Shown here: one piece after another, positions 1 through 22,190 of the stretch | How positions within the stretch are numbered: position 1 is the stretch's first letter | Layout: each line of letters starts with the position of its first letter | Origin: a virus | IMG/VR virus record: IMGVR_UViG_3300035180_002381 | Location: 1 to 22,190 of that record | DNA: 22,190 nt | Strand: one strand, 5' to 3' | Program-made: the position numbers and the translations under genes | The notes under the pieces: generated by a model | Told to the model about the DNA's origin: nothing | The model's database searches: none | Seen by the model: the letters and a program-made list of their open reading frames with translations, nothing else

Positions 1-191
1 CCTTCATATGATTTAGCAACGACAAAAATCAATGGAATATTTAATGCCTTACTAATTCGATTTGCAGCATAATATCCAACTCGCAATACTGTGACTACAT
101 GGGTGAACTTATAATTTGAATCTTTGATTTTGTCAATCAATTGATCGCAAAGTGTATTGTATTCATTCCAGCTTACATATCGTTTTTTCAT
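1..191 (-). CDS. Phosphoribosyltransferase-like protein (N-terminal part, runs off window)
   Basis: The reading frame starts at ATG 191 and stays open to the window edge (63 codons). It opens MKKRYVSWNEYNTLCDQL. A stretch near residues 33-60 reads VVTVLRVGYYAANRISKALN followed by IPLIFVV. This matches the first strand/helix/strand of type I phosphoribosyltransferases, especially the COG2236-like group common in phages, where an R-x-G-x-x-x-A motif precedes a short hydrophobic strand. The PRPP-binding loop would lie beyond the window. Family members transfer a phosphoribosyl group between a base and PRPP; the substrate cannot be told here. The Shine-Dalgarno is weak (GTGAG). It is the last gene seen of the leftward series. 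Assignment rests on pattern recognition. Confidence 0.6.
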   Translation of the reverse strand, partial: MKKRYVSWNEYNTLCDQLIDKIKDSNYKFTHVVTVLRVGYYAANRISKALNIPLIFVVAKSYE

Positions 192-217
192 TTCTATTCT
201 CACTTTTCTTACTTACT

Positions 218-607
218 TTAATCAACGTAAGACCAAACATGAACACCCATAATTCCGTACTGTTCAAAGACCTTCTTTTCTGCTTCTACACAAGCAATTT
301 GCAATCCATATTCTTGACGAAGTTTGTATCTATGATAGATCTCAACAACTTTATTGTTGTTTGACCGAATCAATCCAGCTTTAACAAATGTTTTATAGTC
401 TGCTGAGCGTCCATCCTTGAATTGAAGATGAGCGTTTCCACAGATATCAAGCATCGTTCCCAATGAAGGGCCTTTAATGTTACCGAATAAATCGGCATTG
501 TGAACAGAAAACTGAGGTTTAGCATTTTTTATCCATTCTTCACCAGCTGAATTCGCTGCATTGATGGCTTCTTGAACTACTTGTTTAGGATCATAATTGA
601 TAGACAT
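218..607 (-). CDS. Hypothetical phage protein, 129 aa
   Basis: I chose the second of two adjacent ATGs (607) because AGGAG lies 6 bases upstream; the ATG at 610 is also possible. A longer frame reaches 655 but would run into the tRNA-Leu gene. The product begins MSINYDPKQVVQEAINAANS and is soluble and mixed-charge. It has no membrane segment, signal peptide or motif I recognise. The C-terminal half is conserved-looking (RYKLRQEYG, ending GVHVWSYVD). It sits between tRNA-Leu(TAA) and the phosphoribosyltransferase-like gene and probably shares their transcript. Function unknown. Confidence 0.75.
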   Translation of the reverse strand: MSINYDPKQVVQEAINAANSAGEEWIKNAKPQFSVHNADLFGNIKGPSLGTMLDICGNAHLQFKDGRSADYKTFVKAGLIRSNNNKVVEIYHRYKLRQEYGLQIACVEAEKKVFEQYGIMGVHVWSYVD

Positions 608-647
608 CATAATCTCCTCTGGTATGATCAGTAGTGTGTTATATTTT

Positions 648-732
648 TGGTGCACGCAGAGGGACTCGAACCCTCAATCCTAAAAGGCGGCAGATTTTAA
701 GTCTGCTGTGTATACCATTCCACCACACGTGC
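648..732 (-). tRNA. tRNA-Leu (anticodon TAA)
   Basis: Cloverleaf with a 7-bp acceptor stem (GCACGTG paired with TGCGTGC, including two G-T pairs). The anticodon arm is GCAGA-CTTAAAA-TCTGC, giving anticodon TAA. There is a long variable region, a T-arm with GGTTCGAGTCC, discriminator A and an encoded CCA. It reads TTA and TTG. It is separated from the other tRNAs of the window by the left-hand protein genes. Confidence 0.95.
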
Positions 733-757
733 AACCTTGATATTTTATGTCAAGGTT
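733..757 (-). other. Hairpin just upstream of tRNA-Leu(TAA)
   Basis: An 8-bp perfect inverted repeat (AACCTTGA / TCAAGGTT) with a 9-base AT-rich loop lies between the end of the 107-aa gene and the 5' end of the tRNA. In the minus-strand RNA no U-run follows, so it is not an intrinsic terminator. It may be a processing or stabilising stem for the tRNA 5' leader; that role is inference. Confidence 0.4.
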
Positions 758-767
758 TGAATGTTCA

Positions 768-1091
768 TTACAGTTCAACCGCGTTTTCAATCTTCACGAA
801 ACGACCAGCCACGTCACGGTACATGTTGGGTTTGTCAGTAGGAACAACTACCATGATATCCTTGACGTGCTTTGCTGTCAATTTCACAACATAACGAACC
901 CAGTCTTTCAGAGCGTTACCGATGTCACGTTCAGCTGCCCAGCGCTTTGTACGACGAACTGTAGATTTTGCTACTACTGATTGATTGAAGTTCTTCACCG
1001 AACCAGTGTTAGCAACAACGTAAACCTTCCGTTTATTTCCTTCACCGACAACCAGAGTAGTTGAAACGAAAGTAGCGATATTGTCTTTCAT
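768..1091 (-). CDS. Hypothetical basic phage protein, 107 aa
   Basis: Start ATG 1091 has a good Shine-Dalgarno (AAGGAG, 6 bases before the ATG). The product is basic in the middle (STVRRTKRWAAERD) and rich in beta-prone Val-Thr stretches (VSTTLVVGEG, RKVYVVANTGS). It has no signal peptide or membrane helix. It could bind nucleic acid, but no named domain is visible. It is the first gene after the promoter at 1148-1177 and lies directly upstream of tRNA-Leu(TAA), which may be co-transcribed. Confidence 0.75.
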   Translation of the reverse strand: MKDNIATFVSTTLVVGEGNKRKVYVVANTGSVKNFNQSVVAKSTVRRTKRWAAERDIGNALKDWVRYVVKLTAKHVKDIMVVVPTDKPNMYRDVAGRFVKIENAVEL

Positions 1092-1147
1092 GTCGTTCTC
1101 CTTGATTAGTCATTTAAGATAACTTCATTTATCATTGAAGTTAAGTC

Positions 1148-1177
1148 ATTATAAACAAAATTACGTAAAAAGTAAAC
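1148..1177 (-). promoter_or_regulatory. Sigma70-like early promoter
   Basis: On the minus strand GTTTACT (-35 TTTACT, 1171-1176) and TATAAT (-10, 1148-1153) are 17 bp apart. An A/T-rich tract lies upstream. About 37 bases around it are identical to the promoter at 2403-2432. It would drive the 107-aa gene at 1091. The GTTTAC -35 resembles that of T-even early promoters. Confidence 0.75.
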
Positions 1178-1215
1178 AAGTTTTGTTCATTTGTTTTCGC
1201 TACGATAGTCGTTTG

Positions 1216-1470
1216 TCAAGCATTATCTACTACAATTGAAGGAACCTCGCCTTGCTTAAAGGACGCAAGCAGAAATTCATACTCCTTTAAACCGCTAGAT
1301 ACGTCACCAACATCCCAGCCCATCCACATGACTTCCACTTTTGGATATCCTTCCTCAAACCAATCATCAGGCCTCGATGATGCATCTTGGGCATAAACCA
1401 AAATCCAATTGCCATTATCAACTCGCGTAAAATAATATTGGTTCGGTTTTAGATCTTTTGCGGTTAACAT
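1216..1470 (-). CDS. Hypothetical acidic protein, 84 aa
   Basis: ATG 1470 has GAGG about 8 bases upstream. The product MLTAKDLKPNQYYFTRVDNG begins with a pattern (lead-in, then strands with Trp/Tyr: NWILVYAQD, KVEVMWMGWDVGD) resembling small beta-barrel or OB/SH3-like phage proteins. It is acidic, with no Cys, signal peptide or membrane segment. It is followed by the promoter at 1148-1177. Function unknown. Confidence 0.7.
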   Translation of the reverse strand: MLTAKDLKPNQYYFTRVDNGNWILVYAQDASSRPDDWFEEGYPKVEVMWMGWDVGDVSSGLKEYEFLLASFKQGEVPSIVVDNA

Positions 1471-1492
1471 CTTTTTGTCCTCAAGAACTTTT

Positions 1493-1705
1493 TTATCGTC
1501 CCATGCCTCTAAAAATGCGTCGAGAGAGCTGAAGACGACGCTTCATGTTTTCAGGGGGAACTGAAGAAAAGAATGGCAAATTATATTCGCCTGTGGCAAA
1601 CTCATTTCCGCATTCCGACATACGAACAAAATTCATCTTCGATCCTTTATCGTCGGCATCAGCTGTTGCGAACTTTATAAATGGGACTTGTTGATATTTG
1701 TACAT
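1493..1705 (-). CDS. Hypothetical protein, 70 aa
   Basis: ATG 1705 is preceded by GGAG at about 8 bases. The N-terminal half is neutral (MYKYQQVPFIKFATADADDK). The C-terminal end is strongly basic (MKRRLQLSRRIFRGMGR), as in many small phage nucleic-acid-binding proteins, but no family is recognised. It follows the truncated beta-helix copy by about 20 bases and is probably in the same transcript. Confidence 0.65.
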   Translation of the reverse strand: MYKYQQVPFIKFATADADDKGSKMNFVRMSECGNEFATGEYNLPFFSSVPPENMKRRLQLSRRIFRGMGR

Positions 1706-1726
1706 TTTCTATTCTCCTTCATTGTG

Positions 1727-2002
1727 TTAGAAAACAACTTTACTCAACGTCTTCGGGGCAAGTCCAGGTTTCTTATTGTTACCACGTGGTGGCTTATTGA
1801 TCTCCGTGTTCCCCCCCCGAACCTTTATGTTCCCATAGATCTTTGATTCCCCAGAAACACGTGCGTTGTCAAACACCATTGAGTCATCGTAAATCCACGA
1901 ATTTCCAGCTTGGGACAAATTTGCTTTGGATGCAACCCAACCACCAAGATCTCCAACTTTAACATCATTGAAGTCTTTTAGTGCTCGGATTAGATAAAGT
2001 CC
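1727..2002 (-). pseudogene. Truncated second copy of the YdcK-like beta-helix gene
   Basis: The open frame starts right after an in-frame stop at 2003-2005 and has no ATG; the only near-start is a TTG at 1918. Its translation (LYLIRALKDFNDVKVGDLGG, then WVASKANLSQAGNSWIYDD, ending KKPGLAPKTLSKVVF) aligns throughout with the complete copy at 1990-2343. It lacks the first ~13 residues and one 12-residue repeat unit (GNAKVFDNARIS). It is in a different frame from the end of the upstream copy, whose stop overlaps its first codons. It carries a run of eight G (minus strand) near 1811-1818 where the other copy has three. It is most likely a decaying tandem duplicate, though reinitiation or frameshifting from the upstream copy cannot be excluded. 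Confidence 0.7.
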
Positions 2003-2343
2003 TTAAACATTGTAAACGACTTTGCCTTCGGGGCAAGTCCAGGTTTCTTATTGTTAACACGTGGCTTATTGATCTCCGTGTGCCCACAAATCTTCATGCT
2101 CCCATAGATCTTTGATTCCCCAGAAATACGTGCGTTGTCAAAAACCTTTGCGTTCCCAGAAACACGTGCGTTGTCAAACACCATTGAGTCATCGTAAATC
2201 CATGCGTTTCCATCTTGGGACAAATTTGCTTCGGATGCAACCCAACCACCAAGATCTCCGGCTTTAACATCATTGAAATCTTTTAGTGCTCGGATTCGGT
2301 AAAGCCCTTGTTCGTTCTTGATATCTGTCAATTCATATTTCAT
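1990..2343 (-). CDS. YdcK-like beta-helix (hexapeptide-repeat) protein, 117 aa
   Basis: ATG 2343 follows GAAGGA about 9 bases upstream. Residues 1-42 (MKYELTDIKNEQGLYRIRAL, then KDFNDVKAGDLGGWVASEANL) form a lead-in found in bacterial YdcK-type proteins. Residues 43-84 are short repeats (GNAWIYDDSMVFDNARVSGN, then AKVFDNARISGESKIYG) typical of left-handed beta-helices of the hexapeptide or polymer-forming type. The tail is basic and low-complexity (NNKKPGLAP). No acetyltransferase active site is evident, so the role is probably structural or binding. It is first after the promoter at 2403-2432, and its 3' end overlaps the truncated duplicate. Confidence 0.75.
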   Translation of the reverse strand: MKYELTDIKNEQGLYRIRALKDFNDVKAGDLGGWVASEANLSQDGNAWIYDDSMVFDNARVSGNAKVFDNARISGESKIYGSMKICGHTEINKPRVNNKKPGLAPKAKSFTMFKDFI

Positions 2344-2402
2344 TTTCTATTTTCCTTCGTCACTGATTGTCAAGGTTTAAATATTTAAGATAACTTAAAG
2401 TT

Positions 2403-2432
2403 ATTATAAACAAAATTACGTAAAAAGTAAAC
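2403..2432 (-). promoter_or_regulatory. Sigma70-like early promoter (copy of the 1148 promoter)
   Basis: -35 TTTACT at 2426-2431 and -10 TATAAT at 2403-2408, 17-bp spacer, on the minus strand. The whole core is identical to the promoter at 1148-1177, and both are followed by the same AAGTTATCTTAAAT-like leader. It would drive the beta-helix gene at 2343. Confidence 0.75.
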
Positions 2433-2440
2433 AAGTTTTG

Positions 2441-2448
2441 AATAAATA
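2441..2448 (+). promoter_or_regulatory. Possible T4-type late promoter for the plus-strand gene
   Basis: AATAAATA matches 7 of 8 bases of the T4 late consensus TATAAATA. It lies 23 bases before the GTG start of the only plus-strand gene. T4 late promoters need little beyond this octamer, so chance occurrence in AT-rich DNA is possible. Confidence 0.4.
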
Positions 2449-2470
2449 TTCATTTAAATGAGTAAACGCC

Positions 2471-2737
2471 GTGAAAATCCATGAAATTTTAGTAGAACGA
2501 GTTTCTCAATCACTTTCTGATCAAGTAAAGTGGTCTAATTCTGTTAAAGAAATGTATCATCGTTCGGGTAATAAACATCCGATCAAGTTTATCAAGACAA
2601 AGAACGGAAATATCACTTATGCTGTAGATAATTCTGGATTGGGTGTAATACATGCTTATGGAGAATGGAACGAGAAAGATGAAGAGGGAATCGTCTACGA
2701 CATTAGACGACGTCTAAATAAGAACACAGACTTCTAA
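2471..2737 (+). CDS. Hypothetical protein with capsid-targeting-like N-terminus, 88 aa
   Basis: The start is GTG 2471, with only a weak GAG upstream. It reads MKIHEILVERVSQSLSDQVK and then a compact mixed alpha/beta sequence (NGNITYAVDNSGLGVIHAYG, then EWNEKDEEGIVYDIRRRLN). It is oriented against every other gene and may have its own late promoter. The first nine residues resemble the capsid-targeting peptides of T4 internal proteins, and LVE fits the L/I-x-E cleavage rule of the T4 prohead protease. If so, it would be packaged in the head and injected; that is inference. It converges with the GIY-YIG gene. No domain is recognised in the body. Confidence 0.7.
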   Translation: MKIHEILVERVSQSLSDQVKWSNSVKEMYHRSGNKHPIKFIKTKNGNITYAVDNSGLGVIHAYGEWNEKDEEGIVYDIRRRLNKNTDF

Positions 2738-2787
2738 AGATCTTTCAGTTTCATTATTTGTCTTGGATATTATTGATGTGTATAACT

Positions 2788-3501
2788 TTAAAAGTTAATT
2801 TTTCTACCTTTAGTCCATCCTTCAATTAAATATTTTTCTATATCTTCTCTTTTAATTTTCTTACTACGTTTAAGAGATATATTAAAAATCCAACAAGTAT
2901 TATATTGAGAATTTTTATCACCTTGTTGATGATTTATTGCTTTTAACGTATTTTTTCTTTTTTCGTTTGATTCTTGAGAATTTGCAGCAATAATTGCTCT
3001 ATTAGTAATCTCTAACATTAATTTTCGATTAGTTCTCCATAGTCCCTTAAAAGCTTTAGCTCCACCCTTTTTACAGCCATCATTTATTCTTTTTAAAGAA
3101 TCATCTGAGAGTTTATCAAGATTTGCAAATCCTCCAAGCTTTCCTAGATTAAAATAATGTTCCTTGGTCAATTTTTTATTACATCCAACCCAGCTACCAT
3201 CTCCACCCAATGTTAAATTCATACACATTGGATCAACCAACATTTCTTCATTTATTAATTCACGTTCACGTTTCTTTAAACTTTCTCGATCAGAACAAAA
3301 CTCTAAGATCTCTATCTTAAAATTCTCTCGTCCATACTTCTTGATTGAGCGCCATAGTCTTGTACCTGATCCGACGTATCCATCCTCAAGATTATCAGTT
3401 GAGTGCATTCCATAGTAGTACTTTCCATTTACTTGACAAGTTGTCTTGTAGATGAAGTGATATTTCTTTGGGTTAACATACCAATTTTGCTTCTTTTCCA
3501 T
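2788..3501 (-). CDS. GIY-YIG homing endonuclease (Seg-like), 237 aa
   Basis: Residues 16-31 (FIYKTTCQVNGKYYYG) carry the GIY-YIG signature in its Y-Y-G variant. It is followed by GYVGSGTRLWRSIKKYGREN (41-60) with the catalytic-type arginine region, and a Glu cluster (INEEM, 83-87). The segment LNLGKLGG...SNEKRKNTLKAI is typical of NUMOD3-like DNA-binding repeats. The C-terminus GDKNSQYNTCWI plus a basic helix (KKIKREDIEKYLIEGWTKGR) resembles the recognition tail of T4 Seg enzymes. Such enzymes nick or cut a recipient genome so that their gene and its flanks spread. It lies directly downstream of tRNA-Trp. ATG 3501 has a GGAG Shine-Dalgarno held inside a hairpin with an overlapping late promoter (3502-3535), implying late-only translation. 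It is paralogous to the gene at 4475. Confidence 0.92.
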   Translation of the reverse strand: MEKKQNWYVNPKKYHFIYKTTCQVNGKYYYGMHSTDNLEDGYVGSGTRLWRSIKKYGRENFKIEILEFCSDRESLKKRERELINEEMLVDPMCMNLTLGGDGSWVGCNKKLTKEHYFNLGKLGGFANLDKLSDDSLKRINDGCKKGGAKAFKGLWRTNRKLMLEITNRAIIAANSQESNEKRKNTLKAINHQQGDKNSQYNTCWIFNISLKRSKKIKREDIEKYLIEGWTKGRKINF

Positions 3502-3535
3502 GTCTCATACTCCAGTTGGGAGTATTTATAGAGAC
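3502..3535 (-). promoter_or_regulatory. Late promoter plus Shine-Dalgarno-sequestering hairpin for the GIY-YIG gene
   Basis: A perfect late promoter octamer TATAAATA occupies 3530-3523 on the minus strand. In RNA arriving from upstream, ATACTCC (3525-3519) pairs with GGAGTAT (3513-3507) across a 5-base loop, and GTCTC (3535-3531) can pair with GAGAC (3506-3502). GGAG is the ribosome binding site of the ATG at 3501, so it is buried. A transcript started at the late promoter would begin near 3517, inside the loop. It would lack the left arm and leave the site free. Confidence 0.8.
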
Positions 3536-3553
3536 ACAAAAAAAAGTTACATG

Positions 3554-3625
3554 CAGAGGACGAGGGACTTGAACCCCCAAGACAGGTTTTGGAGACCTGC
3601 ATGTTACCAATTACATCAGTCCTCT
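3554..3625 (-). tRNA. tRNA-Trp (anticodon CCA)
   Basis: The acceptor stem AGAGGAC pairs with GTCCTCT. The anticodon arm CAGGT-CTCCAAA-ACCTG gives anticodon CCA. The T-arm is GGGGGTTCAAGTCCCTC and the discriminator is G. CCA is not encoded (CAT follows), so the 3' end must be added. It lies between the ADP-ribosyltransferase-like fragment and the GIY-YIG gene. Confidence 0.95.
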
Positions 3626-3633
3626 TTGTTACG

Positions 3634-3795
3634 TTACGTAATGTTACCTTTTAATAACCCACTCTTATGCCAATTATTAGCATCTTTTGTGTTTACTGAA
3701 AACCATGCAGGACCTTGCTTAAATTTATCAAATTGTTCAGAACTTGAATGATAAACTGTTTTACTGATGGATTCAAATATTTCAATAATTTTCAT
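3634..3795 (-). CDS. Short ADP-ribosyltransferase-like fragment with capsid-targeting-like N-terminus, 53 aa
   Basis: The ORF begins ATG 3795 and reads MKIIEIFESISKTVYHSSSE, then QFDKFKQGPAWFSVNTKDAN. The pattern V-Y-H-S-S, F-x-x-F, then a W-F-S-V-N-T strand and A-N-N-W resembles the NAD-binding start of many ADP-ribosyltransferase-fold domains (V-Y-H-G-T ... F-F-T/S ... A). It stops after 53 residues, far short of a full domain, 9 bases before the tRNA-Trp gene. It is therefore probably a remnant cut off by rearrangement. MKIIEIFES parallels MKIHEILVE of the plus-strand gene, and IFE fits the T4 prohead protease rule. T4 Alt is an injected ADP-ribosyltransferase, which makes the comparison tempting. 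The assignment is tentative. Confidence 0.5.
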   Translation of the reverse strand: MKIIEIFESISKTVYHSSSEQFDKFKQGPAWFSVNTKDANNWHKSGLLKGNIT

Positions 3796-3896
3796 TAGAT
3801 CTTCGTGATGTTTCTGGAGACTTCATTGTTCTGCCGCGAACATATCTTTCTTGTACAAACTTTTCTAATTGATCAAGTTTGTTTTTAAGTGAAATT

Positions 3897-4475
3897 TTAT
3901 CTTTTTACCCAACATGTACCAAACTGAGAATTTTTTGAACCTAATTGTGAATCTTTTCTAGCATCAGACATCTTTTGTTTGGTTTTTCCGAGTGTGATTT
4001 GCCAAAAAACTTTGCTTGGGATGAATGTTTCATTTGCAACTTTATTTCTTAAAATATCTCCAACCTTTTTCAGCTTTTCATTTAATTCTTTTCGTTTATC
4101 ACTTCCATTTGGGTGATTTTTAGAAGCAGCAATTCCACCAGTTCTTGCAACAATAATTCGTTGTTCTTCTGTAAGAGTTGCATTCACATAAACCCAACTT
4201 CCTCTACCACCACACGTCAAGTTGTAGACATCATCTCTTCCTACAAACTCTTCATTTACAAGTCGTGCTTCTTCAGCAAACATCTCCTCAGGTGTCTCGT
4301 GAGTACTCAAGATCTCTTTCTTGAAGTTCTCAATGCCATATTTCTTCTTAGCATAACCGAGTTGCTTCCCTGATCCCATGTAGCTGTCATTCATGTCTTT
4401 TGTCATGTGACAGCCGATGTAGATCTTGCCGTTGACCAAATTGGTCAGTTGGTACACTAGATAGTAAATTTTCAT
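3897..4475 (-). CDS. GIY-YIG homing endonuclease, C-terminus lost by a frameshift (192 aa)
   Basis: I start it at ATG 4475 (MKIYYLVYQLTNLVNGKIYI); the frame runs to 4547 but upstream residues are encoded by tRNA-Ser. GIY-YIG signature: residues 5-21 (YLVYQLTNLVNGKIYIG), then YMGSGKQLGYAKKKYGIENF and the Glu-rich FAEEARLVNEEF. The frame ends ...NSQFGTCWVKR at a run of five A (3906-3902). Removing one A restores a frame continuing 39 residues to a stop at 3782 (DKISLKNKLDQLEKFVQERY, then VRGRTM...). That gives about 230 residues, close to the 237 of the paralogue, with the same basic C-terminal helix. The gene is thus a recent frameshift mutant, a slippage-dependent gene, or a sequencing error. 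A CATAAATA late promoter lies 5 bases before the ATG and there is no Shine-Dalgarno. Confidence 0.85.
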   Translation of the reverse strand: MKIYYLVYQLTNLVNGKIYIGCHMTKDMNDSYMGSGKQLGYAKKKYGIENFKKEILSTHETPEEMFAEEARLVNEEFVGRDDVYNLTCGGRGSWVYVNATLTEEQRIIVARTGGIAASKNHPNGSDKRKELNEKLKKVGDILRNKVANETFIPSKVFWQITLGKTKQKMSDARKDSQLGSKNSQFGTCWVKR

Positions 4476-4480
4476 GCAAG

Positions 4481-4488
4481 TATTTATG
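4481..4488 (-). promoter_or_regulatory. Late promoter giving a possibly leaderless mRNA
   Basis: CATAAATA (7 of 8 to TATAAATA) is followed by exactly five bases (CTTGC) and then the ATG at 4475. In T4 the octamer covers about -13 to -6, so transcription would begin at or next to the A of the start codon. Confidence 0.6.
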
Positions 4489-4515
4489 CACGAGTAACTT
4501 TCTAGTGTCCAGATG

Positions 4516-4600
4516 CGGAAGTTGTGAGATTCGAACTCACGGAACATTTCTGTTCGGCAGTTTTCAAGACTGCTGGTTTAAACCACTCACCCAAACTTCC
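4516..4600 (-). tRNA. tRNA-Ser (anticodon TGA)
   Basis: The acceptor stem GGAAGTT pairs with AACTTCC. The anticodon loop CTTGAAA gives anticodon TGA. A long variable arm (GAACAGAAATGTTC) is present as expected for Ser. The T-arm is GTGAGTTCGAATCTCAC and the discriminator G is right for tRNA-Ser. CCA is not encoded. It reads TCA and probably other TCN codons. Confidence 0.95.
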
Positions 4601-4614
4601 GTTGCATTTTATGT

Positions 4615-4848
4615 CTAACTCACGGATGCGACAAATTTCAGCACCCGTTCACGCTCCGCAATAAAAGCATTGCGAATTAGCTGAGCATTATGATCCACCT
4701 GCTCTGGTGAGGCCATTTCTACCTCACAAGTAGGGCAATAATAACACTGTAGCCCATCTACCGTAATATTGATTCCCTTGTAAAGCATATCTCGCGTATA
4801 GCTTCGCGTCTGTAAATCACTTTGTTCACAAAATTGACATACGCTCAT
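4615..4848 (-). CDS. YgiT/MqsA-type zinc-finger protein, 77 aa
   Basis: The protein starts MSVCQFCEQSDLQTRSYTRD and continues with an ITVDGLQCYYCPTCEVEM segment. The pairs C4-x2-C7 and C35-x2-C38 (with C41) plus the strand pattern match the N-terminal zinc-binding domain of MqsA/YgiT antitoxins. That domain binds the toxin partner. The C-terminal helix-turn-helix of MqsA is absent, and the protein ends in a short helix. No MqsR-like toxin gene is adjacent. A free-standing antitoxin-like domain in a phage could neutralise a host toxin, or simply be a small zinc protein. The Shine-Dalgarno is distant (AGGA at about 9-12), and a GATAAATA late-promoter-like octamer lies at 4891-4898. Confidence 0.75.
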   Translation of the reverse strand: MSVCQFCEQSDLQTRSYTRDMLYKGINITVDGLQCYYCPTCEVEMASPEQVDHNAQLIRNAFIAERERVLKFVASVS

Positions 4849-4890
4849 TACATTTATCCTAGTGAACCAAGCTTTATGTGTAACACATCA

Positions 4891-4898
4891 TATTTATC
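4891..4898 (-). promoter_or_regulatory. Possible late promoter for the zinc-finger gene
   Basis: GATAAATA on the minus strand (7 of 8 to the T4 late octamer), 43 bases upstream of the ATG at 4848. An inverted repeat ATGTG-TTA-CACAT follows at 4876-4888. The match alone is not conclusive in AT-rich DNA. Confidence 0.3.
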
Positions 4899-4901
4899 TT
4901 T

Positions 4902-4992
4902 GGTACTTCATGGAGGAATCGAACCCAGATCTTAAGTTACCTTTGGTTCAGATCATCCATGTGTTGTTCAATCGAACGTTGCGTTTCAAGTC
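4902..4992 (-). pseudogene. tRNA-like remnant (3' half only recognisable)
   Basis: The minus strand has a T-arm-like GGGTTCGATTCC, then ATGAAGT, a discriminator A and an encoded CCA, as at a tRNA 3' end. A 5' partner (ACTTGAA, about 4986-4992) pairs with only five of seven acceptor positions. No proper anticodon arm can be drawn, and the T-stem has two mismatches. It overlaps the end of the 48-aa gene. It is probably a decayed tRNA, and no anticodon can be assigned. Confidence 0.35.
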
Positions 4993-5132
4993 ACCCAATG
5001 ATACTTCCTTTTTAGATATGTGTTCTGTATGGTTTCAGAAATCATGTGCGCCTTTGCAATATCAAATTCAATAATCCTTAATACTTCTTCTCCAGGTGGA
5101 GCAAAGCACACAAGTTCACTTTTATGTCGCAT
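4986..5132 (-). CDS. Hypothetical small protein, 48 aa
   Basis: ATG 5132 opens a frame reading MRHKSELVCFAPPGEEVLRI, then IEFDIAKAHMISETIQNTYL and KRKYHWVT. The sequence has convincing protein character: a short strand, then a long amphipathic helix. The Shine-Dalgarno is poor (a GTG one codon earlier is an alternative). It lies between tRNA-Leu(TAG) and the tRNA-like remnant. No family recognised. Confidence 0.5.
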   Translation of the reverse strand: MRHKSELVCFAPPGEEVLRIIEFDIAKAHMISETIQNTYLKRKYHWVT

Positions 5133-5175
5133 CACACTTTTACCATCAAGTTTTCAACCATCAAAAGAATATATT

Positions 5176-5259
5176 TGGTGCGAGAGGAGGGACTTGAACC
5201 CTCAATCCTTTCGGCACTGGTTTCTAAGACCAGCGTGTATGCCATTCCACCACTCTCGC
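5176..5259 (-). tRNA. tRNA-Leu (anticodon TAG)
   Basis: The acceptor GCGAGAG pairs with CTCTCGC. The anticodon arm CTGGT-CTTAGAA-ACCAG gives anticodon TAG. It has a variable arm, a T-arm GAGGGTTCAAGTCCCTC, discriminator A and an encoded CCA. It reads CTA and probably other CTN codons. It is the first gene after structured element 1 and the promoter at 5480. Confidence 0.95.
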
Positions 5260-5263
5260 TTTG

Positions 5264-5457
5264 TAAGATAGCTTTGAAAGGTGCCACTGATCTGACTTAA
5301 AGCAGGGATCTAGTTCCTTTTCGCTTTGGTTTGCACCCTCAGCTATCTACTCCTTCTGACTAAGGCGTTTGTTTTACCTGTGTAACAGTCAGATCACACA
5401 GTTTGTCAAACCTTTTATATTTAAGTCAGATCAGTGACACCTTTCAAATCTATCTTA
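5264..5457 (-). ncRNA. Structured element 1: 38-bp stem closing a 118-base loop, promoter-proximal
   Basis: Arms at 5264-5301 and 5420-5457 are complementary over 38 bases with two exceptions; in minus-strand RNA one of these is a G-U pair, which favours transcription from that strand. Its 5' arm begins about 16 bases after the expected start site of the promoter at 5480. Inside are a hairpin CTGTGT/ACACAG and further copies of the arm motif GATCTGACT, allowing alternative pairings. No ATG occurs in the minus-strand sequence, arguing against coding. It shares the string CGAAAAGGAA and the arm core CAGATCAG with element 2. T4 also encodes stable RNAs of unknown role (C and D) in its tRNA region; equivalence is only a suggestion. 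Confidence 0.65.
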
Positions 5458-5479
5458 ATTTTAAAGAACAATTTAAGTC

Positions 5480-5508
5480 ATTATATCACAATGCTTAAAA
5501 AAGTAAAC
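5480..5508 (-). promoter_or_regulatory. Sigma70-like early promoter for element 1 and tRNA-Leu(TAG)
   Basis: -35 TTTACT at 5502-5507 and -10 TATAAT at 5480-5485 with a 16-bp spacer on the minus strand. It lies 23 bases upstream of the first base of element 1. Confidence 0.75.
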
Positions 5509-5521
5509 TACTTTTATCTCT

Positions 5522-5548
5522 CTTTAGATGCTGGATATTCTTCTTTTT
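5522..5548. repeat. 27-bp direct repeat, left copy (right copy at 5682-5708)
   Basis: A 27-base stretch is identical at 5522-5548 and 5682-5708. The right copy codes for the C-terminal residues of the 50-aa gene. The left copy is noncoding. The two copies bracket tRNA-Tyr. Confidence 0.9.
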
Positions 5549-5558
5549 GTTACACAGG

Positions 5559-5646
5559 TGGGTCTCGGCTAGAATCGAACTGCATGCCTTGAAGGGAGAG
5601 CTTTACAGGCTCCTGACGGTACCAACCATCCTTACTTGCGAGACCC
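5559..5646 (-). tRNA. tRNA-Tyr (anticodon GTA)
   Basis: The acceptor GGGTCTC pairs with GAGACCC. The anticodon arm GGAGC-CTGTAAA-GCTCT gives anticodon GTA. It has the long variable arm expected of bacterial tRNA-Tyr, a T-arm GCAGTTCGATTCTAGC (imperfect outer pair) and discriminator A. CCA is not encoded. It is flanked by the 27-bp direct repeats. Confidence 0.93.
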
Positions 5647-5652
5647 AAAACT

Positions 5653-5805
5653 TTAATAGCTTTCTTTTATGACAGAATATCCTTTAGATGCTGGATATTC
5701 TTCTTTTTTTGCTTTTAGTAGATCATTTGCTTCTTTCACTGTCAAACATTTTTTGTTAAGAAGTGTTTCATAACCCTTCATTACGATCACATACCAGCTT
5801 TTCAT
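5653..5805 (-). CDS. Hypothetical small protein, 50 aa
   Basis: I start at ATG 5805, preceded by GAGGA at about 8 bases; the frame is open to 5844 but that part lacks a ribosome site. The product MKSWYVIVMKGYETLLNKKC, then LTVKEANDLLKAKKEEYPAS, has a first strand, a turn and a helix. This is the layout of many short phage proteins that begin with an aromatic-rich strand. Its last codons are duplicated at 5522-5548. It lies 6 bases upstream of tRNA-Tyr. Function unknown. Confidence 0.7.
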   Translation of the reverse strand: MKSWYVIVMKGYETLLNKKCLTVKEANDLLKAKKEEYPASKGYSVIKESY

Positions 5806-5866
5806 AATTTCATTCCTCGTAAAAGAATATACATTATAACACATTTATGTGACAGTGAATAATTAT

Positions 5867-5943
5867 TGGTGAGTTGTGTAGGAATCGGAACTAGCCGCTC
5901 TCGGGGTTACAACCCGGGGCCCTACCATTAAGGCGTACAACTC
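5867..5943 (-). tRNA. Degenerate tRNA-like gene, loop reads GTA; identity uncertain
   Basis: A perfect acceptor stem (GAGTTGT / ACAACTC), discriminator A, encoded CCA and a good D-arm (GCCTTAATGGTAGGGC) are visible. The anticodon stem has four G-C pairs around the loop TTGTAAC, which by position reads GTA. However, the variable loop is short, unlike class II tRNA-Tyr. The T-arm (CTAGTTCCGATTCCTAC) is disrupted, as if one base was inserted and one stem side altered. It may be a pseudo-tRNA or a tRNA whose anticodon has shifted. It should not be given an amino acid without aminoacylation data. Confidence 0.6.
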
Positions 5944-5984
5944 ATGAATTGTATCATCTTCCACTGATTCTATGATGGTTTGGG

Positions 5985-6071
5985 CAGAAGTGTGCAGAAT
6001 CGAACTGCAACCCGTTTCCGGGTCGATCCGCTTAGCAGGCGGTCCTGAGTACCAATCTCAGATACACTTCT
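5985..6071 (-). tRNA. tRNA-Ser (anticodon GCT)
   Basis: The acceptor AGAAGTG pairs with CACTTCT. The anticodon arm ACCGC-CTGCTAA-GCGG gives anticodon GCT. A long variable arm (ACCCGGAAACGGGT) is present. The T-arm is TGCAGTTCGATTCTGCA and the discriminator G fits Ser. CCA is not encoded. It reads AGC and AGT. It is the first tRNA downstream of the putative attenuator. Confidence 0.95.
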
Positions 6072-6107
6072 AAAAACTCTAAATTGTTAATGAACATTTT
6101 GCTTCTG

Positions 6108-6138
6108 AAAAAACAAAGGCTTCCTATTCGGAAGCCTT
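6108..6138 (-). terminator. Intrinsic terminator in front of the tRNA cluster
   Basis: In minus-strand RNA AAGGCTTCC (6138-6130), loop GAATA, GGAAGCCTT (6124-6116) form a 9-bp perfect stem followed by TGTTTTTT. It lies 37 bases before tRNA-Ser(GCT). Its 5' arm overlaps a sequence that can instead pair upstream (see 6134-6192), so termination could be conditional. Confidence 0.8.
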
Positions 6139-6192
6139 AGCTGTTTAAATTCTGTATGAACTTACATCATTCAGTCACCAAATAGCTAAGGC
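6134..6192 (-). promoter_or_regulatory. Putative antiterminator helix competing with the terminator
   Basis: GCCTTAGCTATTT (6192-6180, inside the leader ORF) is complementary to AAACAGCTAAGGC (6146-6134) in 12 of 13 positions. The latter contains the first five bases of the terminator's 5' arm, so the two helices cannot coexist. This is the layout of amino-acid-operon attenuators. Confidence 0.65.
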
Positions 6193-6256
6193 CTCGTCCC
6201 CACAAATATGAGGATAGATACGATAAGCTACTAAGATATGAATTAAAGTTTTTCAT
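6167..6256 (-). CDS. Putative attenuator leader peptide rich in Ser, Tyr, Leu, Trp (29 aa)
   Basis: ATG 6256 to TGA 6167. Residues 6-19 read SYLSSLSYLSSYLW; 18 of 29 residues are Ser, Tyr, Leu or Trp. Codons in that run: Ser TCA (twice), AGT, AGC, TCG, TCC; Tyr TAT (three times); Leu CTT, TTA, CTA, TTG; Trp TGG. These include the exact cognates of all six intact tRNAs of the downstream cluster. Residues 22-26 (GLSYL) overlie the antiterminator arm. No Shine-Dalgarno precedes the ATG, but a perfect TATAAATA octamer ends five bases before it, predicting a leaderless late transcript. I infer a sensing peptide: ribosomes stalled in the run would permit antitermination into the tRNA genes. No homologue is known to me. 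Confidence 0.7.
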   Translation of the reverse strand: MKNFNSYLSSLSYLSSYLWGRGLSYLVTE

Positions 6257-6261
6257 GATGA

Positions 6262-6269
6262 TATTTATA
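6262..6269 (-). promoter_or_regulatory. Late promoter for the leader ORF and tRNA cluster
   Basis: Perfect TATAAATA on the minus strand, then TCATC and the ATG at 6256. The 5-base gap is the same as at the GIY-YIG gene at 4475, so transcription would start at the start codon. Confidence 0.65.
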
Positions 6270-6339
6270 TGTGAGCAACAATTTCCAATAAGTGAAAGAA
6301 GCAGCTATTACTTGAACGTCCTTTGTTCAACCTCTTTTA

Positions 6340-6527
6340 CAAGTTATACAGATCAGAGGTTAACTCCTACTATTTCCCTGGCCAGCTACTCTAGTAGTTC
6401 TGCCTCTTCAAGACGTCACGGGTCAAGTCTATGGCTTCTTTTAAGAAAGGTTTTCTTATCGTACTGCTACTTCCTTTTCGAAGGGAAGTTTTCTATTCCG
6501 ACGTAACCTCTGATCTGTATATCCTTG
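6340..6527 (-). ncRNA. Structured element 2: 22-bp stem closing about 140 bases, promoter-proximal
   Basis: An 18-base perfect inverted repeat (6345-6362 with 6504-6521) is extended by CAAG/CTTG (6340-6343 with 6524-6527) after a small internal loop. The interior has hairpins such as ACTTCC/GGAAGT (6469-6489) and CTAC/GTAG near 6387. Its 5' end is only a few bases after the expected start of the promoter at 6541. No ATG occurs on the minus strand within it. An 83-codon plus-strand frame crosses it but has no coding character. It shares CGAAAAGGAA and CAGATCAG with element 1. A small hairpin TTGAAC/GTTCAA (6312-6330) follows it. Confidence 0.6.
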
Positions 6528-6540
6528 ATTCAATAAGATC

Positions 6541-6570
6541 ATTATAATATTAGTCAGTACAAAAGTAAAC
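6541..6570 (-). promoter_or_regulatory. Sigma70-like early promoter for element 2 and the tRNA region
   Basis: -35 TTTACT at 6564-6569, -10 TATAAT at 6541-6546, 17-bp spacer on the minus strand. The GTTTAC core is shared with the other early promoters of the window. Confidence 0.75.
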
Positions 6571-6592
6571 ATTCAAGTTACTGTATTAGTTT

Positions 6593-6607
6593 TGACCAAC
6601 TTGGTCA
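6593..6607. promoter_or_regulatory. 15-base palindrome upstream of the element 2 promoter
   Basis: TGACCAA-C-TTGGTCA is a perfect odd palindrome centred at 6600, about 31 bases upstream of the -35 start. It could be an operator or activator site. The rest of 6608-6749 shows only an AT-rich inverted repeat (AATGTTA / TAACATT near 6694-6715) and no gene. Confidence 0.35.
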
Positions 6608-6749
6608 GGCACTTTCATGTCAATAAGTTTCATAACTACATTCATCATTTGATCCTTATTTTAACAGAGTGATTCTGAGCTTAATCGATCTCCAATGTTA
6701 ATATGTTATAACATTGTACATAATCAAATAATAGCTTGATTACAGAATA

Positions 6750-6956
6750 TTAGTAAAGCGCGTTAAGTAGTCGTTTTAACCTACTGATTTCAATCTCATA
6801 AGTTGTGCTTTCACAGATTGATTGAAGAATTTGACGATCGTGTTCAAGCTCTTCAATTCTACTGTTTAAGATCTTATTTTGAGACGTTAATAGTTCTGTC
6901 TGATTTGTTAAAATGTCAATTTCTTCTAGCAATTGTTTATGTGTTTTATATTCCAT
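6750..6956 (-). CDS. Small coiled-coil protein, 68 aa
   Basis: I start at ATG 6956 (MEYKTHKQLLEEIDILTNQT), which overlaps the end of the upstream gene by 11 bases and suggests translational coupling; a longer frame from 7052 lies wholly inside that gene. Residues 7-60 show heptad spacing of Leu/Ile (LLEEIDILTNQTELLTSQNK, then ILNSRIEELEHDRQILQ) with polar positions between. This is a classic coiled coil, probably dimeric. Unknown role; such short proteins often act as anti-host or adaptor factors. Confidence 0.7.
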   Translation of the reverse strand: MEYKTHKQLLEEIDILTNQTELLTSQNKILNSRIEELEHDRQILQSICESTTYEIEISRLKRLLNALY

Positions 6957-7209
6957 TTCGTTTACTTTCTTCTCGTTCAATCCACAATTGAGTGTTTTCA
7001 AGTAATAAGTACGAAAGAACTGCGACCAACGTATGTTCTTTTCCTGATTCACTTAATTGAGGATCATTCATTGTTTCATGATACTTTTCCATCATGTTTA
7101 AGATTGCGATGCTCTTGACTGAGTCATAATTGATATTTTCCCAGTCAAGAGGTTTTTCATCGGCGATCACGTCAACAAGCTCTGAGATCATTTCATAATC
7201 AATTGACAT
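6946..7209 (-). CDS. Hypothetical acidic helical protein, 87 aa
   Basis: Start chosen at ATG 7209 (MSIDYEMISELVDVIADEKP), overlapping the HNH stop by 11 bases; an ATG at 7233 exists without ribosome site. The sequence is acidic and helical (SVKSIAILNMMEKYHETMND, then KEHTLVAVLSYLLLENTQLW). There is no membrane segment: the hydrophobic stretch is broken by Glu/Asn. It is in a three-gene coupled set with the HNH endonuclease and the coiled-coil protein. Family not recognised. Confidence 0.7.
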   Translation of the reverse strand: MSIDYEMISELVDVIADEKPLDWENINYDSVKSIAILNMMEKYHETMNDPQLSESGKEHTLVAVLSYLLLENTQLWIEREESKRNGI

Positions 7210-7882
7210 AAGATGTCTCAGTGAAGTGATCATGAGCGTAAAGACTAGAAGAGTTTAAGTTATCACCGAATTTGCTAATAGCATAGTCAAATATTCTTGA
7301 GCTTTTATTCTTTACCCTTTCAAGAAGAAACTTCATTTGATCTATTTTAACGTTTCTATTTTTCATCAAAAGGTGCTCAGCTTTACAAGGAACATATGGA
7401 ACATACAGCAAGTCAATCTTTCCTGTCAACTGAGGACCTAACATCCCAAAAGGTAGCTTGTGTCCAGGAAGAGTGTCACCCTTCATAGAGTTACAATCCT
7501 TACAAGACGTAACAACATTCATCCAAATGTCACGTCCACCTTTTGACTGCGGATAAATGTGGTCACGAGTTAAATCGCTAGTCTTAAATACATCACCACA
7601 GTAAGCACAGATAAAGAGATCACGCTGGAACAACCCATGATTTGTTAGGACAGGATCATGATGATACTTGCGCGGATTAGGAGCGCCGTCAACTACTATG
7701 ATTGAACTTGTTTCGATAAAAGAGCGCTGTCCTGTGATTCGATTAGTACCACCGTGATAGATCACGATTGATTCACCGAGACGATCCACTACAAGCTCTT
7801 TGCTCTCAAGCACGATCGCATCTTCAACAGAGACCCAGCGATGTGGTTGATAATTTTTGTCAAGTGTCAAGATAGATGACAT
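7199..7882 (-). CDS. HNH endonuclease (McrA/HNH_5-like), 227 aa
   Basis: ATG 7882 has GGAG 6 bases upstream. Residues 1-66 form the N-terminal domain seen in many phage HNH proteins (ILTLDKNYQPHRWVSVEDAI). The nuclease core follows: zinc ligands C92-x2-C95 (ICAYCG), the DH of DHIYPQSKGG (107-116) with the catalytic His, N122, and C127-x2-C130-N-x-x-KGD. The C-terminal ~90 residues are helical and basic. Such enzymes are DNA nickases or cutters. In T4-like phages they are usually free-standing homing endonucleases, but a role in DNA processing is possible. It follows rIIB after a terminator. Confidence 0.9.
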   Translation of the reverse strand: MSSILTLDKNYQPHRWVSVEDAIVLESKELVVDRLGESIVIYHGGTNRITGQRSFIETSSIIVVDGAPNPRKYHHDPVLTNHGLFQRDLFICAYCGDVFKTSDLTRDHIYPQSKGGRDIWMNVVTSCKDCNSMKGDTLPGHKLPFGMLGPQLTGKIDLLYVPYVPCKAEHLLMKNRNVKIDQMKFLLERVKNKSSRIFDYAISKFGDNLNSSSLYAHDHFTETSYVN

Positions 7883-7928
7883 ACCATTCTCCGTTCTAAT
7901 TCTATATAAATTACTATTTACAAATTAA

Positions 7929-7954
7929 AATGGGTGGTCATTTGACCACCCATT
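7929..7954 (-). terminator. Intrinsic terminator after rIIB
   Basis: A 12-bp perfect stem (AATGGGTGGTCA / TGACCACCCATT) with a 2-base loop, followed on the minus strand by TTAATTTG. It lies 20 bases after the rIIB stop and before the HNH gene. The U-tract is short, so some read-through is likely. Confidence 0.75.
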
Positions 7955-7973
7955 CAAGAAAACTAACTAACAA

Positions 7974-9011
7974 TTAGCTCTTCTCAAGCTCAGCGATCTT
8001 AGCTTTTATTGCAGCACGAACTGACTTTGTTTCAAATGACATGATTTGAGCATCACTACTAGGATCACTCCAATCTACAACAACCTTTTCACCTGTCGCC
8101 CTTGTGATAATCCGAGCTTTTCCGTTTTTTACAAGGTTCCAAGCTTCTGCTGTCTTCAGCAAGCTGGGTTTCAGCGAGGGTTCAAATACAACTTCAGGTG
8201 CTGCAGCTTCTTTGCTATTTTCATCAATAAACGAATCTTTGAACGCATCAACCGTTTGGTTATTCTTGCTCTTGTATTCACCCACAACAAAGTATTCACT
8301 AGCACGGCCCTTTTGACAGTTGTAATCGCGCGGAATCGCAAATACGTGACATGGATTCACCTTTACGATTACAATCTTGAATTTATCGATAGTTCTGTAC
8401 TTTGACAAGTAACCGATCGAAGCAAAGTGCAAACCACGAGAACACTCATTGTTACGGTTGGTGTCAACTTCAGCTTGCGGCATCATCACAACTTCACCTG
8501 GAGCATTGTTCATCTTTCCAGTGAAGATGTCAAAGTAGTCAAAACGAACTTTCTTGTATGCCAAGAAACAACCATCATAAGTGATCGGAGTCTTACCTGA
8601 CATCAAGAACTCATACAGTTCTTCACGAATATCCTTAAGCTTGTTCTTCATGATGTTGTTAAGGAACGCTAACAGCGCATCAGCATACTTTTCAAATGAA
8701 GGTTTACCCAAGTCATCAATGATCCGATTGACTAGAGCACCGTGTAGTTCATGTGATTTCTTGTGAGAGTCAATATAAAAGACCTTTCCGTTATCAACAT
8801 AGACACGTTGTCCCTCAAACTTCTTACTGATCCCTGCAGAATTGATTGCATCTTTGATGCTCATCAACTTTTCAACTTCTTCAAACTTAGCATTCTTCAA
8901 CGCGTCAAGGATCTTTGAGAAATTAGGATGAGTGTTGGAAACTGTGCTCTGTTTTCCATCCTTCATCAAGGTCAACCCACTGTCATGTCTAGTGTAAAAG
9001 ATGTTTCTCAT
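7974..9011 (-). CDS. rIIB: rIIB-like protein, 345 aa
   Basis: The central block, residues 146-202 (YDGCFLAYKKV, DIFTGKMNNAPGEVVMMPQA, then CSRGLHFASIGYL), is the conserved region of T4 RIIB. It is followed by strands KIVIVKVNPCHVFAIPRDYN and a KGRASEYFVVGEY segment. The length is somewhat above T4 RIIB (about 312 aa). The N-terminus differs from T4 and lacks its helix-turn-helix-like start. RIIB is needed with RIIA for growth on lambda lysogens (RexAB exclusion); its molecular action is unsettled. ATG 9011 has AGAGGA 7 bases upstream, inside a 32-base sequence also found before the 74-aa gene. Normally rIIB follows rIIA directly; here a gene and a remnant intervene. Confidence 0.92.
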   Translation of the reverse strand: MRNIFYTRHDSGLTLMKDGKQSTVSNTHPNFSKILDALKNAKFEEVEKLMSIKDAINSAGISKKFEGQRVYVDNGKVFYIDSHKKSHELHGALVNRIIDDLGKPSFEKYADALLAFLNNIMKNKLKDIREELYEFLMSGKTPITYDGCFLAYKKVRFDYFDIFTGKMNNAPGEVVMMPQAEVDTNRNNECSRGLHFASIGYLSKYRTIDKFKIVIVKVNPCHVFAIPRDYNCQKGRASEYFVVGEYKSKNNQTVDAFKDSFIDENSKEAAAPEVVFEPSLKPSLLKTAEAWNLVKNGKARIITRATGEKVVVDWSDPSSDAQIMSFETKSVRAAIKAKIAELEKS

Positions 9012-9039
9012 GATTTCCTCTTATCTATTAAGGTGTTAC
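9008..9039. repeat. 32-bp direct repeat over the ribosome-binding region (other copy 9376-9407)
   Basis: Identical 32-base segments cover the Shine-Dalgarno (AGAGGA) and start codon of rIIB and of the 74-aa gene. Together with the rIIA 3'-end remnant they mark a duplication that accompanied insertion of the 74-aa gene. Confidence 0.9.
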
Positions 9040-9137
9040 TGCAGTCTTTTCAGCATCTACTTGATTGATATAAAAAATGATGTGATTTACAATTTTCAAT
9101 CCAGCTATTCGACATGTGACTACTATTGTTTAACTAC
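9038..9137 (-). pseudogene. Decayed duplicate of the rIIA 3' end
   Basis: About 100 bases match the end of rIIA at about 9472-9570 with scattered substitutions and a small deletion. The code for FYINQVDAEKTAV is still legible. It has no start and is frame-damaged. It lies between the 74-aa gene and rIIB, where the true rIIA end would have been. Confidence 0.85.
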
Positions 9138-9154
9138 ATGGTTACTACGGAAAC

Positions 9155-9379
9155 TTATCCAGCAAACTTAATGCCTTCAGCTAGACAATTTTTGCCAGAC
9201 ATTACTTCGTGGCTGATGCTGCCATCAGGCTTATCGGACCAACCACGCTTTGCCTTCTCTTCAAATGCTGCATCTTGTGTCTTAAACGGACCAGACACGA
9301 TAACAGACTTTGCTTTTGTGCAGTCTACAATGTACCAACTGGACTTAACTATGGTTCCTAACAGGGTGTTGATTTTCAT
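9155..9379 (-). CDS. Hypothetical small protein inserted between rIIA and rIIB, 74 aa
   Basis: ATG 9379 with AGAGGA 7 bases upstream. The product MKINTLLGTIVKSSWYIVDC, then TKAKSVIVSGPFKTQDAAFE and EKAKRGWSDKPDGSISHEVM, has a strand-strand-helix pattern of small phage proteins of the type 'WYIVD...GPFKT...A' (conserved but uncharacterised). It has its own promoter (9409-9438) between the rIIA stop and its start. Flanking duplications show that it is a recent insertion into the rII region. Function unknown. Confidence 0.75.
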   Translation of the reverse strand: MKINTLLGTIVKSSWYIVDCTKAKSVIVSGPFKTQDAAFEEKAKRGWSDKPDGSISHEVMSGKNCLAEGIKFAG

Positions 9380-9408
9380 GATTTCCTCTTATCTATTAAG
9401 GTGTTACA

Positions 9409-9438
9409 ATTATATCTTAATTTGTTAAAAATGTAAAC
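9409..9438 (-). promoter_or_regulatory. Sigma70-like early promoter for the 74-aa gene and rIIB
   Basis: -35 TTTACA at 9432-9437, -10 TATAAT at 9409-9414, 17-bp spacer on the minus strand. It starts 4 bases after the rIIA stop. Confidence 0.75.
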
Positions 9439-9441
9439 AAA

Positions 9442-12108
9442 TTAAGCAATTTCTTCAATAAATTGTTCTTTAACTGCGGTCTTTTCAGCATCTACTTGAT
9501 TGATATAAAAGATGATGTGATTTACAAAATCTTCAATCCAGCTAACCGGCATGTTACTACTATTATTAAAGTTTATGTACTCAAGTAATGGATAGTTATC
9601 ATAGATCTGTTTATATATCAGTTTATTTTCATGGATAACGTCAAAAACAGTGATGGATTTCAATGTACTCGTCAGTCTAACTTTTGCCATGGTTTCTAAT
9701 AGACTATCCATGTTTTTACGTTGTTCAATGAACTTTGAAAACAATTCTTTAAACAGTGAATTGTTATTGTTCACAAGCTGTGACAAAAAGTCCTGTCTTT
9801 TGTAAGTCTTAGAAAGACACATATCAAAATCCTTAAAGATCTTAATATTGTTAAGCGAAAGTTTTGACTTTAAGAGAGCGATCGAATCTTCTTCAGCTTG
9901 AAGCTCTTTATCTTTTTCAGCTACCAAGCTTTTGATCGTCTTTAGGTTTACACCCTTCTTTAAGAGACCTTCATACTGGCCTCGAGTCAAGATCAAGATA
10001 GGAAGTTCTTCATTCACTAGAGCATCATCAAAGGCTCCAAAATGATATCCTAGAATCATTGCATCACGAGAATTAAGATAGTTGTGATATCCACCAACTT
10101 CGTCAACAAAATCATTATGACCTTTTTTTATCACAAATCCAACTACCTTCCGTTTCTTTAGATCATCAATCATGACCGTTTTTACTTCAGTAGCTTTTGG
10201 GACAAACCCGTGTGTCTCAAACAATTGAGTCGTTGTCAATTCATTAATGCTAACATCAACTAATGATTTGGCCTGTAATTTACAGTATGTCAAGACCTTT
10301 GTCTTGATACTTCCTGCTACGGGTTTTTCCTGAGCAGCAGGGGAGCGAAGATCAGGTAGAGCTGAAAGTTTAACGATCTTCGATCCAGAAAATGCAGATG
10401 TGATTGAAGTAAGTTCTTTCTCTACGTCAGAAACTGTGCAGATCTTTTGACTAAAGTTCACAAAGATCAATTGAGATCTATCAATCTTAGCGTTGTTTAG
10501 CTCGACTGTATAATTACCCAACTTGTTAGCAGTTACGATCTCTTTGAACCTGTCATCACCTACACTACCCACGTCATTAAGAACAAAGATGACATCATCT
10601 TTGTCAATTTCAATCTTAAAAGAATTCTTAGAAGACACCTTAAACTTGTCAAGCATTCTGACAATGTTTTCAAATATTCCTGGATTATTTCGCGTAGAAA
10701 TATTACGTGAACGCCAATTGGTATATTCTATCAAAACTTCACCTACATCACAGCTTTCATTGTCTCGATAGCGCCAGTCTGTTGAAGGGTAGATGTCAGT
10801 GTTTTTAATTTCTTCAAGCGCTGAAAACTTCAATCCGGTGCAAGACTTGAACGTAAGACGTGAACTACGAGATGACTGTTTCGTCAGAATGTAAAGTCCG
10901 AAATCTTGAAAATTTTCAACTTCATGGTTGAACACCCCGGAGATCAGATCTTTGATCGCGATCAAGGTGCCATTGAAATAAACGCTATCATTATAGCTAG
11001 AGTTCACTAGCAGCTTGGTGAACAGTTCATTGATCTTTGTTTCAGTATCAGCGCAGATTACGGGGTAGATTACGTTTGATGAGATCTTTAGCACTTTTCG
11101 AAGTTCAGCATATGTGTTATAGAATTCACGATAGAACTCTACGTGATTTGTGCTCTTAGTAAAGACCTTGTCGGTGAATGATTTTGCAATCTCACTTCGA
11201 ACTTCTTCAAGCCTCGAGATGATAGAACTACACGTATTTTCGTCGTATGAAAGAGCTTCACGTGATGAAGCAAACCCAAGTGCACCCATCTTAAAGGTGA
11301 TCACGAACGGATTGTCAGTAATCAGCTTTAGTTCATTCGGAATATTAGGAATTGATTCAGATTCGATTGGATACTGTACGTTTCCCATTAGGGCGATTGC
11401 TCGCGTACGGCCAGGTGAAGTGCTTGAGCTTTCAACATACCAATCGTTACCTTTGATCACCGCTTCAGGATCAGGTTTAAAGATTTCAGCACTGTCATAG
11501 CCTACAATAGTAGGTTTTACGTTGTTCCAATACTTGAAGAATCGACCTGCACGTTCGTGAAATGCAGTGACATCTTCAGATCTGACAGCAAATTCTACAG
11601 TGATTCCAGAAGATCTTTCAGTAGCTTCCTGAGACACCAATGATCCGTCAGGCATTCCGCTCTCATTGATGAAACAGAAGTAAGTGTACTCGATGCCTTC
11701 AAAGCGATTCTTGATGATAAAGGAGCTCTTGGTGTATGCAAAGGCTGACTTTGACCCAAGACCTAGTGCTCCGATCTGATCGTCTCGATCAGTCTTTGAA
11801 GACTCGCCGTAGGTCCAGAAGATGTCTCCGATCTTAGTTGGATCAATCCCAGGACCTTCATCTTCAATTGAAAATGTCGGATCAATCAAAGAGGGCATCC
11901 TTATTGTAAAGGGAACATCTATCTTGCCCATGTCTACGTGAGCGTCAAATGCATTACAAGAATACTCACGGATCACTGCAAGGATCTTATCTTTGTAGAT
12001 ACCGCTCGACAGAATGTCAAACAGCTTAGCACTTGTCTTGATCTTGAAAGGAATCCGTTCTGTCGGCAAGCAACCTTCAAAACCTTTGTTGTCAGTGTGA
12101 AGCTTCAT
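9442..12108 (-). CDS. rIIA: rIIA-like GHKL-ATPase-fold protein, 888 aa
   Basis: Residues 1-125 carry the GHKL/Bergerat nucleotide-binding motifs. The N-box is REYSCNAFDAH (47-57; E48, N52), the G1 box is IEDEGPGID (81-89), and a later glycine motif is GALGLGSKSAF (113-123). The rest is a long region without membrane segments, as in the RIIA family. T4 RIIA is about 725 aa; this is longer, as in KVP40-like relatives. Next to rIIB the identity is secure. RIIA acts early, is membrane-associated in T4 and is required on RexAB hosts; whether it hydrolyses ATP is not settled. No strong Shine-Dalgarno is seen before ATG 12108. A promoter lies at 12141-12170. Confidence 0.95.
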   Translation of the reverse strand: MKLHTDNKGFEGCLPTERIPFKIKTSAKLFDILSSGIYKDKILAVIREYSCNAFDAHVDMGKIDVPFTIRMPSLIDPTFSIEDEGPGIDPTKIGDIFWTYGESSKTDRDDQIGALGLGSKSAFAYTKSSFIIKNRFEGIEYTYFCFINESGMPDGSLVSQEATERSSGITVEFAVRSEDVTAFHERAGRFFKYWNNVKPTIVGYDSAEIFKPDPEAVIKGNDWYVESSSTSPGRTRAIALMGNVQYPIESESIPNIPNELKLITDNPFVITFKMGALGFASSREALSYDENTCSSIISRLEEVRSEIAKSFTDKVFTKSTNHVEFYREFYNTYAELRKVLKISSNVIYPVICADTETKINELFTKLLVNSSYNDSVYFNGTLIAIKDLISGVFNHEVENFQDFGLYILTKQSSRSSRLTFKSCTGLKFSALEEIKNTDIYPSTDWRYRDNESCDVGEVLIEYTNWRSRNISTRNNPGIFENIVRMLDKFKVSSKNSFKIEIDKDDVIFVLNDVGSVGDDRFKEIVTANKLGNYTVELNNAKIDRSQLIFVNFSQKICTVSDVEKELTSITSAFSGSKIVKLSALPDLRSPAAQEKPVAGSIKTKVLTYCKLQAKSLVDVSINELTTTQLFETHGFVPKATEVKTVMIDDLKKRKVVGFVIKKGHNDFVDEVGGYHNYLNSRDAMILGYHFGAFDDALVNEELPILILTRGQYEGLLKKGVNLKTIKSLVAEKDKELQAEEDSIALLKSKLSLNNIKIFKDFDMCLSKTYKRQDFLSQLVNNNNSLFKELFSKFIEQRKNMDSLLETMAKVRLTSTLKSITVFDVIHENKLIYKQIYDNYPLLEYINFNNSSNMPVSWIEDFVNHIIFYINQVDAEKTAVKEQFIEEIA

Positions 12109-12140
12109 CTAAAATACCTCAAAGTTTAACAATATAAGAT

Positions 12141-12170
12141 ATTTTATCAAAAATTTGATTAAAAGTAAAC
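12141..12170 (-). promoter_or_regulatory. Sigma70-like early promoter for rIIA
   Basis: -35 TTTACT at 12164-12169 and -10 TAAAAT at 12141-12146 with a 17-bp spacer, followed by rIIA 33 bases downstream. Confidence 0.65.
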
Positions 12171-12173
12171 AAT

Positions 12174-12340
12174 TTAGTAAAGATTTTTACCACTAGCGCC
12201 TAACAAACCGGTAAGTACTCCCACATCTATAAATTTCAAATTTCCATAGCATGATACTGAACGGATTTACAATCATCGACCTCATCATCAGTAATGACGC
12301 GAATCCAAGGGCTAGCTCTTCTCGGAGGTAGTGTTGACAT
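12174..12340 (-). pseudogene. Frameshifted small ORF between the membrane-protein gene and rIIA
   Basis: ATG 12340 opens a 34-codon frame (MSTLPPRRASPWIRVITDDE, then VDDCKSVQYHAMEI, stop 12236). In another frame the sequence goes on as YGNLKFIDVGVLTGLLGASG then KNLY, stopping at 12174. Joining after residue 31 (a one-base change near 12249) gives a plausible 55-residue protein with a hydrophobic C-terminal strand. There is no good Shine-Dalgarno. I infer a small gene damaged by a one-base loss; either half might also be chance. Confidence 0.4.
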
Positions 12341-12365
12341 AAGTCCAACTCGACGGCATTATATC

Positions 12366-12620
12366 TTAAGATTTATTAAAAGCGTCTTTATTCTGTAAGC
12401 ATGCAATTATACGGACTATAGTTTGAAATACAATATATCCCATAAATAGGCTGAGAAGAGCAAACAGTCCTTTGCACAATAAGATAGTTTCAGGAAGCAT
12501 AATTGAGTATACTACTCCCACCATACCCATAATTATCGAGATTAGCGAAAAACATAGAACAAGGAGCCTGGATCTCAGAGACTCACGTGAGAAGCGAGCC
12601 ATTATAATTTCATCAGCCAT
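12366..12620 (-). CDS. Small membrane protein with two transmembrane helices, 84 aa
   Basis: I start at ATG 12620 (MADEIIMARFSRESLRSRLL), preceded by AGAG at about 4 bases; ATG 12644 would add eight residues. Two hydrophobic helices lie at about residues 20-42 (VLCFSLISIIMGMVGVVYSI) and 48-72 (LLCKGLFALLSLFMGYIVFQ), with a positive N-terminus that should stay cytoplasmic, so both ends would be inside. Small early membrane proteins next to rII genes in T-even phages include exclusion factors (e.g. imm), but there is no sequence basis to equate them. Its start region is tandemly duplicated (12621-12662). Confidence 0.7.
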   Translation of the reverse strand: MADEIIMARFSRESLRSRLLVLCFSLISIIMGMVGVVYSIMLPETILLCKGLFALLSLFMGYIVFQTIVRIIACLQNKDAFNKS

Positions 12621-12662
12621 TATACTCTTAAGATAATTAACCATCCGCCATTATACTCCAAC
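12612..12662. repeat. Tandem duplication of a start-codon region, leaving a 4-codon minicistron
   Basis: Two copies of TTAATTAT-N7-AGTATAATGGC-x-GATG stand about 31 bases apart on the minus strand. The upstream copy codes for MADG and a stop (12651-12637). The downstream copy starts the membrane protein with MADE. Each copy carries its own GAG-like ribosome site, and TATAAT could also act as a -10. A GTTTACT -35-like box is at 12685-12691. Confidence 0.6.
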
Positions 12663-12706
12663 ATAATTAACTATAATGATTAAAAGTAAACAAATTTTTT
12701 ATTAAT

Positions 12707-12964
12707 TTAGTAAAGATTTTCACTAAATAGTTTACCTTCATCTCCACCTACTCGACGTATGATCTGTTCTGCTTCCACCGCGACGTCATACGCTTCTTCT
12801 CGAGTCATGAAAAAACCAAATTGATCAATGAAGCCCTGTTCTGCACCATCCCAATCGTCAGTTGATGACTCAATTTGATTACACATGATGCTGTCAAAGT
12901 GTCTAGCTCCACAGATAATAAGCTTACTTTGATTTCGTATTGCTGCACAGACAACTTTTCTCAT
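12707..12964 (-). CDS. Conserved-type phage protein, unknown function, 85 aa
   Basis: Start ATG 12964 (MRKVVCAAIRNQSKLIICGA) with GGA 5 bases upstream; ATG 12970 (two residues longer) overlaps the preceding stop as ATGA. The sequence ends ...EQGFIDQFGFFMTREEAYDV, then AVEAEQIIRRVGGDEGKLFS ENLY. This arrangement (A-A-I-R, G-x-R-H-F-D, E-Q-G-F-I-D-Q-F, G-G-D-E-x-x-L-x-S-E-x-L-Y) is seen in many phage small proteins of unknown role. It is the last gene of the SLOG/HD/ATP-grasp operon. Confidence 0.8.
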   Translation of the reverse strand: MRKVVCAAIRNQSKLIICGARHFDSIMCNQIESSTDDWDGAEQGFIDQFGFFMTREEAYDVAVEAEQIIRRVGGDEGKLFSENLY

Positions 12965-12966
12965 GA

Positions 12967-13755
12967 TCATCCATTATGATGGTATTTGTAAAGAGCCTTA
13001 AAAATAACTTTAATGTCATGTCCATACATACCACTTGAATTGATACAGTTGAATTCGATCACCTTAAGCTCATCATTTACTAGAGCAAGATCCATCACAC
13101 AACAAGGATCAGGTAACCATTTGTCAGCAAGCTCTTGAGCTTCTTGAATCAACTCAACATCAGTTTCATGATGTTTGACTAGTTTACCGCGAATTCGATA
13201 CATAGATCCGTCAATGATCTTTCCATCAATTACAAACCAGCGCCACTCAGCCAAGATCAGTTTTGGTTTTGCTAAGACAACCATCATGTCTTCAGTTACG
13301 TTGTATGTACCTGAAGAGTTACAGCTTACCGCATCAGTTAACCAATCAACACACTCTTTAGCTTCGATCACTTGACCTGAAAATTGTTTCAAATCTTCGG
13401 ACGGGCGAATAAACCATTGTTCATGTTGTTCTTCATCACTTAAAAACTTGATAGCTTCACTGACTGTAAAGATATGCTCATCATTGAGCATGTCTCTACG
13501 ATGTTCTACTGCTGCTTGATAGTTGAAAGTTGAAAGATCAAAGTGAAGACCTTTCCAACCTAGCTCTTTACAGACCGTAGTTAGCAACGTTGATCCATAA
13601 GGGATAAAGTCAGTACCTGTAAGTTCATTATCTGAAATGATCTCATGAGTAAACGGGATCAAGCTTACAAACTTATGAGGGATTGTCTTGACTGCGTTCT
13701 TGATCAGCATCAATTGATCTTCATTTATAAGATTTTGTTGAATCACAAATTCCAT
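12967..13755 (-). CDS. ATP-grasp domain protein (R2K-clade-like), 262 aa
   Basis: The N-terminal half ends in FIRPSEDLKQFSGQVI (115-130), the central ATP-grasp strand. It is followed by LILAEWRWFVIDGKIIDGSM (167-186; E170, R172), a KLVKHHETD turn, and the metal-binding end MDLALVNDELKVIEFNCINS then SGMY (221-244; D222, E234, N236). This matches the R2K/DUF4343 ATP-grasp group common in phages and conflict systems. ATP-grasp enzymes ligate a carboxylate, through acyl phosphate, to an amine or thiol; the substrate here is unknown. It starts one base inside the previous stop (TAATG), so it is coupled. R2K enzymes are thought to modify peptides or RNA-linked substrates. Confidence 0.82.
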   Translation of the reverse strand: MEFVIQQNLINEDQLMLIKNAVKTIPHKFVSLIPFTHEIISDNELTGTDFIPYGSTLLTTVCKELGWKGLHFDLSTFNYQAAVEHRRDMLNDEHIFTVSEAIKFLSDEEQHEQWFIRPSEDLKQFSGQVIEAKECVDWLTDAVSCNSSGTYNVTEDMMVVLAKPKLILAEWRWFVIDGKIIDGSMYRIRGKLVKHHETDVELIQEAQELADKWLPDPCCVMDLALVNDELKVIEFNCINSSGMYGHDIKVIFKALYKYHHNG

Positions 13756-13967
13756 TATGCAGAAAATCCATTTTGTCGCACAATCAAGTCAAGAATTTCT
13801 TGAGCGTTCACTAACTCATAATCTTCATCATAGACAATTGAAAGTAGTGCAGCAATAGATCCTTGAGAGATCATCGTTTCACTTTTTACGTCATATAATT
13901 GTCCTTGAGCTACGTTCCGCCCAAATATGTACTCAAACCGAGGATATCTAATTTCTACTTTTGTCAT
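13755..13967 (-). CDS. Hypothetical small protein, 70 aa
   Basis: The product begins MTKVEIRYPRFEYIFGRNVA and ends LVNAQEILDLIVRQNGFSA. It looks like a small alpha/beta protein. No signature is visible. It is immediately between the HD and ATP-grasp genes, with one base before it and a 1-base overlap after it, so it is made with both. It could be an accessory subunit; function unknown. Confidence 0.75.
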   Translation of the reverse strand: MTKVEIRYPRFEYIFGRNVAQGQLYDVKSETMISQGSIAALLSIVYDEDYELVNAQEILDLIVRQNGFSA

Positions 13968-13968
13968 A

Positions 13969-14721
13969 TTAACTTTCCAAAATTTTCTTAAGGTGAAACT
14001 TACAATTTTCCCAACCTCTTACTTCTGCTTTCTTAATTGCCCACTCAGTTTCCCAAGTAATACCGTCTAAAAAAACTATCATCTTGTCTCTGAAATCATG
14101 TTGATCTGTAATCTTCAGTTCAGTCATGAGACCTAGATATTGACGCTTTAGTATATCATCGTTTTCTTCATAGGCTTGCATCAAGTCAGCATCTCGAATG
14201 ATCATCTCATGCATCAATGTAGGCTTTTTAGTGTACGGATATTGTGTGATCATGATCGTTTCTTTTGCAACCTGTAGCTCTTCAGTTGTCAGTTCCAATA
14301 GATTAAATCTTGCTGATTTTTGAGCAATCTCAAGCCCTTGTAGTGCAGTTTCGATGTTATACACATCAGAAAACTCACCCCCTGAGTGAGCATAATCATG
14401 AAAGAGTCCTCCAGCACACATCCCACGCACTACTCCCCTGGGCAACTTGATATAGTATGATCCCTCATAGCAGTTAAGAAAAGTGCTATAACTATGGTAT
14501 TGATTGTGATAAGGGAGAGAACGAGAAGGATTAAAATGTTCAAAAACTTCAAAAAAAGCTCCAAGGTTCAAACGTTCAACAATTGACTTTACTCCCCACT
14601 TACCTAGTTGTGCTAGGTGATATGCTTTAGTGGCTTTAAAGATCGCTAGATCTTCATCCATCACTTCGTCTATGGTCATTGATGCCCAAGTGTTGGTTTC
14701 AAGCCTACCGCGAAAATACAT
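13969..14721 (-). CDS. HD-domain phosphohydrolase, PDEase-like motifs, 250 aa
   Basis: I use ATG 14721 (MYFRGRLETNTWASMTIDEV), which has AAGGA 5 bases upstream; the longer frame overlaps the SLOG gene. Metal-site motifs are in order: YHNQYH (71-76), GLFHDYAHSGG (105-115; H108, D109, H112), N122 and RDADL (176-180). The H-N-x-x-H, H-D-x-x-H, N, D pattern is closest to class I cyclic-nucleotide phosphodiesterases within the HD superfamily. It is more distant from dNTPase or SpoT types. It therefore likely cleaves a nucleotide phosphodiester or phosphate. Co-location with SLOG and ATP-grasp genes suggests a nucleotide-signal or counter-defence role. The substrate is not determined. Confidence 0.82.
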   Translation of the reverse strand: MYFRGRLETNTWASMTIDEVMDEDLAIFKATKAYHLAQLGKWGVKSIVERLNLGAFFEVFEHFNPSRSLPYHNQYHSYSTFLNCYEGSYYIKLPRGVVRGMCAGGLFHDYAHSGGEFSDVYNIETALQGLEIAQKSARFNLLELTTEELQVAKETIMITQYPYTKKPTLMHEMIIRDADLMQAYEENDDILKRQYLGLMTELKITDQHDFRDKMIVFLDGITWETEWAIKKAEVRGWENCKFHLKKILES

Positions 14722-14729
14722 GTTATTCC

Positions 14730-15284
14730 TTAACTCCAAGTATCTTGATAATCTACCCAAGAATCTTCAGTGATCCCGTTCTGATTTACGTAACCAAGCT
14801 CTTTAAAGATCTTAAAGCAAGCTTTGAACGTGAACTCAAATGCACGGGGCGAGCTACGAGTTGAATTTCCAGCTACGTTCAATGTGAAATCACCTAGAGG
14901 TAGCTTTTTCTGTATGAACCAAATGATTTGATCAAACACTGGACTCTTAAGAGAAGTTTCTAGATCTTCAGGATCTAGCTGCAAGACGTACAAGTTCTTC
15001 TTGAGCTTAGTACATTGGTTTACAGTTAGCTTAGTACCACCTTCAAACCGTGAAGAACAGACGATCGTAAGATCACTTGACTTCAAGTTTTCAATCGTAC
15101 GAGCACGATAAGATTCAGCATGCTCTTTAAGACCAAACGTTTCTGCCATCTCAGGGTGTTTACCTGACGTGGTAATGAAATCTTTTGGCGCCCAACCGCC
15201 GGTAGGGATGTTAAAGATCTTAGCTACCCACAGACCAGCTACATCAGCACCAGTTTGACCACCTGAGATAACGCTTAGACTCAT
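14730..15284 (-). CDS. YpsA-type SLOG-domain protein (putative molybdenum carrier family), 184 aa
   Basis: The start MSLSVISGGQTGADVAGLWV carries the GGQTGAD loop (8-14). It is followed by PTGGWAPK (27-34), a RTIENLKSSDLTIV strand-helix (62-75) and EGGTKLT (81-87). These are the hallmark elements of the circularly permuted YpsA SLOG family (older Pfam name: putative molybdenum carrier), a Rossmann-like fold that binds nucleotide or nucleotide-derived ligands. Ends DYQDTWS; stop 14730, eight bases before the HD gene start. The Shine-Dalgarno is poor. SLOG proteins recur with nucleotide-processing enzymes in conflict systems, which fits the neighbours; the ligand is unknown. Confidence 0.85.
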   Translation of the reverse strand: MSLSVISGGQTGADVAGLWVAKIFNIPTGGWAPKDFITTSGKHPEMAETFGLKEHAESYRARTIENLKSSDLTIVCSSRFEGGTKLTVNQCTKLKKNLYVLQLDPEDLETSLKSPVFDQIIWFIQKKLPLGDFTLNVAGNSTRSSPRAFEFTFKACFKIFKELGYVNQNGITEDSWVDYQDTWS

Positions 15285-15433
15285 TTGAAATTCATCTCAT
15301 TAAATTTTCAGTAGTATACACGTACAACATCACCGTACCAAAAAGAAACGCTCAGTATCTTCAATAGTGTGTCATGGCAAAATCCAATATGAACATTATA
15401 TCATATTTTAATGAAAATGTATCTTATTTGATA

Positions 15434-15820
15434 TTATTCGTTTGAACTCTCATTTTTACTCATAAAAATCAATTCACCTTCAATGATTGCTCCATCTTCA
15501 ATTCGAAGTTTTTTGTAAAAGATCTTAGAGCTCTTGATGACTGCTGAGCTTTTAAATGTCACATCATCACCATGAATTTCATCAGAAGTGATAGAGCCTT
15601 CAATAACAATAAAGTGTGCATTTATAGTAGAAGCTTTTATCTCACCTTGCTTTCCTACGGTTATTGCAGATTCATTTCCGTCATTAGATCTGACCTTTCC
15701 AATAACCTTCCCGTCTACTAACAAAGCCCCAGAAAAGTCAAGATCACCTGTAACGGTAAGTTCTTGACTAATTAATGAATCAAACTTTGACGGATCATAT
15801 TTTTTCTGAAAGAGTTTCAT
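15434..15820 (-). CDS. Bactofilin (polymer-forming cytoskeletal protein), 128 aa
   Basis: ATG 15820 follows AAGGA at about 7 bases. Residues 1-18 form a short basic N-tail (MKLFQKKYDPSKFDSLISQE). Residues 20-118 are the bactofilin right-handed beta-helix of short repeats (LTVTGDLDFSGALLVDGKVI, GKVRSNDGNESAITVGKQGE, then IEGSITSDEIHGDDVTFKSS). The C-tail is acidic and disordered (SKNESSNE). Bacterial bactofilins polymerise without nucleotide into filaments used in cell shape and envelope organisation. A phage copy could modify the host envelope or form an intracellular scaffold; that is inference. It may be transcribed from its own AT-rich upstream region (15821-15896), where no clear promoter is seen. 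Confidence 0.85.
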   Translation of the reverse strand: MKLFQKKYDPSKFDSLISQELTVTGDLDFSGALLVDGKVIGKVRSNDGNESAITVGKQGEIKASTINAHFIVIEGSITSDEIHGDDVTFKSSAVIKSSKIFYKKLRIEDGAIIEGELIFMSKNESSNE

Positions 15821-15896
15821 TTGTTTTTCCTTGGTTTACGGTTCAACATATATCATTAACATACAAAAATCATATAATTTTTCATGCTCTCTATTT

Positions 15897-16115
15897 CTAT
15901 TTTTGCATTCCAGAGAGTAGATCAAGTGAAGAAAAGTATTGACGGAAGCTCTCAATAGTTCCCCATTGGGATAGATCAAAGTCATACTTATTGGCAACCT
16001 CTATTAATTCTTTGATCATAGAATTAATCTGATCATCACTTCTTTCTTCAGCAGTCTTGTCATCGAAACTAACTATGATATTATCAGCAGGCTTCCAATT
16101 AGAGATTCTATACAT
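15897..16115 (-). CDS. Hypothetical acidic protein, 72 aa
   Basis: ATG 16115 is preceded by GAGAA 6 bases upstream. The protein MYRISNWKPADNIIVSFDDK, then TAEERSDDQINSMIKELIEV, is acidic and helical in its second half with no Cys. No family is recognised. The 116 bases upstream (16116-16231) contain no convincing start-bearing gene. Confidence 0.65.
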   Translation of the reverse strand: MYRISNWKPADNIIVSFDDKTAEERSDDQINSMIKELIEVANKYDFDLSQWGTIESFRQYFSSLDLLSGMQK

Positions 16116-16231
16116 TTTTATTCTCAGTTTGTTGCCACCACATCAGCTTGATTGCTAGTCCATTTGATCGTTAATCCGCGCTTTTGACAACATGAACGAA
16201 TTATAAACCAACCTCAGTAGTATCTGCAGCC

Positions 16232-16669
16232 TTAACGTGCAAAAGTAGCATCATCTACAACCTCCGACAATCTACTCAGCCAAAGCTTAACAGTGACTTC
16301 AACTTCTGTTTTTGCTTCATTTATTGTTTTGAAGTTACCCAAGCGATCTTTTATTCCAGGGAGTACGCACGTAGCTGCATATTTCATTTTGTTGTTTTTT
16401 GAACAGACAATATCAAAAAATGCACAACCTACTTTCCACGATCCAAGAAGTAGCACTTCACCATTGAAATACGCTTTAGTATCTTTTTTCCATTCCATTT
16501 TATAGCCTGCTTTTGCCTTTGTGATGTTGTCACACAGACGGGATACCAATTCTTTCAGGTTAGCTACTTCTAACAGTAGTCGTTTATTCTCTGCTTGTAG
16601 GTCAAAAAGTTGGTCTATTATGGACTGTTCCCTCCGTCCACTATCTTCGTAGTTCAAATCAAATGTCAT
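16232..16669 (-). CDS. Hypothetical protein with N-terminal coiled coil, 145 aa
   Basis: ATG 16669 has GGGAG 6 bases upstream. Residues 14-50 have heptads (SIIDQLFDLQAENKRLLLEV, then ANLKELVSRL) predicting a coiled coil. The remaining ~90 residues form a small beta-rich domain (KAYFNGEVLLLGSWKVGCAF, YAATCVLPGIKD) closing with a helix (NEAKTEVEVTVKLWLSRL). That C-terminal domain resembles phage small proteins that carry N-terminal variable modules. Function unknown. Confidence 0.7.
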   Translation of the reverse strand: MTFDLNYEDSGRREQSIIDQLFDLQAENKRLLLEVANLKELVSRLCDNITKAKAGYKMEWKKDTKAYFNGEVLLLGSWKVGCAFFDIVCSKNNKMKYAATCVLPGIKDRLGNFKTINEAKTEVEVTVKLWLSRLSEVVDDATFAR

Positions 16670-16736
16670 AGTCTTCTCCCTTAGTCATCAATTCAACAAC
16701 AATAGCTTTTGCCAATTCTTTAGTCTTCTGTAACAT
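16659..16736 (-). CDS. Possible short upstream ORF, 25 aa
   Basis: MLQKTKELAKAIVVELMTKG, then EDYDI, overlaps the start of the 145-aa gene by 11 bases, so its translation would pass over that gene's ribosome site. It forms an amphipathic helix. No clear Shine-Dalgarno of its own. Low-confidence gene; it could be a coupling leader. Confidence 0.35.
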   Translation of the reverse strand: MLQKTKELAKAIVVELMTKGEDYDI

Positions 16737-16771
16737 CCACAAGGGGGAGTCAACTTAGCAAGGGCAAAACA

Positions 16772-17257
16772 TTATTGAGATTCATTCAGATAGACATGAT
16801 CACCTACTCGTAGAGGACGGAACGTTATACCTGAAAATTGCATACCATTATATTCAGCTATGTAACGATAACCTGTTACCCTTGATTGAGTAATTGGATA
16901 GCATTGAGTTTGTGCGTATCCTTGATATTCTTGACGATATCCTTGATCACTTGTGATCATTGCCCCTTCGATCGCTCCGGCAGCAGTTGCTAAGTTTCGA
17001 CCGTTTCCCTCACCGAAACGAGATCCGATCACTCCACCGATGATCGCTCCCACGACAGGAGATACACTTGAATTTTGTCGTTGGTAATATTGTGGTTGTT
17101 GTACTTGTTGACAAGATTTTCCAACAACGATCTGTTCAATGATCGGTTGAGTCATGATAACTACAGCTTGTTCAGGAGGTTGATACGTCTGGTAATAACC
17201 ATCAGCAAACACAGGAACTGAGCTAATTAGAAAAATTAGAGCAAGTATATTTTTCAT
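16772..17257 (-). CDS. Secreted glycine-zipper (17-kDa antigen/SlyB-like) protein, 161 aa
   Basis: Residues 1-18 are a Sec signal peptide (MKNILALIFLISSVPVFA, cleavage after VFA). A Gln/Tyr-rich stretch follows (20-62), then a glycine-zipper membrane-type segment at 67-101 (PVVGAIIGGVIGSRFGEG, then AAGAIEGAMI). The C-terminal domain (YRQEYQGYAQTQCYPITQSR, then GYRYIAEYNGMQFSG) ends in ESQ. The protein resembles bacterial outer-membrane-associated 17-kDa surface antigens. Cys49 is not in a lipobox. It should be exported to the periplasm or outer membrane. A phage could use it for envelope remodelling, lysis or superinfection control. It has its own promoter (17290-17318) and a weak Shine-Dalgarno. 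Confidence 0.8.
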   Translation of the reverse strand: MKNILALIFLISSVPVFADGYYQTYQPPEQAVVIMTQPIIEQIVVGKSCQQVQQPQYYQRQNSSVSPVVGAIIGGVIGSRFGEGNGRNLATAAGAIEGAMITSDQGYRQEYQGYAQTQCYPITQSRVTGYRYIAEYNGMQFSGITFRPLRVGDHVYLNESQ

Positions 17258-17289
17258 TTTTCACAATCTTAACGGAAGAAGATATGATC

Positions 17290-17318
17290 ATTATATCATA
17301 TTACTAAATGAAGTAAAC
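17290..17318 (-). promoter_or_regulatory. Sigma70-like early promoter for the glycine-zipper gene
   Basis: -35 TTTACT at 17312-17317, -10 TATAAT at 17290-17295, 16-bp spacer on the minus strand; 33 bases before the gene. Confidence 0.75.
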
Positions 17319-17324
17319 AATTTT

Positions 17325-17363
17325 GAAAATAAAAATGACGATGATCTTTCAACCATCGTCATT
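17325..17363 (-). terminator. Intrinsic terminator after the 170-aa gene
   Basis: ATGACGATG / CATCGTCAT stem (9 bp, loop about 10) flanked by A/T runs; in the minus strand TTTTTATTTT follows. It lies just upstream of the glycine-zipper promoter and probably isolates it. Confidence 0.7.
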
Positions 17364-17453
17364 TTATTACACAGTTTGAACGTTCGTTAAATCATGCTTG
17401 TGATTTGTTTTTAGTGCATGCTGCAGCTTGTCAACTTTGCGTTAACCGGGCAC

Positions 17454-17966
17454 TTAATGAGTTGTAGACTTTACAGCGCCGGAGACGTTTGATGTAACAC
17501 GAATGATGTTACGTAACGCGATTAGCGTACGGCTTGGTGGAACGTTCTTGAACAGAGGAAGCATCGTTTTCAGAGCTCGTTCAATGTGAGGTTCATGTTC
17601 ACGTTCAGCTTTGTCAAAAGCTTCATTGATCAACGTTTCACGCAGTTTAATCCGCGATGTTTTCATCGATTCACGGTAAGCTTGTTTAGCTATTCTGAAC
17701 TGGTCCCGCATGAAAACGTTCACCACTTGCCAACCCTGTTTCTTGATCATTTTCTTTGCTTCACGATCTTCAAGGTTCTTGACGACTTCTTTCCAGGTCA
17801 CTTCATTGACAGGGTTTCCACTGCCGTCAAGGACCATTGTTTTGAGATACTCCTGTCGAATGGGCTTATGTGGAGATTCAGACAAACTCAAAACAACTTG
17901 AGCATGGGTAGAAGTATTTGCAACTTGAGCATGGGTAGAAGCATTTGCAGTAGTATTTGTGTTCAT
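17454..17966 (-). CDS. Hypothetical basic helical protein with N-terminal repeat, 170 aa
   Basis: ATG 17966 follows AAGGA about 8 bases upstream. The N-terminus MNTNTTANASTHAQVANTST then HAQV holds two 9-residue repeats (ASTHAQVAN / TSTHAQV) encoded by tandem 27-bp units. Residues 35-150 are strongly charged and helical (EVVKNLEDREAKKMIKKQGW, YRESMKTSRIKLRETLINEA) with no membrane segment. It may bind nucleic acid. No family recognised. Directly upstream of the terminator. Confidence 0.7.
   Translation of the reverse strand: MNTNTTANASTHAQVANTSTHAQVVLSLSESPHKPIRQEYLKTMVLDGSGNPVNEVTWKEVVKNLEDREAKKMIKKQGWQVVNVFMRDQFRIAKQAYRESMKTSRIKLRETLINEAFDKAEREHEPHIERALKTMLPLFKNVPPSRTLIALRNIIRVTSNVSGAVKSTTH
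17895..17948. repeat. Two tandem 27-bp coding repeats
   Basis: 17895-17921 and 17922-17948 differ at one base. They encode the repeated THAQV segments in the N-terminus of the 170-aa protein, so the copy number can change by whole nine-codon units. Confidence 0.9.
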
Positions 17967-18021
17967 GATATATTCCTTATGAAAGTTATGATATAAGTAC
18001 CTTTAACAACGGTACAATTAT

Positions 18022-18051
18022 AGTATATCACAACTCTAGACCAAAGTAAAC
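18022..18051 (-). promoter_or_regulatory. Sigma70-like early promoter for the 170-aa gene
   Basis: -35 TTTACT at 18045-18050 and -10 TATACT at 18022-18027, 17-bp spacer, on the minus strand. Confidence 0.65.
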
Positions 18052-18100
18052 ACATTTTATCGCTTAAACCTATTTAATTTAAGACAATTTTGTATTTTTA

Positions 18101-19804
18101 TCAGAACACGATCCTTAACTTAAACCAGTCTGGTAGTTTATTCTTCCACTGATCATAAAAATATACAAAGTTTTTGTCAAAAATGTAAGTTATTGACGTA
18201 TCTGATTCATGCCGTGTAGATCTTCCTGAGGCTTGCAAGATGTTAAGCCACATACGATTTGCATACCATTCACTGTCAATCTTTGACTTTATGTTAACTC
18301 TAACGTCACCAAGGTTAGCCCAGGGTAATTTAATGATGACTTGAAATTCTGATAAGTCATCATACAAGTCAACACCTTCCATCATTGAAGGTGACAACAA
18401 AACAGATGAAAACTTTACACCTGTTTGTTCATGAATTGCTAACAGCTCATCATTCTTATAACGTTTAGGGAATCTGTTATTTCCTAGATTTGCATTTTTG
18501 AGTTCATCCATGTCACGACAAAGCAAGCGTTCTTGGCTCTTCTTGTTAACACGCTGAAAGATCTCTTTTTGTAAGTTATACGTGACACAGTGAATTATGC
18601 CACGTTGGTTCTGATGTATATTCAAAATGTCATCAATCAAACCACCGATCTTCTTTACATTTTGTTCAAAACTGTCTTTGCTGAGCTTGATGACAGGCAT
18701 CACGATCACAGGAGACTTTTTAGGGTCAAAGGGTGAATCAGTCTCAATAAAGAAACAGTCAGAATCTTCAATCCCAATCTCTTTACAAAATTGTGATTTT
18801 GTACCTAAGGTGGCAGACAAGAACACGAACTTGTCAGCAAGTTTTCCAAAGTACTCATGAAACAAGAAGTCACCGTAGATCGGAGCTAACTTTAGAACGT
18901 TCTTTTCTGGATCCTTAGACACGATCCATCGTTCAGCAAGCTCTTCTGGATTAGTATGAGTATTAAAAAAAATCTTAAGCGGCTGAATTGCTTTATCAAG
19001 TTGGTAGATCTTAGTGTTTAACTTCTTCACCTTTTCACCTACCTTCTCGGTAAATCCACGAGCCCACTGTTTAGCATCAAGACCTACAAGTTTAGCTTGT
19101 GGGAATTCTTCTTCGAGCTTTGCTGCAAGCTCAGTAGCTTTGTGTATCAAGATACCTTGAATCTCAATTATCTTGAAATAATCTTCTTCAGGCCTACCGG
19201 TGAACTTTATAGCTTGAGTCGCGACTCCGAAGTCAGCATGATATTTCTCAGGGTCAATGTTTGATTCAGCAAATGAAACTAAATGATTCTCAAGATTGTG
19301 AGCTTCATCAATGATCAAGACCTCACGTTTTATCCACGGTGAATCATCATTTGCAAATCCACAGTGAGTGCTATAAAGCATGTACACTGGGTTGGTAATC
19401 ATTGCCTTTGATGCTAGCGCGATCTTCTTCTGAGTATAATAAGCACAAGTTCCTTCATTGATACAAACACGCAGCAAACTAGAATTTGCTGAACATGGCG
19501 CTGAATCTACTGTAAAGTTTGGGTTCAGGTTACAAGTATAGTTTCCTCGGCCCTTTAGGTTGATCAGTTTATCCCATGACTTGATGTACTGATCTTGTAA
19601 TTGAAGATTAGAGGTGAGAACGTAAGCATTTTTACAGCTGTCAGCAATAGCGGTAGCAATGTAAGTCTTACCTACACCAGTAGGGAGACTTAGGGCAAAA
19701 TACTTATAGTCATCCCACTTTTTATGAAGGTTTTCTATTACGTCTAATTGCTGAGGTCTTGCCTTGATGTTATGTTCTTCAAAGAACTTGATAGGATGTT
19801 GCAC
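18101..19804 (-). CDS. DinG-like superfamily 2 helicase, 567 aa
   Basis: The start is GTG 19804 with AGGAG 7 bases upstream. Walker A SLPTGVGKT (39-47), DEAHN Walker B (166-170) and a C-terminal motif VI QASGRSTRH (524-532) define an SF2 DNA helicase of the XPD/DinG type. C91, C104, C114 and C120 lie between motifs Ia and II, where DinG/XPD carry their 4Fe-4S cluster (four Cys present). It would translocate 5'-3' on single-stranded DNA, unwinding D-loops, R-loops or forks. It is not the T4 Dda or UvsW. It stands alone between the nucleotide-metabolism operon and the 170-aa gene. Confidence 0.9.
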   Translation of the reverse strand: MQHPIKFFEEHNIKARPQQLDVIENLHKKWDDYKYFALSLPTGVGKTYIATAIADSCKNAYVLTSNLQLQDQYIKSWDKLINLKGRGNYTCNLNPNFTVDSAPCSANSSLLRVCINEGTCAYYTQKKIALASKAMITNPVYMLYSTHCGFANDDSPWIKREVLIIDEAHNLENHLVSFAESNIDPEKYHADFGVATQAIKFTGRPEEDYFKIIEIQGILIHKATELAAKLEEEFPQAKLVGLDAKQWARGFTEKVGEKVKKLNTKIYQLDKAIQPLKIFFNTHTNPEELAERWIVSKDPEKNVLKLAPIYGDFLFHEYFGKLADKFVFLSATLGTKSQFCKEIGIEDSDCFFIETDSPFDPKKSPVIVMPVIKLSKDSFEQNVKKIGGLIDDILNIHQNQRGIIHCVTYNLQKEIFQRVNKKSQERLLCRDMDELKNANLGNNRFPKRYKNDELLAIHEQTGVKFSSVLLSPSMMEGVDLYDDLSEFQVIIKLPWANLGDVRVNIKSKIDSEWYANRMWLNILQASGRSTRHESDTSITYIFDKNFVYFYDQWKNKLPDWFKLRIVF

Positions 19805-19891
19805 TTATGTCTCCTAGAATGTAGTTCATTATATCATACTTATGTTCTAGAAGAAATTAATCTGGTTTGACGGTAAAAAGAACCTATTTGC

Positions 19892-20197
19892 TTAGATAGA
19901 TTCTTTAGCCCAATCTACTTCAGCATAAACTTTGATCATGTCTTTAAAAGACTTTAAAGTATCTTCGATCTTATCTAAGACTCCCTCATCATACGTGGGA
20001 TCACCGTTATAGATTATCCATTGGATGTTATCTTGAGAGATGCTAATTAACTTTTCTGTCTCATTGATGTCAAAGATCTTACCTTTTTCTAAGAACATGT
20101 CACTAAACATGATTGTGTACTTCTTGGTAGCCACAATCTTGTTTAACCGTTCAAAGTAAGACTTAGCTTTCAACCAGCGCTTTTCATAAATGTTCAT
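19892..20197 (-). CDS. Hypothetical acidic protein, 101 aa
   Basis: Starts within the stop of the dihydrofolate reductase gene (ATGA), so the two are translationally coupled. MNIYEKRWLKAKSYFERLNK is followed by a strand-rich acidic part (YTIMFSDMFLEKGKIFDINE) and a helical C-terminus (VLDKIEDTLKSFKDMIKVYA). No known motif. Its position suggests an early function with nucleotide metabolism genes, but this is only context. Confidence 0.75.
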   Translation of the reverse strand: MNIYEKRWLKAKSYFERLNKIVATKKYTIMFSDMFLEKGKIFDINETEKLISISQDNIQWIIYNGDPTYDEGVLDKIEDTLKSFKDMIKVYAEVDWAKESI

Positions 20198-20790
20198 GTA
20201 TTGAGCTCATAATATGAAGCGTTAATCGAGCCTTCAGTTTCACTCAGTTTTAAAGGATTAAAATTTTTATCTTGATTTGCTAACATCTTTGTGATTCGAT
20301 TCATCGTGTCTTGAGTTAACTTTACATCACAGTTTAGATCTTCTAAAGATGAAATTAGAGTCAAGTGAATCTTTTCAGCAAACTGTAGATATCGATCATA
20401 AATAGAACTTCCACCAGCAATAAAAACATCTTGTTTCTGAGCGAATGCACTAATCTGACGAAGTTCAGTAGTGAGGTCACCTTGAATTAAAGTGATGACG
20501 TTTGCTAGCGATACATGATAATCTTTGCACTGTGCTTCAAGTTCTTTAAAGAGACAAGTGTTTGATGAACGTGAGTTTCCAGCAACAATGATCAGTCTAT
20601 TAGGTAGTACCACGTTTCCAGGTTTAGTATAGTACTTTGCTAAACCTAGATAAGTTTTTACCCCCATCACCAAAACGTTATTTTTAGTGAGCATTGCAAA
20701 TCGTTTTAGATCTCCCTTGTGATGCCAAGGAATCTTGTCTCCTTGTCCGATCCCACCGTCATGAGTGCAAGCTAAAATTGCTTTGATCAT
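20194..20790 (-). CDS. frd: Dihydrofolate reductase (T4 Frd-like), 198 aa
   Basis: MIKAILACTHDGGIGQGDKI then PWHHKGDLKRF (1-31) has the NADPH-binding strand, W22 and the acidic D27 of DHFR. MGVKTYLGL (42-50) and FIAGGSSIYDRYL (123-135) are the other conserved DHFR blocks. The length is close to T4 Frd (193 aa). DHFR reduces dihydrofolate produced by thymidylate synthase to support dTMP synthesis for phage DNA; in T4 it is early. ATG 20790 has GAGG 5 bases upstream and follows the preceding stop by 7 bases. The next gene overlaps its stop. Confidence 0.93.
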   Translation of the reverse strand: MIKAILACTHDGGIGQGDKIPWHHKGDLKRFAMLTKNNVLVMGVKTYLGLAKYYTKPGNVVLPNRLIIVAGNSRSSNTCLFKELEAQCKDYHVSLANVITLIQGDLTTELRQISAFAQKQDVFIAGGSSIYDRYLQFAEKIHLTLISSLEDLNCDVKLTQDTMNRITKMLANQDKNFNPLKLSETEGSINASYYELNT

Positions 20791-20797
20791 CTAAACC

Positions 20798-21004
20798 TCA
20801 ATCTATTTCAATCAATGAAGAATCAATACCAAATTGCAAAAATGAGTCTAATGTACGTTCAGGTGAAAATACGCTAGTACCTCGAATCAATCCACCTGAA
20901 ATGTCATAGATCATGTCCCAGTTTGGATCATTTAATGAGAGTGCTAAAACTTTAGTTCGCTTTTCTAGATTGATTCCGTGTAAGTGAAGTCTAAATGCTG
21001 TCAT
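20798..21004 (-). CDS. Hypothetical protein, 68 aa
   Basis: ATG 21004 overlaps the previous stop as ATGA. The product MTAFRLHLHGINLEKRTKVL, then ALSLNDPNWDMIYDISGGLI, looks like a small mixed alpha/beta protein with no Cys. Not recognised. In the DHFR operon. Confidence 0.7.
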   Translation of the reverse strand: MTAFRLHLHGINLEKRTKVLALSLNDPNWDMIYDISGGLIRGTSVFSPERTLDSFLQFGIDSSLIEID

Positions 21005-21474
21005 GCATATTCCTTAGGGGGTGGTACCATCTCTTCGATGTATCCATTGATCAACAAGATCTGATCATACACATCATATAGAGCTTGCTTGTAAACACGC
21101 TCTTCAGACGCTTCGTTCAGCTTGGATATCAAGAAATCAAGCCTGATCAAATCAGGATGTATTGATTTCTGTTGTTTTGGACGTAGCGTCATGAGAGACT
21201 GTTTCAAGTTCTCAATTTCAGTAGTAAACTTTCCTGCTACAGAGTTTAAGTTTTCAGATTCAAACTTAACACACTCATCAATTAATCTAGTGATTTCTTC
21301 ACCTGTAGCAGCTGGAACTTCAATAAACTCATTTTGAATGAATCTAGAGATCACGATACTACGTAATGCTATACCTGGATTCTGAAAGATTGATTCTTCA
21401 CCTGTAATCAGGCTAAAGAATTTTCCAGTAAATCGTGAAGTTGTTATCAGAAAGTTTACTTCAAATGTGTTCAT
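21001..21474 (-). CDS. Hypothetical helical protein, 157 aa
   Basis: ATG 21474 has AGAGAA about 5 bases upstream. N-terminus MNTFEVNFLITTSRFTGKFF, then long helices (EEITRLIDECVKFESENLNS, DLIRLDFLISKLNEASEERV). Charged and soluble, without visible enzyme motifs. Between the deoxyribonucleotidase and the 68-aa gene. Function unknown. Confidence 0.72.
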   Translation of the reverse strand: MNTFEVNFLITTSRFTGKFFSLITGEESIFQNPGIALRSIVISRFIQNEFIEVPAATGEEITRLIDECVKFESENLNSVAGKFTTEIENLKQSLMTLRPKQQKSIHPDLIRLDFLISKLNEASEERVYKQALYDVYDQILLINGYIEEMVPPPKEYA

Positions 21475-21506
21475 TCATATTCTCTGTGTTTTATTTTAAT
21501 GACCTA

Positions 21507-22001
21507 CTACTGATAGGAATGACGTAGCTCTTCTAAGCGTTCAATTGTTTCCCAAACATTAGAGTGAAAGATTCCGTGACCACCTTTTGATACCCACTCA
21601 TTGATGTTACTATGGTTGTCATCAACAAGTACTTTGTTTGGACCAGAGTATAGCTGTTTTTCACGCTTTGGAAGAACGATCGTTGTCCATTCTTCACCGA
21701 ACTTGTCAGCTACCCAACGGATCTTTTCGTTTTTGGCACCCTGTTTTGCTGGCAACCCAGACAAGAAGGTTGGATTGTACTGTCTTGTGTAAGCCCACAA
21801 GTGTTCAGCATCCTTCATCAAGTCTAACGAATAGAAAAACTCAGGATGAGAATAGATGATCTTCCACATCATTTTCTTTTCAACTTCATGTACACGTTGA
21901 CCTGTGATCTCAAAAAACTTTCCCTCAAAATCAGCAAACACACCGTCAAGGTCAAGAAATAGGTCAAACGGCACAGTATCAATGATTGGAACAGTTCTCA
22001 T
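21507..22001 (-). CDS. 5'(3')-deoxyribonucleotidase-like HAD phosphatase, 164 aa
   Basis: HAD motif I is DLFLDLDGVFADF (13-25; D17 nucleophile, D19). Motif II is the TFLSGLPA strand (78-85; S81), motif III lies near PKREKQLY (111-118), and motif IV is VLVDDNHSNINEW (124-136; D127, D128). This order and the lengths match the small NT5C/PF06941-type deoxyribonucleotidases found in T4-like phages. It would remove phosphate from deoxynucleoside monophosphates and so tune the pool beside dihydrofolate reductase. Start ATG 22001 with GAGAA 7 bases upstream; the leader holds a duplicated promoter. Confidence 0.85.
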   Translation of the reverse strand: MRTVPIIDTVPFDLFLDLDGVFADFEGKFFEITGQRVHEVEKKMMWKIIYSHPEFFYSLDLMKDAEHLWAYTRQYNPTFLSGLPAKQGAKNEKIRWVADKFGEEWTTIVLPKREKQLYSGPNKVLVDDNHSNINEWVSKGGHGIFHSNVWETIERLEELRHSYQ

Positions 22002-22003
22002 CT

Positions 22004-22122
22004 TTATATTCTCAGATGTTTTATCACATTTTTCAAAAAAGTAAACTGTGTTACACTCTACCTTATATTCTCAGATATTTTATCACATTTTTTTAAAAAA
22101 GTAAACTGTGTTACACTCTACC
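22004..22122 (-). promoter_or_regulatory. Tandemly duplicated 60-bp promoter/ribosome-site unit
   Basis: 22004-22062 and 22063-22122 are near-identical. Each holds GTTTACT (-35, 22040-22045 in the left copy), a TGTGATAAAA -10-like box, and the GAGAATATAA ribosome-site sequence. The copy nearest the nucleotidase (22004-22062) precedes its ATG. The farther copy contains the stop codon of the upstream gene. The duplication should give two start sites. Confidence 0.75.
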
Positions 22123-22190
22123 TTCATGCTTTAGTTTGTTCCAAACGTTGATAAGTTCAATCTCAGTATTTTGATCACACCGTATGAACC
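22111..22190 (-). CDS. C-terminal end of an unknown gene (partial)
   Basis: The frame enters from the right edge and ends in TAA at 22111-22113: FIRCDQNTEIELINVWNKLK, then HEGRV. The protein-like helix supports coding. Its last codons lie inside the 60-bp duplication. Confidence 0.5.
   Translation of the reverse strand, partial: FIRCDQNTEIELINVWNKLKHEGRV

Follow-up and report, generated by a model that had tools for sequence, protein, structure and literature searches.

A probable segB-type late-only switch ahead of a tRNA-adjacent GIY-YIG endonuclease gene in an uncultivated phage, with a candidate leaderless variant

Among the closest described counterparts of the locus reported here are two free-standing endonuclease genes, segB in the tRNA region of T4 and mobE of Aeh1, for both of which a promoter-plus-hairpin arrangement has been reported (PMC2988022, PMC3014915). 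The T4 segB leader, as read here, is GAACATAAATACTCTTAGAAATAGGAGATATTTATGTTC and has the same design as the leader described below. An initial annotation of the window (the whole 22,190-nt stretch of viral DNA that was analyzed) had presented a late-only switch in a free-standing enzyme as something new. Since T4 segB has been described with the same arrangement, that claim of novelty falls, and the first of the two loci discussed here is best seen as a further case of the segB type; a leaderless variant is what could be new.

The first endonuclease gene (2788..3501, minus strand) encodes a 237 amino acid protein that matches the PHROG 314 homing endonucleases with an E value of 3e-37 and T4 SegB with about 38% identity over residues 14-237, with 95% of the query aligned. 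It has a KNSQ...EGW-KGRK tail in common with SegB, its GIY-YIG Pfam matches are slightly below the cut-off, and a PDB sequence search gave no relevant match. By alignment, the product is a SegB-like GIY-YIG endonuclease with putative cleavage and homing activity. The gene is placed between tRNAs, with tRNA-Trp(CCA) (3553..3625, minus strand; called by ARAGORN and Rfam) immediately upstream and a gap of 51 nt between this tRNA and the ATG at 3501. Rfam scans recognized no group I intron, in line with the annotation of a free-standing enzyme and not an intron ORF. At the DNA level, the search for near relatives returned nothing beyond short tRNA or endonuclease stretches. The source phage is uncultivated, and its 22-kb fragment carries rIIA- and rIIB-like genes. 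Because no gp55 or capsid gene is in view within the window, we infer the use of late promoters by this phage from the rIIA/rIIB-type neighbors and from relatives; of the 21 environmental records searched, 8 yielded the gp55 late sigma factor, which was not found in the short fragments nearest the window. Two other features of the region were seen in passing. A short minus-strand ORF, MKIIEIFESISKTVYHSSSEQFDKFKQGPAWFSVNT... (3634-3795), lies between tRNA-Trp and a second endonuclease gene; it has no significant Pfam match and is perhaps a truncated ADP-ribosyltransferase-like head protein. The stretches 5560-5650 and 5880-5945 look tRNA-like by eye, are uncalled by Rfam and ARAGORN, and are possibly degenerate tRNA genes.

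On the minus strand, the leader of the first gene runs TAACTTTTTTTTGT-GTCTC-TATAAATACTCC-CAACT-GGAGTAT-GAGAC-ATG. The octamer TATAAATA at 3530-3523 is an exact match to the T4-type late promoter consensus, stands 21 nt from the ATG and overlaps the left arm of a predicted hairpin. That arm (3519..3535) consists of GTCTC (3535-3531), a bulged TATAA (3530-3526) and ATACTCC (3525-3519), and is followed by the loop CAACT (3518-3514). The right arm (3502..3513) is made of GGAGTAT (3513-3507), which holds the Shine-Dalgarno GGAG (3513-3510) 8 nt upstream of the ATG (3501-3499), and GAGAC (3506-3502), the partner of the outer GTCTC. The late box, the Shine-Dalgarno arm and the outer pair thus stand where the initial annotation had placed them. 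The core stem and outer pair of its hairpin hold as well, but the limits it gave were too short, because a U8-G-U tract after tRNA-Trp (3536..3545) also pairs with AUGGAAAAGA (3492..3501), the start codon and codons 2-4, in the minimum free energy structure of the read-through RNA. The full stem runs from 3545 to 3492 and comprises 22 pairs with one 5-nt bulge. T4 late promoter boxes occupy -13 to -6 (position -13 is named in PMC2988020), so the predicted late transcription start is 3517, in agreement with the start near this position that had been proposed.

This leader hairpin far exceeds chance. The read-through RNA folds at -17.4 kcal/mol over 46 nt (z -4.5, 1 of 200 shuffles equally stable) and at -22.9 kcal/mol over 72 nt (z -4.8, none of 200), and the RNA from the predicted start at 3517 is predicted to be unstructured (-0.3 kcal/mol). 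To open the start region, taken as -12 to +2 of the start codon, costs 19.5 kcal/mol in the read-through RNA versus 2.9 in the predicted late RNA. The former value is the highest among the 32 ATG ORFs on the minus strand, and at 400 random sites the median is 5.2 kcal/mol and the 99th percentile 12.7. An AT-rich octamer and a hairpin might of course co-occur by accident, as chance alone should place about one TATAAATA in the window (1.13 expected, 2 observed); only some 0.002 occurrences are expected in one given 51-nt gap. Given the joint position of the two elements, the fold z scores, a further gene built on the same logic and a design conserved across relatives, coincidence is hardly credible as the explanation.

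The locus is probably a late-only expression switch of the segB type. RNA made at early and middle times would read through the tRNA genes, and its leader would fold into the long hairpin; as this pairs both the Shine-Dalgarno and the AUG, the endonuclease would not be made. Late in infection, a gp55-type polymerase would initiate at TATAAATA, inside the left arm, and the RNA beginning near 3517 would lack that arm and leave GGAG free 8 nt ahead of the AUG. The proposal that read-through RNA hides the ribosome site and late RNA exposes it, already made in the initial annotation, is strongly supported by the predicted folds and by the same architecture in many relatives. From the sequence elements, these folds, the comparative conservation of the design, the tRNA context and the lack of a recognizable intron, we infer promoter use, start site, timing and the effect on translation.

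For the comparison, IMG/VR was the source of relatives of the window's two GIY-YIG proteins; with start codons assigned by rule, these gave 33 distinct GIY-YIG genes at most 160 nt downstream of a tRNA. The motif N(A/T)TAAATA occurs between tRNA and ATG in 27 of these, versus 30 of 114 other genes that follow tRNAs (Fisher 1.7e-8; as the tested loci are interrelated, this and the other p values given here overstate independence). The late box is absent from the remaining 6, and also from the homologues of Klebsiella phages Merci and Nispero. The median opening cost drops from 9.7 kcal/mol in read-through RNA to 1.8 in the predicted late RNA, and shuffling the upstream sequence gives 6.0; the z score exceeds 2 in 14 of the 27 genes with a late box. 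L090, L091, L098 and L106 show no gain over shuffles. The promoter-in-hairpin design is also found in phages of Salmonella, Escherichia, Vibrio and Acinetobacter, and is present in two further T4-type SegB genes as well as in Vibrio phage phiKT1024 and Acinetobacter phage AM101. A second hairpin with TCGAAC, which resembles a tRNA T-arm, was observed between tRNA and late box in L087, L090, L091, L098 and L015.

The hairpin could instead serve mainly to shape the processing of the tRNA transcript, through 3' trimming, RNase E protection or attenuation, with late transcription independent of it. It comes straight after tRNA-Trp and includes a U8 tract, the RNA of T4 segB is RNase E-processed (PMC2988022), and the relatives L087, L091 and L098 have an extra hairpin between tRNA and promoter. 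However, the stem ends on the Shine-Dalgarno and AUG and not near the tRNA, the promoter lies inside the stem in relative after relative, no intrinsic terminator was called at the leader, and the late box is mostly absent from other genes after tRNAs, which together make a chiefly processing role unlikely.

In many relatives, the same design is built from unrelated sequences. Covariation was of little use here, as the alignment of the second gene's close leaders has six sequences, too few for the purpose, and one two-sided change only; an arm-swap test was used in its place. In the 25 leadered GIY-YIG genes, pairing with the gene's own arm gives -11.8 kcal/mol versus -3.8 with swapped arms, and none of 5000 permutations did as well. 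Other late-box genes show a smaller gain (5.3 vs 3.1; Mann-Whitney for the class difference, 4.5e-5). Since the arms share little sequence, it is the complementarity itself that is kept. This bears on the idea that the promoter region is chiefly an operator at which the endonuclease represses its own late promoter, the RNA hairpin being secondary. Such autorepression is established for I-TevI (PMC2988022), and palindromic DNA around the promoter could bind a protein, but the arm sequences of homologues are wholly different while RNA complementarity is retained, a pattern more readily explained by RNA pairing than by a fixed DNA site, and the operator explanation is highly improbable.

The closest homologues of the first protein are L005, with 73% identity over the first 104 residues, and L004, with 53% identity. 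Their leaders keep TAACTTTTTTTTGT, and the T8 tract, an invariant TATAAATA and ATGGAAAAGAA are common to both and to the window. The segment from TATAAATA to the ATG measures 21 nt in the window, 17 in L005 and 5 in L004, with little similarity. The Shine-Dalgarno is gone in L004 and its predicted late start is the A of the ATG, and in its read-through fold the T8 tract is still paired, with AUGGAAAAG. The comparison of these three leaders indicates that an indel between promoter and ATG may make a leadered switch leaderless.

The second endonuclease gene of the window (3897..4475, minus strand) also has a spacing of 5 nt. It encodes a free-standing SegB/SegE-like GIY-YIG protein of 192 amino acids (PF19835, E 8.5e-9; PHROG 314, E 2e-41), lies immediately downstream of tRNA-Ser(TGA) (4515..4600, minus strand; ARAGORN) and has the leader CATAAATA-CTTGC-ATG, in which the late box (4481..4488, minus strand) is 5 nt ahead of the ATG at 4475, with the predicted +1 on the A of the ATG. 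A hairpin (4472..4493, minus strand; fold z -7.0) has the AUG in its right arm (UCGUGCA...UGCAUGA), and its outer stem reaches 4511 and about 4450. Read-through RNA needs 10.3 kcal/mol to open this start, and RNA starting at the AUG 0.0. The arrangement NATAAATA-N5-ATG is found in this gene and in about a dozen relatives. On balance, we favor the reading that these genes carry a leaderless switch, in which the read-through hairpin would hide the AUG and a late start would remove its upstream arm, giving RNA that begins on the AUG without a Shine-Dalgarno, and that leaderless late mRNA may be general in related uncultivated T4-type phages. In 13 GIY-YIG genes with spacings of 4-6, the 6-8 nt before the ATG pair with the gene's own first codons at -3.3 versus -1.5 when swapped (p 0.0002), and 73 non-GIY genes of the same spacing show a weak effect (-1.2 vs -0.9). 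Many genes therefore share spacing 5, and it is the hairpin at the AUG that characterizes the endonucleases.

Among 1944 non-GIY ORFs of the environmental contigs, NATAAATA stands at spacing 5 in 46, at spacing 4 in 7 and at spacing 6 in 2, against a mean of 4.7 per spacing over spacings 7-41. In the fragments of T4, Syn9 and S-CRM01, with ORFs of at least 80 amino acids considered, none of the 29 matches falls at spacings 3-7. Genes with spacing 5 or 6 include those for portal, terminase, tail sheath, tail tube, baseplate hub and endolysin, and NATAAATA-N5-ATG precedes structural and lysis genes in L202-L213 (a 328-kb contig), L191 and L184-L187. The 328-kb contig has the clearest spacing-5 peak, and its gp55 is present as a reading frame with one stop codon. 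With T4 late boxes placed as above, spacing 5 would put the +1 on the A of the ATG. That so many genes for structure and lysis have this spacing suggests that late mRNAs may generally be leaderless in those uncultivated T4-type phages. In a limited literature search, no account of such mRNA was found for T4-type phages. The isolated jumbo phages PA5oct and XacN1 were considered as carriers of the N5 spacing and rejected, as neither has a clear peak. Many spacing-5 genes (L192, L188, L187, L123) have MK(L/I)xEI-like N-termini that recall the capsid-targeting sequences of T4. The window holds one other TATAAATA (6269-6249, minus strand), which is followed by TCATC-ATG, again at spacing 5, and by a 29 amino acid ORF starting MKNFNSYL, which resembles a capsid-targeting N-terminus and has a terminator-like hairpin downstream (6138-6116).

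A control device studied in a few T4 genes appears to be standard for GIY-YIG endonuclease genes next to tRNAs in uncultivated T4-type phages, and one kept by pairing and not by sequence. If true, the leaderless variant would couple the start codon to the late promoter itself, and a number of late phage genes would then be predicted to engage ribosomes without a Shine-Dalgarno.

Several described systems resemble the first locus in part. T4 e and soc are likewise late genes that are found on long early RNAs and silenced by hairpins, and in the RNA made from the late promoters of e the 5' portion of the structure is missing (PMC3014915), but these are not mobile-element genes. Aeh1 mobE is a free-standing endonuclease gene with a hairpin that sequesters its ribosome binding site (PMC3014915); unlike the window gene, it is of the HNH family and inserted among ribonucleotide reductase genes. 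I-TevI of the T4 td intron has a late promoter inside the hairpin that hides the ribosome binding site, which is freed in late RNA (PMC2988022), but it is intron-encoded and its hairpin also protects splicing (PMC3014915), whereas the window has no detected intron. T4 segB is likewise a free-standing GIY-YIG gene between tRNAs, in its case in the tRNA-Ile/tRNA-Arg interval, with the late box (CATAAATA in segB) in the left arm, GGAG in the right arm and a hairpin, GAACATAAATACTC...GGAGATATTTATGTTC, that ends on the AUG as it does in the window. The window locus differs from segB in its tRNA-Trp neighbor, its arm sequences, the added U-tract stem and the bulge that holds TATAA.

Follow-up and report, generated by a model that had tools for sequence, protein, structure and literature searches.

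Is a phage tRNA cluster switched on by a shortage of the very tRNAs that it encodes? This question is raised by a 22,190-base virus record (referred to as the window, i.e., the whole stretch of DNA that was analysed), a piece of a jumbo-type phage genome carrying genes for rIIA, rIIB, an HNH endonuclease, a helicase, dihydrofolate reductase and an ATP-grasp protein, the last being ~40% identical to its counterparts in large Xanthomonas and Stenotrophomonas phages. All relevant window genes are located on the minus strand. The original prediction placed a leader-peptide attenuator ahead of the tRNA cluster, with a 29-codon ORF at 6256-6167 in which codons 6-19 all specify Ser, Tyr, Leu or Trp. 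Both the ORF and the 14-codon run are borne out by the sequence and its codon readout:

6167..6256, minus strand: leader ORF of 29 codons, translated as MKNFNSYLSSLSYLSSYLWGRGLSYLVTE followed by a stop codon (sequence; corresponding ORFs in five relatives)
6200..6241, minus strand: control codons 6-19, SYLSSLSYLSSYLW (sequence; background-run count)

The run reads TCA TAT CTT AGT AGC TTA TCG TAT CTA TCC TCA TAT TTG TGG and, with Ser spelled by five of its six codons and Leu by four, it is not a DNA repeat. The four amino acids account for 20.6% of the codons in window genes, which gives a chance of 0.206^14 = 2.5e-10 for a run of 14. Downstream of the leader lie the tRNA genes whose cognate codons (AGC, TAT, CTA, TCA, TGG and TTA) had been claimed for the run, and all six codons are present in it:

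5981..6072, minus strand: tRNA-Ser(GCT) (ARAGORN default)
5870..5943, minus strand: tRNA-Tyr(GTA), with a weak model score (24.4 bits; ARAGORN at 85% threshold)
5176..5259, minus strand: tRNA-Leu(TAG) (ARAGORN and Rfam)
4515..4600, minus strand: tRNA-Ser(TGA) (ARAGORN and Rfam)
3553..3625, minus strand: tRNA-Trp(CCA) (ARAGORN and Rfam)
648..732, minus strand: tRNA-Leu(TAA) (ARAGORN and Rfam)

The description of these as six intact tRNAs stands for the five that ARAGORN finds by default, but the Tyr(GTA) gene (5943-5870) is a weak call, below the Rfam cut-off of 29 bits and found by ARAGORN only at the 85% threshold. Two unusual genes resembling tRNA-Tyr(GTA), similar to each other and odd in their D arm, lie at 5559-5633 (minus strand) of the window and at ~7889-7975 of locus L131, which belongs to one of the relatives introduced below (G008). 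Between tRNA-Leu and tRNA-Ser, a 77-aa zinc-finger-like protein is encoded at 4615-4848 (minus strand), with weak similarity to the MqsA antitoxin (E 5.5e-4, below the Pfam cut-off). Homing endonucleases adjoin tRNA genes at 2788-3501 and 3897-4547 (minus strand), the first of them with a TATAAATA box at 3530-3523.

In attenuation of the trp type, described in outline in PMC1183508, a stalled ribosome chooses between an antiterminator and a terminator. The corresponding elements of the window are as follows:

6226..6243, minus strand: segment 1, the control-codon stretch pairing with 6187-6169 if the ribosome is absent (MFE fold)
6180..6192, minus strand: segment 2, the antiterminator 5' arm, codons 22-26 of the leader (duplex energy, masking, covariation)
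6134..6146, minus strand: segment 3, the antiterminator 3' arm, overlapping the 5' arm of the terminator (duplex energy, masking, covariation)
6116..6138, minus strand: intrinsic terminator hairpin (segment 3:4), 9 bp (terminator search)
6108..6115, minus strand: terminator T-tract (terminator search)

The claimed 9-bp terminator with its T-run was recovered, the stem (6138-6116) being followed by TGTTTTTT, and tRNA-Ser(GCT) begins ~35 nt past the complete element (6138-6108). The antiterminator (6192-6180 with 6146-6134) was likewise confirmed, with 12 of 13 positions paired and with its first arm inside the ORF as codons 22-26, and it gains 5 bp when extended to 6196-6177 / 6149-6130. Its duplex energy is -21.0 kcal/mol, a value reached by none of 2,000 dinucleotide shuffles, and among 2,000 synonymous recodings of the same leader peptide a single one paired as well. 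New with respect to the original prediction is a fold-back of the control-codon region on the antiterminator arm (1:2 helix), for which support is modest, since 75 of 2,000 synonymous recodings matched it; with this reservation, helices 1:2, 2:3 and 3:4 follow the layout of the trp attenuator.

If these helices act as they do in trp, plentiful charged Ser-, Leu-, Tyr- and Trp-tRNA would let the ribosome traverse the leader and cover segment 2, upon which the terminator would form and the tRNA genes would not be transcribed. Scarcity of any one of the four charged tRNAs would stall the ribosome within the run, leaving segment 2 to pair with segment 3 and RNA polymerase to continue into the tRNAs, and the newly made tRNAs would relieve the shortage in an end-product feedback. 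Such a device would amount to a protein-free OR-gate.

Single-protein searches with rIIB, HNH and rIIA returned in effect one relative, the near-identical contig L002, which differs from the window at 4 positions over 11 kb and at none in the leader. Independent lineages were recruited by rIIB alignment, followed by alignment of the adjacent HNH gene. As a result, five further lineages were obtained, namely G007 (345 kb), G008 (80 kb), G009 (389 kb), G010 (55 kb) and G011 (113 kb), with identities to the window of 40-56% for rIIB (not found beside G010) and 50-63% for HNH. All six lineages are metagenome contigs and several are fragments. A 90-kb contig, G012, has the same leader as G011, and two last scans of viral sequences yielded zero additional lineages. 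Among the candidates that were set aside, the phages of the DUF4343 ATP-grasp alignment have that gene in common with the window, but not the leader/tRNA locus, and Salicola phage SCTP-2 has the HNH gene in common, within an annotated neighbourhood without rII genes or tRNAs. In a genome-contig scan with HNH, the homologues were mostly betaproteobacterial, which is a hint at a host group of that affiliation.

In each relative, a short ATG ORF is found at the corresponding site, followed by a terminator and then by tRNAs. The leader peptides are:

G007: MKTTSSLYLSLLSSSYLWTKSLSDCEKPGI
G008: MKNFVSLLSLSYWSLSYLGQGLDVPTEGWDL
G009: MTNVLSLSLSWSLSSYLGERP
G010: MKTTLLSYLSLLLSSSYWLTMSPSCLEGINKV
G011: MKNTSLSYLSSSSLYSDGGFCMIG

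All six leaders keep their start and a run composed of S, L, Y and W only, whereas the residue order and the C-terminal part vary. The segment just 3' of the run pairs strongly with the terminator 5' arm in all six, with 0 to 13 of 1,000 shuffles doing as well. Within the nine-position core of arms 2 and 3, positions 1-7 are paired in all six phages, and two-sided (compensatory) differences occur at positions 3, 4, 6, 7 and 8. The comparison with related phages that the original prediction had proposed thus shows leader codons and helices that are kept and co-vary in five independent relatives. Leu, Tyr and Ser codons are favoured by AT-rich DNA, and a low-complexity run could in principle lie next to a terminator by chance; however, the run occupies the same place in 6/6 lineages and, in 3.77 Mb of non-family loci read in six frames, only four S/L/Y/W runs of at least 11 were found, none of them within a short ORF. 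The probability left to this explanation is negligible, the comparison of the six lineages having already refuted it. Another possibility is that the ORF is a gene for a small membrane protein followed by an ordinary terminator, with self-promoted tRNAs and an incidental complementarity, as promoter-like sites inside the cluster (5507-5480) might suggest. We regard it as highly improbable, given that the C-terminal halves are not conserved, that arm 2, which lies in the ORF, and the terminator arm co-vary across the six phages, and that so few synonymous recodings (1/2000) pair equally.

Ribosome positions were modelled by placing a ribosome codon by codon in silico, with its leading edge at the first nt of the A-site codon plus 12. 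The antiterminator stays fully available until the A site comes to the last few control codons; masking starts within the last one to three of these, and the antiterminator is lost over the next few codons beyond them (6/6 for both). The run therefore ends where stalling would cease being useful. In G010, equilibrium favours the terminator over the antiterminator, and switching in this phage must therefore be kinetic. Taken together, four features of a trp-type attenuator are found here: a leader ORF with a run of cognate codons in six phages, an intrinsic terminator ahead of the first tRNA, an exclusive antiterminator whose 5' arm can be masked by the ribosome (based on shuffles, synonymous recoding and covariation), and, in silico in 6/6, a stall at the control codons that leaves the antiterminator arm free. 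The attenuator reading, supported by the five relatives, the helix covariation and the masking, is very probably correct, and the phage tRNA operon would be subject to ribosome-mediated transcription attenuation.

The attenuated clusters (ARAGORN, 85% threshold) contain Ser, Leu, Tyr and Trp tRNAs almost exclusively. As an example, the G009 cluster comprises Leu CAA, CAG, TAG and GAG, Ser GGA, TGA, CGA and GCT, Tyr, and Trp twice; the clusters of G007, G008, G009 and G010 also contain a few low-scoring tRNA-like predictions for other amino acids. In the two phages read for this purpose, G007 and G009, a separate main cluster of ~40 tRNAs serves the remaining 16 amino acids. From the main cluster of G007, Ser, Leu, Tyr and Trp are all absent, and that of G009 includes a lone Ser(TGA) call, a doubtful one of 73 nt in which the long variable arm is missing. 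In other jumbo phages (XacN1, RAS14, X1 and G013), the tRNAs for these four amino acids are mixed among the others. The original prediction had also proposed to compare leader codons with tRNA content. The G011 leader has no Trp codon, and no Trp tRNA was found down to E<=1 in the region searched of this partial genome, so that the sole cluster lacking a Trp tRNA belongs to the sole leader lacking a Trp codon. On a partial genome, this appears to be one natural test that the attenuator has passed. The same observation bears on nascent-peptide arrest of the SecM/ErmL type, in which a hydrophobic S/L/Y/W peptide would itself stall the ribosome in response to a signal such as a drug or the membrane state. 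Leaders of this kind likewise precede attenuators, and the six peptides are hydrophobic and aromatic; but arrest peptides require specific residues and the six keep their composition only, not the residue order, and in G011 the Trp codons are lost together with the Trp tRNAs. We consider arrest very unlikely.

Several other RNA genes accompany these clusters. tRNA-like genes are found upstream of the leader in G008 (L131 7417-7493) and G010 (L253 14262-14336), and anticodon-CTA (amber-reading) tRNAs at L236 6917-6992, L241 13181-13255 and L270 7047-7205 (G007, G009 and XacN1). Inside the G008 cluster there is an RNase P RNA-like match (L131 10108-10500, 72.9 bits, E 3e-20, below the gathering score). 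Genes or pieces of tmRNA lie downstream of attenuated clusters (L131 18408-18737, L251 16867-17214 and L132 11938-12235), two of them matching the betaproteobacterial two-piece type; in G008 the tmRNA follows the leader at ~11 kb, a downstream tmRNA is also present in G011, and G009 has two weak pieces. The RNase P RNA-like match and the tmRNAs would fit a theme of translation rescue.

Upstream of the leader lie the following features:

6541..6569, minus strand: early-type promoter TTTACT-17-TATAAT (consensus match only)
6345..6521, minus strand: structured RNA with an 18-bp perfect closing helix, in the promoter-to-leader interval (fold z -3.9)
6262..6269, minus strand: TATAAATA box, T4-late-type (sequence; relatives)

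The promoter at 6541..6569 is one of several GTTTACTTTT...TATAAT sites that recur ahead of other genes of the window phage. A second structured RNA is located at 5264-5457 (minus strand; 38 bp helix 95% paired, fold z -8.6). Both RNAs are ~180-190 nt long, each directly follows a TTTACT/TATAAT promoter, and neither has a match in Rfam. The TATAAATA box, whose sequence is that of the T4 late promoter core, stands 5 nt ahead of the AUG in the window and at a distance of 8 nt in G007, G008 and G010; G011 has the variant box TGTAAATA at 13 nt, and in G009 a TTTACT...TATAGT just upstream of the leader takes its place. In the family phages, 16 of 26 copies of TATAAATA are within 70 nt upstream of ORFs, compared with 15% of words that match the box in composition; in the window alone the box is chance-like, and it is credible only across relatives. 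With the T4 spacing, the window transcript would start with the A of its AUG, and the transcripts of G007, G008 and G010 would start 3 nt ahead of theirs. No Shine-Dalgarno is present ahead of the leader in any of the six phages, while most other window genes have one, and translation of the leader would therefore rest on leaderless initiation or on an unseen signal. More weakly, we infer that the leader mRNA is leaderless, or nearly so, and is made from a T4-late-like TATAAATA promoter.

Which natural event would trip the switch? Ser, Leu and Tyr tRNAs are the class II tRNAs of bacteria. A defence targeting long variable arms could deplete this tRNA set, though it would not account for Trp. 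Host tRNA-Tyr is known to be cleaved in its variable loop, with phage tRNAs as a counter-defence (PMC13096335, PMC11555353), and tRNAs supplied by phages stand in for host tRNAs lost to defence (PMC11555353, PMC13096335, PMC10264068). The trigger that we favour, at close to an even chance, is destruction of tRNAs by host defence. The phage tRNAs would then be replacements, like the tRNA-Tyr of T5/SP15 against retron-Eco7 and that of T6 against Septu; in those cases the supply comes from strong promoters or gene amplification, whereas here it would be demand-driven through the attenuator. Alternatively, the same attenuator might respond to Ser/Leu/Tyr/Trp starvation and not to tRNA loss, as a general supply response comparable to trp, his and ilv. 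Leader stalling alone cannot separate uncharged from missing tRNA, and ORFs with weak similarity to prephenate dehydrogenase (PDH_N, E 2.5e-4 and 2.6e-3, both short of the Pfam cut-off) are found in the clusters of G007 (L051 18555-19175) and G010 (L253 11805-12020, minus strand). Against this, the regulated genes are tRNAs, which do not make up for a lack of amino acids; the cluster ORFs that were inspected (a minority of them family-searched) included no recognised gene for the synthesis of serine, leucine or tryptophan; and the amino-acid set follows tRNA structure class (II plus Trp) and not biosynthetic family. Starvation is, in our view, an unlikely signal, and destruction of host tRNAs is retained as the candidate trigger in what follows.

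Attenuators are known from the amino-acid operons trp, his, leu, ilvGMEDA and thr, and the pheST leader controls an aminoacyl-tRNA synthetase. With these five operons, the phage device shares the short leader ORF, the cognate control codons and the helix switch by a stalled ribosome, and with ilv and thr the use of several amino acids in one leader. The novelty originally claimed for a multi-amino-acid leader on a tRNA cluster holds in part: such leaders are known (ilvGMEDA, thr), but no earlier case on tRNA genes, and no report of such a phage tRNA attenuator, was found in the open-access literature, most subscription papers being outside this scope. Unlike the five operons and pheST, the phage device would control tRNA genes and not enzymes, in a virus and for four amino acids. 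Unlike the amino-acid operons, its leader has no Shine-Dalgarno and is apparently leaderless, and what it yields would be the same molecule whose scarcity it senses. T-box riboswitches also attenuate transcription upon tRNA shortage, by binding uncharged tRNA directly, whereas in the phage the ribosome would be the sensor; the T-box model has no match in the window at the gathering score, nor in 1-7300 at E<=5. The Rfam Trp, His, Leu and Thr leader models have no match at the leaders of the window and the five relatives.

The purpose of phage tRNAs has been debated for decades. Tentatively, and with slightly less than even confidence, we propose a jumbo-phage family in which a cluster for 16 amino acids is complemented by a second, attenuated cluster for class II (Ser, Leu, Tyr) plus Trp, and in which a leaderless, protein-free ribosome sensor would read the destruction of host tRNAs by defence and switch on their replacements. 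If true, tRNA shortage during infection would be a selective pressure, class II and Trp tRNAs would be pointed to as those under attack, and attenuation would reach beyond the operons for amino-acid biosynthesis and synthetases, where it is known, to tRNA genes, to viruses and to apparently leaderless mRNA.

Follow-up and report, generated by a model that had tools for sequence, protein, structure and literature searches.

A promoter-proximal hairpin and a predicted attenuator at the head of a Ser/Leu/Tyr/Trp tRNA operon in jumbo phages

Ribosome-mediated attenuators of amino acid operons (trp, his, leu, phe, thr, and ilv) carry a short ORF with a run of regulatory codons and a terminator before the first gene, and the position of the ribosome on this ORF picks between the terminator and an antiterminator that overlaps its 5' arm. 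The genes downstream encode biosynthetic enzymes. T-box riboswitches likewise sense charged versus uncharged tRNA and switch a terminator, but they bind the tRNA directly and without a leader ORF. Long stems and boxA-like sequences are found on the untranslated stable-RNA transcripts of rRNA operons, and the 5' stabilizing hairpins of bacterial mRNAs (ompA type) place their stem at the extreme 5' end of the transcript. Among phages, T4 has a homing endonuclease gene and additional small RNAs within its tRNA cluster. It has long been asked why phages carry tRNAs; these tRNAs have been proposed as replacements for tRNAs destroyed by host defenses (PMC10264068), and phage tRNA-Tyr evades the retron-Eco7 effectors that deplete this tRNA (PMC11555353). 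The open-licence papers that we searched hold no description of attenuation or leader peptides in connection with phage tRNA genes.

Here we describe, by computational analysis, a tRNA operon in a 22,190-nt stretch of phage DNA (the window) together with its leader region (Table 1). The rIIA and rIIB proteins of the window are only distantly related to the versions of GenBank phages, and relatives were found through protein alignments of rIIB and the neighboring HNH protein; searches via the HNH, rIIA, or 107-aa proteins alone gave nothing usable. The five related contigs (L014, 345 kb; L015, 80 kb; L016, 389 kb; L094, 55 kb; L096, 360 kb) encode rIIB or HNH proteins 46% to 60% identical to those of the window, and all five have a tRNA operon after the rIIB/HNH block. 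The window and these related contigs come from jumbo phages. Beside rIIB, L015 also encodes a 706-aa protein with the look of a PAS-PAS-GGDEF-EAL cyclic-di-GMP enzyme (12327-14447, +), which is either a phage-carried signaling gene or the sign of a chimeric contig.

Table 1. Features of the tRNA operon and its leader region in the window
Feature	Position	Strand	Basis or remark
Early promoter TTTACT-17-TATAAT	6541-6569	-	expected start near 6534
Element 2 hairpin, 18-bp perfect stem plus CAAG/CTTG, 141-nt interior	6340-6527	-	folding, inverted-repeat search
TATAAATA, T4-late-promoter-like, 5 nt before leader ATG	6262-6269	-	putative promoter
Leader ORF MKNFNSYLSSLSYLSSYLWGRGLSYLVTE then stop, no Shine-Dalgarno	6167-6256	-	counterparts in five related contigs
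Antiterminator strand A, codons 21-25 of leader ORF	6183-6196	-	duplex with B
Strand B, partner of A and terminator 5' arm	6130-6142	-	folding
Intrinsic terminator AAGGCTTCC-GAATA-GGAAGCCTT then TGTTTTTT	6108-6138	-	sequence
boxA-like TGTTCATTAACAATTT, 1 mismatch to TGYTCTTTAACAATTT	6081-6096	-	between terminator and first tRNA
tRNA-Ser (GCU), first of operon	5981-6072	-	tRNA search
tRNA-Tyr (GUA), low scoring	5867-5943	-	Rfam tRNA 24.4 bits, below 29-bit cut-off
tRNA-Tyr-like RNA, altered D arm	5557-5647	-	conserved in 6/6 contigs
Second early promoter TTTACT-16-TATAAT	5480-5507	-	sequence
Element 1 hairpin, 38-nt arms 95% complementary, 118-nt interior	5264-5457	-	folding, inverted-repeat search
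tRNA-Leu (UAG)	5176-5259	-	tRNA search
tRNA-Ser (UGA)	4515-4600	-	tRNA search
tRNA-Trp (CCA)	3553-3625	-	tRNA search
tRNA-Leu (UAA)	648-732	-	tRNA search

Hairpins behind the early promoters

A preliminary description of this DNA had noticed a hairpin, element 2, with an 18-bp stem plus 4 bp around some 140 ATG-free bases directly behind a promoter at 6541, and this anatomy is borne out. The arms (6345-6362 and 6504-6521) pair at 18 of 18 positions and enclose 141 nt that lack an ATG on the minus strand, 4 further base pairs join the ends (6524-6527 with 6340-6343), and a TTTACT-17-TATAAT promoter ends at 6541, so that the RNA is expected to start around 7 nt before the stem. The same TTTACT/TATAAT motif also heads other early transcripts of the clade. 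The stem is the longest perfect inverted repeat of the window (span up to 300 nt), and 200 dinucleotide shuffles of the window gave a perfect repeat of 17 once and of 18 never. As a whole, element 2 folds with -56 kcal/mol (z = -3.9) but its interior alone has no excess structure compared to shuffles (z = +1.2), so the excess stability resides entirely in the closing stem. An identical element 2 is present on a second contig of the same virus and none was found in the related phage contigs; blastn searches of GenBank phages with element 2 or element 1 returned only chance hits. Rfam covariance models assigned neither element to a family, with only tRNA reaching the gathering score. Chance matches that appeared at a relaxed threshold were discarded, including a weak Phe_leader match (E 1.1) that corresponds to the terminator of the attenuator described below.

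Element 1, behind the second early promoter inside the operon, had been proposed as a sibling of element 2 within a dedicated class of structured RNAs. Its arms (5264-5301 and 5420-5457) include the second longest perfect repeat of the window (17 bp), and a boxA-core-like TGTTCTTTAA lies just before it (5470-5461). Both elements do share CGAAAAGGAA (ungapped match, p about 0.04), in each case followed by [CG]TAG, as well as CAGATCAG, but CGAAAAGGAA is near the 3' arm of element 1 and near the 5' arm of element 2 while CAGATCAG occupies opposite arms, and these permuted positions leave no collinearity between them. A gapped local alignment did no better than shuffles (p 0.46), though this is a weak test under its permissive, near-linear scoring, for which reason the ungapped test was added. 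In the covariance comparison that the preliminary description had called for, a model built from element 2 missed element 1 under default filters; with filters off, the proper strand of element 1 scored 18.1 bits but the opposite strand 17.2 bits, and the scores of unrelated hairpins in L094 (23.1 and 18.9 bits on the two strands) and L015 (15.5 and 11.7 bits) were similar or higher. The match to element 1 means "a long hairpin" and nothing more, which makes this comparison uninformative. The interior of element 1 is also at shuffle level (z = -1.3). A single RNA family is thus largely refuted and, in our view, highly improbable, and the proposed dedicated class is not supported either, given unstructured interiors, no Rfam match, and no counterpart in related phages. 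As an RNA class, element 2 is ordinary, i.e., a 5' leader hairpin.

What recurs is the position of such stems. All 5 perfect stems of at least 17 bp in the window and in contigs G008 (of L094) and G002 (of L015) begin 14 to 51 nt after TTTACT...TATAAT promoters, and 4 of them lead into a tRNA operon (elements 1 and 2, L015 18850-18924, and L094 14773-14827) while the fifth stands before a gene for a small protein. The stems are unrelated in sequence and have loops of 118, 141, 41, 11, and 7 nt. By our own tally, a stem of at least 17 bp follows 4 of the 8 promoters of tRNA operons and 1 of about 58 other promoters (Fisher p 5e-4), and no long stem was seen after 34 further early promoters, mostly of protein genes, in three relatives. 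The stem is dispensable, since the operon promoters of L014, L016, and L096 do without it. In L094, a 17-bp perfect hairpin (12664-12704, +) belongs to the 5' leader of a gene for a small zinc-ribbon-like protein, which shows that stems close to a promoter also occur outside tRNA operons. We therefore best see the recurrent trait as the stem's position after the promoter, with pairing and not sequence being what matters, and element 2 itself as a structural leader at the 5' end of an early transcript, which continues into the Ser/Leu/Tyr/Trp tRNA operon.

Of the functions suggested earlier, leader protection and a processing platform remain our best guess for the stem, whose likely roles would be 5' protection of a mostly untranslated transcript and cutting by RNase III. 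Both elements offer the near-perfect duplex of about 20 bp or more that suits this enzyme (18 + 4 bp in element 2 and 38-nt arms at 95% in element 1). Stem length, the stable RNAs rnaC and rnaD encoded by the T4 tRNA cluster, and interiors of more than 100 nt that exceed the need of a simple hairpin would also fit a model in which RNase III excises element 2, and likewise element 1, to give a stable small RNA with an interior that acts in trans, for example as a sponge or defense decoy. We consider this unlikely, because the interiors fold no better than shuffles, have no homologue in GenBank phages or relatives, and shrink to 11 nt and 41 nt at the same place in relatives. There is an even smaller chance that the inverted repeats act as DNA, be it as site of a dimeric regulator, recombination remnant, or MITE-like insertion: as DNA the arms are nearly perfect, and they differ in sequence between elements and phages, but a single protein site would hardly have spacers as long as 7 to 141 nt, every stem is found behind a promoter and oriented with the transcript, one of the two arm mismatches of element 1 can pair as G-U, though only in the minus-strand RNA, and no target duplication was seen by eye.

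Leader ORFs, alternative pairings, and the tRNAs downstream

Element 2 does head the tRNA transcript as had been proposed, but the preliminary description overlooked a leader ORF and an intrinsic terminator (6138-6116) that sit on the same strand between the hairpin and the first tRNA; a predicted antiterminator lies there as well. Counterparts of the leader are encoded in L014 (MKTTSSLYLSLLSSSYLWTKSLSDCEKPGI), L015 (MKNFVSLLSLSYWSLSYLGQGLDVPTEGWDL), L016 (MTNVLSLSLSWSLSSYLGERP), L094 (MKTTLLSYLSLLLSSSYWLTMSPSCLEGINKV), and L096 (MNTFNISLLSSSLLSYSLYSELRGVGLKVDM), and all six leaders contain an unbroken run of 13 to 15 Ser/Leu/Tyr/Trp residues that is encoded by many different codons and has a chance of about 1e-8 per given position (background frequency 0.27). 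Each leader is followed by a terminator and then by tRNAs, with the terminators of L015 and L094 seen in folds and sequence. Just behind the codon run, strand A varies (CCUUAGC, CCUUGAU, GGCCCUAG, GCCCUAGCU, and others), while strand B ends 119 to 143 nt from the ATG in all six contigs. The A:B duplex of the window (-21.0 kcal/mol) was matched by none of 500 shuffles, and p is at most 0.004 in five contigs and 0.042 in L096; as its letters differ among contigs yet beat shuffles, the pairing has been kept by changes on both sides.

When nascent RNA was folded to the end of B, the probability of B pairing upstream was 0.61 to 0.97 with a ribosome stalled in the codon run and 0.03 to 0.42 with a ribosome at the stop codon. 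Equilibrium folding, which favors the terminator of L094 whatever the state and lets L016 switch in part only, is misleading for these two contigs and was replaced by nascent-RNA folding; its failure there means that the switch must be kinetic. The equilibrium-fold result for L096 is an artefact of a palindromic arm, and a default antitermination of the early transcript (0.70 vs 0.02) appeared in the window only and is not relied on.

The tRNAs of the operons correspond to the residues of the leaders. Ser, Leu, and Tyr tRNAs, which form class II in bacteria and have a long variable arm, make up together with tRNA-Trp 49 of the 50 operon tRNAs with anticodons readable by ARAGORN across the six operons, the exception being one tRNA with a Met anticodon in L096. 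Other clusters of two relatives hold next to none of these four kinds (0 of 37 and 1 of 39; 1 of 76 together), and the mixed tRNA clusters of L098-L100, L105-L109, XacN1, and SCTP-2 showed no Ser/Leu/Tyr/Trp leader ahead of them. The leader of L096 has no Trp codon, and ARAGORN found no tRNA-Trp in the L096 operon even when this was extended into L154.

With its dense codon run, a terminator before the first gene, an overlapping antiterminator, and matching tRNAs downstream, the region from 6256 to 6108 looks like a ribosome-mediated transcription attenuator of trp-type anatomy. An ordinary Shine-Dalgarno sequence, usual but not required for such attenuators, is absent. This absence, together with the fact that peptides rich in Leu, Ser, Tyr, and Trp can be membrane-active, might instead point to a genuine small hydrophobic peptide or a chance ORF, with the terminator merely ending the early transcript. 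We give this reading little credence: the peptides do not line up residue for residue and have 3 invariant columns, but all six contigs keep the codon run, the place of A just behind it, and the spacing from ATG to B, and the leader amino acids track the operon tRNAs including the loss of Trp in L096.

Shine-Dalgarno energies of the six leaders range from -0.5 to +1.6 kcal/mol as opposed to about -6 to -8.5 kcal/mol for eight ordinary genes of the window, so translation of an attenuator leader of this kind must be leaderless or otherwise unusual. In five of the six contigs (window, L014, L015, L094, and L096), TATAAATA lies 5 to 8 nt before the leader ATG, while L016 has an early promoter at that distance. 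These motifs suggest that the sensed transcript is leaderless and probably late, and that it is the early transcript that carries element 2. Antitermination, the third function previously suggested for element 2, would be a property of its neighborhood (the attenuator and the boxA-like sequence at 6096-6081) and not of the hairpin. Versions of boxA with 3 mismatches occupy the same place in L014, L016, and L094, and transcription past the attenuator may thus use NusB/S10 antitermination.

As one explanation of the locus, it is probable that element 2 forms the 5' leader of the early transcript and that the predicted attenuator controls the Ser/Leu/Tyr/Trp tRNA operon. At the 5' end, the stem would guard this largely untranslated transcript against 5'-end-dependent decay; RNase III could also cut the stem, which would detach the leader. 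A ribosome on the leader would then meet the run of 13 to 15 Ser/Leu/Tyr/Trp codons. With plentiful charged tRNAs of these kinds it would reach the stop codon and cover A, B would form the terminator, and no tRNAs would be made; with scarce charged tRNAs it would stall, A would pair with B in place of the terminator, and the polymerase would enter the genes for those same tRNAs. We infer that such stalling and switching take place in the cell, presumably for the purpose of replacing tRNAs destroyed or exhausted during infection.

Accessory genes of the operons and a possible role in counter-defense

Some of the operon content speaks against the explanation given above: besides tRNAs, the operons carry homing-endonuclease genes, the operon of the window has an internal promoter at element 1, and that of L096 has the one Met-anticodon tRNA. 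Homing-endonuclease-like genes (GIY-YIG and HNH) lie inside the operons at 2788-3501 (-) and 3897-4547 (-) of the window, about 15432-15983 of L094, and 19809-20491 of L015; some are preceded by TATAAATA, and their siting within the operon is as for segB in T4. Adjacent duplicated gene fragments of the window (1751-2004 and 2026-2309) are about 79% identical, and one of them is apparently truncated. The 345-kb phage contig encodes a permuted tmRNA according to ARAGORN (L103 556-938, -; tag ANDANGALALAA) at 6 to 7 kb from its Ser/Leu/Tyr/Trp tRNA operon.

All six contigs also encode a tRNA-Tyr-like RNA that default ARAGORN does not report (L014 15931-16024 and 16864-16958, L015 19462-19557, L016 19861-19956, L094 15287-15383, and L096 12648-12740 besides the window). 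It has GUA in the anticodon loop, an intact T loop, a mostly kept CCA end, and a D arm with 6 bp and a loop of 4 nt, and 16 of 29 predicted pairs are changed on both sides. This RNA is possibly a decoy for a defense that cleaves tRNA-Tyr or a specialized tRNA. In the window its gene is bracketed by a perfect 27-bp direct repeat (5522-5548 and 5682-5708), the trace of a duplication or insertion. Two relatives, L015 (around 18995-19077, +) and L094 (14508-14582, +), have further tRNA-like RNAs, with anticodon arms that are abnormal, between the early promoter and the leader.

Tentatively, and with somewhat less conviction than we hold for the attenuator and leader themselves, we propose that the locus is an inducible counter-defense. 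The phages would have gathered all class II tRNAs (Ser, Leu, and Tyr) and tRNA-Trp in an operon of their own whose leader measures the loss of just these tRNAs, e.g., to anticodon nucleases of the host or to effectors that degrade tRNA, and lets replacements be made when needed, with other tRNAs outside this control and promoter-proximal stems keeping the early transcript ready. If true, the self-reading operon shows which tRNAs a phage expects to lose, and the question of supply versus defense becomes testable with one reporter. The attenuator is the more important find, while element 2 alone is of modest interest and marks the operon head.

Comparison with known systems

A tRNA operon switch that senses its own Ser/Leu/Tyr/Trp products looks undescribed and, if true, would be the first case that we know of in which tRNA genes are under the control of a ribosome-mediated attenuator. 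The phage leaders share ORF, codon run, terminator position, and overlapping antiterminator with the attenuators of amino acid operons, but they differ in having tRNA genes downstream instead of biosynthetic enzymes, in sensing four amino acids together, in being phage-borne, and in lacking a Shine-Dalgarno sequence, with translation probably leaderless from the late-promoter-like TATAAATA. Like T-box riboswitches they would read charged versus uncharged tRNA and switch a terminator, yet they would do so via a leader ORF, and no Rfam T-box match was found here. Compared to rRNA operon leaders, whose untranslated stable-RNA transcripts likewise have long stems and boxA-like sequences, the stems here enclose leader only and no mature stable RNA, and the boxA is putative. 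The combination of phage tRNAs with a homing endonuclease and additional small RNAs is as in the T4 tRNA cluster, but T4 rnaC and rnaD lie at the 3' end of that cluster and lack a long perfect closing stem, and this difference in structure led us to reject them as homologues of the elements described here. With ompA-type hairpins, finally, element 2 shares a stem at the extreme 5' end, though its perfect stem is much longer, its loop is large, and its stabilizing role is putative.
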